64,000 nucleotides of DNA from Thioalkalivibrio sp. ALJ16 (GTDB taxonomy: Bacteria > Pseudomonadota > Gammaproteobacteria > Ectothiorhodospirales > Ectothiorhodospiraceae): positions 1-64,000 of the forward strand of contig NZ_KB898049.1 in the NCBI RefSeq assembly GCF_000377345.1, written 5' to 3'. The translations under genes and the position numbers were made by a program. Positions 1 through 64,000 of the stretch are shown in pieces (the stretch's first letter is position 1; every line of letters starts with the position of its first letter). The notes beneath the pieces were generated by a model, which worked only from the letters and a program-made list of their open reading frames with translations, searched no databases and was not told the origin of the DNA.

Positions 1-237
1 CAATCCGCCACAGGGATTGTGGGCAGATCTTGCGAGCAGCCTTCGACGAAAGGCCGTTGAAGATATCTTCCGTGCCTCGATCCTTGAAGCATACAATCAT
101 GAAAGCACGGTATCACGGACTCCATGCTATTTTAAAACCAGAAAAAGGGGGCGAAGGACGGCGTGGGTGTCAGGGCCTGGAGATCCCGGCTCTCCGCTTC
201 GCTGCGGCCGGGATGACAGTGTCTTTTCATCCAGAGC
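1..237. other. left window edge, no assignable gene
   Basis: No gene can be supported here. A plus-strand frame is open from base 2 and could be the 3' tail of a gene lying to the left, but the translated tail matches no family I recognise and runs into the repeat that follows. Base composition is lower in GC over the first 140 bases than in the neighbouring gene. Confidence 0.4.
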
Positions 238-372
238 CTTCCCGCACTTCCCGTCTTCCTGTGACCCGCCCTTGACCTGCCCTTGTCCGTGACCTCTGTG
301 CCCTCCGTGGTGAAACCGCCCTTGCCCTCGACCTTCCTTCGTCTCTTCGCGCACTTCGTGGTGAATAAATTC
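238..372 (-). repeat. partial copy of dispersed inverted repeat R2 with a tail of CACGAAG-type motifs
   Basis: Bases 238-276 match the right arm of the R2 element seen complete at 52594-52751: CTTCCTGTGACCCGCCCTTG followed by ACC. No left arm is visible, so this copy is one-sided. It continues on the minus strand into motifs of the type TTCACCACGAAG and CACCACGGAGGGCACAGAGG, which also sit beside the other copies (ACGAAGGCACGAAG just before 53572). It fills the space downstream of the amidotransferase gene. Confidence 0.6.
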
Positions 373-374
373 AG

Positions 375-2198
375 CTAGCGGGCGGTGGGGTGCGACTCCA
401 GCCAGAGGTCCAGCATCATCAGGATCCACACCAGTTCGCCGTAGTACGCGGCATGTTCCTCGCGATGCAGGCGGATCAGTTCGTCGATGAAGTCGTCGCG
501 CAGGAAGTCGCGGCCCTTCAGCCGCAGCAGGCTGTCGTAGGCCAGTTCCTGTAGCGGCGCGTGTTCCTGCATCCACACCCCGAACGGCAGGCCGAACCCG
601 TGCTTCTTCTTGTCGATGATCGCCTCCGGCAGAAAGCCGGTGAACGCCTCTTTGTAGAAGTGGCGCAGGCGTCCTTTCTTCAGCTTCAACGCGGACGGCA
701 CGCGACAGGAGAACTCGACCAGGTCGTCGTCCAGCATCGGGAAGGTCACATCCACCCCGGCGAGCTGGCACATGCCGGTCACCTTGCGCAGGTCGTTGTC
801 GGCCAGGGTCTGCTGCCAGTCCAGATACATCATGCGATTCAGCGTGGAGGCATCCTCCGGCTGCGCATAGATCCGGCGCATGAGCTCCCATGGCGCCTCA
901 CGATCCAGCCCCGCAAGGAAATCCGGCGTAAACATCGACTCCTGCGACAGCCGGTACAGGTAGTTGTAGGTCTCCAGCCGGTCCGGCAGCGGGATGCGCG
1001 CCTGCTCCACATAGCTGCGCGCCTTGCCGACCACGGGGAGCGCGCGCGGAAGGCGGGTAAACAGCGGGTCCAGCAGGTTTCGCCGCAAAGGCGCGGGGAT
1101 GCGCCCCCAGTGCTCGAACACGCCCTGCTTGGCGTAACGGGCATTCCCCGCGAACAGCTCGTCGCCCCCGTCGCCGGCGAGCAGCCTGGTCATGCCGGCA
1201 TCCCTGGCCATGCGAGCGCAGAAGTAGGCCGGCAGCGCAGAGGAGTTACCGAATGGTTCGTCGTAGCTGCTGGCGATCCGGGGCACGGCCTCGACGACGT
1301 CCTCCGGTGTCACGTAGTACTCGTGTGCCTGGGTGCCGAAGTGCTGCGCGGCCATGCGCGCGTACTCCATCTCGTCGTAGCCGGGGGCGTTGAAGCCGAT
1401 GCTGAAGCTGTCCGCCCCGGGCTGGATGCCGGCGAGCATGCCGGCGACCGTGGAGCTGTCCAGGCCGCCACTCAGGAATGCGCCGGTTCGCGGGGCATCC
1501 GCGCGGCGGTCCACCGCCGCCTGGATCCGGTCGCGCAGCTCCTGTTCGAGTGCCGCCGGCGCCGCGCTGCGGTCTTCCGCAAATTCGGGGCGCCAGTAGG
1601 CGTTCACGTCGGCGCGGTCGCCGTTGTGGATCAGGCGATGCGCCGCGGGCAGCTTTTCCAGCCCGGCGAACAGGCTGACCGGGGCCGGCAGCATGTGGAA
1701 GAAGCAGTAGTGGTAGAGCCCCTCGCGGGTAATCTCGGTGGCAACCGCCGGGTGGGCCGCCACGCAGCCGGCGCCGGTTCCAAAGGCAATGCCGTCATCC
1801 AGGCGGGCGAAATGCAGCGGTACCTGGCCCATGCGGTCGATCCCGGCCAGCAGCTGTCCGTGGCCCGCATCCACGATGGCCAGCGCGTAGTCGCCGCCCA
1901 GCTGTTCAAACAGGCCGTCCCCGTATTGTCGCCAGGCCTGTAGCAGGGCCTGTGCCGGGTCGAGTTCGCGCGCACGTTCCGCCAGCACGGACGCCCGCCA
2001 TTGCGGGTGCCCGGTGATGGCCGCGATCACCTCGGTCTCCTGTGCGATCCAGCCACCCTGCACATGACACCCGCCCAGGCGGTTCGTGCACCGGGCCGAG
2101 GTTGCCCCGGCCAGGCTCGGCAGCGCGGTTGCCTGGGCCTCGAGCGCGCCGGCCGGTGATGCGGCATTCACCGCGAACCATCCACAAAGTCCCGTCAT
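375..2198 (-). CDS. asparagine synthase (glutamine-hydrolysing)-type amidotransferase of the exosortase/EPS locus
   Basis: A 607-residue two-domain protein of the AsnB family. The N-terminal class-II glutaminase domain begins MTGLCGWF, so the presumed nucleophile Cys is residue 5, not residue 2. It either needs removal of a four-residue leader, as in other MSGxCG-type members, or is inactive. The C-terminal synthetase domain has the ATP-pyrophosphatase loop SGGLDSS at residues 243-249. In EPS clusters such proteins amidate or transfer nitrogen to a sugar or lipid-linked precursor; the substrate cannot be read from the sequence. It is transcribed away from the acyl carrier protein/hydrolase operon across a 257 bp spacer. 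Confidence 0.85.
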   Translation of the reverse strand: MTGLCGWFAVNAASPAGALEAQATALPSLAGATSARCTNRLGGCHVQGGWIAQETEVIAAITGHPQWRASVLAERARELDPAQALLQAWRQYGDGLFEQLGGDYALAIVDAGHGQLLAGIDRMGQVPLHFARLDDGIAFGTGAGCVAAHPAVATEITREGLYHYCFFHMLPAPVSLFAGLEKLPAAHRLIHNGDRADVNAYWRPEFAEDRSAAPAALEQELRDRIQAAVDRRADAPRTGAFLSGGLDSSTVAGMLAGIQPGADSFSIGFNAPGYDEMEYARMAAQHFGTQAHEYYVTPEDVVEAVPRIASSYDEPFGNSSALPAYFCARMARDAGMTRLLAGDGGDELFAGNARYAKQGVFEHWGRIPAPLRRNLLDPLFTRLPRALPVVGKARSYVEQARIPLPDRLETYNYLYRLSQESMFTPDFLAGLDREAPWELMRRIYAQPEDASTLNRMMYLDWQQTLADNDLRKVTGMCQLAGVDVTFPMLDDDLVEFSCRVPSALKLKKGRLRHFYKEAFTGFLPEAIIDKKKHGFGLPFGVWMQEHAPLQELAYDSLLRLKGRDFLRDDFIDELIRLHREEHAAYYGELVWILMMLDLWLESHPTAR

Positions 2199-2455
2199 CC
2201 TTCCACCTGTTGCCTGAGGGCAGCCCCGTGGTGATACGCACCGGAGTGTGGGGGCGGCGATCCATGCCTCGCCGCGACCATTCTACGAACGCGTTCACGG
2301 CTTGGCGGGGATGCAGATGGCAGGAGCTTAACGAGCCGATCACGCGGCAGGCGCGGCCCGCCAGCCGCGATCTGGACAGTCCGCGCAGATCCGGTAACCT
2401 GCCGTTTACTCGCCGCCCAGGCCGGGCACGGATACCCGCCATCAGGAACCTTCAT

Positions 2456-2704
2456 ATGTCGACGCTCGATCACACCCGCAATCTGCTGGACAGCGCCCTC
2501 AGCCTGAATGGCCGCGCGCAGCAGTTCGACCGCAACACCACGCTGCTGGGCGGAGTCCCCGAGCTGGACTCCATGGCGGTGGTGTCGCTGATCACCGCGA
2601 TCGAGAGCCACTTCGACATCGTGATCGATGACGACGAAGTCAGCGCCGAGACCTTCGAAACGGTTGGCACCCTCGCCGATTTCATCGACGCCAAGCTCGA
2701 CTAG
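2456..2704 (+). CDS. acyl carrier protein, exosortase-A locus type
   Basis: An 82-residue acidic helical protein. The 4'-phosphopantetheine attachment motif is ELDSM at residues 36-40, with Ser39 as the modified residue. The open frame extends far upstream, but ATG 2456 is preceded by AGGAA at good spacing and gives normal ACP length. It starts a compact operon: hydrolase 2 begins 7 bases downstream, then hydrolase 1 and a glycosyltransferase overlap by 4 bases each. In exosortase-A loci a dedicated ACP commonly accompanies an AMP ligase and a PLP decarboxylase, and both are present here (24252 and 25838). The free-standing adenylation enzyme at 6172 could also load it (inference). Confidence 0.88.
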   Translation: MSTLDHTRNLLDSALSLNGRAQQFDRNTTLLGGVPELDSMAVVSLITAIESHFDIVIDDDEVSAETFETVGTLADFIDAKLD

Positions 2705-2711
2705 GTCGGTC

Positions 2712-3515
2712 ATGGAAGCCGGGTTCCTGGAGGGCAAGGCCGGTCCGGTGTTCCATGTGCTGCATCGACCGGAAGGCCCTTCCGTCCGTGGTCGTGTGCT
2801 GTTTTTTCCGCCGTTTGCCGAAGAACTCAACAAGTCCCGCCGCATGGTGAACCTGCAGGCCCGCCGTCTGGCGCAGGTCGGGTACGCCGTGCTAATCCCG
2901 GATCTCTACGGATGCGGCGACAGTGGTGGTGACTTCGGCGATGCCGACTGGGATCTGTGGCTGGACGACCTCGCCCGCTGCGGCGACTACCTCCAGGCCT
3001 GCTGCCCGGCCCCCCTTCTGGTCTGGGGTTTGCGCGCCGGCTGTCTGCTGGCGGGCGATTTCCTGGCCGCGCGTGCCGAACAGGCCGCCGCCGCGATCTA
3101 CTGGGCGCCCGTCACCAATGGCGAACAGCACCTGACCCAGTTTCTCCGCCTGCGCATGGCCGCCGGCATGATGGGCGGGCAGAAGGAATCCACCGCTGAT
3201 CTGCGTTCGCGGCTGCGGGATGGCGAACCGCTGGAGGTGGCGGGCTACACACTGGCGCCTGCCCTGGCCGAGCGCCTTTCCACCGCCCGCCTGGAGCAGC
3301 CCCGGGCGGCATCCGTCGCCTGGTTCGACATCGCGGCACAGGACGATGCCCCGTTGCCGCCGGCGAGCGAGCGCATGGTCGAACGCTGGCGCGAGGCTGG
3401 TGCCGCTGTCGACACCCGGGTGATCGGGGGCGATACCTTCTGGTCTACCCAGGACATCACCGAGGTGCCGGGCCTGCTCGACGCCACGCTGGCAGCGGTC
3501 GAGGCCCGGGCATGA
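2712..3515 (+). CDS. exosortase A system-associated hydrolase 2
   Basis: A 267-residue alpha/beta-hydrolase-like protein. The N-terminus (MEAGFLEGKAG, then FFPPFAEELNKSRRM) is characteristic of the family named exosortase A system-associated hydrolase 2. A GCGDSGGDFGD-type stretch follows at about residues 70-80. The usual Gly-x-Ser-x-Gly nucleophile elbow is replaced by a VWGLRAG-like segment, so hydrolase activity is doubtful. Start ATG 2712 was chosen over upstream in-frame codons because these lie inside the ACP gene. It overlaps hydrolase 1 by 4 bases (ATGA). The family is known only by its genomic link to PEP-CTERM/EPS loci; the substrate is unknown. Confidence 0.87.
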   Translation: MEAGFLEGKAGPVFHVLHRPEGPSVRGRVLFFPPFAEELNKSRRMVNLQARRLAQVGYAVLIPDLYGCGDSGGDFGDADWDLWLDDLARCGDYLQACCPAPLLVWGLRAGCLLAGDFLAARAEQAAAAIYWAPVTNGEQHLTQFLRLRMAAGMMGGQKESTADLRSRLRDGEPLEVAGYTLAPALAERLSTARLEQPRAASVAWFDIAAQDDAPLPPASERMVERWREAGAAVDTRVIGGDTFWSTQDITEVPGLLDATLAAVEARA

Positions 3516-4399
3516 GCGAGCGCGCGGTCATCTTTCGCGTGCAGGACGAGGAACTGCTGGGCATCCTGCACCCAGGGGCGGAGGGCGCCCGGCGTGGCGT
3601 GCTGATCGCCGTGGGCGGGCCGCAGTACCGTGTGGGCAGTCACCGCCAGTTCCTGCTGCTCGCGCGCCACCTGGCGGCGCAGGGCATCCCCGTATTCCGC
3701 TTCGATTTTCGGGGGATGGGGGATGCCTCCGGCCGCCAGCGCGATTACGAAGAAGTGCATGAGGACATGAGCGCGGCCATGGATACCTTTACGCAGCAGG
3801 TGCCGGACCTGCGCGAGGTCGTGATCTGGGGCTTGTGCGGTGCCGCCTCGGCCGGCCTGTTCTATGCCTGGCGAGATGCCCGCGTGGCGGGGCTGGTGCT
3901 GGCCAACCCCTGGGTGCGGACCGACGAAGGCCTGGCCCGCGCGTACCTGAAGACCTACTACCTCAAACGCCTGTTCAGCCGGGATTTCTGGGCCGGGGCC
4001 CTGCGGGGCCGCTTCAACCCCTGGACCTCGGTCCAGTCACTCGCGCGCATGGCCGGCGCTGCCCTGCGCCCGCGAGGCACGCAGGGCGATGGGAGTAATC
4101 CAGATGCCGCTCGCGCCGATCTGGGCAATGGGCCGCTGCCGGATCGGATGGCGGAGGGCTGGCGGCGCTTCGACGGGCCGATCCTCGTCATTCTCAGCGG
4201 CGATGACCTGACCGCGGCCGAGTTTCGCGACGTGGCCACCGCCGCCCCGGCCTGGAAGGGCCTGCTGGCAGAGCCGCGCGTGACCCTGCGCGAACTGCCG
4301 CAGGCCAACCACACGTTCTCGCGTCGTGAATGGCGCGATCAGGTGGCCGCCTGGACACAGGACTGGATGCAGACGGCCCCCAATCGGGGAGCTACATGA
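3512..4399 (+). CDS. exosortase A system-associated hydrolase 1
   Basis: A 295-residue alpha/beta-hydrolase-fold protein with the strand-loop FRFDFRGMGDASG (about residues 66-78), the nucleophile region VIWGLCGAASAG (about 106-117, Cys in the elbow position) and a late HTF near the C-terminus that can supply the catalytic His. This layout matches exosortase A system-associated hydrolase 1. It is translationally coupled to hydrolase 2 upstream and to the glycosyltransferase downstream by ATGA overlaps. The pair probably acts on a lipid- or acyl-modified EPS intermediate (inference from co-occurrence with the ACP). Confidence 0.88.
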   Translation: MSERAVIFRVQDEELLGILHPGAEGARRGVLIAVGGPQYRVGSHRQFLLLARHLAAQGIPVFRFDFRGMGDASGRQRDYEEVHEDMSAAMDTFTQQVPDLREVVIWGLCGAASAGLFYAWRDARVAGLVLANPWVRTDEGLARAYLKTYYLKRLFSRDFWAGALRGRFNPWTSVQSLARMAGAALRPRGTQGDGSNPDAARADLGNGPLPDRMAEGWRRFDGPILVILSGDDLTAAEFRDVATAAPAWKGLLAEPRVTLRELPQANHTFSRREWRDQVAAWTQDWMQTAPNRGAT

Positions 4400-5409
4400 C
4401 CGCGAGCACGCCGCCCAGCACCAAGACAAACGCCGCCGAGGCACCGAAGGCGGGCCGCAGTGTGCCGCGGGTATCGGTGGTGATGCCGGCCTTCAATACC
4501 GCCGCCTACATCGCCGAGTCCATCGACAGCGTGCTGAAGCAGGATTACCCGAACCTGGAACTGATCGTGGTGGACGACGGCTCCACCGACGGCACCGTGG
4601 AGATCATCCGGGGCTATGGCGATCAGCTGACGCTGCTGACGCAACAAAACCAGGGCGCGGCCGTGGCCCGCAATGCGGGTATCGCGGCCGCCACCGGGGA
4701 GTACATCGCCTTCATCGACTCCGACGATATCTGGCTTCCGGGCAAGATCACCGCGCAGGTGATGTACATGGAACAGCATCCCGAGATCGGGTTCACTCAC
4801 ACCCACTTCCTCTCCTGGAAGCCGGATGCCGACGGCGCATTCCCGCCGCCCTCGCAGATGGCGGCCCCCGAGGTGCCGGTGCGCGAGGCCCCGGGCGTGG
4901 TCGCAGAGGGCTCCGGCTGGGTCTACAACCAGCTCCTGATGGAGTCCCTGCCGCACACCATCACGGTCATGATGCGGCGGCAGCTGGTGGACGAGGTGGG
5001 CGAGTTCGATCCGCAGCTCAAGCGCGGCCAGGACTACGACTACTGGATTCGCGCATCGCGGCTGTCCGAGTACCGGCAGCTGGACCGCGTCACGGCGCTC
5101 TACCGCTTACATGGCGCTGGCTGCATCACCAAATATCCGGATGTGAACTACGAAGTCGAGGTAGTCCAGCGCGCGCTGGCGCGCTGGGGGCGGGTCGGGC
5201 CGAACGGCGAGGAAACCCCGGCCGCCGCCGTGCGCAGGCGGCTTGGCGATGCCTGGTTTACGTTTGGCTACCATCACTACTGGACCGCCAGCCCGCGTAT
5301 CGCCCGGCACGCGTTCCTGCAGTCCATCCGGCAGCGCCCGTTGCGCCCGAAGTCCTGGGCCTATCTCGGGCTCAGCGCGCTCAAGTCCGTGCGTGCTCCG
5401 AGTCGGTAG
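4396..5409 (+). CDS. family 2 glycosyltransferase
   Basis: A 337-residue GT-A glycosyltransferase. The N-terminal core has VSVVMPAFNTAAYI, VVDDGSTDGT and the DxD-type metal/sugar-nucleotide motif FIDSDDIW at about residue 110. A second acidic site, QDYDYWIRAS, lies near residue 215. ATG 4396 was chosen because it overlaps the hydrolase 1 stop (ATGA) and leaves a short Ala/Pro/Lys leader before the domain. No transmembrane segment is seen, so it is a cytoplasmic enzyme adding a sugar to the lipid-linked EPS precursor. Last gene of the ACP-hydrolase operon; convergent with the methyltransferase. Confidence 0.88.
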   Translation: MTASTPPSTKTNAAEAPKAGRSVPRVSVVMPAFNTAAYIAESIDSVLKQDYPNLELIVVDDGSTDGTVEIIRGYGDQLTLLTQQNQGAAVARNAGIAAATGEYIAFIDSDDIWLPGKITAQVMYMEQHPEIGFTHTHFLSWKPDADGAFPPPSQMAAPEVPVREAPGVVAEGSGWVYNQLLMESLPHTITVMMRRQLVDEVGEFDPQLKRGQDYDYWIRASRLSEYRQLDRVTALYRLHGAGCITKYPDVNYEVEVVQRALARWGRVGPNGEETPAAAVRRRLGDAWFTFGYHHYWTASPRIARHAFLQSIRQRPLRPKSWAYLGLSALKSVRAPSR

Positions 5410-5433
5410 CAGTTCCGGGCCGCACTCGGGCGA

Positions 5434-6129
5434 TCAAGTTCGGCTGCGGTATACCGCAACCCGGCCGATCGGCATTTTGCGAAAGCGTTTGGTGCGGTAT
5501 TCGTGGTAGGTGACCGGCTCCAGAAACGGAGCCGCGTCCAGCAGTTTTCGCTGGGTTGGATTCTGATACACGACCAGCACTTCCCGTGGCTCGGTCCGCA
5601 TGGCGTTTTCGAGATTTGAGAGCACCCGCTCCATGATGGCGGCCCTGAACGGGTTGAACAGGTAGATCAGCAAATCGCCCGCGGGCGGCTCGTACGCGCC
5701 GGCATCGCCGCACACGGTTTCGATCTTCGCTACCTTGCGTTCCGGGTGTTGGTAGAGACGCGCGTTCTCGGTGGCAATGTCGTTCAGGCGCGCGTTGTAC
5801 TCCACCCCGATAATGCGGCGGAATGGGTAGTGAGCGGCGAGCAGCAGCACCCTGCCCTTGCCCGAGCCCAGATCAATGAAGGTGTAGCGCCCGTAGGCAA
5901 TGTCGAGGGAGTGCATGATCCTGTGAAACAGCCTCGGAGGCGCGCCTTCGTAGCCCTCGTGTTCCTGCGGCAGGCCTGTATCGTCCTCGGCCTGCATGCC
6001 GGTGTTGGTGCCGTACTTGCGGTCGAAGTCCGTCAGAAAGAACAGGATGTTCCGGGGGATGAGCGTCAGAGTGCGCCAGAACCCGCGCTTGCGCAGTGAA
6101 TCGCGCAGCCGACCCAGCACTCCTGTCAT
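5434..6129 (-). CDS. class I SAM-dependent methyltransferase
   Basis: A 231-residue protein with the SAM-binding motif I FIDLGSGKGRVLLLAA (about residues 81-96), followed by an acidic residue at the end of beta 2 (GVEYN) and a motif IV-like DLLIYLFNPF. Helix-rich N-terminus with many basic residues. Related proteins are often annotated only as class I methyltransferases; O-methylation of an EPS sugar is likely from context but not shown. It lies 42 bases downstream of the adenylation enzyme on the same strand, probably in one transcript. Confidence 0.82.
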   Translation of the reverse strand: MTGVLGRLRDSLRKRGFWRTLTLIPRNILFFLTDFDRKYGTNTGMQAEDDTGLPQEHEGYEGAPPRLFHRIMHSLDIAYGRYTFIDLGSGKGRVLLLAAHYPFRRIIGVEYNARLNDIATENARLYQHPERKVAKIETVCGDAGAYEPPAGDLLIYLFNPFRAAIMERVLSNLENAMRTEPREVLVVYQNPTQRKLLDAAPFLEPVTYHEYRTKRFRKMPIGRVAVYRSRT

Positions 6130-6171
6130 GTCGCTGTTCTCCTTTGCCCGGCTCTGGAATCGCCAGGGGCG

Positions 6172-7785
6172 TCAGCCGGCATCGGCGTCCAGGCGCGCGA
6201 CGAGCGCTTTGCGGTCGACTTTGCCGTTCGCGTTCAGCGGCAGCTCGTGGGTTGCGTGGATCGCGCGGGGCACCATCACGGCGGGCAGGCGCTGGCGCAG
6301 TCGGTCGCGCAGTGCCGGTTCGTCGATGCTCTCGCCGACCACGAAGGCGACGATGCCGGAGGCGCCGCTTTCCGTGCGGGGCCAGCCCACGGCCACGGCC
6401 TGATCCGTGCCGGCGGCCTCGCGCAGGGCGGCTTCCACCTCGCCGAGTTCAATGCGCACCCCGCCGATCTTGATCTGATGGTCCAGTCGACCGAGGAAGA
6501 TGATTGGCGCGCCGGAGGCGGGGCGGCGCACCAGATCTCCGGTGCGGTAGTGCACCTGGCCGTCATCGAGCCGGACGAACGCCTGCGCCGTGCGCTCGGG
6601 GTCTTTCCAGTAGCCAGGAGTGACCTGGGGGCCGCTGATCAGCAGTTCGCCCTCGGCGCCGACCGGCACCTCCTGCAGGGCCTCGTCCGCCACCCGCAGC
6701 TCCACTTGGTTGCCCGGATAGCCGATCGGCACCATGCCGTGCTCGCACTCGGCCGGCGACTGCTCCGCATCCCAGCGATAGAAGCAGGCATCCACCGTGC
6801 ATTCGGTAGGCCCATAGGCATTGTCCACAATCGCGTTGGGTGCGGCGCTCGCCATCGCCTCGGCCAGCTCGGCCGATAGTGCCTCGCCGCCGAAGCGGCA
6901 CAGGCGCAGCTCCGGAAAGCGCCCCGGCGCCCAGCCGTTGCGGCGGTTCATGCCGTGCCCGGCCGAGGGGGTGATGTCGATCACCGTAAGCGCCTTGTCC
7001 GCGATATAGCGGTTGGGGTTGAACCATTCCTTCGCGGACGGGCAGCACAGGCAGGCGCCAAAGGCCCATGACACGTACAGATCGAACATCGACGAGTCGA
7101 AGGTGATGTCGTAGAACTGCGAGAAGCGGTCCGTCTCGTTGATGCCGAAGTCCCGGTAACGCTCCAGCGACATCTCCACAAACCGGGCCGCGTTGAGGTG
7201 CAGCACGCCTACCCCCTTGGGTATGCCCGTGCTGCCCGAGGTGAAGAAGAGGCAGGCCAGGTCATCGGGCGATACGGTCGCCGGCACCCAGTCCGCGGGT
7301 CGGGGGGTGTTTCCGGCCACCCGGAAGTCGTGCCCGGACCAGCGCGCCTGGAGCTCGTCCAGCCGCTCGGGATCAGGCAACAGGATCACGAGCGGTCGCG
7401 AGAACGCCCCCAACAGGTCATCGAGCCGCTCCAACCCTTGATGATCCACCAGCAGCGCCGACAGGTCCGCCTGCTCGGCCATCGCCAGTGTGCGCTCCGT
7501 CGGGAAGCCCGGATTCAGCGGAACCAGGGTGTGTCCGGCCAGCAGCGTACCCAGAAGCCCCTGATACATTGCCAGCGAGCGCTGAGCCAGCACGCCAATA
7601 CGGCAGGGCGTGCCATCGCAATCGACGGATTGCTGCAGCGCGTGGGCGGTTGCGGCAGCGGCCTCGAACAGCTCGCCGTAGCTGAGCACCCGGCCCTCCA
7701 CATCCAGCGCCGGGCGTTCCGGGAACTTTTCCGCCGAGCGCAGGAAGCCACTCAGTAATTCGTTCGTTAGCCTGGCGTTTGGCAC
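6172..7785 (-). CDS. free-standing amino-acid adenylation (AMP-binding) enzyme, DltA/NRPS A-domain-like
   Basis: An ANL-superfamily enzyme of about 537 residues. It has the P-loop-like core LFFTSGSTGIPKGVGV (about residues 180-195), the NAYGPTECTVDAC substrate/ATP motif, YRTGDLVRR, and the catalytic Lys motif NGKVDRKALVARLDAD at the C-terminus. No condensation or carrier domain is attached, so it activates an amino or aryl acid for an external carrier; the ACP at 2456 is a candidate. The open frame reaches 7938, but that leader is Arg-rich and non-homologous. GTG at 7785 starts just before the conserved LTNELLSGFLRSAEKFPERP; the start remains uncertain. Divergent from the ABC exporter. Confidence 0.85.
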   Translation of the reverse strand: MPNARLTNELLSGFLRSAEKFPERPALDVEGRVLSYGELFEAAAATAHALQQSVDCDGTPCRIGVLAQRSLAMYQGLLGTLLAGHTLVPLNPGFPTERTLAMAEQADLSALLVDHQGLERLDDLLGAFSRPLVILLPDPERLDELQARWSGHDFRVAGNTPRPADWVPATVSPDDLACLFFTSGSTGIPKGVGVLHLNAARFVEMSLERYRDFGINETDRFSQFYDITFDSSMFDLYVSWAFGACLCCPSAKEWFNPNRYIADKALTVIDITPSAGHGMNRRNGWAPGRFPELRLCRFGGEALSAELAEAMASAAPNAIVDNAYGPTECTVDACFYRWDAEQSPAECEHGMVPIGYPGNQVELRVADEALQEVPVGAEGELLISGPQVTPGYWKDPERTAQAFVRLDDGQVHYRTGDLVRRPASGAPIIFLGRLDHQIKIGGVRIELGEVEAALREAAGTDQAVAVGWPRTESGASGIVAFVVGESIDEPALRDRLRQRLPAVMVPRAIHATHELPLNANGKVDRKALVARLDADAG

Positions 7786-8018
7786 TGTTGCGGCCCCCGC
7801 TTTGCTCGAAAATCCTTTATCCGCGCGGCTTGCCGGCCCTTCCGGCCGGTTGTGGCCCGAAGCCCTTGCAGCTTGCCGCGCCCGGAAACGCCCAGGGCGC
7901 TTTCCGACAAGCTTCCGCGATCGGCGCATCTCGTACAATCGAGAGCATCTACAGGCCGCGTGGCCTGGCTAACGGCTGCCTGATGGCGGTTCCCCCTTGG
8001 GCCGCCAAGGCCCCTCGT

Positions 8019-9845
8019 ATGAAGGATCCGGGTCGGCGCGACATGCTGGAAACCCTGCGCAAGCTGAACGCCCTGCTGGACCCCCGCGACCGCGGGAAGG
8101 TCGGGCTGCTGGCGATTCTGATGATTGTGACCGCCTTCATGCAGACGGTGGGCATCGCCTCGGTAATGCCGTTCCTCGCCGTGCTATCCGACCCAGCCAT
8201 GATCCAAGACAACGACATGCTGCGCATGGCGTACGAGTGGCTGGGCTTCGAGTCCACCAGCAGCTTTCTGTACTTCCTGGGGCTGGCGGCCTTTGTGCTG
8301 TTCATGACGGGCACGGCCCTGCAGGCGCTCAGCCAGTGGGCGATCACTCGTTTTTCCCATATGCAGCAGTACGAGCTGTCGCGGCGGCTGATGGGTGACT
8401 ACTTGGCGCGGCCCTATACGTTCTTCCTCAACCGCAACTCAGGCGATCTGGCCAAGACGATCCTTCAGGAGACCACGCAAGCCATTAATGGCGCACTGAT
8501 GCCAGCGCTCAAGCTGGCCAGTCATGGGTTACTGGCTCTCGCAATCGTTGCTCTGCTGATTGCCGCGCAACCTTGGCTGGCCTTGATCGTCGCTGCCAGC
8601 CTTGGGGGTGTCTATGCAGTCATCTATATCGTTGCGCGCACCTGGCTTAACCGTATTGGGGAAGATCGGGTAGAGGCCAACCGGGAGCGCTTCACCGCCG
8701 CCGCCGAGGCCTTTGCAGGAGCCAAGGAAATCCGCTTGCTGGGGCGGGAGCGCGACTATCTGGAGCGTTACCGCCAGCCATCCAAACGCTTTGCCAGCCA
8801 CCAGGCGAACTCGGTCCTGCTAAAGGATCTACCGCAATATGCCATCGAGGCGATTGCCTTTGGCGGGGTGCTCCTGCTGGTGCTGTTCCTTATGTCCGGA
8901 GATGGGGGCATGGCACAGGCTCTCCCGCTCATTGGCCTGTATGCGCTAGCGGGCCGTCAGCTGATCCCGGCCTTCCAGAAGGTGTTCCAGCAGGTGGCGT
9001 CGTTGCGTTTCAACACGGCAGCCGTCGACAACATCCTGAAGGATCTGGGTCCGCGGGCGGAGAGCACACCTCTGCTCGCGCGCCATGAACATCCCGAACC
9101 CCTTGCGCCCGAACGCTCCATCGAGGTCATCGAAGCCAGTTACCACTATCCGGGGCACGAAAGGCCCGCTCTCAAAGACGTTTCGCTGGAGATCCCGGCC
9201 CACACCACGGTCGGTTTCGTAGGGTCCTCCGGGGCTGGCAAAAGCACCCTGGTCGACATTCTGCTGGGCCTTCTGGAGCCTCAGGCCGGCACCATCCTGA
9301 TCGATGGCGAGCCGTTAACCCGGGAAAACGTGCGCAACTGGCAGGCAAGCATCGGCTATGTGCCCCAGCACATCTTCCTTGCGGACCAGACGGTGGCAGC
9401 CAATATTGCGCTGGGCGTTCGGGAGGAAAAGATCGACCGTGCGGCAGTGGAAAAGGCCGCCCGTTTGGCCAACCTCCATGATTTTGTGATGCGGGACCTG
9501 CCAGACGGTTACAACACCATCATTGGCGAACGCGGTACGCGTCTCTCGGGTGGCCAGCGACAGCGGATTGGCATCGCCCGTGCGCTGTATCGAGACCCTG
9601 CCGTGCTCTTTTTCGACGAGGCCACCAGTGCACTGGATAACGCAACGGAAAAAGCGGTGATGGATGCCTTACACAACCTTTCAGGCGAAAAAACGATCAT
9701 TCTGATCGCGCACCGCCTGAGTACCGTTCGTCCCTGTTCTCGCATCTTCGTGCTGGAGCAGGGGAGCGTGGTGGATAGCGGAACCTGGGATGACCTCTCG
9801 GGCCAGAGCGCCACCTTCCAGAGACTTGCAGCTGGAGCTTCATGA
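8019..9845 (+). CDS. ABC transporter, fused membrane and ATPase domains (PglK/MsbA-like lipid-linked glycan flippase)
   Basis: About 608 residues. The N-terminal half carries five to six transmembrane helices (for example LLAILMIVTAFMQTVG and FLYFLGLAAFVLFMTG). The ATPase half has Walker A GSSGAGKST (about 402-410), signature LSGGQRQR (about 509), Walker B AVLFFDEATSALD and a switch His in LIAHRLS. Single-polypeptide half-transporters of this type in glycan loci usually flip lipid-linked oligosaccharide across the inner membrane (PglK precedent). ATG 8019 has AAGG 8 bases upstream; ATG 8043 is an alternative. The 5' extension to 7779 is rejected because it overlaps the divergent adenylation gene and lacks a membrane character. 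Confidence 0.88.
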   Translation: MKDPGRRDMLETLRKLNALLDPRDRGKVGLLAILMIVTAFMQTVGIASVMPFLAVLSDPAMIQDNDMLRMAYEWLGFESTSSFLYFLGLAAFVLFMTGTALQALSQWAITRFSHMQQYELSRRLMGDYLARPYTFFLNRNSGDLAKTILQETTQAINGALMPALKLASHGLLALAIVALLIAAQPWLALIVAASLGGVYAVIYIVARTWLNRIGEDRVEANRERFTAAAEAFAGAKEIRLLGRERDYLERYRQPSKRFASHQANSVLLKDLPQYAIEAIAFGGVLLLVLFLMSGDGGMAQALPLIGLYALAGRQLIPAFQKVFQQVASLRFNTAAVDNILKDLGPRAESTPLLARHEHPEPLAPERSIEVIEASYHYPGHERPALKDVSLEIPAHTTVGFVGSSGAGKSTLVDILLGLLEPQAGTILIDGEPLTRENVRNWQASIGYVPQHIFLADQTVAANIALGVREEKIDRAAVEKAARLANLHDFVMRDLPDGYNTIIGERGTRLSGGQRQRIGIARALYRDPAVLFFDEATSALDNATEKAVMDALHNLSGEKTIILIAHRLSTVRPCSRIFVLEQGSVVDSGTWDDLSGQSATFQRLAAGAS

Positions 9846-9921
9846 CCTCAGCCACCCAAAGGTTCGCGATGGGCGACCGTCGGTCCCTGTTGCCAAAGGA
9901 GCGGGGGGTTGTAGTGGCGCG

Positions 9922-11547
9922 ATGCCGTCGATGCACATCGAATTTAATGAACCACGTGGGGGAGCCATGGAAAGCCTGGGCCTCGATGGCATAGCCTCGG
10001 CACGAGACCGCCCCTTCTTTTCGGCGCGCGCTGTTGCCTCTGGTGTTCAGACGCAGGGCACCCCGCATTGTCAGCTTGGGCACGTGCTGCCCGATCATGC
10101 CGGTCATGGCCATGACGGTATCTTCGTTCGTTGGGATTGGGATGGTCAGCGGCTGACCGTGCAAAATGATCGGTACGGTATTTACCCGCTGTTCTACAGC
10201 CATTTCGGCGGCGAGATCCGCATTTCGCCGGCCATTCAACATGTGCTGGACGGTGATTTTCCCAAGGGCCTGAACTACCCAGGGCTTGCCGTCTTTCTCC
10301 GTCTGGGATTCTTCCTTGCAGATGACACCCCGTTCGAGCACGTGCATTTCCTGCCGCCCGGTTCACGACTTATATGGCAGCAGGGCAAACTCGAATTAAA
10401 CCGGGGTTCTCTGGAGGCTCCCCGTCCATCAGCCATGCCGCAGACCTTCGACGAGACGGTCGAGGCGTACCAGGAACTCTTTCGTCAGGCCATCGAGCGC
10501 CGCCCTCCATCGGAAACTGGCTACCATCTCGCCCTGAGTGGTGGCCGGGATTCAAGGCACATCTTTTTGGAATTGCTTTATCAGGGGCATAAGCCCCGCA
10601 GCGTCGTTACGGTTCAGGGACCTCCGCCTATCGACAACGAGGATGTCCTGCTGGCGAGCCAGCTTGCGCAAGCCACGGACGTCGATCACCGCGTTGTCCG
10701 GTACGAGGGTTCTTACGTCGCATCGGTCCTCAAGGATGCCGAGTTGACCAGCCACTGCTCTGCACCGCACACCTGGCTCATTGCTCTGGCGGCCTCCTTC
10801 GGCAAGGCAGATACGAAGTGCATTTACGACGGCCTGGCCGGGGACGTCCTCTCCGGTGCCCACCAGGTATCCCCCGAAAAGCTGGCGCTCATGCGCGCTG
10901 GCCGCACACGAGAACTCGCAAATCTCCTCCTGCGCGAGGCAAATCAGGAAGCCGCGATCAAAGCGTGCCACCGTTCAGCACTCGTCGAGCGGATCCCCGA
11001 GTCCCTCGCCGTCGAACGAATCATCACCGAGATGGAACAGCATCGGGATGCCTCCTCGCCACTTCAGTCTTTCGTATTCTGGAACCGCACCCGTCGCGGC
11101 ATTGGCTTGCTGCCCTTCGGTCTTCTCGCCCACGTAAAGACCGTCTACTGCCCCTACCTGGATCACGATCTTTTCGACTTTCTGATGAACGTGAATCCGG
11201 ATTACAGCATGAAAAAAGCGTTTCATGACGAAACGATCAATCGCGCTTTCCCAAAGCTGTCGGATATCCCATTTGAGGCCGCCGACGCGACGCCTCCGAC
11301 ATACGAAGAGATCAGACGCCACTACCGTGCCTGTGCGCAGGGCACCATGCGCGATATATTGCGCCGGCCCCAGCAGTTTCTAAGCTCGCCACTCGTGCGA
11401 CCAGGACGCTTTACTGCCATGGTCCTGCGAACAAGCCTGACGCGCAGCCCAGATAAGCCGTGGTATTTGCAACCAGGTTTGCGGGCGGTAGAGCTCGGAC
11501 GTCTCAGCGAACCCCAAAATGTGAACCACCCGGCAAACCCCGACTAA
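9922..11547 (+). CDS. asparagine synthase-related protein without a glutaminase Cys
   Basis: About 541 residues. The C-terminal synthetase-like domain has the pyrophosphatase loop LSGGRDSRH (SGGRDS at about 206-211) and the later PYLDHDLFDFLMNVNP motif typical of AsnB-type synthetase domains. The N-terminal half resembles the scaffold of a class-II amidotransferase (NDRYGIYPLFYS; RISPAIQHVLDGDFP) but has no Met-Cys start and no equivalent Cys, so it should not hydrolyse glutamine by the usual route. It may use free ammonia or another amine, or make a non-amide bond. Start chosen at ATG 9922; ATG 9931 is possible. GC content begins to fall toward its 3' end. Confidence 0.75.
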   Translation: MPSMHIEFNEPRGGAMESLGLDGIASARDRPFFSARAVASGVQTQGTPHCQLGHVLPDHAGHGHDGIFVRWDWDGQRLTVQNDRYGIYPLFYSHFGGEIRISPAIQHVLDGDFPKGLNYPGLAVFLRLGFFLADDTPFEHVHFLPPGSRLIWQQGKLELNRGSLEAPRPSAMPQTFDETVEAYQELFRQAIERRPPSETGYHLALSGGRDSRHIFLELLYQGHKPRSVVTVQGPPPIDNEDVLLASQLAQATDVDHRVVRYEGSYVASVLKDAELTSHCSAPHTWLIALAASFGKADTKCIYDGLAGDVLSGAHQVSPEKLALMRAGRTRELANLLLREANQEAAIKACHRSALVERIPESLAVERIITEMEQHRDASSPLQSFVFWNRTRRGIGLLPFGLLAHVKTVYCPYLDHDLFDFLMNVNPDYSMKKAFHDETINRAFPKLSDIPFEAADATPPTYEEIRRHYRACAQGTMRDILRRPQQFLSSPLVRPGRFTAMVLRTSLTRSPDKPWYLQPGLRAVELGRLSEPQNVNHPANPD

Positions 11548-11638
11548 CGCAAACCGCAGGAACACACCGTAAGACCTCCTGATAAGCGTAACTCTTTCAC
11601 CCTAACCCACCCCACACCCCATCATGGGGAACTACCCA

Positions 11639-12715
11639 ATGACAGAAACTGACGTCACTTCAATTCTGCGCGAAAGTCTTGGCGATGAACTGCGGCATAG
11701 TGTGCAAGAGATTCAACGCACCCAAACGTCACGCCGAAAGCATTCCGAATCTACCACTTTGTACCGCGTGCGCCTGAGCAACAACCAAGAAAGATGGGTC
11801 TGGGTAAAGAGGCTAAACGACAACTCCAACGCAGGTATAAGCGAGGACCGAACCACGCGCGATTACGACCTAAACAAATGGCTTTACGAAACCTTCGACC
11901 CATCAGGGCCGTTCCGCGTTCCCAGGCCACTCGCGTTCTCGCCCGAGCATCGGTTTATAGTCACCGAACATGTGCCCGGAAAATGCCTGCAGGGGGAGAT
12001 TACTCGCGAAGCCCGGCGATTGCCCCTCAGACCAGCTTCACAGGACATACGGGAACACATGCATCGGGCCGGACAGTGGCTCCACGCGTTTCAATCTGCA
12101 ACGGAGGATTATTACCCTGGGAAGAGTTCCGGCCTAGACCCGTTGCCGATCAAAAATGAAGACAGGACTGCGAATCAAACACTGAGCCGGCTCGAGCAAC
12201 TTGTTCGCTTAAGGCCCACCGTATTTGACGAGGTGTTTGCTTCGTCAGTTGAGAGATCCATTGATCATTCAATGCACCAAATTCACGGATCAAAGCACCA
12301 AACTCGCTACGCTATCTGCAGTACCCACGGCGATTTTTTCGCAGGCAATCTTATTTTTCATGGGCCATCAGTAACCGGCATAGACTTTACCGGCTCTACA
12401 TGGGGTTCACCTTGGTTCAATGTCAGCTATTTTTGTTTTCATCTGGAGACCGCTCTGAATAAGTATATCGCCACGACGCAGCTGGCCCGAGAAGCGAGGA
12501 AGGCATTTTTAGAAGGTTACGGTTACGAGTCCACCGGAACCGACTTCTGGCAGTCCAGCCCGGAGATGCAACTCAACTACGTCTCCCATTGCATCTCCCG
12601 TCTCCTTTCGCTTTCCGAGTCCAAATGGCTTGCAGCAAGTCCAAGAGAACTGGCTAAGCGGTATGCACTTTATAAAACCAAGAAAGAGCTACTGACGCAT
12701 GTGAAAAAGTTGTGA
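11639..12715 (+). CDS. aminoglycoside/choline-kinase-like phosphotransferase family protein
   Basis: About 358 residues. It shows the APH/choline-kinase catalytic loop STHGDFFAGNLIFHG (His at about residue 230) followed by the Mg-binding GIDFTGSTWGS, in place of the usual IDxxxx. The N-lobe has the nucleotide-binding Lys region WVWVKRL and the segment FIVTEHVPGK. In polysaccharide loci such kinases phosphorylate a small molecule such as choline, a sugar or an amino-alcohol that is later put on the glycan (inference). ATG 11639 has GGGGA 8 bases upstream and is preferred to ATG 11624. Codon use and GC are clearly lower than in flanking genes, which marks the start of a variable island. Confidence 0.72.
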   Translation: MTETDVTSILRESLGDELRHSVQEIQRTQTSRRKHSESTTLYRVRLSNNQERWVWVKRLNDNSNAGISEDRTTRDYDLNKWLYETFDPSGPFRVPRPLAFSPEHRFIVTEHVPGKCLQGEITREARRLPLRPASQDIREHMHRAGQWLHAFQSATEDYYPGKSSGLDPLPIKNEDRTANQTLSRLEQLVRLRPTVFDEVFASSVERSIDHSMHQIHGSKHQTRYAICSTHGDFFAGNLIFHGPSVTGIDFTGSTWGSPWFNVSYFCFHLETALNKYIATTQLAREARKAFLEGYGYESTGTDFWQSSPEMQLNYVSHCISRLLSLSESKWLAASPRELAKRYALYKTKKELLTHVKKL

Positions 12716-12858
12716 AAGCATAAGTGCGAGCGGGAGACAGCATTCCGAAAACAAGCCTGCCCTAATTCACCGAGCGACTACTCCGCCGCTACACAATCCG
12801 TGCTCTCATCACGCAAGGGCGCATCGGACTACAACAACTAAAGCGCGCCTGAATGGTT

Positions 12859-13134
12859 TCACTTGAACGCGACCGCGTTGCCTGTTGCGCCAGTTATGGC
12901 ATGCTCCAACCCCTTTGACGTCGGCTCACCTCGCTCGAGCGCTTCTATTGCCTTGAGGAGCCGATTGCTTTTCGTATGATTTTGCCGGTTCTTAAGAAGG
13001 TCCGTCATCCGCGCATTTCTATAGTCCCGCTCGAATGGCATGAGATAGGTACCCCAATCTCGAGGATATATATTGTGGGTAAAGTAGCCAACCACACAAG
13101 GCACAGATCCCGCGTCGGTGTTTCCGTAGCGCAT
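12859..13134 (-). CDS. small ORF, possible remnant related to the ParB-like neighbour
   Basis: A 91-residue open frame with no recognised domain. It begins MRYGNTDAGSVPCVVGYFTH. With the frame upstream of the ATG, the pattern F-M-R...P-x-V-x-x-G-Y-F resembles the C-terminal part of the larger ParB-like protein at 13426 (FIRREDAPQWPAVLAGYF). This suggests a decayed or shortened paralogue. The frame is closed upstream by a stop about 15 codons before the ATG. No good ribosome binding site was seen. It lies alone in low-GC DNA between two genes that face it. Confidence 0.35.
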   Translation of the reverse strand: MRYGNTDAGSVPCVVGYFTHNIYPRDWGTYLMPFERDYRNARMTDLLKNRQNHTKSNRLLKAIEALERGEPTSKGLEHAITGATGNAVAFK

Positions 13135-13425
13135 AAATATCGCGGATCCTATGAGGCGAGGTAGCAGACATCACTCGACGCCCAACCAGGCGCAGCGCAG
13201 TGAGGGAGGCGCTCAAGGTCAACGTTCGGACAAAGCGAAGAGGGGGTGTAAATCATGATTTCTTCCGTGTGAGGGGCACGGGTTCGGTTTTCAGACCATC
13301 ATGAACCGCTCATTACGGTCCGCGAACGAACTAAGCTGCGATCGCTTACCCCGGGCAGTAGTCATGCACCACGATGAACAAGGCACTGGGGTCCTGCGGG
13401 GATTAGGACCTTCAGAACATAACAG
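13135..13425. other. intergenic spacer of the low-GC island
   Basis: About 290 bases with only short, unsupported frames. If the small ORF at 12859 is a remnant, this stretch may hold the rest of the decayed gene. No repeat or promoter could be assigned. Confidence 0.35.
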
Positions 13426-14337
13426 TTATACAGTTTCGCTCGAGGCGGCCCAGTCTTTGGCCACATCGGGTATGCTTCCCTCCAGCAACCTGTCGAACAC
13501 TTTTAGCGCATCATTTTCGGAAAAATAGCCGGCGAGAACTGCAGGCCATTGGGGCGCATCTTCTCGGCGAATGAATTGTGCCATGGTACTCGACGGTTGT
13601 ACGCGTATCGGGAGGGTCGGCCAGTCGAGCGCGGCCAGGACCGCAGCGCGGTGTTGCCCCATGGTGATCAGGATCGTTCTTTTTTCCCCATGTGTCAGCA
13701 CGATGCCACCGATATCCCCGTCCGGCCTGTCAGACCGCTTGTATCCAGATCGCCCTATGGAGTCGCAGAGGCGTGAGATTCGCTGCCACTCCGACCGGCC
13801 CTGGAATTCAGGGACCGGCCCCCATTCGCGCCAGCCGTATTCGGCAGGGTCCCGAACATCTGAATCCTTGTTCTCGGCAATCTCTGTACCCAAACGAACC
13901 TCAGCCATTGCCTCTGGGTGGATCGACTGCCAGGGCAGGATTGTCTGGGCGGCTGTTAACCCCTGGAGTTTGGCGGGTTCGGGGCTAGAGACCCCCAAGA
14001 CCTCAGCAGCGGAATGCGGCCGTACGCGCGTGTAGTAGGCCGCGAGTGCACTGTCTACATAGTTTGTGACCGTATACTGCAAAATCTCCCTGGCGGTGAC
14101 GCTGAACGGATGGCAACTGTCTGGGCCGAGCGGCAAGCCCATCATTCCGAGGGCCCGGCACTGCGTTGTGGGCACCTGACACACGAATTGACGACCGCGT
14201 GCTATGTAGGCGGCGGCTAGCGGATCTGTCGGGCCACCGGTAAGGTCGAGAGGTTTTTCTGAAACAAGGCGATATCCGAAGCGCTCGGCTGAATGCGCCA
14301 GGACAAGTCGAGCCCATCGCTTGAGGTTGACGGTCAT
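13426..14337 (-). CDS. ParB/sulfiredoxin-like domain protein in the polysaccharide island
   Basis: A 303-residue protein. The only recognisable motif is TMGQHRAAVLAALDWPTLPI (about residues 223-242), the Gly-x-His-Arg-x-Ala-x-x-Ala loop of the ParB/Srx nucleotide-binding fold, here placed unusually near the C-terminus. The N-terminal 200 residues have no motif I recognise. It is not next to parA or an origin, so chromosome partitioning is unlikely. ParB-like folds can act as CTPases, kinases or nucleases. Its position among sugar genes suggests a kinase or glycan-related role, which is inference only. Start at ATG 14337 gives a basic N-terminus (MTVNLKRWARLVLAH). Confidence 0.6.
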   Translation of the reverse strand: MTVNLKRWARLVLAHSAERFGYRLVSEKPLDLTGGPTDPLAAAYIARGRQFVCQVPTTQCRALGMMGLPLGPDSCHPFSVTAREILQYTVTNYVDSALAAYYTRVRPHSAAEVLGVSSPEPAKLQGLTAAQTILPWQSIHPEAMAEVRLGTEIAENKDSDVRDPAEYGWREWGPVPEFQGRSEWQRISRLCDSIGRSGYKRSDRPDGDIGGIVLTHGEKRTILITMGQHRAAVLAALDWPTLPIRVQPSSTMAQFIRREDAPQWPAVLAGYFSENDALKVFDRLLEGSIPDVAKDWAASSETV

Positions 14338-14396
14338 GCGTGCGTACCTCGTTGCAGTTTTAAATGAGCGGGACTGGGTATGTCCGGGTAAGCATC

Positions 14397-15227
14397 TTAG
14401 CTTCGTGGTCCATTGCTTATCCCGGTTCCCGCTAACGGGTGATTTCCGCCGAAGAACTCCCGCCGCATTCGCGTCGTCAACGGACGGGGTATCGTCAACT
14501 TCCTCCAGTAGCTACGCATACGAGCGCGTAGCTTCCGTTTTGGAGCTAGAGGGTCTCGCGTACTACTGTGTGCGTTCCTGTGTCCGATACGATAGACGGC
14601 GCCTGCGAAGGGGATCGGGGAGAGGGGGCGCCCTTCATCGCGCAGCCTTTCGCGGATCAGGTGGTGGCTTCCAAGCTCGCGGATTGCATCTACCGACTCA
14701 TTTCTCGCTTTATAATTAAAACAACCAGCGCGGACGATGAGTGACGTGCCACAAACAACATGGAACCGGTTTGTCTTGAAAAGCATTCGAGCGCCGGTGC
14801 GCCATTTGTACCCCTGGTTGATATACCAGCCAGAATCAGGGGTGCGTTCCGCCACAAAGGCTGCGAGCCGTCGGCTTATAAAATCATCGTCATCTACCAC
14901 CATGACGAAATCATCATTATTAATACTTTCCAGCGCGGCCGCGACTCTGCGTCCCTTGTCCAGGCGCACGGCGTCCCAAAAAGCCTCATTATCCCGAGCC
15001 CCGCGCTCGTGGTGATCGTTCTTTGGGAAGTCCACCCTTTTTGCTACTACTCCATCAGGCAAAGGTGGTAAGACCACGCCATTGTTAGCGACGATGATCG
15101 CCTGCCACCCTTGACCGTCTTGCGCAGCTATGGAAGCAATGGTTTCAGAGAGCATGCGCCACTGGGCGGTCTTGTCTCTCACATTGTCCGGATGACGGAT
15201 TGGAACGATAAAGTTCAACTTCGCCAT
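14397..15227 (-). CDS. GT-A type glycosyltransferase (family 2-like)
   Basis: A 276-residue protein. The N-terminus NFIVPIRHPDNVRD begins the Rossmann-like GT-A core and a strongly acidic metal site VMVVDDDDFISRR lies at about residue 120. The start is fixed at ATG 15227 by GGAG five bases upstream; an in-frame codon further upstream at 15254 lacks such a site. The C-terminus is basic (RARMRSYWRKL). It belongs to the lower-GC island and shares strand and likely transcript with the pyruvyltransferase 62 bases upstream. Confidence 0.75.
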   Translation of the reverse strand: MAKLNFIVPIRHPDNVRDKTAQWRMLSETIASIAAQDGQGWQAIIVANNGVVLPPLPDGVVAKRVDFPKNDHHERGARDNEAFWDAVRLDKGRRVAAALESINNDDFVMVVDDDDFISRRLAAFVAERTPDSGWYINQGYKWRTGARMLFKTNRFHVVCGTSLIVRAGCFNYKARNESVDAIRELGSHHLIRERLRDEGRPLSPIPFAGAVYRIGHRNAHSSTRDPLAPKRKLRARMRSYWRKLTIPRPLTTRMRREFFGGNHPLAGTGISNGPRS

Positions 15228-15289
15228 GTAGACTCCATTCTCGGTCGCGATCATCTATTCCACGGATGCTTTGTCCCGTGGGTTTTAGC

Positions 15290-16114
15290 TCAGGATTGAT
15301 CAAACTCTCGAACTCTCGCCTCAATTCTGGAAACTCGATCCTCGATGGTGCCATCAGGAACCAACTGGAAGCGTTTGAGTTGGGACATTTGGGCGAGCTT
15401 TCGCGTGAAGGTGGTTTCTTTGATTTTCGCCACCAGGCGCCCGTGCAAGGAGGGACGCGGCTGTTCCCAGATCGTTGGAAGCTTTCTGAATCGCAGCTCG
15501 ATTTCCAGGGTGGCTGCCCAATCCTGCCACTTTTCTGGGACGATCTCGGGACTGGTGATGACGGGCAACCAGGGGACGCGGAGCGCCTCGGCCGCAATGG
15601 CGCCGTGCATGGCGGAACAGATGAGCTTATGGCTGCGGCCGATCTGATCGATGACGCTTTCGCACGGCGCCTCCGGGTGGATGAAATGTACGCCGGCGTT
15701 TTCGCACAGCGCTTTCATGCGATCGTGGCATAGTCCGTGATGCGGCATGAACGCGCAGTCAATGTCTTTTGTCCGGTTGAGGTCTTCCGTTCGGTTCAGC
15801 AGGATGCCCGGGTCCGAGATGGCGAGTGACGGGTCCAGGCCGAGGGTCTTGGCGGTCAGCGGGCCGCGGACGAAATGTACCTTTGCGCGGCGCATCGCGT
15901 CTGCGGTGGGTGGAGCGCCATAGCCGTAGCCGGTGCCCAGGATGTGCAAGGTGCCGCGGTCCGGAAGGCGCTCGTTCAGCAGCGTGCCGATGCCGACCAG
16001 TACGTCTTCGGAGCCCGGCTGCGGCTCGAGCGGAGCGCGTATGAAACGGGGCCAGAGATAGTCATTCAGCTCGTCGCCGAAATTGGGCCGTTTGCGGTAG
16101 CGGTAGAGATACAT
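15290..16114 (-). CDS. polysaccharide pyruvyl transferase family protein
   Basis: A 274-residue protein with the family opening YRYRKRPNFGDELNDYLWP, the central VHFVRGPLTAKTLGL and the late SAMHGAIAAEALRVP (HGAI/EAL region at about residues 190-205). The family transfers pyruvate from PEP to a sugar hydroxyl to form a ketal, adding negative charge to the polymer. ATG 16114 has GGAG 7 bases upstream. The open frame continues to 16453 but would run into the divergent glycosyltransferase gene at 16218, so the longer form is rejected. The C-terminal 40 residues are Arg/Glu-rich and probably helical. Confidence 0.83.
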   Translation of the reverse strand: MYLYRYRKRPNFGDELNDYLWPRFIRAPLEPQPGSEDVLVGIGTLLNERLPDRGTLHILGTGYGYGAPPTADAMRRAKVHFVRGPLTAKTLGLDPSLAISDPGILLNRTEDLNRTKDIDCAFMPHHGLCHDRMKALCENAGVHFIHPEAPCESVIDQIGRSHKLICSAMHGAIAAEALRVPWLPVITSPEIVPEKWQDWAATLEIELRFRKLPTIWEQPRPSLHGRLVAKIKETTFTRKLAQMSQLKRFQLVPDGTIEDRVSRIEARVREFDQS

Positions 16115-16217
16115 CCGGGTCTCCAGCAGAATCCACGTGGTATCGCGCCATCCGGGGCGCGGTGCGAAGCGATGCCCGCTGCCATCATGAGAGCCGCCCG
16201 CGCTCAGGACAAAACAG

Positions 16218-17219
16218 ATGTCGAACACTGATCCGAAAATTGCCGTCATCGTACCGTATTTCCAGCGCGAAGCCGGGCTGTTGCGGCAATGTGTCCAGTC
16301 CGTGCTGGATACTCGGGATGGGCTGTCGGTGCGGGTTCTCGTTGTGGACGATGGCTCGCCGCATCGCGCAGAGGAGGAGATCGGCGATCTGCAGGATGGT
16401 GAGACTGTCACCATCATCCACCAGGAAAATGCCGGGCCCGCTGCGGCGCGCAATACGGGCTTGGACCATGTGGGGGATACGCCCTATGTCACTTTTCTGG
16501 ACTCGGATGATCAGTGGACGGGCCCTTTTCTCCAGGATGCGGTACGCGCTCTGGAACAGGGGTACGACCTGTTTGTCGGCGATAGTCAGCGGGGCCCCGT
16601 TCCGGGCACCCGGTTCCACTGGGGGCATGTGCCCGCCGACAATATCCGGTGCGACGAGCACCGCCAGGTGGACGCGGACCACGAGCTATATGAATTTGTA
16701 GGTGATTTCTTCGACCTGGTGGTTCGTCGCAGTAATGTTATTGGCCCTAACACCCTGGCCTACCGGGTGGACCGGTTCCCGGATGTACGTTTTCCGGCGA
16801 ACCTGATCCAGGGGGAGGATCGCCTGTTCAAGCTACGGCTGGGCGCCCGGCTCCAGCGCGTTGCCTTTTCGCCGCGGGTGTACGCGGATGAGGGCGAAGG
16901 CGTGAATATCTTCGACAAGTCGGGCTGGGATACCGAGGGCTACCTCGGGCTGACCGCCAATTATGTTGCGCTCGCGCATATGATCCTTGCCGAGATCCCT
17001 CTGAATGTTCGGCAAAAAGCGTTTGTTCGCCGCCAGCTTGGCAAATCGCGGCGCGGCTTTCTGGCCGGGGTGTTGCATCAAGTACGGCATCGCAAACCAC
17101 TGGACTGGTCGGTGGTGGCAAAGACGTTTCGTAGTGATCCTGTTGGTGCGCTTCTGGTGGGCCCGAATCTACTTCGGCTGATGGCGGAGCGCCTGAATAA
17201 TCGGGGGGATCGCCTGTAG
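16218..17219 (+). CDS. family 2 glycosyltransferase
   Basis: A 333-residue GT-A enzyme: IAVIVPYFQREAGLLRQC, VLVVDDGSPHRAEEE, an NAGPAAARNTGL motif and the metal site VTFLDSDDQWTG at about residue 95. A downstream acidic site, LIQGEDRLFKLR, can be the catalytic-base region. No transmembrane helix. Divergent from the pyruvyltransferase across 103 bases and convergent with the hypothetical alpha/alpha-type protein. GC is back to the level of the main locus. Confidence 0.87.
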   Translation: MSNTDPKIAVIVPYFQREAGLLRQCVQSVLDTRDGLSVRVLVVDDGSPHRAEEEIGDLQDGETVTIIHQENAGPAAARNTGLDHVGDTPYVTFLDSDDQWTGPFLQDAVRALEQGYDLFVGDSQRGPVPGTRFHWGHVPADNIRCDEHRQVDADHELYEFVGDFFDLVVRRSNVIGPNTLAYRVDRFPDVRFPANLIQGEDRLFKLRLGARLQRVAFSPRVYADEGEGVNIFDKSGWDTEGYLGLTANYVALAHMILAEIPLNVRQKAFVRRQLGKSRRGFLAGVLHQVRHRKPLDWSVVAKTFRSDPVGALLVGPNLLRLMAERLNNRGDRL

Positions 17220-17246
17220 GGCGGGCAAGGGGCGCTGCGGTTCGGG

Positions 17247-19121
17247 CTAGCGCGATTCGCGAGCGGCTTGAAGACTCTTCCATGTAACGATGAGCACCGC
17301 GTGGTAACGGCCATAGGGAAGTTCAATCGGGGGCAGGCTACGGCCGATAGCGTTTGCCGTTGCGGATGGCAGCGCTGGCTCAAGCCAGCCATCGATGACG
17401 GGTGTTTGGCCTTGTGCGGCATGGCTGGACTCCGGCACCAAAGAGGAGTCGAAGGCTGCAGGGCTGGTGACCGCGTGGCCGCCGGGGTTCAGGTAGCGTA
17501 CGACTTGGCCGCCGCGATGCTCCAGGGTCAGTATTTGTTCGACTCGCGGCCGATCCTGGTGGATGGTCCATTCCAGGTGCCCGGTGACTTGCCCAAGCTT
17601 CGGGCGGCGCAGGGCGGCCTTGCGGCCCAGTGTGCCGCCCAGCAGTCGCCAGTCCAGCGCGGCCAGCGCGCGCGGGCCGAGCCCCCTGGCCGGTGGGCGG
17701 ATCAATGCTCGGGGCTGGCCGGTCAGTATGATTCTTATGCTTCGCCCTTCGTGTTTGATTTCGCTTCTCTCGAAATCCGTCAGCCCGTACAGCATCCCTT
17801 CGCACTCGAAGATCGGCGTCCAGCCGGCCAGAGCCGGGTTCTCCTCCAGCGCCTGACGTGACTCGCGCACCGGTGCCGGGCACAGCGGGAGCCCCTGCCA
17901 GGTCAGATGCAGCGGGATGCCGCCGGCGTAGCGCAGCTCCACCTCGCTGCGGCTGAATGCCTGTGGTGGCTGCCCGCGGTTGGAGACCAGGGCAAAGACC
18001 GCGTCGGGATCGCCCACGCGAAACTGCGCGGCGTCCGGCCCGTTTGAGGCTTGAGGTTCGAAAGCGGCAAGGTTGATCGGGATGGAGGTACGCCCGTCGT
18101 GGGCGATGCGGTCCTGCGCCCAGGCGACGATGGCGGCGGCCCAGGCGTTGTAGACCGACAGGTGCATGTAGCTGTCGTACCCGCAGCCGGGTGTCGTCCG
18201 ATCCGCAGGATTCAGCGCGATCAAACCATCTGGCCGGCTCTGCTCATGCCAGCGATCCAGAATGCCCTGCAGCATTCGGCCAGCGGGTGTGCTGCGCCCC
18301 GGCTCTTGCCCGGCACCGAGCAGGATCAGGCTGGCCACCAGGCAGGCATCCCCGAACAGGGCGTGACTGCTGCGGCCCAGGCCACCGACATGGCCGCGCC
18401 CGTCCCAGGTGTTCAGGCTCCATTGCAGCAGTCTTGTCACGACCGGCTGCCAGTCACCGGGATTGCCGTATTCCGCAGCCATAACGGCCACATACAGCGC
18501 CTTGTGGTGGTAGGCGGCCGGGGTGGCTCCCATGCGGGCTGGGTTGGGACGCGCGGGGTAGTCGATGAAGCCGCCATCGGTGCCGCACCAGGCCGTGAAC
18601 AGCCGCTGCAGCCGCTTCGTTGCGCGTTCACAATGGCTTGCCGAGGCTTCCTGAAGTTCGCACAGCCGCGCCAGCAGCACCCAGTTATTGGAGGGATACC
18701 GACGGGCGAGGGGGCATTGGCGGGCGAGTGCCCGTAGGGCCTTTGTTTCCTGCCCGCCGTTGGGGTTTCGTGCCGAATGCTCGGCCAGAAGGTTGAGCAG
18801 AAAGCGATTGAACGGTGCGTGCCCCCGCGCCTGCGGGGAAAGCGCCTGCCAGGCGTCCAGGGCGCGGCGGGCGGCCGCCGAGTCGTCCCCGTGCAAAAGG
18901 GTTAGGGCCAGGGCGGTGGAGGTCTGGCCGTAGTGGTCCGGCGGGGTGGCCGTGTGATCCTGGGGATCCCATAGCCCGGCCCCGGGGCGGGTGTGATTGC
19001 GCAGGGCGCTGGCCAGCGTTTGCAGTGTGGCATCCAGCGCTGGCATATCGATCGCTGTGGGCGAAGTACCCCGCGCTGGGGGGGCGGGCATCGGTTCGCG
19101 CTCAGCGGGTTGGGGGGGCAT
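17247..19121 (-). CDS. uncharacterised 624-residue protein of the EPS locus, alpha/alpha-toroid-like
   Basis: I do not recognise this family with certainty. Residues about 25-390 are helical with recurring short motifs (GQTSTALALTLLHG; NNWVLLARLCELQ; YHHKALYVAVMAAEYG; YDSYMHLSVYNAWAAAIVAW), as expected for an (alpha/alpha) barrel of the glycan lyase or hydrolase kind. The last 230 residues look beta-rich. No signal peptide is seen, so it may be cytoplasmic. Its first 20 bases overlap the end of the O-glycosylation ligase gene, so the two are co-translated. A role in trimming or modifying the polymer is inference. Confidence 0.7.
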   Translation of the reverse strand: MPPQPAEREPMPAPPARGTSPTAIDMPALDATLQTLASALRNHTRPGAGLWDPQDHTATPPDHYGQTSTALALTLLHGDDSAAARRALDAWQALSPQARGHAPFNRFLLNLLAEHSARNPNGGQETKALRALARQCPLARRYPSNNWVLLARLCELQEASASHCERATKRLQRLFTAWCGTDGGFIDYPARPNPARMGATPAAYHHKALYVAVMAAEYGNPGDWQPVVTRLLQWSLNTWDGRGHVGGLGRSSHALFGDACLVASLILLGAGQEPGRSTPAGRMLQGILDRWHEQSRPDGLIALNPADRTTPGCGYDSYMHLSVYNAWAAAIVAWAQDRIAHDGRTSIPINLAAFEPQASNGPDAAQFRVGDPDAVFALVSNRGQPPQAFSRSEVELRYAGGIPLHLTWQGLPLCPAPVRESRQALEENPALAGWTPIFECEGMLYGLTDFERSEIKHEGRSIRIILTGQPRALIRPPARGLGPRALAALDWRLLGGTLGRKAALRRPKLGQVTGHLEWTIHQDRPRVEQILTLEHRGGQVVRYLNPGGHAVTSPAAFDSSLVPESSHAAQGQTPVIDGWLEPALPSATANAIGRSLPPIELPYGRYHAVLIVTWKSLQAARESR

Positions 19122-20583
19122 TGCGGTCGGGTTCGTCCATCAGGGAACCGGACATAAGGTTGTCCTGCGATGTGGCCGCCGGTCCCGGGGCCGATGCGGT
19201 TGGCGCCGGAGATGCAGCGGGCTCGGGCCCCGTCCGGGGCTGGGCAGGCCCCAAGGCGGCGGGCGCAATACTCGGCCGTGCCTCCGGCAGCGGTACCGAT
19301 TCCAGTTCCCGCCGCATGATGACGGCGAGGGCAATGAAGGCATACAGCAGATTAAAATAGGCCACGTCGAGGAAGGCCCCCGCGACCAGATACCCCACCA
19401 GCCCGATCTGCAGGGCCCAGGCATATTCGGACAGCCAGATTTGCCCGGTTCGGCCCCGAGCCGTTTTGCGCACCCTGTTGAGCGTGAAAAAGGTGAAGCC
19501 AACGAGCAGGAGGAACACGGCCAACCCCCCGAAGCCGTGTTGCCCCAAAATGCCGAAATAGACGCTGTGTGGTGACAGTACGTGGCGCCAGGTGCCTTCA
19601 AAATTGGCGTAGGAGATCCACCAGTCATAGCCCAGCGCGGTGTTGCGGAAGCCCATCCCGGTCAGGGGGCGCTCCATGGCCATGTTCCAGGCCACCCCCC
19701 AGGACTGAATGCGCTGCATCGCGGAGGTGTCTTCCTCGTAGGTCTCGATGGTCTGCCAGCGTTCCACCAGGCGGTCCGGCGCGGTGACACCGACTACAGC
19801 GACCAGGACGAATCCCGCAAGCACCATTAGCCATTTCTTCTGCATGTGCCAGAACAGGAACGGGGCAATTGCCAGCAGGCCCACGAAGGCCCCGCGCGAG
19901 TAGGTTGCAAGGATCGCGATGGTCGTGAGCCAGAAGACGGCATAGGAGAACCAGCCAATGGGCCGCGAAAAGCGGTTGAGCAGTTCGATGCCTAGGTCTG
20001 CCGCCCAGCGACGGTCGAACATTCGGGCGGTGGCCAGGATCAGCGGCAGCACCATGAGCATGGCCAGCCCGATGTAGGTATTGCCGGAGAGATATGACCC
20101 TGTGGGTCCGAGTACGTGATGGGCTCCACCTGTCTGGATCGCGAACAGCCCGCCCTTGAACCCGTAAAAGGCAAGCGATGCGGTAATCACCAGCAGCAGC
20201 CAGACGATGCGACGCTCGCCGTAGATCAGCATCGGCGTGACGAAGGTGATCAGCAGGATCTTCATGAAGTGGATCCAGAAGTCCCACGCCCCGCTGGAGT
20301 TGACCGCGAAGAAGCTGGTCATCGCGAAGTAGCCGGCCAGCACGAACAGCATGATCGTCTCCCGCGTAAACGGGAACGGCTTGCGGTCCTTGGCCAGGAA
20401 CAAAGCGATCAGAGTGACGCCGCCGACGTAAGTAGCCAGGGGCGCGCCGCGCATGAAGGTCCAAGTGTGCCACTGCGGGGCAAACAGCCCGATCCAGAAC
20501 CAGGCCAGCACCCCGATCCATGCATAGCGCACGATCAGAGGCAGCAGCACGGCGATGATCAGGGCGAGGAGATAGTCACGCAT
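19102..20583 (-). CDS. O-glycosylation ligase / O-antigen-ligase-like membrane protein, exosortase A-associated
   Basis: A 493-residue polytopic protein with about ten to twelve hydrophobic helices and a large extracytoplasmic loop, matching the putative O-glycosylation ligase family tied to exosortase A. Visible landmarks are FWIGLFAPQWHTWTFMRGAP at about residues 24-43, TTIAILATYSRGAFVGLLAI in the Wzy_C-like core and HSVYFGILGQHGFGGL. The cytoplasmic tail is Pro/Ala-rich and low-complexity. ATG 20583 starts exactly at the first membrane helix (MRDYLLALIIAVLL); the codons upstream to 20655 are not hydrophobic and were left out. It probably joins the polysaccharide to a protein or polymer at the periplasmic face (inference). 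Confidence 0.85.
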   Translation of the reverse strand: MRDYLLALIIAVLLPLIVRYAWIGVLAWFWIGLFAPQWHTWTFMRGAPLATYVGGVTLIALFLAKDRKPFPFTRETIMLFVLAGYFAMTSFFAVNSSGAWDFWIHFMKILLITFVTPMLIYGERRIVWLLLVITASLAFYGFKGGLFAIQTGGAHHVLGPTGSYLSGNTYIGLAMLMVLPLILATARMFDRRWAADLGIELLNRFSRPIGWFSYAVFWLTTIAILATYSRGAFVGLLAIAPFLFWHMQKKWLMVLAGFVLVAVVGVTAPDRLVERWQTIETYEEDTSAMQRIQSWGVAWNMAMERPLTGMGFRNTALGYDWWISYANFEGTWRHVLSPHSVYFGILGQHGFGGLAVFLLLVGFTFFTLNRVRKTARGRTGQIWLSEYAWALQIGLVGYLVAGAFLDVAYFNLLYAFIALAVIMRRELESVPLPEARPSIAPAALGPAQPRTGPEPAASPAPTASAPGPAATSQDNLMSGSLMDEPDRNAPPTR

Positions 20584-20886
20584 GCAGTTTGCATCTTGCA
20601 CCGCTGTCGCGGGCATCTGACGAAAGGGGCAGGCTCGCGGCCTGTCTCGTTGCATGGTACACGCGGCTGCGTGCGTGTACCCCCGCCCGACGAACGGACT
20701 ACTAACGGTGCTCGCCGCGCATCCCCGGTGCGCTCGGTCCTTGGCGGACGCCCGACAGCCGGGGGCTCCGGTACGGCGTGCATGCTTGCGAAGCCTCCCA
20801 GAAAGGCCAATGCTGTAGTCGGGTGATCGCAGGTGGCCGTGATCGGCACGGCATGCGGAGGCGCAGCGTGCATTCGGGAATCGCCG

Positions 20887-21174
20887 TTAAGGAGATGCTG
20901 ATTTGATCGCGCGTCCGCGCTCGAGTCGCTTTTGCGTGCGAACAAGGCGCGGTGACCGCCGTGCAGTCATTCTGCACAAGGGAACCGCAACGCCGTTCCC
21001 GCGCAAAAGCGGCCGAGCCCCTGCTTTCAATGGCTTGTGGGGTTGGTGCCCCCTGTTCCCCGATCCTGCGTTGCGCCGCTTGCGGGTAGAACCACTACCC
21101 GCTGCACGACGCGCCTTGTCTCGGAAAACAGGGGACACCAACGCGGACGTGCGATTAAATCAGCGTCTCCTTAA
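20887..21174. repeat. long imperfect palindromic element R1, copy 1 (288 bp)
   Basis: Terminal 33-base arms (20887-20919 and 21142-21174) are complementary with three mismatches. Internal hairpins are nested inside: 21042-21057 with 21127-21142, and 21082-21089 with 21095-21102 around the loop AACCA. A second copy in the same orientation lies at 49936-50220. The interior is strongly alike between copies (GAACAAGGCGCGGTGA; TGCAGTCATTCTGCACAAG; CCCCGATCCTGCGTTGCG), while arm sequences differ yet stay self-complementary. The spacer from 20584 to 20886 before it holds nothing recognisable. An open frame runs through the element but is not considered coding. Confidence 0.85.
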
Positions 21175-21205
21175 GGCTTCAGCCGCTGTAGACCGCGCGC
21201 GCGGC

Positions 21206-24019
21206 GTGGTCAGGCTTTGGCGCGTGCGAGTCACTCGTCTGGATCCGGTGACGCAGTGCGGGCCGACGGTCGTCGGCCTGGCCCTCTGGTTTTTCGCCTC
21301 CGGTGTGGCTGCAAGCCCGGTGGTGGTCGGGGATGCGGCGACGCTGCGTGATGCCCTGACCGGTGCAGAAGCGGGCGATGTTATCGAGGTGCTGCCGGGC
21401 GATTACCTGCTGTCCGGGATGCGCCTGGCGCTGTCGGAGGGCACTTCGGGAGCGGTCGAAGTCCGGGCGTCCGTCCCCGGGACGGCCCGGTTGTGGACGC
21501 AGTCCGGCACGCTTTTCGATATCCGTGCCGGCCAGTGGCACTTTAGCGGGCTCGACTTTCAGGGGAGCCATTCGGCCGGCCATGCGATTTACCTGAATGG
21601 TGGCGGGAGTCGATCCCGGATCGAGGGTAATCGTTTTCAGAACTTTCACGCCGCGATTCGCTCGGCTGGCCGTGGGTCATCTCCTTCCTTCCCGGATGAT
21701 GTGCTCGTGGCGCGGAATGTGTTTGTAAATGACACGCCGCGGGATACACGGCAGCCGGTCGCGGCAGTGGATGCGGTGGGTGGCAGCGGGTGGCGCATTA
21801 CGGAGAATTTCTTTGCCGATATTGCGCTCGCCCCGCGTGGCAGTGGCCGGCCCGGGATGGCCGCGGCGGTTCGCGGGGGCGCAAGCGATGCCGTGCTGGA
21901 TCGCAATCTGGTGATCTGCGAGTGGCGCCACGCGGGTGGCCAGCGCCTGGGGTTGTCCCTGGGTGGCGAGGGAACGCGCCGCGCCTCCATGGATCCACGC
22001 ACCACGGCGGACTGTAACGGGGCGTGCCCGGAAACCCGGTCCGGCCGGCTCTACAACAATCTGATCCTGAATTGCCCGGACGGCCCCGGGATCTACCTGA
22101 ACCGGGCGCAGCAGTCGCGCATTGCGAACAACACCATTTTTGATGCCTTCGGGATCCAGGCGCGGTTTGCCGAGACCTCGGCGGAGGCCGTGGACAACCT
22201 GCTCTCCGGTACCATCCGCGAACAGGAAGACGCCCGGGTGGAGGCCGTCAACAACGTGGAGACGGGGCGGTGGGATACGCTGGCCCGCCTGCCTGGCCTC
22301 AAGCGGCGGCTCGAGCTGCCGGTGCCGGACCATCGCATCCTCTATGCGGAGTGGCTGGACCGTCTGGTGCGAGGCAGTGTGGAACGGGCACATGCCTGGG
22401 TGGACAGCCTGGCGGGGTCATCGCTGGGCAAGGGCCTGCGGGACTTTGACGACTGGTTCGTGTTCCCGCGGGCGGTGGACTTCCGGTTGCAGGATGGGGA
22501 GCGGATCGTTGCCCAAGGGGTGTCGCCGCCCGTCGTGTCTGCGGACTTCTGCGGGCAGGCGCGGTCCGCGCCGGCCGATCGCGGCGCGATTGAATACAAG
22601 GCCGGGGAATGTCGGCTGGGGCCCGAGCTCGAGCGGCGTTACGGGCCGCTACTGAGTGCGTTCGAGGGGCTGGAGGACAGCCCGCCCCCGGACTGGAGTG
22701 AAGACCGCTCGCTCCCCGCCGCGGCTGTCGATCTCCCTGTGCCCGTGCGCGTACTCCACGCGGACCCCGACAGTTTTCGGCAGGTCGTGGCGGACCTGGA
22801 GCCGGGTGACTGGCTGCGGCTGGAACCGGGGGAATACACGCATTCCCTGAGCCTGCGTGGCATCCGGGGCACGGCGGAACGTCCGATCGTGATCAGTGGG
22901 CCTTCCAGTGGCGATCCCGCGGTGTTTCTGGGGCGGCGCGGCGCCAATACGATACGGCTGCGCAATGCCGCGCATATCGTGATTCGGCACCTCGAGCTGG
23001 ATGGCGGAGGGCACAACATCGCAGGCGTGGTGGCGGAGCCCGAGGGCCGATACGCACACGACATCACGCTGGAGTACCTGACGATCCGGAATTACGACGG
23101 CTCGCAGGGCAACAGCGGGATCACGACGCGCACGCCCGCCTGGAACTGGGTGATCCGCAACAACGATATTCGCAACGTAGGCACGGGCATGTACCTGGGC
23201 CGCCCCGATGGGTATGGCCCGTTCATCGGGGGGCTCGTCGAGAACAATTTCATCGCCGGCACCCTTGGCTACAACGTGCAGATCAAGCACCAGAATGTTC
23301 GGGATCGGCTGCCGCACATGCCGACCGAGCCGCGTCAGACGATCCTGCGCTACAACGTGTTCAGCAAGGCCGAGGGCGGAGCCGACGGGGATCGCGCCCG
23401 CCCCAATCTGCTGGTTGGCCACCTGCCCACACAGGGTCCGGGCCAGCACGATCGTTACCTGATCTACGGCAATCTCTTCTACCAGAACCCGCATGAGCGC
23501 CTGTTCCAGGGGGAGGGCAATCTGGCGCTCTACAACAACCTGTTCGTCAATCACCATGGTGACGGGCTGATCGTGCGCCGCCACAACGACGTGCCCAAGG
23601 AAGTAAAGATCCTCAACAACACGGTCGTGGCCGAGGGCTTCGGTATCGCGATCGTGCACCCGGACCGCGACTCCCGGCAGGTGGTTGCGGGGAATGCGGT
23701 GTTTGCCGGCGAGCCGTTGCAGGTGCCGCGGCGCATCGACGCAGCCGCGAACCTGACCGGCTCGCGCGCGGAGGCCGGGGCGAAGCTGATGAGCCCCGAC
23801 GCAGCGCTGGCCGAGTTGGACCTGTTCCCGCGCGGGCAGGAGCTCCGGCGTGAACGGACCCTGCCCGAGATCGAGGGGCTTTGGCATTTCGACCGCGACT
23901 ACAGCGGCCGCGAACGGGAGGGTTCCTTCTGGGGTGCCTACGCCAGCCCGCACGCCATCAACGTCGGCCGCGAACCCGGCATTGGCCCTGCTGCCGCGAA
24001 CTGTGCGCCCTGCCAGTGA
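21206..24019 (+). CDS. secreted double-module right-handed parallel beta-helix protein
   Basis: About 937 residues. A signal-peptide-like segment (TVVGLALWFFASGVAAS, about residues 23-39) precedes a first beta-helix module with repeated asparagine-ladder turns (IEGNRFQNFHAAIRS; LYNNLILNCPDGPGIYLN; IANNTIFDAFG). The second module, from about residue 513, has the same features (DITLEYLTIRNYDGSQGNSG; WVIRNNDIRNVGTGMYLG; ILNNTVVAEGFGIAI) and is a clear paralogue of the whole protein at 28523. Both end in Cys-Ala-Pro-Cys-Gln. Such folds in EPS loci are polysaccharide lyases or epimerases. The start is uncertain: no ATG lies between the R1 element and the signal segment; GTG 21206 is used, GTG 21248 is possible. 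Confidence 0.8.
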   Translation: MVRLWRVRVTRLDPVTQCGPTVVGLALWFFASGVAASPVVVGDAATLRDALTGAEAGDVIEVLPGDYLLSGMRLALSEGTSGAVEVRASVPGTARLWTQSGTLFDIRAGQWHFSGLDFQGSHSAGHAIYLNGGGSRSRIEGNRFQNFHAAIRSAGRGSSPSFPDDVLVARNVFVNDTPRDTRQPVAAVDAVGGSGWRITENFFADIALAPRGSGRPGMAAAVRGGASDAVLDRNLVICEWRHAGGQRLGLSLGGEGTRRASMDPRTTADCNGACPETRSGRLYNNLILNCPDGPGIYLNRAQQSRIANNTIFDAFGIQARFAETSAEAVDNLLSGTIREQEDARVEAVNNVETGRWDTLARLPGLKRRLELPVPDHRILYAEWLDRLVRGSVERAHAWVDSLAGSSLGKGLRDFDDWFVFPRAVDFRLQDGERIVAQGVSPPVVSADFCGQARSAPADRGAIEYKAGECRLGPELERRYGPLLSAFEGLEDSPPPDWSEDRSLPAAAVDLPVPVRVLHADPDSFRQVVADLEPGDWLRLEPGEYTHSLSLRGIRGTAERPIVISGPSSGDPAVFLGRRGANTIRLRNAAHIVIRHLELDGGGHNIAGVVAEPEGRYAHDITLEYLTIRNYDGSQGNSGITTRTPAWNWVIRNNDIRNVGTGMYLGRPDGYGPFIGGLVENNFIAGTLGYNVQIKHQNVRDRLPHMPTEPRQTILRYNVFSKAEGGADGDRARPNLLVGHLPTQGPGQHDRYLIYGNLFYQNPHERLFQGEGNLALYNNLFVNHHGDGLIVRRHNDVPKEVKILNNTVVAEGFGIAIVHPDRDSRQVVAGNAVFAGEPLQVPRRIDAAANLTGSRAEAGAKLMSPDAALAELDLFPRGQELRRERTLPEIEGLWHFDRDYSGREREGSFWGAYASPHAINVGREPGIGPAAANCAPCQ

Positions 24020-24071
24020 ATACCCAGGAGACACGAGTCCACACGGCCTTGAGCCTGGCTGACGCTGGTTG

Positions 24072-24217
24072 CTAATCAGAAACGTCGTTGATCAGACGCG
24101 GCGTGAGTGCGGCGTTTTATCCACGCGATAGCAGAATGGCTGCGTGCCGGTCACCGCGCCGGGTTCGCGCGCGAGCAGCCGGGGAGCCCGTGTGTACATT
24201 GATCCGCGTTTCCTTAG
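24072..24217. repeat. degenerate R1-related inverted repeat between the beta-helix and AMP-ligase genes
   Basis: The left end reads CTAATCAGAAACGTCGTTGA and the right end, on the opposite strand, reads CTAAGGAAACGCGGATCAAT; both resemble the R1 terminal arms (AGGGAAACAATGATTAAGG at 49936). The interior does not match the R1 core. It looks like a short or decayed relative that fills most of the 232-base gap between the two genes. No gene is seen in this spacer. Confidence 0.45.
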
Positions 24218-24251
24218 TATGGGCGCGACTTGACTACCTCGGGCTGGCGCG

Positions 24252-25841
24252 ATGGCCTTTCTGCTGCACGACTCTCTGTTTGCACACGCCGCGTCCAGGC
24301 CGCAGGCCCCGGCCCTGCGTTTCCGCGACGCGGTAGAGGATTACGCGTCGCTGGCCGCCAGCGTCGAAGCAGCGGGGGCGCGGTTGCTGAGTGCAGGGGT
24401 CGAGCGCCAGGAGCGTGTGGCCGTGTACCTGGACAAGCGCCCGGAGACGGTGCACGCGCTGTTCGGCGCTGCGTACGCCGGGGCCGCTTTTGTGCCGGTC
24501 AATCCGTTGCTGAAGGCGGAGCAGGTGACGCATATCCTGCGTGACTGCAATGTGCGCATTCTGGTGACCTCCCCGGATCGGCTGCAGGGTCTGTTCGATG
24601 CGCTCCCGGCCTGTCCGGATCTGCACACCGTGCTGGTCGTGGGCGAGGTACCGGAGGGGGCCGAGGCCGGCCATGTGCGGATCGAACCGTGGGAGTGCGA
24701 CGTATCCGCAAGCGGTGTGCGCCCCTATGGGGTGATCGACACGGACATGGCGGCGATCCTCTATACCTCGGGCAGCACCGGGCGGCCCAAGGGCGTGGTG
24801 CTTTCGCACCGCAATATGGTGGCCGGCGCCGAGAGTGTGGCGACCTACCTGGACAACCAGCCGGAAGACCGCCTGCTGGCGGTGCTCCCGTTCAGCTTTG
24901 ATTACGGCCTGAGCCAGCTGACCACCGCCTTTCGGGTGGGTGCTGAGGCGGTACTGCTCAACTACCTGCTGCCGCGCGATGTGATCCGGGCGGTCGCGCG
25001 CTACGGCATCACCGGCCTGGCGGCGGTGCCGCCCCTGTGGATTCAGCTCGCCCAGCTCGACTGGCCGGAGGAGGCGCAGCAGTCGCTGCGTTACATCACC
25101 AACTCGGGCGGGGCGATGCCGCAGGAGACCCTGATGGCCCTGCGCAGCCAGCTGCCGCGGACCGAGTGCGTGCTGATGTATGGGCTGACCGAGGCGTTCC
25201 GCTCCACCTATCTGCCGCCGGGCGAACTGGACCAGCGGCCGGGTTCCATGGGCAAGGCGATCCCCAATGCCCGGATCGAAGTGGTGCGCGAGGACGGCAG
25301 CCCCTGCGCCCCGGGCGAGCCGGGGGAACTGGTGCATCGCGGGGCTCTGGTGGCGCAGGGCTACTGGAACGACCCGAAACGCACGGCGGAACGCTTTCGC
25401 CCGGCGCCGGGGCAGCCGTCCGGTATCCCGGTCCCGGAGCTTGCTGTGTGGTCCGGGGATACGGTCCGCATGGACGAGGATGGCTATCTCTACTTTGTCG
25501 GGCGCCGCGACGAGATGATCAAGACCTCCGGCTATCGGGTCAGCCCCAACGAGGTGGAGGAAGCGGTGTACGCCACCGGACTGGTGGCGGAGGTTGCGGC
25601 ATTCGGCGTGGCCCACCCGACGCTGGGCCAGGGTATCGTGCTGGTAGGGCAGCCTCAGGGCGAGGGTGTGACGGACGAGCGCCTGATCGAGTCGCTGCGT
25701 CCGCACTTGCCTGGCTTTATGCTGCCAGCCCATATTCACCTGCGCGCCCAGCCATTGCCGCGCAATGCGAACGGCAAGATTGACCGCAAGGCCCTGGCCG
25801 GCGAATTCAGGGACATCTTCCAGCAGGGGGAAACAGCGTGA
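24252..25841 (+). CDS. acyl-CoA ligase (AMP-forming), exosortase A system-associated
   Basis: A 529-residue ANL-superfamily enzyme. It has AMP-binding loop ILYTSGSTGRPKGVVLSHRN (about 170-190), MYGLTEAFRSTYLPP, the hinge region YFVGRRDEMIKTSGYRVSPN and the catalytic Lys motif NANGKIDRKALAGEF near the end. The sequence matches the family named acyl-CoA ligase (AMP-forming), exosortase A system-associated. The frame opens at ATG 24252, next to GGCGCG and without a strong ribosome binding site. It overlaps the PLP decarboxylase by 4 bases (GTGA), the arrangement usual in exosortase-A loci, and probably loads an acid onto the ACP at 2456 (inference). Confidence 0.92.
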   Translation: MAFLLHDSLFAHAASRPQAPALRFRDAVEDYASLAASVEAAGARLLSAGVERQERVAVYLDKRPETVHALFGAAYAGAAFVPVNPLLKAEQVTHILRDCNVRILVTSPDRLQGLFDALPACPDLHTVLVVGEVPEGAEAGHVRIEPWECDVSASGVRPYGVIDTDMAAILYTSGSTGRPKGVVLSHRNMVAGAESVATYLDNQPEDRLLAVLPFSFDYGLSQLTTAFRVGAEAVLLNYLLPRDVIRAVARYGITGLAAVPPLWIQLAQLDWPEEAQQSLRYITNSGGAMPQETLMALRSQLPRTECVLMYGLTEAFRSTYLPPGELDQRPGSMGKAIPNARIEVVREDGSPCAPGEPGELVHRGALVAQGYWNDPKRTAERFRPAPGQPSGIPVPELAVWSGDTVRMDEDGYLYFVGRRDEMIKTSGYRVSPNEVEEAVYATGLVAEVAAFGVAHPTLGQGIVLVGQPQGEGVTDERLIESLRPHLPGFMLPAHIHLRAQPLPRNANGKIDRKALAGEFRDIFQQGETA

Positions 25842-27073
25842 CGGACTCGCGGCCCGAACATAGCCCGATTGATCATTTTTCCGTCGTGGGCGATTGCCTG
25901 CAGGTCGGTGGCCGGTCGCTGACGGATCTGGCGGCGCGCGTGGGGCAGACCCCGTTCTATGCCTACGATCGCGCGCTGATGACCCGCCGCGTCGAGCATC
26001 TGCGCGCGAACCTGCCGGCAGACATTGCGCTGCACTACGCGATCAAGGCCAACCCGATGCCGGCCGTTGTGCAGCACATGGCCGGGCTGGTGGACGGACT
26101 CGACGTGGCCTCCAGCCGCGAGATGCAGGTGGCGCTGGATACCGGTACGGCTCCGGGCGATATCAGCTTTGCCGGGCCGGGCAAGGCGGTGGCCGAACTG
26201 GAGGCGGCGGTGGCGGCCGGGATTACCATCAACCTGGAGTCGCCCACCGAACTGGAACGGCTCGGGACTATTGCCGAACGCACGGGCCGGATGCCGCAGG
26301 TCGCCGTGCGCGTCAATCCGGACTTCGAGCTGAAGAGCTCCGGCATGCGCATGAGCGGCGGCCCCAAGGCCTTCGGCGTGGATGCCGAGCGCGTGCCTGA
26401 ACTGCTGGGTCGTATCGGCGAGCTGGGGCTTCACTTCCGCGGGTTTCACATCTTTTCCGGCTCGCAGAACCTGCGCCCCGAGACGCTGATCGAGGCACAG
26501 ACCCAGACCTTCGAGCTGGCGCTGCGCCTGGCCGAGTCGGCACCGGGGCCGGTCGAGATGCTGAATATCGGCGGCGGTTTCGGCATCCCGTATTTTCCCG
26601 GCGACCAGCCTCTGGACCTGGGCCCCATCGCCGATCATCTGGAAAACCGCCTGCCTGCGGTGCGCGAGGCGCTGCCGGATGCGGAGATCATGCTGGAGCT
26701 GGGTCGCTATCTCGTCGGCGAGGCGGGTATTTACGTGGCCGAGGTGCTGGACCGCAAGGAGTCCCGTGGTCAGGTGTTCCTGGTCACGAACGGTGGGCTG
26801 CACCACCATCTGGCCGCCTCCGGTAACTTCGGCCAGGTGATCCGCAAGAACTATCCGGTGGTGGTGGGCAACCGCGTGCGTGGCCACGAGCGCGAGGTTG
26901 TGAACGTGGTCGGCCCGCTGTGTACCCCGCTGGACGTACTGGCCCAGCAGATGGAGCTGGCGCGCGCCGACATCGGCGATCTGATCGTGGTGTTCCAGTC
27001 CGGTGCCTATGGCTACACCGCCAGCCCCACGCGTTTTCTGAGCCACCCGGAGCCGGTCGAAATCCTGGTCTGA
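25838..27073 (+). CDS. pyridoxal-dependent decarboxylase, exosortase A system-associated
   Basis: A 411-residue fold-III PLP enzyme of the diaminopimelate/ornithine decarboxylase superfamily. The PLP lysine lies in LHYAIKANPMP (about Lys70). Phosphate-binding glycines are in EMLNIGGGFGIPYFPGDQ. The C-terminal active-site region reads DLIVVFQSGAYGYTASP, where lysine-biosynthetic enzymes have an alternative Tyr motif. GTG 25838 overlaps the stop of the AMP ligase, so the two are translationally coupled. In these loci the decarboxylase is thought to make an amine or aminoacyl group for glycan or carrier modification; the substrate is not established. Confidence 0.92.
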   Translation: MTDSRPEHSPIDHFSVVGDCLQVGGRSLTDLAARVGQTPFYAYDRALMTRRVEHLRANLPADIALHYAIKANPMPAVVQHMAGLVDGLDVASSREMQVALDTGTAPGDISFAGPGKAVAELEAAVAAGITINLESPTELERLGTIAERTGRMPQVAVRVNPDFELKSSGMRMSGGPKAFGVDAERVPELLGRIGELGLHFRGFHIFSGSQNLRPETLIEAQTQTFELALRLAESAPGPVEMLNIGGGFGIPYFPGDQPLDLGPIADHLENRLPAVREALPDAEIMLELGRYLVGEAGIYVAEVLDRKESRGQVFLVTNGGLHHHLAASGNFGQVIRKNYPVVVGNRVRGHEREVVNVVGPLCTPLDVLAQQMELARADIGDLIVVFQSGAYGYTASPTRFLSHPEPVEILV

Positions 27074-27118
27074 TGCGGGCGGGGGTGTAGCGTCGCGGTA
27101 TGCCGTACGGGCGTAGCC

Positions 27119-27155
27119 GGCGCGCGGGCCTTGGCTTTGTGTCAGCCCGCGCGCC
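27119..27155. terminator. strong GC hairpin between convergent genes
   Basis: An 11-base perfect stem GGCGCGCGGGC / GCCCGCGCGCC with a 15-base loop lies across the 3' ends of the PLP decarboxylase (plus) and the deacetylase (minus, its stop codon falls in the loop). The U-tract is poor on both strands, so termination efficiency is uncertain. It is the only structure in the 68-base convergent gap. Confidence 0.5.
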
Positions 27156-28104
27156 TTTCCTGCGGCTCGGTGAGGTTGCGGGCCAGGCGCAGACCGAAGC
27201 GCAGGGGGGTGCGATCCCAGGGGGTGAAGCGCGGGAGCTGGAAGGGGTCGGAGTCCGCGCGTGCGGCACCCGGCGCGGTAGAGACGGCGGCTTCGAAACC
27301 GCAGTCGCGCGCAATCTGAACGTGTTCGGCCGCGTAGTCCTTGTCCGGGCGTCCGTTGGGATAGGCGAACAGGCGTGGCGCTCGCCCTAGCAGTGCCTCG
27401 AGGTCTTCCCGGCCCTTCCGGATCTCGGCTCGGGCAGTGGCCGCGTCCACCTCGGTCAGGATGGGGTGGGTGGCGGTGTGGCCACCGATTTCCATGCCTG
27501 CGTTCGCGAGTTCGCGTACCTGCTGGCCGCTCATCATCAGGTCGTCCGGCAGCTGCAGGCCGAAGCGCGTGGCCAGGGCCGCGGTTCCGGCTCGGCGCTT
27601 TTCGGCAGGCTGGTACTTGAAGCGGCCGATCAGGGCGTGGATCAGCTTTAGCCGGTTGTGGTCGGTCTCCAGCGTCCATTCGCCGAGGCCTTCCGGGCCC
27701 AGGTCGGCATTTTTCGGGAGGCGGCGCACCGTCTCGATCAGGGTGTCGTTGAACATCCGGCCGCCATCGAGATAGCTGGTGGCAATGAAGAACGTGGCCG
27801 GCACGCCTTCTTCTTGCAGTATCGGCAGCGCGACCTCGGCGTTGTCCGCGTAGCCGTCGTCGAAGGTCACGCATACGGCCCGTGGCGGCAGGGTGTGGTT
27901 GCGCAGGCGTTCGACGGCCTCGGCCAGCGGTAATGGGTTCATGTGGTGGGCGAGCAGGCGCATCTGCCAGCGGAAGTCATCGGCATGCGGATCGCCATCC
28001 AGCAGCGGGTCGGGCTCCGGCAGTACGCGGTGGTAAATCAGGATAGACAGGCGCCCCCTGGAACCACCAGGCGACATCAGGGATAGCAGCGAGCGCAGCA
28101 GCAT
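27142..28104 (-). CDS. polysaccharide deacetylase family protein (NodB domain)
   Basis: About 320 residues. The NodB signature begins ILIYHRVLPEPDPL and continues with the metal/catalytic Asp motif VCVTFDDGYADNAEVALP (about residues 76-93), the PATFFIATSYLDGG strand and the zinc-binding EIGGHTATHPILTEV (His-x3-His). A late RLFAYPNGRPDKDY completes the family pattern. The enzyme removes N-acetyl groups from polysaccharide. ATG 28104 is used; GTG 28140 is an in-frame alternative. A short hydrophobic N-terminus (MLLRSLLSLMS) is present but it is not a clear signal peptide. Convergent with the decarboxylase; 418 bases of spacer separate it from the divergent beta-helix gene. Confidence 0.87.
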   Translation of the reverse strand: MLLRSLLSLMSPGGSRGRLSILIYHRVLPEPDPLLDGDPHADDFRWQMRLLAHHMNPLPLAEAVERLRNHTLPPRAVCVTFDDGYADNAEVALPILQEEGVPATFFIATSYLDGGRMFNDTLIETVRRLPKNADLGPEGLGEWTLETDHNRLKLIHALIGRFKYQPAEKRRAGTAALATRFGLQLPDDLMMSGQQVRELANAGMEIGGHTATHPILTEVDAATARAEIRKGREDLEALLGRAPRLFAYPNGRPDKDYAAEHVQIARDCGFEAAVSTAPGAARADSDPFQLPRFTPWDRTPLRFGLRLARNLTEPQERRAG

Positions 28105-28254
28105 GAGGGCTAGACCGTCCGAATGCGCGCGACGTGGCACCGCCGGGCCCGATCAAGGCTTTGCCCCGGTTCGGGCTTTGTGATGCGCGCAGGTGCAAGG
28201 GCTGCACGCATGCTTGGGTATGACTCCGGCATCTGCAATTCGGTGTCCTGCAAC

Positions 28255-28300
28255 AGTGTTTCCCTTGGGCTTGTTGCCGATCATAGCGAAGGGAAACGCT
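28255..28300. repeat. GTTTCCC inverted repeat
   Basis: AGTGTTTCCCTT at 28255-28266 is mirrored by AAGGGAAACGCT at 28289-28300, a 12-base stem with one mismatch and a 22-base loop. The same core recurs in the R1 arms and in the small palindromes at 29955 and 31348. It may be an outward derivative of R1 ends, a terminator or a protein site. Confidence 0.55.
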
Positions 28301-28425
28301 GCACAGTGAGGGCGCCGTTGATTGAGCGTTTTTTCGTAGGCGGCACACGGGTGTCCTGCTGCAATCGATCATCGCCTGCGCCGATAAATGCGGCGTGGCC
28401 GGGTCCAGTGTTTCGTTGACGGACC

Positions 28426-28441
28426 TGGCCGGAAGCTTGCC
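28426..28441 (+). promoter_or_regulatory. sigma-54-type -24/-12 promoter of the beta-helix gene
   Basis: TGGCCGGAAGCTTGCC. The -24 TGGC and -12 TTGC cores are intact and spaced as in the consensus (GG to GC 12 bases). It lies about 82 bases before the ATG at 28523 in a gene-free spacer. Weaker than the two sites at 35182 and 37779 because positions 5-7 and the last base deviate. Confidence 0.5.
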
Positions 28442-28522
28442 GCCGTATGCCGCGGGCCCGAATGACAGGCGGCCTGTAGCGAGGTCATGCTGCTCGGAGA
28501 CCGTTTGGTAGGGAGGTCGCAT

Positions 28523-29956
28523 ATGTGGGCTGGATTCGCAGTAAAACGCGCGGGATGGGGGGCAGCCGCCAGTTATGCCGGGCGCGCGGCCCTGATCGCT
28601 TTGGTCCTTCTGCTGCTGCCGGCTACTGGGCCCGTGGCTGCGGCGGATGGTTCGGGGTCCATGGAGGCACCGGACGGGGGATGGAACCGGATTCAGGCGA
28701 CGCCGGAGGACTATCGCGCGGCGGTGGCTGCGCTTGAGCCCGGTGACTGGTTGCAGCTGGAGCCGGGGGACTATCCGCGTTCGCTGCGGTTGCACCGGGT
28801 GCGCGGGACAACGGATCGGCCCATCGTGATCAGCGGGCCGGCGGAGGGTGAGCCGGCCGTGCTGCGCGGGCGCCGCGGGGAGAACACGATCAGCCTGGTG
28901 GATGCGGAACATCTGGTGATCCGGCACCTGACGCTGGATGGCGGCGGGGAACCGGTTGCGGGGGTGGTGGCCGAGGCGCGCGGTGACGGGGTGCATCACG
29001 TGACGCTGGAGCACCTGACCATCCGCCATTACGACCGTTCGCAGGGCAATACCGGGATTACGACGCGCGTGCCGGCCTGGGGGTGGGTGATCCGGCACAA
29101 CGAGATCCATGATGTGGGTACCGGGATGTATCTCGGACAGCCGGATGGCACCAGCCCGTTTGTCGGTGGCGTGATCGAGCACAATCATGTGCACCGCACT
29201 CTGGGGTACAACATCCAGATCAAGCATCAGACGGAAAGGGAGATGATTCCGGGGCAGGATCCGGGCCCACGCGAGACGCGGATTCGCTTCAATTTTCTGA
29301 ACAAGGCAGAACGCGGGAGCGACGGGGCCCGGGCCCGCCCCAACCTGCTAGTGGGGCATTTCCCGCCCACCGGAACGGGGTCCGAAGACCGCTATCGCAT
29401 CGAAGGGAACCTGTTCTACAGGAACCCGCACGAGCGACTGTTTCAGGGCGAGGGCAATATCGCCCTGCATGACAACCTGTTCGTAAACCCTGTCGGCGAT
29501 GCGCTACTGGTGCGCCCGCACAACCATGTGCCGCGGGATATTCGCATCGCGAACAATACGGTCCTGGCGACTGGATTCGGCATCCGTGTGGATGCGCCGG
29601 ACCCGGCCTACGAGCAAGTGGTGGAGGGCAACGCCGTGTTCGCCGGGAACCCGTTGCAGCTCTCAGGCGGTATCGCCGGTGACCACAACTACACCGCGCC
29701 GCGGGAAGACGCGGCCCAGTATCTGGAGGCACCGGATGCGGGCCTCGATGCGCTGGATCTCTACCCGCGCGCGGGTGGTTTGCGGGAGCGTGGAGGCAGC
29801 GTGAGTTCGCCCGCAATCGCGGGCGCGGATCACGATTACAATGGCCGCCTGCGCGAACGACCGGTCTGGGGCGCCTATGCCGGTCCGCCGGGCCCCAATC
29901 CGGGGCGTGTGGAGGGGATCGGGCCGCGCGTGCCGGGTTGTGCGCCCTGCCAATAG
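28523..29956 (+). CDS. secreted right-handed parallel beta-helix protein
   Basis: A 477-residue protein with a signal peptide (basic MWAGFAVKRAGWG, hydrophobic ALIALVLLLLPATGPVAA, cleavage after AAA-type residues near 45). It then has a beta-helix with Asn-rich turns (HVTLEHLTIRHYDRSQGNTG; WVIRHNEIHDVGTGMYLG; ANNTVLATGFGIRV). The whole mature part aligns with the second module of the protein at 21206, including QEGEGNIALHDNLFVN-type turns and the C-terminal CAPCQ. Start ATG 28523 is fixed by GGGAGG six bases upstream. Proposed role: periplasmic or outer-surface lyase or epimerase acting on the locus polysaccharide (family-based inference). Sigma-54-type promoter upstream. Confidence 0.85.
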   Translation: MWAGFAVKRAGWGAAASYAGRAALIALVLLLLPATGPVAAADGSGSMEAPDGGWNRIQATPEDYRAAVAALEPGDWLQLEPGDYPRSLRLHRVRGTTDRPIVISGPAEGEPAVLRGRRGENTISLVDAEHLVIRHLTLDGGGEPVAGVVAEARGDGVHHVTLEHLTIRHYDRSQGNTGITTRVPAWGWVIRHNEIHDVGTGMYLGQPDGTSPFVGGVIEHNHVHRTLGYNIQIKHQTEREMIPGQDPGPRETRIRFNFLNKAERGSDGARARPNLLVGHFPPTGTGSEDRYRIEGNLFYRNPHERLFQGEGNIALHDNLFVNPVGDALLVRPHNHVPRDIRIANNTVLATGFGIRVDAPDPAYEQVVEGNAVFAGNPLQLSGGIAGDHNYTAPREDAAQYLEAPDAGLDALDLYPRAGGLRERGGSVSSPAIAGADHDYNGRLRERPVWGAYAGPPGPNPGRVEGIGPRVPGCAPCQ

Positions 29957-29980
29957 GGAAACATGGATCCGTGTTTCCCT
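29955..29980. terminator. 26-base near-perfect palindrome after the beta-helix gene
   Basis: The arms AGGGAAACA and TGTTTCCCT flank GGATCC-like centre bases; only the two symmetric positions 10 and 17 do not match. It begins on the last bases of the beta-helix stop codon. It can form a hairpin in RNA, but no U-tract follows, so it may instead be a small repeat of the R1-arm type. Confidence 0.5.
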
Positions 29981-30027
29981 GAGCCGGACGCGGTCCAGGG
30001 ACAGAATGGCCCCCGCCGGGGTGCCGC

Positions 30028-31347
30028 ATGACGAAGAGCAACGAGAACGGACATCTTATGCATACGCTTCCCGCGCTGGATGAAGTCACCATTGGGGTCA
30101 TCGGTCTTGGGTACGTCGGCCTGCCGCTGGCCGTCGAATTCGGACACCACTGGCCCACCATCGGATTCGATATCGACCCGGAACGGGTGCAACAGCTGCG
30201 GGCCGGGGTGGATCGCACGCGCGAGGTGGAGTCGGACAAGCTGGCGGCTACGCCGAAGCTGACGTACACCTCGGACCTGGAGGCGATGCGGGCCTGCAAC
30301 GTGTTTGTGGTGACGGTGCCGACCCCCATCGACCGGCACAAGCGCCCGGACCTCGGGCCGCTGCTCGGGGCCAGCCGCAGCGTGGGGCGGGTGCTCAAGC
30401 CGGGGGACACGGTGATCTACGAGTCCACCGTGTATCCGGGCGCCACGGAGGAGGATTGCGTGCCAATCCTCGAGGCGGAGTCCGGTCTGGTGCACAACCA
30501 GGATTTCTTTACCGGCTACAGCCCCGAGCGCATCAACCCGGGGGACAAGGAGCATGGGGTGACCTCCATCATGAAGGTCACGTCCGGCTCCACGCCGGAG
30601 GTGGCCGATTTCGTCGACGCGCTGTACGCACGGGTGATCACCGCCGGTACGCACAAGGCCGAGAGCATCCGCGTGGCCGAGGCCGCCAAGGTGATCGAGA
30701 ACACCCAGCGCGACGTGAACATCGCGCTGATCAACGAGCTGGCGCTGCTGTTCGAGCGCCTGGGCCTGGATACGGAGGCGGTGCTGAAGGCGGCCGGGAC
30801 CAAGTGGAACTTCCTGCCGTTCCGCCCCGGGCTGGTGGGTGGCCACTGCATCGGCGTGGACCCGTACTACCTGACCCACAAGGCGCAGGCGGTGGGGCAC
30901 CACCCGGAGATGATCCTCGCCGGGCGGCGTGTGAACGACTCGATGGGCGCCCACATCGCGGACAACACGGTGCGGGCGCTGGTGCGCAAGGGTATCAACC
31001 CGGTGGGCGCGCGCATCCTGGTGATGGGGCTGACCTTCAAGGAAAACTGCCCCGACCTGCGCAACACCCGCGTGATCGATATCCACGCCACCCTGGCCGG
31101 CTACAACGCCGAGGTGACCGTGTTCGACCCCTGGGTGGACCCGGCCGAGGCCGAGCACGAGTACGGCATTACCCCGGTGACCGAGACCCCGGGCCCGGGG
31201 CAGTTCGATGCGATCATCGTCGCCGTGCCGCACCGCGAGTTCCTGCAAATGGGTATCGATGCGATCCGCGCGCTGGCACGTCCGCAGTCGGTGATCTTCG
31301 ACGTGAAATCAGTCTTCCCGCGCGCGGCAACCGACCTGCGGCTCTAA
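30028..31347 (+). CDS. UDP-N-acetylhexosamine 6-dehydrogenase, TviB/WbpO-like
   Basis: A 439-residue UDP-sugar dehydrogenase. The NAD Rossmann motif is [17 protein letters not shown] (about residues 22-38). The central domain has [16 protein letters not shown] and the catalytic Cys in [15 protein letters not shown] (about Cys274), with conserved Lys/Asn nearby ([17 protein letters not shown]). The C-terminal UDP-binding domain has [16 protein letters not shown]-type sequence. The SPERINPGD signature fits the branch acting on UDP-GalNAc or UDP-GlcNAc (TviB, WbpO) rather than UDP-glucose. The product would be an acidic N-acetylated uronate sugar for the EPS, consistent with pyruvylation and epimerase-type neighbours. 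Confidence 0.9.
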
Positions 31348-31369
31348 GGAAACACGTATTAGCGTTTCC
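31348..31369. repeat. GGAAAC/GTTTCC small palindrome after the dehydrogenase gene
   Basis: GGAAACAC and GCGTTTCC flank GTATTA directly after the stop codon of the dehydrogenase. Six terminal base pairs match. Same core as 28255 and 29955. The rest of the spacer to 31501 holds no recognised feature beyond a TATACAGT sequence at about 31460 that might be a -10 element but has no clear partner. Confidence 0.4.
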
Positions 31370-31501
31370 GGGCGTCTGCCCCCTCAACTGGATGTCCGCA
31401 GGGTCGCGCAGCGGGTGCCACGCCCGGATAACGCTCACCCTTTTCCGCTGCGTGGCGGCGTATACAGTGACGGGACGCATTTCGGCCACGGAGGCTGAGC
31501 C

Positions 31502-31666
31502 ATGGGTACGTCCGCGATGGTGCCGCGCTGTGGCGCGAACGGGCTGCTGGGGCGCGTGATGGTGCGCGACTCGCGCGCTGGCGCCCGACTTTGCGCACAC
31601 CCGGCCGCCCCGACCGAACACTCGCCGGGGTCTGGCTGCACGCGCGGCGGCCCGGCGGGCGGGTGA
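31502..31666 (+). CDS. small 54-residue ORF with strong ribosome binding site, leader candidate
   Basis: ATG 31502 is preceded by GGAGG at 7 bases, the best ribosome binding site in this spacer. The peptide starts MGTSAMVPRCGANGLLGRVM, is rich in Arg/Gly/Ala/Pro and has three Cys, with no family recognised. Its stop codon lies 4 bases before the TTG start of the giant membrane protein, so its translation could deliver ribosomes to that weak start. It may be a coupling leader rather than a functional protein. Not independently supported by homology. Confidence 0.35.
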   Translation: MGTSAMVPRCGANGLLGRVMVRDSRAGARLCAHPAAPTEHSPGSGCTRGGPAGG

Positions 31667-31670
31667 CCCG

Positions 31671-34600
31671 TTGAGTGCCCGCGACCCCATGCCGGAACCG
31701 CTGTCGCTGCGCACCTGTGCGCTGTGGGCCTGGTTGTCGCTGGGGGCGGCGATCTACCTGACCCTGCTTCCGTTCGAGTTTGGCAGTGTCACGCTCGAAC
31801 AGGCCTGGGACACCTACCGCAACATGAGCCTGTCTGGCCCCGGTACGAGCGGTCGCCAGCAGTTCATGGCCAACGCGCTGATGTTCATGCCGCTGGGGTT
31901 CTTCTGGGTGGCCTGGCTGACCCATGGCCATCGCAGCGGGCCCCGGGCGGTGGGCGTTGTGGTGCTGGTGTCGATGCTCGGGCTGCTGGTTACGGCCAGC
32001 GTGGAGTTTCTGCAGGTGTGGCTGCCGTACCGGCACCCGGCGGCGGCCGATATTGCCGGCAACTTCTCCGGAGCCGTGGCGGGCGCGCTGGCCTGGCTGG
32101 CGTTGCGCAACCCGCTGCTGCGCTGGCGCCGGGTGCTGGAGGACGCGGGCGCGCGGGCGCTGGCCGGCGGGCTGGTGGCCTATGCGGTGGCCTACGTGCT
32201 GGTGGGGCTGGTCCCCTTCGATCTGGTGCTGGCGGCCGACGAGCTGCAGGCCCGACTGGCGTCCGACGCCTGGGGCTGGTGGGTCGCGCCGGGTGCCTGC
32301 ACCGGCGGGCTCCGCTGCATCAGCTGGCTGGCGCTGGAGGGGATGGTCAGCATCCCGGTCGGGCTCCTGCTGGCCCTGTGGCTGCATCGGCGCGGGGCCT
32401 CGGTGCTGGCGGCGGGCATCCCGCTGGCCCTGGCGCTGGCGGCGCTGCTGGAACTGCTGAACCTGCTGACCCTGTCGGGTATCGCCGAGGGCCGCTCGGT
32501 GCTGCTGCGGGCCCTGGGGATGGGGGCCGGCCTGGTCCTGTACCGCCATCTGCCGACGCATCCGCATGTGGTCATCCGGGCGCTGCAGCGCTATGCGACG
32601 CCCGGGCTTGTGATTGCGGGGGCCGGGTATGCGCTGCTGCTGGTGGCGCTGAACCATGGCTTCGGCGCGTTTCATGCCGATGTGGAGGCGGCCCGCGCGC
32701 AGTGGGCCGAGCTGAACCTGTGGCCGTTCTATTACCACTACCACGTGGACGAGATCCACGCCCTGCGCAGTACCGCGCTGCATCTGGCCATGTACGCGCC
32801 GCTCGGGGCGCTGGTCTGGTGGTGGCAGCTGCGTCAGCCGCTGCAGCCGGCCGCCCTGAACCTGCTGGCGGTGGTCGCGGGGGCCGTGCTGGCTCTGAGC
32901 GTAGAGTCGGCCAAACTGTTCGTGGAGGGTGCCCGCCCGGACCCGGCGAGCCTGGTCCTGGCCGGGCTGGCGGCCTGGGCCATGGCCGCGCTCCTGCAGT
33001 GGCTGAGTCGGGCGAGCACTCCTGGCACGGCCGGTGTCGAATCGAACGCGGTGCCCGTGACGCGCCCGAATGGTCCGATGTCGTCCGGGCCGGGCCACCC
33101 GCCAAGTGCGCTGCAGCGGCTGCGCCAGGGCCTGGGCGGCTTGCTGGCGCTGGGGGCCTTACTGCTGGCGGTAACCTGGCCGGTGGTGCCCGTGCTGTTG
33201 AGTGCCGGTCTGCTGGCCTACGCCGCGCTACTGGCCTGGCGCCCGCAGGCCTGGTTGCTGGTGATCCCGGTGCTGCTGGGCACGCTGGATCTCACGCTTT
33301 ACCACGGGCGCCTGTTCGTCTCCGAGCTGGATCTGTTCCTGGTGATGACCGTGGCCGTGGGTCTCTGGCTTGGGCCTCATGCCCGGCATGCCGGCGCCCT
33401 GCTGCCGCGCGCGATCGTCTGGCCGCTGGCTCTGCTGTTGGTATCCACCCTGATCAGCCTGGTGATCGCGCTGGTTCCACCCGGGGGCTGGAACCCCGGC
33501 GCGGCGGTGCACTTTGCGCACGAATGGAACGCCCTGCGGGTCGCCAAGGGGCTGCTGTGGGCGGTGGTCCTGCTGGCCATGCTGCGCGTGGCCCCCCTGT
33601 CGGTGCGCGAGCAGGTCACCCGCTGGTTCCTCCCGGGCGTGGCCCTGGCCCTGCTGGCACAGCTGGCCTTCGTGGTGCGCGAACGGATCACCTACCCCGG
33701 GCTGCTGGATTTCGACAGCGGCTACCGGCTCTCCGGCCTGTTCTCGGAGATGCAGGCCGGTGGCCCCAGTATCGAGAGCTTTCTGGTGCTGGCCTTTCCG
33801 CTGGCCCTGGTCTGGTGCTGGCGGCAGCGTCCCGGCCTGATGCTCGCGGGCACCGCCGTACTGGCGCTGGGGACGGCCTACGCGGTCGCAATGACCTATT
33901 CCCGCGGCGGTTACCTCGGTCTGGCGGTGGCCGTGGCCATCCTGTTGTTCGGAGTGGTACTGGCCACAGTGGCCGGGCGCGCGCGCCCGGGCCGCGGCGC
34001 GGTAGTGGGCGTGCTGCTGCCGCTGGTGGCGATAGCCGTGGTGGCGGGCACCACGCTGGGCGGTTTCGCCGAACAGCGTCTGGGCCAGATCGAGCGCGAC
34101 TTCGGCACCCGGGCAGACCACTGGCGCGAGGCCCTGGAGTTGCCGGGTGGTGGTCCTCTGGCCGTATTTCTGGGACGGGGCGTGGGCAGTTTCCCCGAGC
34201 ACTACCGCACGGGCAACCGCGATGGACTTGTGCCCGCGAATTTCGCCTTCACCCGCGAAGAAGGTGAGCCGCGCCTGCAGATCGGGGGAGGGGATTCGCT
34301 GTTCGTGAACCAGCGCGTGCGTCTGCCGCGCGACGGTCAGTACACCGCGACCGTGCGGATAGCCGGTGCCGAGGCCGCTGGCTTTCGGGTGTTTGTCTGC
34401 GAGAAGCCGATCCGGCATTCGTTCGCCTGTCGCAGTGAAGGGATGCGTCTGGAAGAGGATGGGCGCGAGTCCTTCCAGTGGCGTTTCGATCTGGAGCCGA
34501 TGGAGCCGCGCCGGTGGCCGTTCCAGCGCGGGCTGGTGCTATCCCTGGCGGTCGATGCGCGGCAGCCGTCTGTCGTCGAATTTTACAGTGTGCAGATCCG

Positions 34601-34994
34601 CGATTCGGAGGGCCGTGAATATGTGGCCAATGCCGATTTCCGACAGTTGGGGCGGCACTGGTATTTCACGACGGATCACCTTCGCCCGTGGCGGGTCGAG
34701 AACCAGTGGCTGGAGATCTACTTCGACCAAGGCGGGCTCGGCCTGCTGGCCTTCGTTTGGCTGACACTGGCCGCCCTGGCCCTGCTGATACGGCGCGGGC
34801 TGAGGGGCGATGCAGTGGCGCTGGCCATGGCGGCCGCGCTGGCGGGGGCATTGTCGATTGGCCTGTTCAGTACGTTGTTCTTCTCGCCGCGCATCGCGCT
34901 GTTGTTTTATCTGACGCTGTTGCTGGGTGTGGCGTCGGCGCCGCTGCGTGCCGTATCCCCTTCCGTGGCGGTCGACCGGGACCGCATTGGTTAG
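31671..34994 (+). CDS. giant VanZ-VanZ-O-antigen ligase fusion membrane protein
   Basis: About 1107 residues (1101 if ATG 31689 is the start). Residues about 15-135 are VanZ-like (TLLPFEFGSV; NALMFMPLGFFWVAWLTHGH; FLQVWLPYRHPAAADIAGN). A second VanZ-like module lies at about 325-440 (LNLWPFYYHYHVDEIHALRS; LAMYAPLGALVWWWQL). Residues about 480-850 form an O-antigen-ligase/Wzy-type core with many helices and TYSRGGYLGLAVAVAI at about 742. A soluble beta-rich insert (about 865-1010) precedes two last helices. It is likely an inner-membrane polymerase or ligase with an extracytoplasmic sensor or sugar-binding insert. This size is about twice a normal ligase. TTG 31671 is preferred for coupling to the small ORF; the start is uncertain. 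Confidence 0.82.
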   Translation: MSARDPMPEPLSLRTCALWAWLSLGAAIYLTLLPFEFGSVTLEQAWDTYRNMSLSGPGTSGRQQFMANALMFMPLGFFWVAWLTHGHRSGPRAVGVVVLVSMLGLLVTASVEFLQVWLPYRHPAAADIAGNFSGAVAGALAWLALRNPLLRWRRVLEDAGARALAGGLVAYAVAYVLVGLVPFDLVLAADELQARLASDAWGWWVAPGACTGGLRCISWLALEGMVSIPVGLLLALWLHRRGASVLAAGIPLALALAALLELLNLLTLSGIAEGRSVLLRALGMGAGLVLYRHLPTHPHVVIRALQRYATPGLVIAGAGYALLLVALNHGFGAFHADVEAARAQWAELNLWPFYYHYHVDEIHALRSTALHLAMYAPLGALVWWWQLRQPLQPAALNLLAVVAGAVLALSVESAKLFVEGARPDPASLVLAGLAAWAMAALLQWLSRASTPGTAGVESNAVPVTRPNGPMSSGPGHPPSALQRLRQGLGGLLALGALLLAVTWPVVPVLLSAGLLAYAALLAWRPQAWLLVIPVLLGTLDLTLYHGRLFVSELDLFLVMTVAVGLWLGPHARHAGALLPRAIVWPLALLLVSTLISLVIALVPPGGWNPGAAVHFAHEWNALRVAKGLLWAVVLLAMLRVAPLSVREQVTRWFLPGVALALLAQLAFVVRERITYPGLLDFDSGYRLSGLFSEMQAGGPSIESFLVLAFPLALVWCWRQRPGLMLAGTAVLALGTAYAVAMTYSRGGYLGLAVAVAILLFGVVLATVAGRARPGRGAVVGVLLPLVAIAVVAGTTLGGFAEQRLGQIERDFGTRADHWREALELPGGGPLAVFLGRGVGSFPEHYRTGNRDGLVPANFAFTREEGEPRLQIGGGDSLFVNQRVRLPRDGQYTATVRIAGAEAAGFRVFVCEKPIRHSFACRSEGMRLEEDGRESFQWRFDLEPMEPRRWPFQRGLVLSLAVDARQPSVVEFYSVQIRDSEGREYVANADFRQLGRHWYFTTDHLRPWRVENQWLEIYFDQGGLGLLAFVWLTLAALALLIRRGLRGDAVALAMAAALAGALSIGLFSTLFFSPRIALLFYLTLLLGVASAPLRAVSPSVAVDRDRIG

Positions 34995-35181
34995 CGTTGC
35001 CGATGCCGGTAGCGCCCGGAATCGTTTTGGTTTCCAGTTTTTTCAGTGACTTGTAGCGCATCCCGGTGCGTCCGGCCCGTGGACGGGTGACTGTCCGGAT
35101 TTTTTACGGCCTGGCCGGCGTTCCGTGCTTGTGCCTGACAGGGCCGCATCCACGCCGGGAAAAACAGCAGCCTATGGCGCC

Positions 35182-35197
35182 TGGCATTGGGGTTGCT
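35182..35197 (+). promoter_or_regulatory. sigma-54-type -24/-12 promoter of the PEP-CTERM gene
   Basis: TGGCATTGGGGTTGCT fits TGGCAyr-N4-TTGCw: the GG at 35183-35184 and GC at 35195-35196 are 12 bases apart, and the -12 box TTGCT is perfect. It lies 50 bases upstream of ATG 35247 in a 252-base gene-free spacer. It shares 14 of 16 bases with the site at 37779. RpoN control with the PrsK/PrsR two-component system is known for PEP-CTERM genes in other proteobacteria. Confidence 0.72.
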
Positions 35198-35246
35198 TGC
35201 CACCGTCTGCACACCCCAAGGCCCAACGACCCAAGGTGAAACCTAT

Positions 35247-36002
35247 ATGAAACATGCATTTGCGATGGTGCCGCTGGCATTGCTGTCCCTGTCCGTGCAC
35301 GCCGCCACGGTGGACCCTTCCTTTGACGAATTCGGCGAACTGCCTGACGCTACCTTTGGCGGCAGCGGCATCCCCAATGATGCGGTCGCACAAAGTTTCT
35401 TCGAGACCGCGGAGGCGCCCGGCGTGCTCGGTCTGTCCGCGACCCAGCGTTTCGATGCGCCGGAGGTGACCAACGACGGCGCGGGGACCTACTTCGTCCA
35501 GCCAGGGGTCGGTGACCCGGATTACGATTCGGACTTTGGGTCCGGACTGTCTTTCTGGAACTTCAATTTCTACATAGACCCTGGCGCTGGTTTCCTGGCG
35601 GGCGCGCCGCTGACCTTCGAGCTGTACTTCGAGACCGTGCCCGGCCAGATCAGCACGTTGCAGCTGGGACCGCTGGAAGGGGTCACGGAGACCTCCCAGA
35701 ACCTGGGTTTCAACTGGCTGAACGATCTGGCAAGCGCCGAGGGCAATGATCCGTTCGACCCCTTCGCGGAGGGCGTCTACAGCTTCGGGCTTGCGGCGTA
35801 CGCCGATCGCTCGGAGGAGGTGGAACCGTTTGCGACCACCCAGCAGGTCGACTCACCGCTGGTCGCCGAGACCTGGATCAATGTGCAGGTGGGGGATCCG
35901 ACTGAGGTATCCGAGCCGGGCAGCGCCTGGATGCTGGGTACCGGCCTGGGCGTGCTCGCATTGGTGGCCTGGGGCGCCGGCCGCCGCCGCTCCGGCGCCT
36001 GA
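35247..36002 (+). CDS. PEP-CTERM domain exported protein
   Basis: A 251-residue protein. Signal peptide MKHAFAMVPLALLSLSVHAA with cleavage near residue 20; acidic, Asp/Gly/Phe-rich mature region without Cys. The C-terminal sorting signal is EVSEPGSAWMLGTGLGVLAL, then VAWGAGRRR: an EPGS variant of the PEP motif at residues 223-226, a transmembrane helix and an Arg cluster. Exosortase XrtA is expected to cut at the PEP-like site. ATG 35247 starts right at the signal peptide; the frame upstream to 35187 is not signal-like. It stands alone between a sigma-54-type promoter and a strong terminator, so it is a monocistronic target of the sorting system. The mature function is unknown. Confidence 0.9.
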   Translation: MKHAFAMVPLALLSLSVHAATVDPSFDEFGELPDATFGGSGIPNDAVAQSFFETAEAPGVLGLSATQRFDAPEVTNDGAGTYFVQPGVGDPDYDSDFGSGLSFWNFNFYIDPGAGFLAGAPLTFELYFETVPGQISTLQLGPLEGVTETSQNLGFNWLNDLASAEGNDPFDPFAEGVYSFGLAAYADRSEEVEPFATTQQVDSPLVAETWINVQVGDPTEVSEPGSAWMLGTGLGVLALVAWGAGRRRSGA

Positions 36003-36025
36003 AACCAGTCGCTCCTGCCCCTGGC

Positions 36026-36063
36026 AACCCCCGGTACTGGATTTCGCCAGGCCGGGGGTTTTT
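36026..36063 (+). terminator. rho-independent terminator of the PEP-CTERM gene
   Basis: AACCCCCGG (36026-36034) pairs with CCGGGGGTT (36052-36060), a 9-base perfect stem with a 17-base loop, followed by TTT in the run TTTTT (36059-36063). It lies 24 bases after the stop codon. Confidence 0.85.
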
Positions 36064-36168
36064 CGTGTCGGGCTCACGGTGGCGCAGACGGTATCGGCGG
36101 CGACGAGTATATGTGCGGAAATTTCACCTGCTACTCTCGTCTGATGAACCTCCCTTGGATCCCGGGCA

Positions 36169-36891
36169 ATGAGCGAGGCCTTCGAGGCGTTTGATGAGCA
36201 CCTGCTCGAGCTGGCCCGGTTTGTCGAGGAGGCCGAGTCCATGGAGAAGGGCCTGCTCCAGCTTTCGGTGCTGGTAGGGCACGCGATGGACTGTGAGCAC
36301 TGTTCGATCATGCTGGTGAAGAAAGACCCCGAGACGGGGGCCCCGCGGCTGCGCGTCCAGGCGCACCATGGTCAGCTCCCGGATCACGCCTACGGCGAGC
36401 AGCAGCCGCTGGGGAGCGGGATTGCGGGGCGGGTTGCGAGCGCTGGGAAGGGCCTGCTGATCCGCGACCTGCACCATTCCGAGTTCGCGCCCCTGGCGCG
36501 GCGGAAGAACGGCCCCGGTCCGGTGGATATCATTGCGGTGCCGATCCTGCTGGAGGGCGAAGTGATCGGGGTCATCAACATCGATTCGCCCAGGGGGCGA
36601 CGGCGCCTGGCCGAGGAAGATCTGCGCATGGCGTCGATCCTGGCGCTGGTGGTGGCCAAGTCCGTGCTGGTGCATCGGCTGAAGGGGCTGTTGCGCACCA
36701 GCTTCACGCAGATGGCGCTGGCCCGCCAGCCGGGGGCGGCGACGGGGCCCATTACCCACGCACCGGAGCGCGTGGCGCGGCTGCTGGCGCGCACGCTGTA
36801 CGACGAGATGGAGCGGGCCGGGTTTTCCCGCGACCACGTACTGATCGCCGCCACGGAACTGATCGGAAAGGTTGGCGAGGTGCGGGAATGA
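36169..36891 (+). CDS. GAF domain protein
   Basis: A 240-residue soluble protein. A GAF domain covers about residues 25-165 (LSVLVGHAMDCEHCSIMLVK; LGSGIAGRVASAGKGLLIRD; DIIAVPILLEGEVIGVINID), followed by a helical tail. The ligand is unknown; Cys42 and Cys45 in DCEHCS could bind a metal or respond to redox. GAF proteins sense small ligands or redox state. It overlaps nothing upstream but its end lies 34 bases before the methyltransferase start, so the two are probably co-transcribed. No output domain is attached, so a partner protein is expected. Confidence 0.8.
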   Translation: MSEAFEAFDEHLLELARFVEEAESMEKGLLQLSVLVGHAMDCEHCSIMLVKKDPETGAPRLRVQAHHGQLPDHAYGEQQPLGSGIAGRVASAGKGLLIRDLHHSEFAPLARRKNGPGPVDIIAVPILLEGEVIGVINIDSPRGRRRLAEEDLRMASILALVVAKSVLVHRLKGLLRTSFTQMALARQPGAATGPITHAPERVARLLARTLYDEMERAGFSRDHVLIAATELIGKVGEVRE

Positions 36892-36925
36892 ACCGATGCA
36901 GGGATGCGGTGATGGCGCCGGGGGC

Positions 36926-37666
36926 ATGTCGATGAACGACCCGGGCTTCGAGCGCCGCTGGCGCCAGCGCTTCCTCGAGCGCGGCGCGCAACTGGAGGAT
37001 GACGCCGGCATCGCGGGCTGGACGCACACCGGGCTGGCCAGCCGGGTGCGCCAGTTCGAGCGCCTGTGGCAGCGCGCCGATCCACGGCCCGGCCGCTGGC
37101 TGGACGTGGGCTGCGGTGCCGGGACCTACACCCGGATGCTGCAGGCCCAGGGGCACCAGGTGGTCGGCCTCGACTATTCCACGCCTTCGCTGCAGAAGGC
37201 ACGGGCGCGCAGCGATCCGACGATCCCCTGGCTGGCGGCGGACAGCAACCACCTTCCCCTTGCGGATGCCGCCTTCGACGGGGTGCTCTGCTTTGGCGTG
37301 ATGCAGGCGCTGGCCGATCCCGCCCCCGCGCTTGCCGAGATCCGGCGGATACTGCGGCCTGGGGCGGAGGCCTGGGTCGATGCGCTCAATCGGCGCTGCT
37401 TGCCGACCGCCGTGCGCGAGTGGCGGCGCAGTCGACGCGGGCAGCCGCCGCATCTGCGCTATGACGTGGCCGGGGACCTGCAGGTGGTGGCGAACGACGC
37501 GGGGCTTCGAGTCGAGGCGCTGCACTGGCTCCCGCTCGCGCCCGGGCGCCTGGCCGGTCTGCAGCCACTCCTCGAGCATCGTGGCACGCTGGGGCTGCTG
37601 CAGGCGGCGCCGGCGCTCGGGGCGTGGCTTAGTCACTCGTTCATCCTGCGGCTGCGGCGGGGGTAG
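36926..37666 (+). CDS. class I SAM-dependent methyltransferase
   Basis: A 246-residue protein with SAM motif I WLDVGCGAGTYTRMLQ (about residues 54-69), the acidic end of beta 2 VVGLDYS, motif LPLADAAFDGVLCFGV and post-motif LRPGAEAWVDALNR. This is the Methyltransf_11/25 pattern. The N-terminal 40 residues (RRWRQRFLERGAQLEDD) are charged and helical. ATG 36926 is used; ATG 36932 follows closely. It may act on the Cys-rich exported protein system next door, or on a lipid or quinone, but nothing in the sequence decides the substrate. Confidence 0.8.
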   Translation: MSMNDPGFERRWRQRFLERGAQLEDDAGIAGWTHTGLASRVRQFERLWQRADPRPGRWLDVGCGAGTYTRMLQAQGHQVVGLDYSTPSLQKARARSDPTIPWLAADSNHLPLADAAFDGVLCFGVMQALADPAPALAEIRRILRPGAEAWVDALNRRCLPTAVREWRRSRRGQPPHLRYDVAGDLQVVANDAGLRVEALHWLPLAPGRLAGLQPLLEHRGTLGLLQAAPALGAWLSHSFILRLRRG

Positions 37667-37778
37667 GTCGGGCCGACTGTCGGAAAACTTTCCAGTTGTG
37701 GTCCCGCCTGCGGCGAATTTCTCCATCCGAGCGGAGGGTGGCCCTCGATATCAGTTACTTATCCGTTATCCGGGGAGA

Positions 37779-37794
37779 TGGCATCGGGCTTGCT
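37779..37794 (+). promoter_or_regulatory. sigma-54-type -24/-12 promoter of the Tat Cys-rich protein gene
   Basis: TGGCATCGGGCTTGCT keeps the -24 TGGCA and -12 TTGCT cores with the consensus spacing. It is nearly identical to the PEP-CTERM promoter at 35182 (differences at two positions). ATG 37913 lies about 119 bases downstream, leaving a leader of roughly 105 bases. No coding frame of quality overlaps it; the frame from 37778 starts inside it and is rejected. Confidence 0.72.
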
Positions 37795-37912
37795 AAAGTT
37801 TAGTGAGAAGCGTCTGATTACCGTGTATCCCCGGAATCGCGGCTATTGTCGGCGTGTCCGGGGCCTCGGTACGGAAGGGCGCAATGCCGGGGACGGACCT
37901 GGAGCAGAAGAC

Positions 37913-38686
37913 ATGAGCGACGAACACGACCAAGACCCACGCCACGGCCATGAGGGTGACGAGCGGCCTGCCGCGTCTGCGGATCGGGACGAGGCCTCTG
38001 CCGCCCCCCGCAGCCGGACCCGGCGGCGCCTGGCCACGGCCGGTCTGGGCGGGGCGATGCTGGTATCGCTTCCGGCCAAGTCGGTCTGGGGTGCCCAGGG
38101 GCAGTGCTCGCTGTCGGGCAACATCTTCTCCGCCAACGTCTCCAACATCGATCACGAATGCACCGAGGGCGATGGCTGCACCCCGGGGTTCTGGAAGAAC
38201 AACTGGTTTGCCTGGGACTGCACGGGCTACTCCCCGGGGACCTGTCACCAGACCAACCCGCCTGGCAATAACTGCCGGCGCTTTGATGCCACGGTGCACC
38301 GCGGCGGCGCGACCTCGTTCGAGTCGGTATTCGGGTACAAGCCGGAGTGTCTGGGGGGGACGCCCTCGCTGATGGAGGTGCTCCAGGCCAGTGGCACATG
38401 CAGCGGCTCGCTGGATTGGCACGCGGTGGGTGCCGTACTGAACGCGGCCTGCACCTCGATCGACTTTGGCGCCTCGGTCGACGAGGTCGTCAAGGCCTAT
38501 TCGATGGCCCGGGATGACGCGGACAAGTACGCGGCGGTGAAGAACGTCTTCGTCTACATGAACGAGCGTTACTGTCCGATCAATAGCCAGGGCGACTGCG
38601 AAGATGGGTACTCGCGCAACGAGATGGGCCAGTGCGTAGAGGTTCGGACGTCTACTTCGCGCAACCACGGCCAGCAGGATCGTTGA
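37913..38686 (+). CDS. Tat-type exported Cys-rich protein with CTPGFWKNN motif
   Basis: A 257-residue protein. A hydrophilic N-terminus of 34 residues precedes a Tat-like signal (SRTRRRLATAGLGGAMLVSL, residues 34-53; likely cleavage near residue 61). The mature part has 12 cysteines (65, 83, 89, 103, 111, 121, 146, 163, 180, 221, 229, 241) and the motif GDGCTPGFWKNNWFAWDC at 86-103. The even number of Cys and the Tat route suggest a protein folded and oxidised, or loaded with a cofactor, before or after export. Start ATG 37913 has GGAG 8 bases upstream. The gene is followed by the PqqD-like/HprK-like/nucleotidyltransferase genes and is the likely client of that system (inference). The exact function of the CTPGFWKN family is not known to me. 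Confidence 0.8.
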   Translation: MSDEHDQDPRHGHEGDERPAASADRDEASAAPRSRTRRRLATAGLGGAMLVSLPAKSVWGAQGQCSLSGNIFSANVSNIDHECTEGDGCTPGFWKNNWFAWDCTGYSPGTCHQTNPPGNNCRRFDATVHRGGATSFESVFGYKPECLGGTPSLMEVLQASGTCSGSLDWHAVGAVLNAACTSIDFGASVDEVVKAYSMARDDADKYAAVKNVFVYMNERYCPINSQGDCEDGYSRNEMGQCVEVRTSTSRNHGQQDR

Positions 38687-38707
38687 TGGTCCCGTCGCCG
38701 TGTCGCT

Positions 38708-39046
38708 ATGGCGCTTCCCCGGCCTTTGCGAAGCGGGGTCTCGTTGACCGCTTCTGAAGCTCCCCTTGAACTGATCTCCCTGCCCCCCGGCCATGTGCGG
38801 GTGTGGGGCGACTCCGTCGCTTTGTATGACTCGCGCTGTGGCGAGACGCACGTGCTGCAGCCCCCCCTGACCGATATCTTTTGTGCCCTGCGCCAGGGCC
38901 CTATGACGCCAGCCGCCGTGTTCGAGTACCTTGAACAGCGCTATGACGCCACGGAAGAAGAGCTGGAGAACGCGATGCAGGCCGGCCTGAGTCAGTTGCG
39001 GGAGCATTACCTGATCTGTGATCCGGCGGACTCGCGGGACGCGTGA
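38708..39046 (+). CDS. HPr-rel-A system PqqD-family protein
   Basis: A 112-residue protein (about 100 if TTG 38744 is used). Residues about 25-105 form a PqqD-like winged domain: RVWGDSVALYDSRCGETHVL, then PAAVFEYLEQRYDATEEELE and a C-terminal QLREHYLI. PqqD-like proteins bind peptide leaders and hand them to modifying enzymes. In the HPr-rel-A arrangement a PqqD-like protein always sits beside HprK-related kinase A. Its stop overlaps the kinase GTG by 4 bases. No peptide precursor was found, so the partner may be the Cys-rich protein upstream. Confidence 0.85.
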   Translation: MALPRPLRSGVSLTASEAPLELISLPPGHVRVWGDSVALYDSRCGETHVLQPPLTDIFCALRQGPMTPAAVFEYLEQRYDATEEELENAMQAGLSQLREHYLICDPADSRDA

Positions 39047-39948
39047 CAGCCCCGGAAGACCTGCGCGCGGGACTGCGCGGCGCCGGGGTGGCCCTTCAGG
39101 TGGGTCCGTTCGTGGTCCGGCTGCGTTCGCGGCTGGACCGGGTCGAACGCGCGCTGGCCCTGTTCTACGACCGGCAGTTGCTGCCGCCGGAACAGACGGC
39201 GTTTGCCGATTTTCACATCACGCTCGCACGGGCCTCCGGCCTGCACTGGCTCTGGCGCCCGCAGGCACGATTCTTTCTCGACGGGCGTTCGCCGTTTCGC
39301 CCGCTCCCGCTGGCCCACGCCTACCCGTTGTTCGAGTGGGGGTTGAACTGGTGCATCGCCCAGCATGCCCACGACTTTCTGATGATCCACGCGGCGGTGC
39401 TGGAACGCGACGGGCAGGCGCTGGTGATGCCGGGTGAGCCAGGTGCGGGCAAGAGCACCCTGACCGCGGCGCTGACCCTGTCGGGCTGGCGATTGTTGTC
39501 GGACGAATTTGCCCTGCTCGCACTCAAGAGTGGAAAGCTGGTCGCACTGCCGCGCCCGGTCAGCCTGAAAAATGCCGCCATCGATCTGATCCGGGAGCGG
39601 TATCCGCAGGCGGTGATCGGCCCCGCCTCGCATGACACCAGCAAGGGCACGGTCGCGCATCTCAGACCTACGGATACCAGCATCGAGCGGATGCAGGCCC
39701 CGGCGCGACCGGCCTGGCTGGTGTTCCCGCGGTTCACTCCGGGCGGGCGGGACCAGCTGCAACCCCTGGCGCCGGCCGAGGCCCTGCAACGGCTGATCGG
39801 CGCCTCCTTCAATTACAGCGTGGTGGGCGGCGCGGGTTTCGAGGCGGCGGCGGACCTGATCGAACAGAGCGCGTGCATGCAGCTGGAATATGCAGATCTG
39901 GATGTCACCCTCGGGCTTCTGAACGGCCTGCGCGAGGGCGGCCCGTGA
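39043..39948 (+). CDS. HprK-related kinase A
   Basis: A 301-residue protein related to the C-terminal kinase/phosphorylase domain of HprK. Walker A is MPGEPGAGKSTLTAAL (about residues 129-144). A conserved Asp-Glu pair follows in WRLLSDEFALLAL, as in HprK where it binds Mg and the substrate serine. The classic HPr serine-loop partner is not encoded nearby. GTG start at 39043 overlaps the PqqD-like gene; the gene overlaps the nucleotidyltransferase by 4 bases. Cytoplasmic. Function in the HPr-rel-A system is not established; peptide or protein phosphorylation is inferred from the fold. Confidence 0.88.
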   Translation: MTAPEDLRAGLRGAGVALQVGPFVVRLRSRLDRVERALALFYDRQLLPPEQTAFADFHITLARASGLHWLWRPQARFFLDGRSPFRPLPLAHAYPLFEWGLNWCIAQHAHDFLMIHAAVLERDGQALVMPGEPGAGKSTLTAALTLSGWRLLSDEFALLALKSGKLVALPRPVSLKNAAIDLIRERYPQAVIGPASHDTSKGTVAHLRPTDTSIERMQAPARPAWLVFPRFTPGGRDQLQPLAPAEALQRLIGASFNYSVVGGAGFEAAADLIEQSACMQLEYADLDVTLGLLNGLREGGP

Positions 39949-41054
39949 ACGCGCAGCTCACACTGACCCGGCTGGTCACGATACTGCGCGACCCGGGGGC
40001 GGTCCGTGATCTGTCGCTCGCGGACTGGGATCTGCTGGTACGGCTCGCGCGCGTGGCCTCGCTGGAAGGGCGGCTGCAGGCCGTGATCAAGGCGGCCGGC
40101 GTGCTGTCGGAGGTTCCCCCGGCGCCGCGGCGCCATCTGGATGCGGCGTGCACCCTGGCCGATCGCCAGCACACCATGCTGCGGTGGGAGGTGGCGCGGA
40201 TTCACGAGGCGCTGGCCGGCGCGGGCATCCCGGTGCTGCTGCTGAAGGGGGGCGCCTACGTGATGGCCGGGTTGCCCTGCGCTCCGGGGCGGCAGTTTTC
40301 CGACCTGGATGTGATGGTCCCGCAGCCACAGCTGCAGACGGCGGAGCAGCATCTGTTCGTGCACGGCTGGGTGTGCGAGGGCTACGATGCCTACGACCAG
40401 ACCTACTACCGCCGCTGGATGCACGAGTTGCCGCCGCTGACCCATATGCGGCGCAAGAGCGTTCTGGACGTACATCACACCATCCTGCCGCCCACCGCGC
40501 GCCTGCGGCCGGACCCGCAGAAACTGTGGTCGGCGGCGGTTCCCCTGGACGGCTTCCCCGGTCTGCATGTGCTGGCGCCGACGGATATGGTCCTGCACAG
40601 TGCGACCCACCTGTTTCATGACGGCGAGCTGGAGAACGGCCTGCGCGATCTGGTCGACCTGGATGCGCTGCTGCGGCACTTCGCCGAACGCGACCCGGGG
40701 TTCTGGGAACAGCTGACCGCGCGCGCCTTCGAGATGGATCTGGCGCGTCCGCTGTACTACGCGCTGCGCTACGGTCGCGAGTTCCTGGCGACTCCGGTCC
40801 CCGATTCGGTCTATGTGCGCCTCGCCCCGGCGCGGCCCGCCGCCCCGTTGCGTGCGGTGATGGATGCCCTTTTCCGCCGCGGTCTCCGGCCCCACCACTG
40901 GAGCTGCGACGGGCCGTTATCCGGCACCGCGCGCTGGTGGTTGTACGTGCGCTCGCATTATCTGCGCATGCCTCTGCGCCTGCTGCTGCCGCATCTGGTG
41001 CGCAAGGCGATCAAGGAGCGCCGCGCCGGCAAGAGGGAGCAGCCGGAACCCTGA
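39945..41054 (+). CDS. nucleotidyltransferase family protein of the HPr-rel-A cluster
   Basis: A 369-residue protein with the nucleotidyltransferase core at about residues 80-125: HEALAGAGIPVLLLKGGAYV, then GRQFSDLDVMVPQP, whose two Asp residues form the metal site. The pattern fits the NTP_transf_5 family. The remainder is helical with a His/Asp-rich stretch (VLHSATHLFHDGELENGLRD) and basic C-terminus. GTG 39945 overlaps the kinase stop; the longer frame from 39873 is rejected. Could transfer NMP to a protein or sugar (inference). Last gene of the four-gene set; 67 bases separate it from convergent DNA. Confidence 0.82.
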   Translation: MNAQLTLTRLVTILRDPGAVRDLSLADWDLLVRLARVASLEGRLQAVIKAAGVLSEVPPAPRRHLDAACTLADRQHTMLRWEVARIHEALAGAGIPVLLLKGGAYVMAGLPCAPGRQFSDLDVMVPQPQLQTAEQHLFVHGWVCEGYDAYDQTYYRRWMHELPPLTHMRRKSVLDVHHTILPPTARLRPDPQKLWSAAVPLDGFPGLHVLAPTDMVLHSATHLFHDGELENGLRDLVDLDALLRHFAERDPGFWEQLTARAFEMDLARPLYYALRYGREFLATPVPDSVYVRLAPARPAAPLRAVMDALFRRGLRPHHWSCDGPLSGTARWWLYVRSHYLRMPLRLLLPHLVRKAIKERRAGKREQPEP

Positions 41055-41121
41055 GGCACTCCTCTCTGCGCCACAGGGCCCCACCCCGTTCGCCCCGATC
41101 CCCGCCGAGCCGTTTGGAGGT

Positions 41122-42045
41122 TCAGCCTATCGGCGCGAGCGTCAGATCGGCGCGGAACAGCACGCTCGAGTCGGCCAGCAGACCCAGGCAACGGTAGCGC
41201 TGCTGGCCCGTGCCGGGGCTCGCCAGGCCGCGATCGGCGGGCGTCACGGATTCGGGCGGACTGACCAGGATGTGCAGGGCATCGGCGCTGCGCAGGCCGC
41301 GCGCCAGGCGCTGGTCCACGCTGATGTGGTGGGTGGTGTAGACCAGTGGCTGGGCGTAGAAGTCGTGCCCGGTGGCGTGGGCCCGCTCCAGCAGCGCACA
41401 GGAGATCAGCGAGACCGGAAACATGTCCGGGAAGTTGATGCAGTCCTCCAGTTCGTCGAAGTAGCCGGCCTGACGCACGAGTGAACCGGACAGCAGGTTC
41501 TTGGCATTGCTGTTGGACATGAACTTGCGCTTGTGGAACCAACCCGATTCGGCGATCACGCAGCGATCCGCCAGCCGTTCGATCGGCCGCTGCGACGGCA
41601 GGGGTAGCGGCGTGTCCGCCAGGGCCAGTGGCGTCGGGGTGTCGCGTACATGACCCAGCAGCACCAGCCCGTCGCCCTTGCGCATTGCCACACGATTGGA
41701 CACCTGGGGCGATCCCGTCGTGGCCGCCCGTCGTACGGAGGGCTTGACCACGGTGGTGAAGGCCTCGTCCGCGCGCAGGGCGCCGGCGAAGGTGAACTGG
41801 TAATTGCGAAACGGCAGTGCGGCGTCTTCCGGTTCGTCCTCGGCGCGGCGGACTGCGTTCACCAGGTCCTCGACCAGCGACTCGAGCTGAAAGCCGAGCA
41901 CGATCGGACCGCCAAAGGGGTTGCCGCGTATGCGGGCCCACTTGTCTCCATCATGAAAGGGATTGAAGTCGTCCGTGGAGTTGCGGGCGACATCGATGTG
42001 GATCTGCTGGAAGACGCGGGCAGTGTCGGTCGGGCTGTCAGCCAT
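41122..42045 (-). CDS. MaoC-like (double hot-dog) domain protein
   Basis: A 307-residue protein. The N-terminus contains DDFNPFHDGDKWARIRGNPFGGP (residues about 25-47), very close to the hydratase-2 motif D-x-N-P-x-H-x-D of MaoC-like enoyl-CoA hydratases. A later segment HKRKFMSNSNAKNLLSGSLV is not familiar. Size fits two hot-dog folds with only the first holding the catalytic Asp/His. It may hydrate an acyl-CoA or acyl-ACP. Not linked in operon with clear fatty-acid genes; the neighbouring protease gene upstream on the same strand is 102 bases away. Confidence 0.6.
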   Translation of the reverse strand: MADSPTDTARVFQQIHIDVARNSTDDFNPFHDGDKWARIRGNPFGGPIVLGFQLESLVEDLVNAVRRAEDEPEDAALPFRNYQFTFAGALRADEAFTTVVKPSVRRAATTGSPQVSNRVAMRKGDGLVLLGHVRDTPTPLALADTPLPLPSQRPIERLADRCVIAESGWFHKRKFMSNSNAKNLLSGSLVRQAGYFDELEDCINFPDMFPVSLISCALLERAHATGHDFYAQPLVYTTHHISVDQRLARGLRSADALHILVSPPESVTPADRGLASPGTGQQRYRCLGLLADSSVLFRADLTLAPIG

Positions 42046-42147
42046 GGGGGTGTCCGTTTCCGAATCCGGTTGGCGGGCGAGGTCAGCGCCGAGCCTGGTT
42101 CATACGTATCGATGCATCAGGCGCGATGGCGAGCCCGGGGCGGCGTG

Positions 42148-42990
42148 TTACCGGTCCTGGTAGCGGGCCAGCAGGGGTCGTATACGGTCGGCCGGTATCG
42201 CGTAACTGATACCGCTGGGCTGCTGGATCGCCGCTTCGCGCCCGGCCTGGACGAAGACCTGGTTGATGACGGCGACCACCTCGCCGCTGTCGATGCGATA
42301 GACCGGGCTGCCGCTGTTGCCGGGATAGGCGGTGGCGTCCAGCTGGAACACCATCGGTGCGCCACTGCGCAGCTGGCGGATGCGTGCCTCGCTCAGTTCG
42401 CCCGAGTGCCGGGCCGGGATCGCCATGGGCGTGCGGGCCGCCACGCTGGCGCGGTGGGTGGCCGGATACACCCCCAGGATCATCCCGATCGGGTACCCGG
42501 TAAAGGCCAGCTGCTCGCCGTCCCGCACCCCATCCGACGACCCCAGGCGCAGCGGGGTCAGGGCCGGTTCGCCGATCCGCAACAGGGCAAGGTCGTCACT
42601 CTCCGAGTGCGCAACCAGTTCCGCGCTGTGGATGGTGGTGTCGCGGCCCTCGCCGCTGACCACCACCAGCTGTTCGCGGTTCTCGTGATCGAGGGATGAC
42701 GGGATCACATGGTGATTGGTCACCACCAGACGGCCGTCGCCCACGGCGAACCCGGTGGCCAGGTAGTTGGCCCGCGGGCTGCGCGAGGGCTGGAAGGTCG
42801 CGACGCTGACCACCGCGGGCTTGATGCGCTCGATGGTGTCCGGGAGCGTGTCGGCGGCGACGGGGGCGAGCCCCGGGAATCCGGCCAGCAGGCATATCCC
42901 GGCCAGTACCAGCCAACGTCTGGTGGTGCCCGCCCGGCCGCGGGTAGTGCGCCCGAAGGCGCCACGGTCTGTGCCTGTCGTCGTGTTCAT
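42148..42990 (-). CDS. exported trypsin-like serine protease (S1C, DegP-type catalytic domain)
   Basis: A 280-residue protein. Signal segment TTRRWLVLAGICLLAGFPGLAPVAAD precedes a trypsin-like domain with catalytic His in VVTNHHVIPSS, Asp in SESDDLALLRIG and Ser in YPGNSGSPVYR, all intact. There is no PDZ domain, so it is shorter than DegP/DegS. It is expected in the periplasm. ATG 42990 has GGGGGT about 8 bases upstream; the longer frame to 43053 is rejected. Substrate unknown. Confidence 0.87.
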   Translation of the reverse strand: MNTTTGTDRGAFGRTTRGRAGTTRRWLVLAGICLLAGFPGLAPVAADTLPDTIERIKPAVVSVATFQPSRSPRANYLATGFAVGDGRLVVTNHHVIPSSLDHENREQLVVVSGEGRDTTIHSAELVAHSESDDLALLRIGEPALTPLRLGSSDGVRDGEQLAFTGYPIGMILGVYPATHRASVAARTPMAIPARHSGELSEARIRQLRSGAPMVFQLDATAYPGNSGSPVYRIDSGEVVAVINQVFVQAGREAAIQQPSGISYAIPADRIRPLLARYQDR

Positions 42991-43110
42991 CTGGCTACCC
43001 CCGCGCCTGAAAGACTTCGAGTCTAGGCCAGGTGTTTTCCGGCGTCGCGCCACTGCGTTAGCCGGCCGGATGGCCGGCCGTGGACCTGCTAACGCCTTCG
43101 TCGGGCGGGG

Positions 43111-43965
43111 TCAGTTGAATACGATGGTCTTGTTGCCGTGGGTGAGCACGCGCCCTTCGAGGTGGTAGCGCAGGCCGCGGGCGAGCACCCAGCGTTCGAC
43201 GTCGCGGCCCTTGCGGATCAGGTCCTGCACGCCTTCATCGTGGCGGATGCGGGTGACGTCCTGTTCGATGATCGGGCCCGCGTCCAGTTCGTCGGTCACG
43301 TAGTGACAGGTGGCGCCGATCAGCTTTACCCCGCGGGCGAAGGCCTGGTGGTAGGGGCGGGCGCCGACGAACGATGGCAGGAAGCTGTGGTGGATGTTGA
43401 GGATGCGCTCGGGGTATTCGGCGCACAGCCCCGGGGGCAGGATCTGCATGTAGCGAGCCAGCACGATGGTGTCGGGCGCGAGCTGGCGCAACCGTGTCTG
43501 CAGCTGCTGGAAGGCCGCCTCGCGCCCCGTCTTCGGGACCGGGATGTGCTCGAACGGGATGCCGTGGCAGGCGGCCAGCGGCTCCAGATCGCGGTGGTTG
43601 GAGAGGATCGCGGGGATGTCCATGGCCAGTTCGCCCGCACTCCAGCGGGCCAGCAGGTCGCTGAGACAGTGCGGCTCGCGCGAGGCCATCAGGACGACGC
43701 GCGCCCGGGTGTCGGCGGCGGCCAGCCACCAGTCCATCCCGAGTTCGCCGGCGAGCGTCTCCAGGCGCTGGCGCAGGGCGGGCTCGGCCGCGACGGGCAG
43801 GGAGAATACCCAGCGCATGAAGAACCAGCCGGCCTCTTCGTCGGTGTGCTGGGCGGCCTCGGTGATCCAGCCTTCGCTGTCGGCAATGGCCGTGGCAATG
43901 CGGGACACAATGCCGTGCTGGTCGGGGCAGCGAATACTCAGCCGAAAACGCGGTCGGTCATCCAT
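43111..43965 (-). CDS. purU: formyltetrahydrofolate deformylase
   Basis: A 284-residue PurU. The N-terminal ACT domain (RLSIRCPDQHGIVSRIATAI) is followed by the formyltransferase-like domain with LARYMQIL, the catalytic Asn/His region NIHHSFLPSFVGARPYHQAF and the Asp in VTDELDAGPIIEQD (about residues 195-240). It hydrolyses 10-formyl-THF to THF and formate, balancing one-carbon and purine pools. Full length and complete. It is followed upstream by repeat R2 copy A and ispH. Confidence 0.94.
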   Translation of the reverse strand: MDDRPRFRLSIRCPDQHGIVSRIATAIADSEGWITEAAQHTDEEAGWFFMRWVFSLPVAAEPALRQRLETLAGELGMDWWLAAADTRARVVLMASREPHCLSDLLARWSAGELAMDIPAILSNHRDLEPLAACHGIPFEHIPVPKTGREAAFQQLQTRLRQLAPDTIVLARYMQILPPGLCAEYPERILNIHHSFLPSFVGARPYHQAFARGVKLIGATCHYVTDELDAGPIIEQDVTRIRHDEGVQDLIRKGRDVERWVLARGLRYHLEGRVLTHGNKTIVFN

Positions 43966-43986
43966 GGGGTTTGGAGTCCTGAATCA

Positions 43987-44143
43987 GGTCAAGGGCGGTT
44001 AACAGGAAGTCGGGAAGACAGGAAGGGTTTGGGGTGTGGGGCCCCTGACGTTCGGGTACAGGCCAGCAGCGGTGGCTGTGTACGGTACGCCTCAATCCAA
44101 TTTTTTCTTCAAGTCTTCCCGCCTTCCTGTAAGCAGTCCTTTC
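43987..44143. repeat. dispersed inverted repeat R2, copy A
   Basis: GGTCAAGGGCGGTTAACAGG and GGGAAGACAGGAAGGGTTT on the left face AAGTCTTCCCGCCTTCCTGT on the right, giving arms of roughly 30 bases with mismatches. It fills the spacer between purU and ispH and reaches the last bases of ispH. Confidence 0.75.
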
Positions 44144-45092
44144 AGGCGGATTCGCGGCGCAGCGCGACGGGGATGGAGAAGGTCACGGTCTCCTCGCGCC
44201 CGGAGAGTTCGGAGACGGTCTCGACGCCATGCGCGCGCAGGAAGTCGAGCACCTCGTTGACCAGTACCTCGGGCGCCGAGGCCCCCGCGGTCACGCCAAT
44301 GTGCTGCTTGCCCTGCAGCCAGTCCGTGTCGATGTCGCTGGCGCCGTCCACCAGATAGGACTCGATCCCCATGCGCGCGCCGATCTCGGCAAGGCGGTTG
44401 GAGTTGGAGCTGTTCCTGGAGCCGACCACCAGCAGCAGGTCGCACTGCTTCGCCAGGTCCTTCACGGCATCCTGACGGTTCTGGGTCGCGTAGCAGATGT
44501 CCATCTTGCGCGGGCCCTCGATCTTCGGGAAGCGCGCGGTCAGGGCGTCGATGATCTCGGCGGTGTCGTCCATCGACAGCGTGGTCTGGCTGACGAAGGC
44601 GAGGCGATCCGGGTTGGCGACCTCGAGCCGGGCGACATCGTCCACCGTCTCCACCAGCATCATGCGGCCACCCTGCGAGTCGTCGAACTGGCCCAGGGTA
44701 CCCTCGACCTCCGGATGCCCGGCATGGCCGATCAGTACCACTTCGCGACCCTCGCGGGCGTAGCGGGCCACCTCCAGGTGCACCTTGGTGACCAGCGGGC
44801 AGGTGGCATCGAAGACCGTCAGGCCCCGGCGCTCGGCTTCGCGCTGCACGCGCTTGGGTACGCCGTGGGCGGAGAAGATCACCACCTGTCCGTCGGGGAC
44901 CTCGTCCAGTTCCTCGACGAAGACGACCCCGGCGTCCGTCAGCCGGCCGACCACGTGGCGGTTGTGCACCACCTCATGCCGCACATACAGCGGCGAGCCG
45001 TAGATCTCGAGGGCGCGTTCCACGATCTCGATGGCGCGTTCCACCCCGGCGCAAAAGCCGCGCGGATTGGCGAGCTGGGCCTGCATGCTCAT
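44142..45092 (-). CDS. ispH: 4-hydroxy-3-methylbut-2-enyl diphosphate reductase
   Basis: A 316-residue [4Fe-4S] enzyme making IPP and DMAPP, last step of the MEP isoprenoid pathway. Cluster Cys residues are in [10 protein letters not shown] (Cys14), [12 protein letters not shown] and [13 protein letters not shown] is the substrate region; a third Cys lies in [10 protein letters not shown]. Start ATG 45092 is preceded by CAGGAGAACAGC. It is last in the row ileS-lspA-fkpB-ispH, the usual gammaproteobacterial order. Length is normal for the family. Confidence 0.95.
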
Positions 45093-45111
45093 GCTGTTCT
45101 CCTGGGGCCGG

Positions 45112-45546
45112 TTACTGCGGTTCCCGTACCGATAGCACATCCACCTCGAAAGTGAAGTTCTGCCCGGCCAGCGGATGGTTGAAGTCCACGGTCACGGTAT
45201 CGTCCTCGACCGCGGTGATGCGGCCGGGCACGGCGTCGCCGCCCGGACTGGTGAATTCGTAGATGTAGTCCACCTGCAGCGGTAGATCTTCCGGAAACTG
45301 CGAACGCGGCATCTGCTGTACCGCAGCCTGGTCCCGGAACGGGAACATGACACCGGCCTCGATCGCAAATTCCCGGTGGTCCCCGGCCTCCAGGCCCACC
45401 AGGAGATCTTCCAGTCCGGGCAGGATCTCGCCGGAGCCGATCTCCAGGGTGATGGGTTCGTCGCCGGTCCCGTCCACGACAAAGCCGCTGTCCAGGATCA
45501 GGCGGTAGTGCATTTCGATATGCGCGCCCTTGGTCGCCGTGGTCAT
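45112..45546 (-). CDS. fkpB: FKBP-type peptidyl-prolyl isomerase, SlpA-type
   Basis: A 144-residue SlpA/FkpB-like protein. The FKBP core contains [20 protein letters not shown] and [20 protein letters not shown], an inserted flap around residues 70-120 with [19 protein letters not shown], as in IF-domain FKBPs that act as chaperones and isomerases. Cytoplasmic. Its ATG lies 2 bases from the lspA stop and its stop 19 bases from ispH, consistent with one operon. Confidence 0.93.
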
Positions 45547-45548
45547 GC

Positions 45549-46055
45549 TTACTCCCGATGCGTTGCCGGGTGGCTGCGGTCACCCTCGATGAAGGTGGCC
45601 ACGATCAGCGTGACCGCCCCCACCACGATGGCCATGTCCGCCACGTTGAAGGCCGGCCAGTGATAGCCGGCCCAGTGAAAGTCGAGGAAATCCACCACCG
45701 CGCCCAGGCGCAGGCGGTCGATCAGGTTGCCGATGGCCCCGCCGAGGACCAGCCCCAGCGCGACCACCGACCACCATGCATTGCGCGGCAGGCGCGCCAG
45801 CCAGCCCACGATCAGCAGGCCGATGACCACGGCGATGGCGGTCAGTAGCCAGCGCCCCCAGTCGCCGGCGTCGGCCAGGAAGCTGAACGCCGCACCGGGG
45901 TTGTACACCAGCGACAGGTTGAAGAAGCGCGTGACCTCGACCGGGGCGAACTGCGTCAGGGCATGCTCCGCCCAGCGCTTGGTGAACTGGTCGGCCAGCA
46001 CGATCACGGCCGCGATCACCAGCCCCGGAATCAGGCCGGACCCGCGCAGCCGCAT
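45549..46055 (-). CDS. lspA: lipoprotein signal peptidase
   Basis: A 168-residue four-helix membrane aspartyl protease that removes signal peptides from prolipoproteins. The family motifs are present: VYNPGAAFSFL, the catalytic Asp in GGAIGNLIDRLRLGAVVDFL and the second Asp in FNVADMAIVVG. ATG 46055 overlaps the ileS stop by one base (TGATG), the conserved ileS-lspA coupling. The longer frame from 46172 is rejected as a shadow of ileS. Confidence 0.95.
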   Translation of the reverse strand: MRLRGSGLIPGLVIAAVIVLADQFTKRWAEHALTQFAPVEVTRFFNLSLVYNPGAAFSFLADAGDWGRWLLTAIAVVIGLLIVGWLARLPRNAWWSVVALGLVLGGAIGNLIDRLRLGAVVDFLDFHWAGYHWPAFNVADMAIVVGAVTLIVATFIEGDRSHPATHRE

Positions 46056-48901
46056 CAGGCGAAGCGCCGGGTCTCGCCCGGGCCGATCACGTTGCTGACA
46101 CAGCGCCCGCACAGTTCGGGATGCTCGGCATGCTCGCCGACATCCGGCCGGCGATGCCAGCAGCGAACGCACTTCGGCTGTTCGCTCTTGTGCACCACCA
46201 CGCAGAGGGCGGTCCCGTCTTCCAGTTCGGCGGTGTGCGCGGCCTCCGGGACGGGGGCGTCGGCCAGCCGCGCCCCGGAGGTGATCAGCACGAAGCGCAG
46301 CTCGTCACCGAGGCGTTCGAGCAGGCCGCGTGCCGCCGACGCGGGTGGCAGGAACAGTTCGATTTCGGCGTTCAGCGAGGCGCCGATACCCTGTTCGTTG
46401 CGTGCCAGCTCCAGGGCGCGCGCGACGTGGGTGCGCACCTCGAGGATGCGGTCCCAGTCGGCATCGGAGAATGCGGCGTCCGCCGGCAGCGGGGCCAGGC
46501 CCTCGTACCAGGTGGCGAACAGCACGCTGTCCGGGCGTTCGCCGGGCAGCAGCTGCCAGATCTCCTCGGAGGTGAAGGTCAGGATCGGCGCGATCCAGCG
46601 GGTCAGCGCCTCGGCCACGTGATACAGCGCGGTCTGCGCGGAGCGCCGGGCGTGCGAATCGGCCTGGGTGGTGTACTGGCGATCCTTGATCACGTCCAGG
46701 TAGAAGCTGCCGAGCTCCACCGAGCAGAAGTTGTGCACGCGCTGGTAGATCTGGTGGAACTGGTAGTCCTCGTAGGCGCGAGTGACCTGCTCCTGGACCT
46801 GCAGTGCGCGGGCCACGATCCAGCGATCCAGCGGCAGCAGCTCATCCAGATCGAGGGCGTGCTGCTGCGGTTCGAAGCCATTGAGGTTGCCGAGCAGGAA
46901 GCGCGTGGTATTGCGGATGCGGCGGTAGGCATCGGCGGTGCGGTCGAGGATGTCCTTCGAGATCGCCATCTCGCCGGAGAAGTCAGTGGCGGCGACCCAC
47001 AGACGCAGGATATCCGCGCCCAGGGTGGAGACGACCTCCTGCGGCGCGACCACGTTGCCGCGCGACTTGGACATCTTCTCGCCGTTTTCGTCCACGGTGA
47101 AGCCGTGGGTCAGCACCGCCCGATATGGCGCCTCGCCGCGCATCGCGACACTGGTGAGCAGGCTGGACTGGAACCAGCCGCGATGCTGGTCCGAACCCTC
47201 CAGGAACAGGTCGACCGGGAGTGTGCCCAGCTCCGGGCGCTTCTCCACGACGGTGGAGTGCAGCACGCCGGAGTCGAACCACACGTCCAGGGTGTCGTTC
47301 AGCTTGATGTACTCGTCCGCCTTGTCGCCCAGCAGTTCCTTCGGGTCCATGCGGAACCAGGCCTCGATGCCTTCCTGCTCGATCCGCTGCGCGACCTGTT
47401 CGGCCAGCTCGGCGGTGTGCGGGTGCAGGCGGTTGGTCTCCTTGTGCACGAAGAACGGGATCGGCACGCCCCAGTTGCGCTGGCGCGAGATGCACCAGTC
47501 CGGGCGGTTCACCACCATGCCGTGGATGCGGGCCTCGCCCCAGTTCGGCATCCAGCGGGTCTCGGAGATGGCCTTCAGCGCGTCCGCGCGCAGCTCGGCG
47601 CGCTCCATGCTGATGAACCACTGCGGGGTGGCGCGGAAGATGATCGGCGTCTTGTGGCGCCAGCAGTGCGGGTAGCTGTGCTCGAACTTGCGGTTGATCA
47701 CCAGTGCGCCGTGTTCCCGCAGCACGTCGATCACGTGGCCGTTGGCCTGATGCACGTTCTCGCCGGCGAAGAAGGGGGTATCCGCCAGGAAGCGCCCGTC
47801 CGGACCGACCGGGTTGTGCACTGCCAGGTTGTACTGCAGGCCGACGGCGTAGTCCTCCTGGCCGTGCCCGGGGGCGGTATGGACCGCGCCGGTCCCGCTC
47901 TCGGTGGTCACGTGCGACCCCAGGATCAGCGGCACTTCGCGCTCCAGGAACGGGTGCTGCAGCATCAGGCCTTCCAGTGCCTGGCCCCTGGCCCGGGCGA
48001 CGATGCGGCCCTCGCCCAGCGAGTAGCGGGCCAGGCAGTCCTCGACCAGCGCCTCGGCCAGCAGGATGCGCTCGTGTTCCAGCTCCACCAGGGCGTAGTC
48101 CAGCTCCGGGTTCAGCGCGACCGCCTGGTTGGCCGGCAGGGTCCAGGGTGTGGTGGTCCAGATCACCACGCTGATGGGTCCGCGCGAGCCGTCGATGTCG
48201 TCGAAGCGACGCAGGAAGTCGATGTCGTCGACCACGCGGAAGCGCACGTCAATCGCCTGCGAGATCTTGTCCTCGTACTCGACCTCGGCCTCGGCCAGGG
48301 CCGAGCCGCAGTCCACGCACCAGTGCACGGGCTTCTCGCCCATCTGCACATGGCCACGCTTGTAGATGCGTGCCAGGGCGCGCACCGTGTCCGCTTCCAC
48401 CTGATAGTTCATGGTCAGGTAGGGGTGGTCCCAGTCGCCCAGCACCCCCAGGCGCTGGAAATCCGCGCTCTGGCCATCCACCTGCTCCTGCGCGTACTCG
48501 CGGCAGGCCTTGCGGAAGGTGGCGGCGTCCACGTCACGCCCGGCCTTGCCCAGGTTCTGTTCCACCTTCAGCTCGATCGGCAGGCCGTGGCAGTCCCAGC
48601 CCGGCACATAGGGGGCATCAAAACCCGACAGGGTGCGGCTCTTGACGATGACGTCCTTCAGGATTTTGTTGACCGCGTGGCCGACGTGGATCGAGCCGTT
48701 GGCGTAGGGCGGGCCGTCGGCCAGCACAAAGCGCGGCCGCCCCGCGCAGTACTCGCGCAGGCGCTGATAGCGGTCCTCTGCCTTCCAGGCCTCCAGCCAT
48801 TCCGGCTCGCGCTGGGCGAGGCCCGCGCGCATCGGAAAGGCCGTCTCCGGAAGGTTCAGGGTGTCCTTGTAGGGGTTCGGCGGAGCCGGTTTGCGTGCCA
48901 T
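46055..48901 (-). CDS. ileS: isoleucyl-tRNA synthetase
   Basis: A 948-residue class I synthetase. HIGH-type motif HVGH at residues 72-75, KMSKS at 609-613 ([12 protein letters not shown]), an editing domain in between, and a C-terminal zinc-binding [11 protein letters not shown] ... CGRC. Complete and of bacterial length. Charges tRNA-Ile in the cytoplasm. It is followed by lspA with a one-base overlap and preceded by ribF 33 bases upstream. Confidence 0.97.
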
Positions 48902-48934
48902 GGTCTATCCCGGGGCGGCCCTTGGGGCCGGGTT

Positions 48935-49897
48935 TCAGCTGAAAGTTTTGATGTGTTCGCGTGCGGTCTCGACGTCGCGCGCGATCTGGGCGCGCAGGGC
49001 GTCCAGGCCGTCGAAGCGCTGTTCGCCGCGCACCCGCGCGATTGGCTCGAAGCACACGGCCTCGCCGTACAGTTCCGGTGCGCCTTCCAGTACATGGGCC
49101 TCGAGGCGCTGCTCGGTGCCGCCCACGGTCGGGCGCCAGCCGATGTTGGCCACCGCCGGCAGGCGCTCGCCCGAGGCGCGCTGCAGCCACCCGGAGTAGA
49201 CGCCGCGCAGCGCCAGCGGCCAGGGCCCCATGCGCAGGTTCGCGGTGGGGAAGCCGATGCTGCGCCCGCGCTTTTCTCCGTGCGCGACACGCCCGTGCAG
49301 GCGATAGCGCCGCCCGAGGAGTTCGGCCATGCGCGTGAAGTCGCCGCTGAGCGCGGCGCCGCGCACGCGGGTGCTGCTGATCCGGCCCTCGGCATCCGCG
49401 ATCGTGGGGGTGGATTCCACCGTAAAGCCCAGCGCCTCGCCGCGCTCGCGCATCAGCGCCTGGTCGCCGGCACGGCCGCGGCCAAAGCGGAAGTCGTCCC
49501 CGACCAGCACATGCTGCGCACCCAGGCGGCGGTGCAGCACCTCGTCGATGAACGCGGTCGCCGAAAGTCCGGCCAGCTGCGCATCGAAGCGCAGGATCCA
49601 GACCGCCGCGAGCGCGGTGTCGCCCAGGGTGACCAGGCGATCGCGCAGGCGCTGCAGCCGCCCGGGAAGCTCCGGCGCCCCCGGGCGGCTGCCGAAGTAC
49701 TCGCGCGGCAGCGGCTCGAAGGTAATCAGGACCGACGGCGCCTGGCGATCCTGCGCCGCCTCGAGCAGGCGCCCCAGAACAGCCTGATGGCCACGATGCA
49801 GACCATCAAAGTTGCCAATGGTCACCACCGCGCCGTGCACGGCGGATGCCGTGGAAGCCCTGCTGTCGGACGGCTCCAGGCCGCGAATCAGCCGCAT
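48935..49897 (-). CDS. ribF: bifunctional riboflavin kinase / FAD synthetase
   Basis: A 320-residue two-domain enzyme. The N-terminal FMN adenylyltransferase has VVTIGNFDGLHRGHQAVL (nucleotidyltransferase HxGH-like) and the C-terminal riboflavin kinase has GRSIGFPTANLRM and NIGWRPTVGGTEQRLEAHVL with the kinase PTAN motif. It makes FMN and FAD. ATG 49897 was chosen; the upstream TTG 49915 lacks a good site. Upstream lies the R1 repeat copy 2 rather than the expected rpsT/murJ junction. Confidence 0.94.
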   Translation of the reverse strand: MRLIRGLEPSDSRASTASAVHGAVVTIGNFDGLHRGHQAVLGRLLEAAQDRQAPSVLITFEPLPREYFGSRPGAPELPGRLQRLRDRLVTLGDTALAAVWILRFDAQLAGLSATAFIDEVLHRRLGAQHVLVGDDFRFGRGRAGDQALMRERGEALGFTVESTPTIADAEGRISSTRVRGAALSGDFTRMAELLGRRYRLHGRVAHGEKRGRSIGFPTANLRMGPWPLALRGVYSGWLQRASGERLPAVANIGWRPTVGGTEQRLEAHVLEGAPELYGEAVCFEPIARVRGEQRFDGLDALRAQIARDVETAREHIKTFS

Positions 49898-49935
49898 CGC
49901 TCCGATCTCGCGCAAAACCGCCAGTATAACCCGTC

Positions 49936-50220
49936 AGGGAAACAATGATTAAGGTACACACTCGCGCTCGAGTCGCTTTTGCGTGCGAACAAGGCGCGGT
50001 GACTGCCCTGCAGTCATTCTGCACAAGGGGGCCGCAACGCCGTTCCCACGCCCGTTTTCGATAACAACTGGCGGCCGAGCCCCTTCGGGGTTGGCACCCC
50101 AGGTTCCCCGATCCTGCGTTGCGGCCCTTGCCGGTAGAACCACTACCGGCTGCGCACCGCGCCTTGTCTCGGAAAACCTGGGGTACCAACGCGAGCGTGT
50201 ACCTTAACCATTGTTTCCCT
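49936..50220. repeat. long imperfect palindromic element R1, copy 2 (285 bp)
   Basis: 31-base arms (49936-49966 and 50190-50220) pair with two mismatches. Nested hairpins occur at 50090-50105 with 50175-50190 and at 50130-50137 with 50143-50150. The interior is in the same orientation as copy 1 at 20887. Paired substitutions relative to copy 1 keep the stems: GCGGGTAG/CTACCCGC becomes GCCGGTAG/CTACCGGC, and CCCCTGTT/AACAGGGG becomes CCCCAGGTT/AACCTGGGG. It occupies almost all of the 336-base gap between ribF and murJ. Confidence 0.87.
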
Positions 50221-50233
50221 AAGCGCCCCGACA

Positions 50234-51802
50234 TCACTCCTGTGCCTCGCGCAGCAGCAGATGACGCGGGCGCAGCCCGGCGGCCAGCAGGGTCAGCACG
50301 AGGGTCGCGGCGCCGGCCGCGATCAGCCCGGTCAGGGTCAGCAGGCGGGTGTCGGCCGACCATTCGGTCCACTGGCCGAAACCGGGCGACAGCAGGACCA
50401 GCACGGCCGCCATGGCGACCAGTGCGGCCGGCAGACCGAGGCGCAGCCGGCGCAGCCCCGGCCCCGGCTGGTAGATGCCCTCGCGGACCAGGCCACGATA
50501 GAGCAGCCCCGCGTTGATGTAGGCCGAGGCCGAGGTGGCCAGCGCCAGCCCGGCGTGGGCCCCGGGCGTGCCGGACAGGTACCAGGGCAGCACGAAGGCC
50601 GCGTTCAGGACCATGTTCCAGAGCATCGCGATGATCGCGATCTTCACAGGTGTCTTCGTGTCCTGGCGGGCAAAGAACCCGGGGGCCAGCACCTTGATCA
50701 GGATGAACCCGGGCAGCCCGAGGGCGTAGGCCGCGAGCGCCATCGCCGTCATGTACGTGTCGAACTGGGTAAAGGCCTGGTACTGGATCAGCGTGGCGAG
50801 GATCGGGACCGCCAGCACGATCAGCCCGAGCATGGAGGGCAGCGCGACCAGCATCGCCAGGCGCAGGGCCCAGTCCAGGGTTCGGTTGAAGGCCGCCGGG
50901 TCGTTCAGGTTGTACTGCCGCGCCAGGCGCGGAAGGATCACGGTGCCGATCGCGATCCCGAACAGCGCCAGCGGCAGCTCCACGAAGCGGTCGCCGAAGT
51001 ACAGCCAGGAGATCGATCCGGCCACCAGGAACGACGCGATCAGGGTATCCACCAGCAGGTTGATCTGCACCACCGAGGTCCCGAGGATCGCCGGCAGCAT
51101 CAGCTTCACGATGCGCCGCACCCCCTCGTGGGCGCGGCGAAAGCGCGGCCGCGGCAGCAGCCCCGCGCGCCACAGAAACGGGATCTGGAAGGCCAGCTGC
51201 AGGGCGCCGGCGATGAACACGCCCCAGGCCAGCGCGACGATGGGCTCCGCGAACAGCGGCGCCAGCCACAGTGCGGCCACGATCAGCGCCAGGTTCAGGA
51301 ACACCGGGGTGAAGGCAGGGACCGCGAAGCGCCCGATGCTGTTCAGGATCCCCGCGGCCATCGCGGTCAGCGAGATGAACAGCAGGTAGGGGAATGTGAT
51401 GCGCAGCATCTGCGCGGCCAGGTCCTGGCGGCCCTCCTCCTGGGTGCCCAGGCCTGGCGCGAACACCCAGATCAGCAGCGGCGCGGCGAGCACGCCGATC
51501 AGCGTGACCACCGTGACCACGGCCATCAGGGTGCCGGCGGTGTGGTCCAGAAGGTCGCGCAGGGCCTCGCGCCCGCGCTTTTCGCGGAACTCGGCGAACA
51601 CGGGCACGAAGGCCTGGTTGAACGCGCCCTCGGCGAACAGCCGCCGCAGGAAATTGGGGATGCGGAAGGCAACGAAGAAGGCGTCGGTAGCCGGGCCGGC
51701 ACCAAAGGTGACCGCCAGCACCATGTCGCGCAGATAGCCCATGACCCGGGAGATCATGGTCATGCCACTGACAACGGCGGTGGAGCGGAACAGGCGGTTC
51801 AT
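50234..51802 (-). CDS. murJ: lipid II flippase MurJ
   Basis: A 522-residue polytopic protein (about 14 helices) of the MOP superfamily. The family opening SGMTMISRVMGYLRDMVLAV and the Arg/Asp-rich first helices are present, as is FRIPNFLRRLFAEGAFNQAF. It flips the peptidoglycan precursor lipid II. Complete. It is followed downstream by the R1 element and ribF; upstream lies R2 copy B and the cold-shock gene. Confidence 0.94.
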   Translation of the reverse strand: MNRLFRSTAVVSGMTMISRVMGYLRDMVLAVTFGAGPATDAFFVAFRIPNFLRRLFAEGAFNQAFVPVFAEFREKRGREALRDLLDHTAGTLMAVVTVVTLIGVLAAPLLIWVFAPGLGTQEEGRQDLAAQMLRITFPYLLFISLTAMAAGILNSIGRFAVPAFTPVFLNLALIVAALWLAPLFAEPIVALAWGVFIAGALQLAFQIPFLWRAGLLPRPRFRRAHEGVRRIVKLMLPAILGTSVVQINLLVDTLIASFLVAGSISWLYFGDRFVELPLALFGIAIGTVILPRLARQYNLNDPAAFNRTLDWALRLAMLVALPSMLGLIVLAVPILATLIQYQAFTQFDTYMTAMALAAYALGLPGFILIKVLAPGFFARQDTKTPVKIAIIAMLWNMVLNAAFVLPWYLSGTPGAHAGLALATSASAYINAGLLYRGLVREGIYQPGPGLRRLRLGLPAALVAMAAVLVLLSPGFGQWTEWSADTRLLTLTGLIAAGAATLVLTLLAAGLRPRHLLLREAQE

Positions 51803-51883
51803 CGCGTGCGGGCGGCCTACGGCAAAGCCCCGCAGTGTACTTGAATCACCCGCTCCGGGCCCCGGTAGCGGCTCCGGGCTGCG

Positions 51884-52050
51884 GTCAGCTCAAAAAGCGT
51901 TTCACAGGTAGATGGGAAGACAGGAAGGGTTATGGGGCGTGGGGGCTGGCTCAGGGCCTGCGGCATGCCCGGACCGTTAGCCCTGCCCTGAACGCGCCAT
52001 CCCAGCCCCTCTTCCAGTCTTCGCGCCTTCCTGTAAATCGCTTTTGACTT
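51884..52050. repeat. dispersed inverted repeat R2, copy B (diverged)
   Basis: Left: CAAAAAGCGTTTCACAGG then GGGAAGACAGGAAGGGTTAT. Right: CAGTCTTCGCGCCTTCCTGT followed by AAATCGCTTTTGACTT. The outer arm AAAAAGCG / CGCTTTT replaces the GGGCG / CGCCC of the other copies, another paired change. It lies between murJ and the csp terminator. A 70-residue frame inside it is not considered a gene. Confidence 0.72.
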
Positions 52051-52078
52051 TTTTGTGGTGAAGACAGAATGCCGGGCA

Positions 52079-52106
52079 CGAAAAAGGCCGCCCGGAGGCG
52101 ACCTTT
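52079..52106 (-). terminator. rho-independent terminator of the cold-shock gene
   Basis: On the minus strand AAAGGTCGCC and GGCGGCCTTT form a ten-base stem with one G-U pair and loop TCCG, followed by a T-run (bases 52085-52079 on the forward strand). It lies about 42 bases after the csp stop codon. Confidence 0.82.
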
Positions 52107-52148
52107 CTCGGACGACCCCGGAGGATCGTCAGCCTTGGGAAGTGCGCC

Positions 52149-52352
52149 TTAGATGGCGGTCACTTCACCGGCGGCCAGGCCCTTGGCGGTTTCCTGGATT
52201 TCGAAGGAGACCTTCTGGCCTTCGGCCAGGGTCTTGAAACCCGAACCGTTGATCGCGGAGAAGTGGACGAACACGTCCTTGCCGCCATCATCCGGGGTGA
52301 TGAAACCGAAACCCTTGCTCTCGTTGAACCACTTAACAACACCAGTATTCAC
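52149..52352 (-). CDS. cold-shock protein, CspA family
   Basis: A 67-residue OB-fold protein with the RNA-binding motifs [10 protein letters not shown] (RNP1) and DVFVHFSAI (RNP2). GTG 52352 gives the standard start [14 protein letters not shown] and has GAGG about 9 bases upstream; the upstream in-frame ATG at 52370 would add six residues. It binds single-stranded nucleic acids and melts RNA structure at low temperature. Its transcript has a long leader (see promoter at 52479) and its own terminator, as is usual for csp genes. Confidence 0.93.
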
Positions 52353-52422
52353 AACTTGTAACCTCTTCATGTAACAAACAAATGTGATCGCGGTATGCTG
52401 CCAACAGATCAACGGGAGCACT

Positions 52423-52462
52423 GGTTAAGCAACTAGAAACTTCCTAGTGTTGTCGCTGAACC
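52423..52462 (-). promoter_or_regulatory. hairpin in the csp 5' leader
   Basis: On the minus strand GGTT ... ACTAG and CTAGT ... AACC close a stem around the loop GAAGTTT, with a bulge. It lies in the leader of the cold-shock mRNA, about 70 bases before the GTG start. csp leaders are known to refold with temperature; this hairpin is a candidate but the function is not shown. Confidence 0.4.
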
Positions 52463-52478
52463 GCGAATCACGTCTTTG

Positions 52479-52508
52479 ACTATACGCCCCATTCCCGGCA
52501 AAAGCCAA
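52479..52508 (-). promoter_or_regulatory. sigma-70-type promoter of the cold-shock gene
   Basis: On the minus strand: -35 TTGGCT, 18 bases, -10 TATAGT. The start of transcription would be near 52472, giving a leader of about 120 bases before GTG 52352, typical for cspA-type genes. This is a sequence match only. Confidence 0.55.
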
Positions 52509-52593
52509 CGCCCCTTCATGAACTTTTTTGGCGCTGCACCGCCGTTTCCGCACGTTCCAGGGTTCACCGCGACGCGCTCGAAGGCACGCGGCC

Positions 52594-52751
52594 GGTCAAG
52601 GGCGTTTCACAGGAAGAAGGGAAGGCGGGAAGATGTATGGGGTGACAATGCGGGGCGAGGCGGCTGGCCTGCGCAGGCCCTGCGTCCCGGCGAGCTCCCG
52701 CCCCCAACAACCCTTCCGGTCTTCCCGTCTTCCTGTGAACCGCCCTTGACC
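52594..52751. repeat. dispersed inverted repeat R2, copy C (best preserved)
   Basis: Starts GGTCAAGGGCGTTTCACAGG and ends CTTCCTGTGAACCGCCCTTG then ACC, so the outer 23 bases pair with one mismatch, and pairing continues through GAAG / CTTC blocks to nearly 39 bases. The 158 bp element sits in the spacer between the SDR and the csp promoter. It is preceded by a CGAAGGCACG motif like that beside copy D. Confidence 0.8.
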
Positions 52752-52779
52752 TTCTGCGCGGGGACACAGCCGACGGGCG

Positions 52780-53499
52780 TCAGAGCTGGCGGATGTCGAC
52801 GAAGCTGCCGCGGGTGGTCTGGTGCAGGCGCGGCAGGGCGTCGAGGATCGCGCGCGCGGCGTCCTCGGGGCCGGGCATGTCCTGTGTGCCGCGCGCGGCC
52901 TTCAGGCGCTGGAGGACCGGGAAGCTGTCGCGGTCGGCCTCGTCGCACAGGTAGTCCTGCATGGCGGTGTCGACCAGGCCCGGGGCGAAGGCGTTGATCG
53001 CGGTTTCCTCGGGGAATTCGTGGGCGTAGAGCTGCATCATCATGTTCAGCGCCGCCTTGGACAGCGAGTAGCCGCTCCAGCCGGCATGCCCGGAGACCGA
53101 GGCGCCGGAGGAGATGGCGATGATCTGACCAACCCGCACGCGGTGCCTCAGCAGCGCATCGAGGATGACCTTGTTGGCGAAGGTGTTCACGTCCATGAGC
53201 AGGCGCAGCTCGTCCATGGAGGCATCCTGCATGCGCTGCATGTGGCCCAGCAGGCCCGCGTTGAGTACGACCAGGTCCAGCGACTCCACGCCCCGCAGCA
53301 GGCGGTCCATCGCGGCCCCGGTGGCGGTGAAGTCGCCGAGGTCCACCTGCTCGTCGCCGCTGACCGCGGCCTCGGGGCAGCCGCGACGGCTCATGCCATA
53401 GACGCGGGCGCCCTGTTCCAGCAGTACCCGGGTCATGCCCAGGCCCAGCCCGCTGGAGTTACCGGTCACGAGCGCCGAACCCAAACGGCCATCCTGCAT
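52780..53499 (-). CDS. short-chain dehydrogenase/reductase
   Basis: A 239-residue classical SDR with the NADP/NAD loop ALVTGNSSGLGLGMTRVL (residues 9-26), the NAG motif VLNAGLLGH, catalytic Ser in IIAISSGASV and Tyr-x3-Lys in WSGYSLSKAALN. Complete. Substrate not evident. Flanked on both sides by R2 repeats. Confidence 0.88.
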   Translation of the reverse strand: MQDGRLGSALVTGNSSGLGLGMTRVLLEQGARVYGMSRRGCPEAAVSGDEQVDLGDFTATGAAMDRLLRGVESLDLVVLNAGLLGHMQRMQDASMDELRLLMDVNTFANKVILDALLRHRVRVGQIIAISSGASVSGHAGWSGYSLSKAALNMMMQLYAHEFPEETAINAFAPGLVDTAMQDYLCDEADRDSFPVLQRLKAARGTQDMPGPEDAARAILDALPRLHQTTRGSFVDIRQL

Positions 53500-53571
53500 A
53501 TCGCTCTCCTTCGAGGTTCTGAATGTGGGGATTGTCTACCACGAGGCGCCCGAAGGCACGAAGAGGGGGCA

Positions 53572-53718
53572 GGTCAAGGGCGTTTAACAGGAAGGGGAGA
53601 AGGGAGGAAGGGACATTGGGGGCGAGATGCACACGCCGCGGCGACGGTCCCGGTCATGCCGGCGCGCCCACCGCAAAAAACTTCCTGCCTTCTGACCTTC
53701 CTGTTACACGCCCTTTCC
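53572..53718. repeat. dispersed inverted repeat R2, copy D
   Basis: Starts GGTCAAGGGCGTTTAACAGG and ends CTTCCTGTTACACGCCCTTT; outer arms pair over about 23 bases with few mismatches. It fills the spacer between the SDR gene and the end of the GGDEF/EAL gene, and is preceded by ACGAAGGCACGAAG. Confidence 0.78.
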
Positions 53719-53734
53719 CGCGGCTTGGAAGGGG

Positions 53735-55897
53735 CTAACCCGGTGTGCAGGCGCGGGCCCGCCACTGGCGTTCGAGTTCGCCGGCGGGGAGCGGGCGGCC
53801 GAGCAGGAAGCCCTGTACCTCGTCGCAGCCCATCTGGCGCAGGAAGTCGTGCTGTTCTTCGGTTTCCACACCCTCGGCCAGCACCCGCAGCTTGAGCGTG
53901 CGCGCCAGGCCGATGATCGCGCGGGTGATGGCCTCGTCATCCGGATCCTTGCCGATGCCCCAGGTGAATTCGCGGTCGATCTTGAGCGTGGTCAGCGGCA
54001 GGCGGCGTAGGTAGCGCAGCGAGGACTGCCCGGTCCCGAAATCGTCGATGGCCACGGACACCCCGAGCTGGACCAGGCGCTGGAGCATGGCGGCGGCTGC
54101 GTCGATGTCCTCGACCAGCACGCTCTCGGTTACCTCCACCTCCAGTCGTGACGGCTGCAGTCCAGCGGTCTCCAGCGTCTCGAGGATGCGCTCGGGCAGA
54201 CTCGGGTCGGCGAACTGGCGTGCGGATAGGTTCACCGCCAGCCGCAGCGGTGGCAGGCCCTGCCGGTCCCATGCGGCCAGTTGCCGGGTCGCGGTGCGCA
54301 GGATCCAGTCGCCCAGCGGTACGATCAGCCCGGTGCTCTCGGCCAGCGGAATGAAATCGGCGGGCGATACCATGCCGCGCTGCGGATGGCGCCAGCGGAC
54401 CAGCGCCTCCACGCCGACGCGGCCGCCATCGTGCAGCCCGATCTGAGGCTGGTAGTGGAGCTCGAACTGGTGCTCGCCCAGCGCGACCCGCAGCCCCTGC
54501 TCCAGCTCCATCTGTGTCCGCATCTGATGGGTCAGTTCCTCGCTGAAGAACCGACAGCCGTTGCCGCCGGCGCCCTTGGCTTCGTGCAGGGCGCTGGTCG
54601 CGTGCCGCAGCAGGTCATCCTTGCTGCGGGCATCGCGCGGGAACAGGCTGACCCCGGCGCTGATGGTGGCGGTATGCGGTCCGCTGCCCAGGGCAAAGGG
54701 TTCCGCGCAGTGCCGCAGCAGGCTCGCGGCGCGTTCGCGGGCGGGGGCGAGTCCGCCGGTGTCGGCCAGGACGATGGCGAATTCGTCCGCCGCCAGACGC
54801 GCCAGTGTGTCGCGCGGCTGCAGCTGGTGCTGCAGGCGCTCGGCCAGGGCGCGCAGCAGCTGGTCGCCCGCCGCATGGCCCAGACTGCTGTTAAGGGAGG
54901 TGAAGCGGTCGATGTCCAGCAGCAGCACCGCCAGGCACTCGCCCTCGCGCTCGGCCTCGTCCAGCGCGGAGCGCAGGCGCATGCGCAGGCCGGTGCGGTT
55001 GGGCAGGCCGGTCAGGGCGTCATAGTGGATCAGGTTGAACAGGGCCTGTTCTGTTCGCTGGCGCTCGGTCTGATCCTGATGGAAGCCGAGGATGCGCCCG
55101 GGGTCATCGTCCAGGCGCTCGCCCTCCGCGAGCATGTGGCCCTCGCGCCCATCGGGCCGCAGCACACGGTGGCGGATGGAAAAGCGCCGGGTCTGGCCCT
55201 GGCTTACCCGCAGCAGGCCGAAGGCGAGCGTGGCCCGGTCATCCGGGTGTACGCGCTCCAGCAGTTCGTCGCGGCGGATGCTGCGGGCCTGGTCGCCCAG
55301 TCCGAGCAGGCGGCTGGCCTGATCGGACAGATGAATGCGATCGGTCTGCGTGTCCAGCTCCCAGTGGCCGATGCGCGCGACGCGCTGGGTTGTCAGCAGG
55401 CGCTGATGGCTGTCGCGCAGGGCCTGTTCGGCCTGCAGGCGTTCCTGCGCCTGCTGGGTCAGCAGATCGATCACCTCGCGCAGGTGCTCCACGGGTTCCG
55501 GGGCGGCGTCCTCCAGCCGCCCCTCGCGCTGTTCGCGCAGCACCGCAAAGCGCAGGTCCCGTGCCGACTGCCGGCAGCGGCCGATGTCGAGCAGGGCGGT
55601 CCGGGTTCTGCCATCCGCCCCCGCGATGGTGATGGCGTCACGCCGCGGGATCCAGGCGTCCTCGCGCGCGGCCTCCCGCAGCCGGGCATCCAGCTCAAGC
55701 GCGGGATTGTCCGGTCTCAGCAGGGTATTCAGGTCGTGTCCACCGAGGCCGCGCGCGGTGGTGCCGAACAGTCTCCCGGCGGCCGGATTGGCGTGCAGGA
55801 TGCGACCCTCGGGCGACAGGAGGAGGATGGCCTCGCCCAGGGCGTTGATCAGTTCGGTAGGTGCGCCTGCAAGGTCGGGGTGTGGCGCCTGGGTCAT
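53735..55897 (-). CDS. PAS-PAS-GGDEF(degenerate)-EAL c-di-GMP protein
   Basis: A 720-residue soluble protein. PAS domains lie at about residues 15-110 and 170-290. The GGDEF-like domain follows, but the signature is RLAADEFAIV (AADEF), so diguanylate cyclase activity is unlikely and the domain is probably regulatory. The EAL domain is intact: GVEALVRWRHPQRG, NLSARQF, EVTESVLVED, IDDFGTGQSSLRYL, IDREF and LAEGVETEEQ, so a phosphodiesterase is expected. Start ATG 55897 overlaps the upstream phosphatase gene by 4 bases (ATGA). It would couple motility or biofilm state (EPS, chemotaxis) to c-di-GMP breakdown. Confidence 0.88.
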   Translation of the reverse strand: MTQAPHPDLAGAPTELINALGEAILLLSPEGRILHANPAAGRLFGTTARGLGGHDLNTLLRPDNPALELDARLREAAREDAWIPRRDAITIAGADGRTRTALLDIGRCRQSARDLRFAVLREQREGRLEDAAPEPVEHLREVIDLLTQQAQERLQAEQALRDSHQRLLTTQRVARIGHWELDTQTDRIHLSDQASRLLGLGDQARSIRRDELLERVHPDDRATLAFGLLRVSQGQTRRFSIRHRVLRPDGREGHMLAEGERLDDDPGRILGFHQDQTERQRTEQALFNLIHYDALTGLPNRTGLRMRLRSALDEAEREGECLAVLLLDIDRFTSLNSSLGHAAGDQLLRALAERLQHQLQPRDTLARLAADEFAIVLADTGGLAPARERAASLLRHCAEPFALGSGPHTATISAGVSLFPRDARSKDDLLRHATSALHEAKGAGGNGCRFFSEELTHQMRTQMELEQGLRVALGEHQFELHYQPQIGLHDGGRVGVEALVRWRHPQRGMVSPADFIPLAESTGLIVPLGDWILRTATRQLAAWDRQGLPPLRLAVNLSARQFADPSLPERILETLETAGLQPSRLEVEVTESVLVEDIDAAAAMLQRLVQLGVSVAIDDFGTGQSSLRYLRRLPLTTLKIDREFTWGIGKDPDDEAITRAIIGLARTLKLRVLAEGVETEEQHDFLRQMGCDEVQGFLLGRPLPAGELERQWRARACTPG

Positions 55898-57678
55898 GCC
55901 GTCGCCCTGGAGGGTGCCTCGGGGCGCGGCGGGTCCTGCCAGCGGTAGTCGGCCTCGACCAGGTTGCCGCTGTCGAGGTGGTTCACGCTGTGGCAAAGCT
56001 GGTTGACCAGTTTCAGGCCCCGGCCCCACAGGCGCTCCTCGCCGCCGCCCTCGATCGCGCGGCATACCTGGGCATAGTTGAACCCCGGGCCGCTGTCGCG
56101 CACCCGGATGCGGATGCAGTGCTGGTCCCCCATCGGGCGGTAGCGCAGGGAGATGCCGATGCGGCCGTGAATATCGCTCAGGCCCTCGCTGCGCTGGCGG
56201 TAGTACTGCTCGAAGCCCTCGACCGTGGCCTTCATGCCCGAGTCCAGGCGCAGCACGCCGTGCTCGAAGGCGTTGTTGCACAGTTCCGCGATGACCGTCT
56301 GCAGGGCCTCGGCGTGGCCGCCCTCGAGGTTCGGGAACCATTCCAGCAGCTGCCGGCGAGCGGCCTGCACCAGGTCGACCGACACAAGCTGGTGGTCGCT
56401 GGCCTCCAGCGACCAGCGCCGCGTGCCGCGCATCCGGCCCGCCTGTGGTGGCGCGGTCTGGGTGACCGTCTCGGGGTGACAGTTGATGGTCACCAGGGTC
56501 ATGTCGTCGCTGGGCGTCTCGCCGTCGCAATGGGTATCGAGCGCGTCCCGGATGCGGTCGTAGGCCGCCGCGGCGGAGTCGCAGGCCTGGCAGTGCTGCA
56601 GGATGGCCGCGTCCCCGAATGCCACGGCGTTGCGGTCGCTGGCCTCGATCACGCCATCGCTGATCAGGGTCAGCCAGTCGCCGTCGCCAAGGTCGAACTG
56701 CCGGCTCTGCGCGTCCGGGTCCAGGCGTTCCAGGATGCCGAGCGGCATGGCCTGGGAGGCGATACGCCGCGCCCGGTCCGCCTGCGCGTCACACAGCCAG
56801 GCGTCCGGCATGCCCCCGTTCCACAGCTGTACGCTGCGGCCGTCGGGGGCGAAGGTGGCGAGAATGGCCCCCATGAACATGGTGGGTGGCAGGAAGTCAT
56901 GCAGCACGTGATTCAGCTCGTGCAGCAGCTCGTGGTCGCCCACGCCTTCCGCCGTCAGGGAATGGAAGGTCTCGCTGACGGGATAGGCGCCAATCGCGGC
57001 ACTGAGCCCGTGCCCGGTGAAGTCTCCGATCAGGACCCGCAGCCCGCCGTCGGGGGTGAAGTCCGACAGCACCACGTCGCCACTGAAGGTGGCGGCCGCG
57101 CAGCGGTACAGGTGCAGCCGGTCGAGGCCGCGGTTGCGGCGGGTGATCGCGCGCGAGAACAGGGCCTCGGCGGTTTCCTCTTCCCAGGCCTGGCGGGCCT
57201 GGGCACGCATCAGGGCCTCGTTGCGGGTGCGCAGGCCCTCGTGCAGGTCCCGCAGGCGCTCCATTGCGTGGATCTTGGCCTTCAGGATGGCCAGGTTCAG
57301 GGGCTTGCTGAGGAAGTCGTCGCCCCCGCACTCGATCCCGCGCAGCAGCGATGCCTCGTCGTCCATCGCGGTCAGGAAGATCACCGGCACGAAATAGCCG
57401 TCCATCTCCGCCTTCAGCTGCCGGGTCGCCTCGAAGCCGTCCATCTCCGGCATCATCACGTCCATCAGCACCAGGTCGGGGCGTGCCTCGCGGCAGGCCT
57501 CCACCGCCTCGCGCCCATTGGTCGCCTCGCGGGTGCGATAGCCGGAACCCGCGAGCATCATGCGCAGCAGACGCCGGTTGTGCGGGTCGTCATCGACGAT
57601 CAGCACGGTGCCCTCGCCGGAGATCAGGTCGGAGGGTGCCGGGGGCTCGTCCGGTCGTGAGGGCGGGGCGCTGGCCAT
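55894..57678 (-). CDS. response-regulator PP2C-type phosphatase fused to anti-sigma-type HATPase
   Basis: A 594-residue protein. A receiver domain comes first (LIVDDDPHNRRLLRMML; phospho-Asp73 in LVLMDVMMPEMDGF). A SpoIIE/RsbU-like PP2C domain follows at about 190-400 (VLIGDFTGHGLSAAIGAYPV; LISDGVIEASD; SDDMTLVTI). A C-terminal HATPase_c domain like RsbW ends the protein (IAELCNNAFEHGVLRL; VRDSGPGFNYAQVCRA). Fusing the phosphatase and kinase-like arms of a partner switch in one chain is the notable point. The STAS target is 3 bases upstream. Adjacent to chemotaxis genes. Confidence 0.9.
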   Translation of the reverse strand: MASAPPSRPDEPPAPSDLISGEGTVLIVDDDPHNRRLLRMMLAGSGYRTREATNGREAVEACREARPDLVLMDVMMPEMDGFEATRQLKAEMDGYFVPVIFLTAMDDEASLLRGIECGGDDFLSKPLNLAILKAKIHAMERLRDLHEGLRTRNEALMRAQARQAWEEETAEALFSRAITRRNRGLDRLHLYRCAAATFSGDVVLSDFTPDGGLRVLIGDFTGHGLSAAIGAYPVSETFHSLTAEGVGDHELLHELNHVLHDFLPPTMFMGAILATFAPDGRSVQLWNGGMPDAWLCDAQADRARRIASQAMPLGILERLDPDAQSRQFDLGDGDWLTLISDGVIEASDRNAVAFGDAAILQHCQACDSAAAAYDRIRDALDTHCDGETPSDDMTLVTINCHPETVTQTAPPQAGRMRGTRRWSLEASDHQLVSVDLVQAARRQLLEWFPNLEGGHAEALQTVIAELCNNAFEHGVLRLDSGMKATVEGFEQYYRQRSEGLSDIHGRIGISLRYRPMGDQHCIRIRVRDSGPGFNYAQVCRAIEGGGEERLWGRGLKLVNQLCHSVNHLDSGNLVEADYRWQDPPRPEAPSRATA

Positions 57679-57681
57679 TGG

Positions 57682-57987
57682 CTATTCGATCCGGAACAGA
57701 CGCCCGAAATTCGCGATGTCCAGTACCTTGCGCACGCCCTCGGACGCGCCGCTGATGGTGATGTCCGAGAACTCGCCTCCGGCGTGCTCGCGCAGCAGGA
57801 GCAGCATCCCCAGCGCCGAGCTGTCCATGTATTCGGTCTGCGAGAGGTCGACGATATAGCGCACGCCGGTGCCAGCCGTCGCGCGGTAGGCGGCACGAAA
57901 GGCCTGGTGCTGCTCGAAGTCGAAGCGCCCGCGAACACGGATGCGTACTTCCTTCTGATCGTCGGATGCGTGTTGTTCGATGCTCAT
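57682..57987 (-). CDS. STAS domain anti-sigma factor antagonist
   Basis: A 101-residue SpoIIAA/RsbV-like protein. The phospho-serine lies in TEYMDSSALGMLLLLRE (Ser56/57). The RGRFDFEQHQAFRAAY and FSDITISGASEGVRKVLDIA segments complete the fold. It should be the substrate of the phosphatase/kinase protein encoded next to it. No sigma factor is seen in the window, so the output may be a different partner. Confidence 0.9.
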   Translation of the reverse strand: MSIEQHASDDQKEVRIRVRGRFDFEQHQAFRAAYRATAGTGVRYIVDLSQTEYMDSSALGMLLLLREHAGGEFSDITISGASEGVRKVLDIANFGRLFRIE

Positions 57988-58089
57988 GGTCGTCCCTGGT
58001 GTGGTACCGGGCTCCCGGCCCGTTTTTTCTGAAGGGCCCCGGCCATGCCGGGTCGCGGAACTGTCTTTAGGGCATTTGTTTGCGCGGCG

Positions 58090-59283
58090 TCAGAACAGTT
58101 CCACCTCGCCGCTGCCCATGTCCTGCTGCTCGACCGCCCGGTGATGGCTCTTGCGGCGCTGGTCGCGCCACTCGCGCACGCGCTCGGCCATGGCACCGGC
58201 ATCCTCGTTGGCGCGGGCCTCGTGCAGGATGCCCTGCAGTTCCTGCAGGTGGCGGATGGCCTCTTCGGCGGTCCCCAGGGACTGGCGCGCGATGTCCTCG
58301 AACTGGAGGGAACGCACCGCGGTGGCCACGGCCCGGTTCATGCGTTCGCTCAGCTCCGCCTCCTCGCGCACGCGGATTTCCATCTCGTCGGTGGCGCGCT
58401 GGGCGTACTGGAACAGCCGGGTAATGCGGTCCTTCTCGCCCATGCTGTCGCTCATGTCGCGCGAGGCCATGTCGTGCACCGTACCGTGCACCTTGCGGAT
58501 GGACTCGCGGGCCTGGTCGATCTGCGCGCGGATGTCGTCGTGGAAGGTCGCGGATCGCTGCGAGAGTGACCGCACCTCGTCGGCCACCACGGAGAAGCCG
58601 CGCCCGGCCTCGCCGGCACGGGCGGCCTCGATGCTGGCGTTCAGCGCCAGCAGGTTGGTCTGGCCGGCGATCGCGCCCGCGCTGTCGAGCAGCTTGAAGA
58701 CCCCGTTCATGTGCTCGCTCATGTCCTCGATGTGGTGGGCACTCTCGACACTCTGGCGCGAGATCTCCACCAGGGTGTCGATGAACATCTGCAGGGTCTC
58801 GTCGGATTTTTCGGTGAGCTCGCGGATGATCTCGGCCTGGGACAGGCTTTCTTCTTCCCCGTTGCGTGCCGCGAGGTCGGACGTCATCAGCTCCATCTGG
58901 CGGCCGACGATCTCGTGCATCTCGCCAAAGCTGTTCCCGAGGTCCTGTACCGCCGCGGCGATCAGGTCGCGCTGGCGACGGATCTCGGCCTCCAGCTGTT
59001 CCAGCTCGAAATGCATCGCCTGGTCGATCTCGTCGGACAGCGGGCCGCATACGGCGCCAGCTTCGGACCGCTGCAGGTTCGGGGGCTCGGCGGCGGCCGC
59101 CGGCTGCCACAGTACCAGGGTCAGCAGCCCCGCGAGCACGGCCAGCGCCAGGGGCGCCAGGGCCATGCCGCCGCTCCCGGCGAGCAGCAACCCTGCGGCG
59201 AGCAGCAACAGGCCGACCGCCAGGGCCAGGGCCATGAAGCGCGGGGCCAGGGTGCGGGCGAGCCGTTGTTGCAGGTGGTCCAT
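58090..59283 (-). CDS. methyl-accepting chemotaxis protein with short membrane anchor
   Basis: A 397-residue receptor. Two hydrophobic helices near residues 15-60 with only a few residues between them, so it has no periplasmic ligand domain. The signalling tip is [20 protein letters not shown] and EVRSLSQRS. The C-terminal end reads GSGEVELF, very like the end of CheD (GDVELF). ATG 59283 has GGAG 8 bases upstream; the GTG at 59292 does not. Sits after cheB in the same block and probably senses a cytoplasmic or membrane signal. Confidence 0.87.
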
Positions 59284-59288
59284 GGTGT

Positions 59289-60362
59289 TCACTCCTGGGT
59301 GCCGGCGGTGGCGTGGCGGTGGTCGCGGATCAGGGCGGCCGCGATGCGGTTCAGCGGCAGGACCTGTACCGCCGCATCACGCTTGACGGCCTCGCCGGGC
59401 ATGCCCCAGACGAGACTGGTGGCCTCGTCCTGGGCGACAGTGTGAGCCCCGGCCTCGCGCAGCGCCAGTAGCCCCTCGGCGCCATCATCCCCCATTCCGG
59501 TCAGCAGGGCGGCGACCACATTGGCGCCGGCCTGTTCCGCCGCGGAGCGGAACAGCACGTCCACGCTCGGCCGGTGCCGGTTGACCGGACCCGAGGTGTC
59601 CAGGCGGCAGACATAGCGGGCGCCGTCGCGGGCGAGACGCAGGTGGTAGTCGGTGCCCGGGGCCACGTAGGCATGCCCCGGCATCACGACGTCGCCGTCG
59701 GCGGCCTCCTTCACGCTGAGCGCGGTGCTGCGGTCCATGCGCTCGGCGAAGGCCTTGCTGAAACCCGCGGGGATATGCTGGGTGATCAGGATGCCGGGGG
59801 CATCCGGGGGGAGTGCCGTCAGCACCTCGCGCAGGGCCTCGGTGCCGCCGGTGGAGGCGCCCAGCACGATCACCCGGTCCGTCGTCTTCAGGCGACTGCC
59901 CACGGCGGCGAGCCGCTGCGGGACCGGGGCGTTGACGCTGCGCGCGTGCAGGCGCATGCGCGCAGCCGTGCGCACCTTCTCGGCCAGCACATCGCTGTAG
60001 GCCTGCAGCTCGTGCGAGACATCAACCTTCGGCTTGGTGACGAAGTCCACCGCGCCGACCTCCAGTGCCTCCAGGGTGACCTCGGCTCCGGCCTCGGTCA
60101 GGGACGAGACCATCACAACCGGCATCGGGCGCAGCCGCATCAGGTTGCGCAGGAAGGTGATGCCATCCATCTTCGGCATCTCCACGTCCAGCGTCAGCAC
60201 GTCCGGTTCCAGCTGTTTGATCTTCTCGCGGGCGTCAAAGGGGTCGGTCGCGGCGCCCACGACCTCGATCCCGTCCTGTGCGCCGAGGATCTCGGTCAGC
60301 AGCTTGCGGATCAGGGCCGAGTCGTCGACGACCAGCACGCGTATCGGGGGGCGGGTAGTCAT
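59289..60362 (-). CDS. cheB: chemotaxis response regulator protein-glutamate methylesterase
   Basis: A 357-residue CheB. Receiver domain with Asp59 in [13 protein letters not shown]. Catalytic domain with Ser in [12 protein letters not shown] (about residue 170), His in [13 protein letters not shown] (about 198) and Asp in [12 protein letters not shown] (about 294). Removes methyl groups from chemoreceptors and deamidates Gln. The ATG follows the cheD stop directly (TAG then ATG). Complete. Confidence 0.95.
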
Positions 60363-60986
60363 CTAGAAGAGCTCCACGTCGCCGGCCACCGGTTCGGTCT
60401 TCAGGCGGCGGCGGTAATCCTGCTCGCGTTCGAGCAGGGTGTCGTTATGCAGGGACATCAGCTTCTTGACCCGCGCGCGCCCCGAGGCCGGGAAGAACAC
60501 GACCTTGCGCGGCCAGGGGCCGCCGACATCCTCGGCGACCAGCGTCAGGCCCTCGTCGCGCATGAACTGGCGCAGGAAGGCGATATTGCGGGCACCGACG
60601 TCGGTCATCCCCGCCATCACCCGGCCACCGCCGAACATCTTGACCTGCAGGTCCTCGCGCGGGGCGCCGAGCTTGAGCAGTTCGTTGATCAGGAACTCCA
60701 TCGCATAGGTGCCGTAGCGGGTGGCGCTCGATGCCGCCGGGCCCCAGCCGCGGTCGCGGTCCCCGTCCGGCAGCATGAAGTGGTTCATGCCGCCGACCCC
60801 GACGCTCGGGGACCAGACGCAGGCCGACACGCAGGAGCCCAGCACGGTGGTGATCAGCTCGGTGGCCGCCACCGATACGTAGGCCTCGCCCGGCAGCAGC
60901 TTCGCGGCCGGGGCCGCGTGGGTGCGGTCCCAGTAGCGGTTGATATGCGCGAACGCGTGATCGTGCAGCTCCGGCAGCGCGGACAT
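60363..60986 (-). CDS. cheD: chemoreceptor glutamine deamidase
   Basis: A 207-residue CheD with catalytic Cys in TTVLGSCVSACVWSP (Cys52) and His in GVGGMNHFMLP (His69), plus the GGRVMAGMTDVGARNIAFLR segment. It deamidates receptor glutamines and, in other bacteria, is regulated by CheC. It ends AGDVELF. Overlaps cheR by one base (TGATG) and touches cheB. Confidence 0.93.
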   Translation of the reverse strand: MSALPELHDHAFAHINRYWDRTHAAPAAKLLPGEAYVSVAATELITTVLGSCVSACVWSPSVGVGGMNHFMLPDGDRDRGWGPAASSATRYGTYAMEFLINELLKLGAPREDLQVKMFGGGRVMAGMTDVGARNIAFLRQFMRDEGLTLVAEDVGGPWPRKVVFFPASGRARVKKLMSLHNDTLLEREQDYRRRLKTEPVAGDVELF

Positions 60987-61804
60987 CAGGCCACCCGCCG
61001 GTACACGGTCTGTTCCAGCAGGCGGAAGGCCTCGGTGACCCGGAACAGCGATTCCGAGTGACCGATGAACAGAAAGCCCTCGGGCCGCAGCAGCCGGGCA
61101 AAGCGCTCCACCAGCTGCTTCTGGGTCGGCTTGTCGAAATAGATCAGCGTGTTGCGGCAGAAGATCGCGTCCAGCGGGCCCTTGATCGGCCAGTCGTCGA
61201 ACAGGTTCATCTGTCGGAAGTGCACCATCGAACGCAGCTCGTCGCGGATTCGGACCCGGCCCTCGTTGGCGCCACTGCCGCGCAGCAGCCAGCGCCGCTG
61301 GCGGTCACGCGGGATGCCAGTTACGCGCTGGGCGTCGTAGACCCCGGCATCCGCATGCTGCACGACGCGCGAATCGATATCGGTTGCCAGGATACGGGCC
61401 TGGCCGATTCCTTCAGCCTCGGCGAGCGTCATTGCGATGGAGTAGGGCTCCTCGCCGGTCGAGCAGCCGGCCGACCAGATCTTCAGCGGACCTTCGGGGT
61501 TACGCTTGCGCATCGAGGTCAGCGCCGGACCTGCCAGCATCTCGAAGTGATGCGCCTCGCGGAAGAAGGCTGTCAGGTTGGTGGTCAGCGCATTGATGAA
61601 CTCCTCCAGCTCGCCCGCATCCCCGCCCTCCACACGGTCGAGGTAGCGGTCGAAGCTCTCCAGCCCGAGCGCGCGCAGCCGGCGCTTGAGCCGGCTGTAC
61701 ACCAGCTCGCGCTTGCTGTCGTTGAGCATGATGCCGGTGCGTTCCTGAGTCAGGTGCACCACGCGCCGGAAGTCGCGCTCGTTCAGCTGTTCGGAGGCGG
61801 CCAT
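60986..61804 (-). CDS. cheR: chemotaxis protein methyltransferase
   Basis: A 272-residue CheR. N-terminal helical domain with ERTGIMLNDSKRELVYSRL; SAM domain with PLKIWSAGCSTGEEPYSIA and DAIFCRNTLIYFDKPTQ. It methylates receptor glutamates. Lies 18 bases upstream of cheD start region and directly after the MCP, whose last residues are a likely docking site. Complete. Confidence 0.95.
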   Translation of the reverse strand: MAASEQLNERDFRRVVHLTQERTGIMLNDSKRELVYSRLKRRLRALGLESFDRYLDRVEGGDAGELEEFINALTTNLTAFFREAHHFEMLAGPALTSMRKRNPEGPLKIWSAGCSTGEEPYSIAMTLAEAEGIGQARILATDIDSRVVQHADAGVYDAQRVTGIPRDRQRRWLLRGSGANEGRVRIRDELRSMVHFRQMNLFDDWPIKGPLDAIFCRNTLIYFDKPTQKQLVERFARLLRPEGFLFIGHSESLFRVTEAFRLLEQTVYRRVA

Positions 61805-61821
61805 TCAGCATGGGTCTCCGC

Positions 61822-63810
61822 TCAGAACTCTTCCCATTCTTCGCCGCTGTCCGCCTGGCGCGTGGGCGCCGGTGCCGGACGTCGGGCACCGCCGCCCGCC
61901 GAGGCCGGACGCTTCAGGTCGCTGCCGCCGGGCCGTGCGGGGGCCGGTGACCGCGGTTTCTGCATGGCGCTGCCCGCGGCGGCTGCACGTTCGCCCTTGA
62001 AGTAGCTCATCAGGTCCAGCAGCTCGCGCGACTGGTCGTCCAGCGATTCGCTGGCGGCCGCGGCCTCCTCGACCAGCGCGGCGTTCTGCTGGGTCACTTC
62101 GTCGAGCTGGGTCACGGCCTTGTTGATCTCATCCAGCCCGGTGGACTGTTCCTCGCTGGCGGCGGCGATCTCGGCAATGATGTCGGAGACCTTCTTCACC
62201 GAGTCGACGATGTCCTCCAGGGCCTTGCCGGAGTTGTCGACCAGCTTGCTGCCCTCGCCGATGCGCTCCACCGAGTCGTTGATCAGGGTCTTGATCTCCT
62301 TGGCGGCCTGGGCGCTGCGCTGCGCCAGGTTGCGTACCTCGGTGGCGACCACCGCGAAGCCGCGGCCCTGTTCGCCGGCACGGGCGGCCTCGACCGCCGC
62401 GTTCAGTGCCAGCAGGTTGGTCTGGAACGCGATCTCGTCGATCACGCCGATGATGTCGGCGATCTTCTTCGACGACTGGTTGATCTCGCCCATCGCGGTG
62501 ACGGCCTTGTCCACGACCTCGCCGCCCTCCCGCGCCTTGTCGCGCGCGGCGCTGGCGAGCTGATTGGCCTGGCGCGCATTGTCGGCGTTGGACTTCACGG
62601 TGGAGGTCATCTCCTCCATCGACGAGGCGGTCTCCTCCAGCGATGAGGCCTGTTCCTCGGTGCGCTGCGACAGGTCGGTATTGCCCTGGGCAATCTCGGC
62701 GGAGGCCGAGCGCACGTTGCCGGCCCCCTCGAGGATCTGCCCGACCAGCTGGTCGAGGTTCTCCAGCGAGGTGTGGATGGCGTCGCGGAACTCGGCGAAC
62801 TCGCCCTTGAAGTCGCCTTCCAGGCGTGCGGTGAGATCGCCTTCGGCCATCGCCTGCATCACGCGCGAACCCTCGCGCAGCGGCGGCACGACGGCATCCA
62901 GCAGCTCGTTCACGCCTTCGGCGATGTTCTTCACGAAACCGTCGTAGCTGTCCGGGGTCAGGCGCTCGTCCAGCTTGCCGCGCGCGGCGTCACGGATCAG
63001 GTCGTCGATATCCTTTTCCGCCATGCGCAGGTCGGTGACGTCATTCCACTCGACCATGTAGCCGGAGAACTCGTCGTCGTCATCCTTCAGTTCGGTCGCG
63101 TTCAGGTCGATCTGCAGCTCGCCGGTCTTGAGCGAGTATTTCTCTGGGAGGCCGTGGCCATCGCCACCGCGGGGGCGCGGCGCATCCTGGTAGATCTCGG
63201 CGAGGTCGCAGCCCTGCGGCTTCAGCGGATCGAAGTCGCGCGCCAGCTCCTGCAGGGCGGCCCGGTGTTCGCGCAGCAGGTCCATCGCCGCCGGGTTGGC
63301 GTAGACGATGTTCAGGCGCTCGTCGGTCAGCACTTGTGCCTGGGTCGCACCCTTGAACGCCGAGCGCAGGCGGGCGCGCTCGCGCTCCAGCTCGTTGACC
63401 TCGGTGATGTCCTGCCACTCGACCATGTTGCCGATGATCTGGCCGCGGTCGTCGGTGATACCGGAGGCCTGCAGCCTGAACTCAATGCCGCCGACCTCGA
63501 TCTCCGCGGTGTAGGGCAGCATGGCGGGGTTGCTCAGGATCGCGCGCTGGTGCGACGGGTCCTTGTGGAACTGGTCGATGGACTGGCCGATCAGGTTTTC
63601 CGGATCGAAGTCCGGAAACACCTGGCGGATCGCATCGCGCCGCTCGCGCAGGAAGGACAGCACGGACGCGTTGGCATAGATGATGTTCATGTCCGCGTCG
63701 CACATCATCACGGCCATCTTCGAGCCTTCGCAGGCGGCCTGCATGAAGCGGTTGTCCATGAGTTCGTCCGGGGCAGTGCCGGCAACGTTCGGTTTCGGAT
63801 TGGCGGCCAT
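61822..63810 (-). CDS. soluble PAS-PAS methyl-accepting chemotaxis protein with CheR-docking tail
   Basis: About 662 residues, no membrane helix. Two PAS domains ([20 protein letters not shown] region at 20-140; [19 protein letters not shown] region at 145-270), a HAMP-like linker, then the signalling domain with tip [20 protein letters not shown] and [18 protein letters not shown]. The last residues GEEWEEF match the W-x-x-F CheR-binding pentapeptide. ATG 63810 has GAGGA about 8 bases upstream and is preferred. The frame continues upstream with a low-complexity, Lys/Arg-rich leader to 63987 and may run past the window edge; that longer form cannot be excluded. Confidence 0.85.
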
Positions 63811-64000
63811 TGCTGTGTCCTCGCTTGGCGTGTTCGTCTGTCGCGCAGCCGGTTTCCGGCGGCGCGTGGATTGGCGTGTCTTCTGTGTCGGGCCCTGTTC
63901 CGGGCCGGGTTCGGGCGCGGCGGCGGGCGCGACCTCGGTTGCGCTGTCGTCGTGGTTCGCGCCGGACGCCGCGTCAGCGGTGTCCATCCAGCCCAGCGGG

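Follow-up and report, generated by a model that had tools for sequence, protein, structure and literature searches.

A twin-arginine leader protein with a conserved serine motif as a likely client of the HPr-rel-A kinase set

The available excerpts of the reports on phosphorylated and phosphoglycosylated lasso peptides, such as paeninodin and pseudomycoidin, describe a PqqD-type leader binder, an HprK homologue that phosphorylates a serine, and a nucleotidyltransferase that adds one or two hexoses, and the locus studied here has counterparts of all three. The HPr-rel-A set is a second close relative, and its models TIGR04352 and TIGR04353 describe the kinase and carrier only, with no client. 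A PF14907 nucleotidyltransferase is, we presume, counted as part of the HPr-rel-A definition. SynChlorMet (ScmC) and HprK-related kinase B cassettes, which also have HprK-related kinases, probably handle peptides. No target of kinase A or of its PqqD-like partner was found in the open-licence literature. In this study, we analyzed a 64,000-nucleotide stretch of DNA (the window) that carries such a set behind a gene for a putatively exported protein, and we propose a client family and a serine motif for HPr-rel-A, with two residues named as candidates for modification. We put the probability that the exported protein is a dedicated substrate of the PqqD-kinase-nucleotidyltransferase set at roughly 0.72. 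The gene content, a near-total association across genomes, the position of the PqqD-like gene beside the client when cassettes are split, the conserved serines, and the intact active-site residues together argue for one system.

The model that we favor gives the client leader a double role, in which it would be a twin-arginine export signal and, at the same time, the docking site for the PqqD-like protein. The PqqD-like protein would bind this leader and hand the precursor to kinase A, which would phosphorylate one of two serines (S68 or S73) located where a flexible segment separates the leader from the folded domain. The nucleotidyltransferase would then add to the phosphoserine, a sugar or a nucleotide being the likeliest addition, and the modified client would be exported via Tat, after which signal peptidase would cut off the leader. 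Leader binding, phosphorylation, the second step, Tat export, and the order of these events are what we infer; the roles of the kinase and the nucleotidyltransferase are modelled on phosphoglycosylated lasso peptides because the two enzymes act in this way there, as far as the available parts of those reports go. The likeness has limits. The lasso B2 leader protease and the asparagine-synthetase-like cyclase were not among the 11 window proteins scanned, and the clients here are mostly about 130 to 290 amino acids (aa) long with a twin-arginine leader. In addition, the client serine is internal or near, but not at, the C terminus, class 2 clients included, a difference that we draw from the excerpts of the lasso reports.

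The preliminary description had a twin-arginine protein with 12 Cys followed by overlapping genes for a PqqD-like protein, kinase A, and a PF14907 protein, and this layout holds at 37913 to 41054. All four genes lie on the plus strand. The client gene (37913..38686) encodes a 257-aa protein of class 1, consisting of leader, serine box, and TPGFW domain. An open frame does extend upstream to the ATG at 37778 used for the earlier form of the protein; we prefer the ATG at 37913, because 36 residues then precede the twin arginine, which fits the family better. The leader (38018..38092, residues 36 to 60) has the twin arginine R37-R38, a short hydrophobic stretch, and Lys56 ahead of the probable cleavage site. 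C-terminal to it is the serine box CSLSGNIFSANVS (38105..38143, residues 65 to 77) with the candidate modified residues S68 (38114-38116) and S73 (38129-38131), followed by the TPGFW cargo domain, predicted by the model at about residues 83 to 225 (38159..38587), in which the CTPGFWKNN motif corresponds to C89-N97. The genes for the PqqD-like protein (PqqD_rel_X, 38708..39046), the putative leader binder, for the HprK-related kinase A (39043..39948), and for the nucleotidyltransferase (39945..41054) follow, and both of their overlaps are GTGA.

The PqqD-like protein passes the curated cut-off of TIGR04353 (55.6 bits; cut-off, 35) and is borderline with PF05402 (23.4 bits; cut-off, 23.4). PqqD-like frames across loci were counted by an iterated profile, which places one upstream of the kinase at all but one of the 121 loci examined (120/121; 80 of these loci being the best 80 of 310 relatives). 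No PqqD was found by this profile in locus L157, and the Vibrio locus L223 was missed by it, with a short unannotated frame sitting in the gap. Since the profile misses L223 and finds none in L157 and none beside the client in L242, the count of 0/5 for a PqqD beside the kinase in split cassettes (see below) could hide a divergent gene. Kinase A exceeds the TIGR04352 cut-off of 200 with 382.5 bits, and matches the ScmC and kinase B models weakly, far under their cut-offs (22 versus 125 and 20 versus 200 bits). In an alignment with HprK 1jb1 and 2qmh (E, 5e-4), its His, Walker A, and acidic positions coincide with theirs, the P-loop core of the HprK/PEP carboxykinase (PEPCK) superfamily with its His, Walker A, and acidic pair is present, and H116, K137, D154, and E155 are invariant in 40/40. 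Lasso kinases are described, in the text available, with His-Lys-Asp-Asp and kinase A has His-Lys-Asp-Glu, where the match of the Asp through the HprK alignment is our own reading. The kinase A model (pLDDT, 95) has a PEPCK/HprK-type fold and, unlike HPr kinase/phosphorylase, aligns as a whole with PEPCK (1ii2; 284 residues, Z 16.8, rmsd 4.8), the N-terminal part included; PF07475 stays under its cut-off (12.8 versus 33.3 bits). Foldseek returned HprK chains from rank 34, and VIA-align had no HprK chain among the 50 matches listed, which we do not count against kinship with HprK.

The nucleotidyltransferase matches PF14907 (E, 1e-62), and relatives of it occur in 39/40 first-sample loci and 78/80 named loci (the best 80 of 310 relatives), in addition to the window. 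It resembles proteins of Deinococcus (E, 4e-8) whose annotation reads nucleotidyltransferase or lasso B2 protein; a PDB sequence search with it gave nothing useful. By analogy with the excerpts of the lasso-peptide reports, the best precedent for its activity would be addition of hexose to phosphoserine rather than plain NMP transfer. Transfer of NMP to phosphoserine or another residue, with no sugar involved, is a possible though less favored outcome that is compatible with the core explanation. The motif K101-G102 ... R116 ... D120-x-D122, invariant in 116/116, speaks for it, and in the lasso example, as available, nucleotidyl transfer followed by the action of a host glycosyltransferase remained possible. 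The one relative described as tested in those same excerpts gave hexoses, however, and GalE, found in 15/40 first-sample and 9/80 named loci (24/120 in all; the named loci being the best 80 of 310 relatives), weakly hints at sugar donors.

What marks the client family is a distinctive leader together with a serine motif. In class 1, the motif CxxSGxxS(G/A)NxS lies C-terminal to the leader; in class 2, CxxS lies near the C terminus in 51/54 clients, and the other 3 retain a serine there. In a 67-row class-1 alignment of the window client with the 66 of 76 named clients that reached a class-1 E of ≤1e-14 and were not among six odd ones (L148, L154, L156, L157, L158, and L166), a selection that excludes ten more distant clients, the columns of S68 and S73 (window-client numbering) are the only invariant ones. 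These columns are kept in 96/103 and 100/103 rows of a wider set and absent in 7 and 3, this set being without L057 (whose client protein is identical to that of L056), L051 (which shares its contig with L094), and L146 and L147 (leaders not located by script). The serines fall outside the folded domain, where the model has low confidence; by blocks, the client model has pLDDT values of 91 to 93 at residues 91 to 110, 58 to 64 at 111 to 130, and 89 to 97 at 131 to 220. Neither Foldseek nor VIA-align, the latter over 16 chains, matched the fold to a PDB structure, which is weak evidence at a model pLDDT of 72.6, and a PDB sequence search with the client profile gave nothing useful. Some clients consist of hardly anything beyond a leader and serine motif (L034, 74 aa; L192, 82 aa; L148, 85 aa). 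The window client, itself a training member, scores an E of 7e-52 with the class-1 profile in its own genome. It had no match in Pfam, NCBIfam, or PHROGs, barring one Pfam row far under cut-off; NCBIfam models matched 0/30 class-1 and 0/9 class-2 clients, PHROGs matched none of the four cassette proteins at an E of 1e-3, and the client is annotated "hypothetical protein" in two annotated plasmids.

The preliminary description had stressed the 12 Cys and the CTPGFW motif of the exported protein, and neither survives as a mark of the family. Cys richness is peculiar to this member, with just C65 and C83 near-invariant among the 67 selected class-1 clients, and TPGxW is found upstream in only 12/41 first-sample loci, the family being wider. 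Leaderless proteins, which are probably secreted, carry the TPG(F/Y)W domain as well, and most of their genomes lack kinase A: where TPGYW-domain matches lack leader and box, kinase A is over cut-off in 1/5 genomes and, in the phylum sample, in 0/3. We thus rejected the Cys-rich/CTPGFW part as a mark of the system; by sequence comparison, the part of the client linked to the kinase is the leader plus serine box.

The association of this family with kinase A was counted in several sets. The first sample has 41 kinase A loci. The named set comes from a search with the kinase alignment, because the client alignment has no sufficiently conserved stretch, and comprises the best 80 of the 310 relatives that were confirmed; the two make 121 loci, in which first-sample and named loci may coincide. 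A client lies in the cassette at 120 of the 121 (named part, best 80 of 310 relatives), and the remaining locus is cut by a contig end: 40/41 in the first sample, with the exception ending at a contig edge, and 80/80 among the named loci (best 80 of 310), 76 upstream and 4 downstream of the nucleotidyltransferase. The leader profile, built from 146/148 clients, gave 120 matches at an E of <1e-3 against 18,640 reading frames of the 121 loci (named part again the best 80 of 310). Of these matches, 114 occupy the client position, and the remaining 6 are the downstream clients, which lay outside the training set. For both the class-1 and the leader profiles, most loci that entered the counts had also supplied training sequences, the exceptions including these 6 and several second-sample clients. 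A second sample took 56 of 57 new loci (G524, its kinase split over contig ends, was left out) and has the client in the cassette in 49, on another contig in 5, at a contig edge in 1, and none in 1, namely, locus L222 of G564, where PqqD and kinase are present and no client was recognized in the stretch fetched. L215 of this sample, with a leader E of 0.12 and a CFASL motif at the C-terminal end, was assigned by visual inspection and is outside the scripted class-2 count. In the phylum sample, after removal of four kinase-positive genomes common to the first sample, kinase A was over cut-off in 25/26 genomes with a leader-bearing client match versus 57/394 overall (one-sided Fisher p, 1e-22). 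The client-kinase A association is far above chance, which is evidence of genes belonging together and not of what reacts with what. A kinase tree was made without L051, L057, and L204, with client labels assigned by hand and ten rows lacking one. The co-occurrence on which the preliminary description had staked its proposal is thus near total, and, along with the split cassettes, it supports the view that the exported protein is the previously missing client of the HPr-rel-A set.

In five split cassettes, the client is on a different contig from the kinase, and PqqD adjoins the client in four and the kinase in none; in the fifth, L242, no PqqD was found beside the client by the iterated profile. 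Tat redox enzymes have dedicated export chaperones, and the PqqD-like protein could be one for the client, while the kinase and nucleotidyltransferase act elsewhere, for example, on a sugar or lipid that subsequently tethers the client to the surface. We regard this as improbable. That split cassettes keep PqqD with the client and not the kinase suits it, as do the GalE genes counted above and, elsewhere in the window, a UDP-sugar dehydrogenase gene (30028-31347) and a VanZ-family gene (31671-34994), all of which would fit sugar chemistry. Client and kinase co-occur even on separate contigs, however, the most conserved client residues are serines in the low-confidence stretch and not in the folded domain, and HprK-type kinases of lasso clusters, in the available excerpts, phosphorylate the peptide itself.

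The leader itself is probably a Tat export signal. Tat signals have a twin arginine, a basic residue near the cleavage site, and A or G at -1. The leader family has RR ahead of a hydrophobic stretch in 144/146, along with a T/S-L motif, and R or K just ahead of the probable cleavage site in 74/146; in 134/146, the probable -1 residue is A or G. Against the leader profile, the median score of client leaders is 38.6 bits, versus ≤14.5 for 15 loci with Tat signals in the genome of the window. The top score among these, 14.5 bits, belongs to the ordinary Tat signal L234, with an E of 4e-4 obtained in a small set. The window client had no match to TIGR01409, the general Tat model, at an E of ≤1. 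A leader that serves for recognition only, as in modified peptides, with its arginine pair used in PqqD binding and export independent of Tat, would suit this negative result and the stronger conservation of the hydrophobic and cleavage parts relative to ordinary Tat signals, but it is unlikely given the Tat features counted above and the related small peptides that reach Tat models, albeit under cut-off.

If a dedicated client is confirmed, the locus would join leader-guided peptide tailoring with Tat protein export, two fields that seldom meet, and the short leader-plus-serine tag might be transferable to other proteins. In its broadest form, for which we see about even odds, HPr-rel-A would be a widespread proteobacterial pathway of protein modification and export, in which an export signal doubles as a PqqD-type recognition leader for whole proteins and small peptides, serine phosphorylation and then glycosyl or nucleotidyl extension precede Tat, and cargo is exchangeable behind a fixed leader-plus-serine tag.

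Among neighboring genes, protease, GalE, GAF, and methyltransferase were considered as core parts, and this is unsupported, similar genes being found in 40, 24, 8, and 3 of 120 loci. The trypsin-like protease gene of the window (42148..43053, minus strand; PF13365 E, 7e-23) is a frequent cassette neighbor of uncertain membership; similar proteases occur in 17/40 first-sample and 23/80 named loci (best 80 of 310 relatives), and the protease may be an accessory part.

The exported protein and the enzymes encoded beside it in the window appear to form one modification system, in which leader-guided tailoring of serines, known from lasso peptides, would be applied to exported proteins. The gene for this protein, the client (37913-38686, plus strand), encodes 257 residues with 12 Cys when read from the ATG at 37913 and lies 21 bases before a gene for a PqqD-like protein (38708-39046, plus strand; TIGR04353, 55.6 bits, cut-off 35). 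Genes for HprK-related kinase A (39043-39948, plus strand; TIGR04352, 382.5 bits, cut-off 200) and a nucleotidyltransferase (39945-41054, plus strand; PF14907, E 1e-62) follow, with GTGA at both gene overlaps. NCBIfam already names the enzyme families, and the names of those in the HPr-rel-A set rest on genome context. The client is annotated as a hypothetical protein on plasmids of Sphingomonas parapaucimobilis and Vibrio alfacsensis. In the open-licence literature we found no paper on HprK-related kinase A or HPr-rel-A, and no such client by title or abstract.

The preliminary description had proposed a Cys-rich Tat protein as client of the HPr-rel-A set, to be refuted if the two did not co-occur in other genomes, and the proposal withstood this test. 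Of 369 genomes of the class, 41 have kinase A above its curated cut-off, the window's genome among them, which gave 41 surroundings (40 fetched loci and the window). When the frames were read, 40 of the 41 proved to encode a twin-arginine protein immediately ahead of the PqqD-like gene; a contig end falls at the client position in the remaining locus, L041. The exported client thus stood, and what defines it had to be redrawn: the literal TPGxW motif occurs upstream of the cassette in 12 of the 41 loci, and a leader plus a serine motif now takes its place. A kinase-alignment scan of genome contigs provided a sample of named organisms, the best 80 of 310 relatives, with hosts that include Massilia, Noviherbaspirillum, Thiobacillus, Sulfuricella, Nitrotoga, Rhodoferax, methanotrophs, some alphaproteobacteria, Malonomonas rubra and a MAG labelled Planctomycetaceae. 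All 80 have a client, upstream in 76 and downstream of the nucleotidyltransferase in L119, L125, L129 and L131, the last two with a tandem pair. When a profile of 146 leaders was run against 18,640 reading frames of 45 residues or more (121 loci, 1.66 Mb), it returned 120 matches at E < 1e-3, 114 at the upstream client position and six being the downstream clients of those four loci. It missed the clients of L061 and L126, which the class-1 alignment and profile recovered.

A second sample of 398 genomes, drawn from the phylum, contained 61 that pass the kinase cut-off, 57 of them new, and 56 loci were fetched. The client lies within the cassette in 49 of the 56, among them L182, where client and PqqD pair up on the other strand from the kinase. 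It is on a separate contig in five more genomes (G426, G438, G385, G477 and G618); locus L204 is cut, and the fetched L222 locus has no client. In these split cassettes the PqqD-like gene adjoins the client in four of five genomes (the exception is L242) and the kinase in none of the five. Hence it is the client that the carrier accompanies, as expected of a leader-binding protein. The PqqD profile had no match in the Vibrio locus L223, so divergent copies can be overlooked. A second class-1 client away from the kinase was seen at L080, in genome G296, which has another client inside its cassette.

The association was also examined in the reverse direction, by searching genomes with the class-1 profile, which matched in 47 of 369 genomes of the first sample and 33 of 398 of the second. 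Where the match included the leader (model start no later than 21), kinase A exceeded the cut-off in 36 of 42 genomes of the first sample and 29 of 30 of the second, the earlier count being in part circular, since the first sample supplied the profile; where it covered the TPGYW domain alone (model start at or after 61), the counts were 1 of 5 and 0 of 3. After removal of the 4 shared kinase-positive genomes from the second sample, kinase A exceeded its cut-off in 25 of 26 genomes with a leader-bearing match versus 57 of 394 overall (p 1e-22). The six first-sample genomes with a leader but no kinase over the cut-off (G036, G101, G184, G285, G318 and G360) show HprK-like matches that score 41-81 bits; the second sample has a single genome with a leader but no kinase over the cut-off, G450. 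This genome encodes a Cys-rich protein whose client-type leader is weak, about 1.2 kb away from a PqqD-like frame (L246:2030-3670). Leaderless TPGYW...AALLNA proteins come mostly from genomes without kinase A; in those that were read (L081-L086), the domain ends longer, probably secreted proteins that have neither leader nor serine box.

The client leader follows the consensus S-R-R-R-(L/F)-x-K-G...A-A-x-P-V-I-x-(L/M)-T-L-x-S-(R/G)-P-x-L-A, with RR in 144 of 146 leaders, T or S in 127, L in 109, S in 102, and A or G at the probable -1 position in 134. For comparison we took 15 Tat-signal loci of the window's genome (TIGR01409, E <= 10; nine over the cut-off), which scored at most 14.5 bits against the leader profile versus a client median of 38.6, a median that takes in weak second pieces. 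The leader is thus specific in its hydrophobic and cleavage parts, as it should be if some protein recognises them. PqqD-type B1 is described as a leader binder (PMC7533575), and here the PqqD-like protein would very probably bind the client leader. The window client gave no match to TIGR01409 at E 1, which counts against Tat; we nevertheless consider it likely that the client would leave by Tat after its modification.

The first-sample clients fall into class 1 (31, window included) and class 2 (9). Class-1 clients have about 185-275 residues; the RR pair is followed, in order, by C-x-x-S-G-x-x-S-(G/A)-N-x-S, another Cys, a (T/S)PG(Y/F)W-like segment and, late in the protein, LNA. An alignment of 67 of them (the window and 66 of 76 named clients, the most distant left out) has only two invariant columns, S68 and S73, while M1, RR, C65, C83, W101, A174, L176 and N177 are at least 90% conserved. 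In 103 leaders-plus-boxes, the serines are kept in 96 and 100, the Cys in 98 and the second Cys in 92. The window client model has a mean pLDDT of 46-59 at residues 51-80 versus 89-97 at 131-220, so the serine box falls in a low-confidence region, as a flexible modification site would. The nine class-2 clients (74-234 residues) share the class-1 leader and have a serine-containing C-terminal motif; C-x-x-S starts 5-20 residues from the end in 51 of 54 class-2 clients (SCWTSF, CLTSI, CFASL), and in the remaining three a serine is retained in the same surroundings. Little besides leader and serine motif is present in the clients of L034 (74 aa, core GSACISCNASLI), L192 (82 aa, ending ...ASCLDSFNGL) and L148 (85 aa, ...GGTSGNMSGG and a basic tail); the cargo is therefore interchangeable, and the leader and serine are not. 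At E 0.01, none of 30 class-1 and 9 class-2 members matched NCBIfam and none of the 30 matched Pfam; a Pfam scan of class 2, limited to L034 and L224, gave no match.

The enzymes have intact catalytic residues. H116, K137, D154 and E155 are invariant in 40 aligned kinases A, with the Walker A loop, and the kinase profile finds the HprK structures 1jb1 and 2qmh (E 5e-4), in which the His, Walker A and acidic-pair positions line up. Structural alignment of the kinase A model (md01c3daec3a7, pLDDT 95.1) with PEP carboxykinase 1ii2 (Z 16.8, rmsd 4.8) covers 284 of 301 residues, nearly the whole length, as if the kinase had a shortened PEPCK-type fold; Foldseek also matched HprK 3tqf (E 3.4e-4). 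In the nucleotidyltransferase, K101-G102, R116, D120 and D122 are invariant in 116 of 116, and Deinococcus proteins annotated as nucleotidyltransferase or lasso B2 protein resemble the window enzyme (E 4e-8). On a FastTree kinase tree of 174 rows (115 class 1, 49 class 2), client class changes twice versus 35-48 times in 100 shuffles and is therefore inherited with the kinase, an agreement that organism kinship alone could cause.

Lasso peptides offer the precedent. According to two reviews (PMC8498205 and PMC9266682), paeninodin is phosphorylated on its C-terminal serine by an HprK homologue, relatives of that kinase add several phosphates, and pseudomycoidin acquires a phosphoserine carrying one or two hexoses through the kinase PsmK and nucleotidyltransferase PsmN; a nucleotidyl transfer, with a host enzyme acting afterwards, is not excluded there. 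By analogy, the window cassette may perform the same chemistry. We put at about three in four the probability that kinase A phosphorylates S68 or S73; that the nucleotidyltransferase would then add a sugar has an even chance, and addition of a nucleotide is a tentative alternative.

The class-1 profile also picked up small peptides (57-87 residues) in which Gly-Ser comes after a similar twin-arginine leader (SRRQFLKTTAYVAPAILTLKAAPALAQCGS...), up to three per locus (L071-L079; for example, L072:6656-7885, L074:7476-7700 and L075:6140-7013), mostly in genomes with only sub-cut-off kinases. L071, L072 and L074 have a PqqD-like gene and a sub-cut-off HprK-like kinase close to the peptides, L074 a PF14907 gene as well, and L073 and L076 have an HprK-like kinase; neither a PqqD-like gene nor such a kinase was identified in the fetched stretches of L075 and L077-L079. 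The peptides may represent a smaller form of the system.

A trypsin-like protease gene (42148-43053) is a frequent neighbour of the cassette, with similar genes in 17 of the 40 and 23 of the 80 loci fetched (40 of 120 in all); as a guess, the protease may process the product outside the cell. Upstream of the cassette, 35187-36002 encodes a protein whose tail has weak, below-cut-off PEP-CTERM family matches, and 31671-34994 a 1107-residue protein with VanZ-like segments and a below-cut-off O-antigen-ligase match. GalE (UDP-glucose 4-epimerase) is found near the cassette in 24 of 120 fetched loci (for example, L055:6837-7835), which hints at a galactose-type sugar donor.
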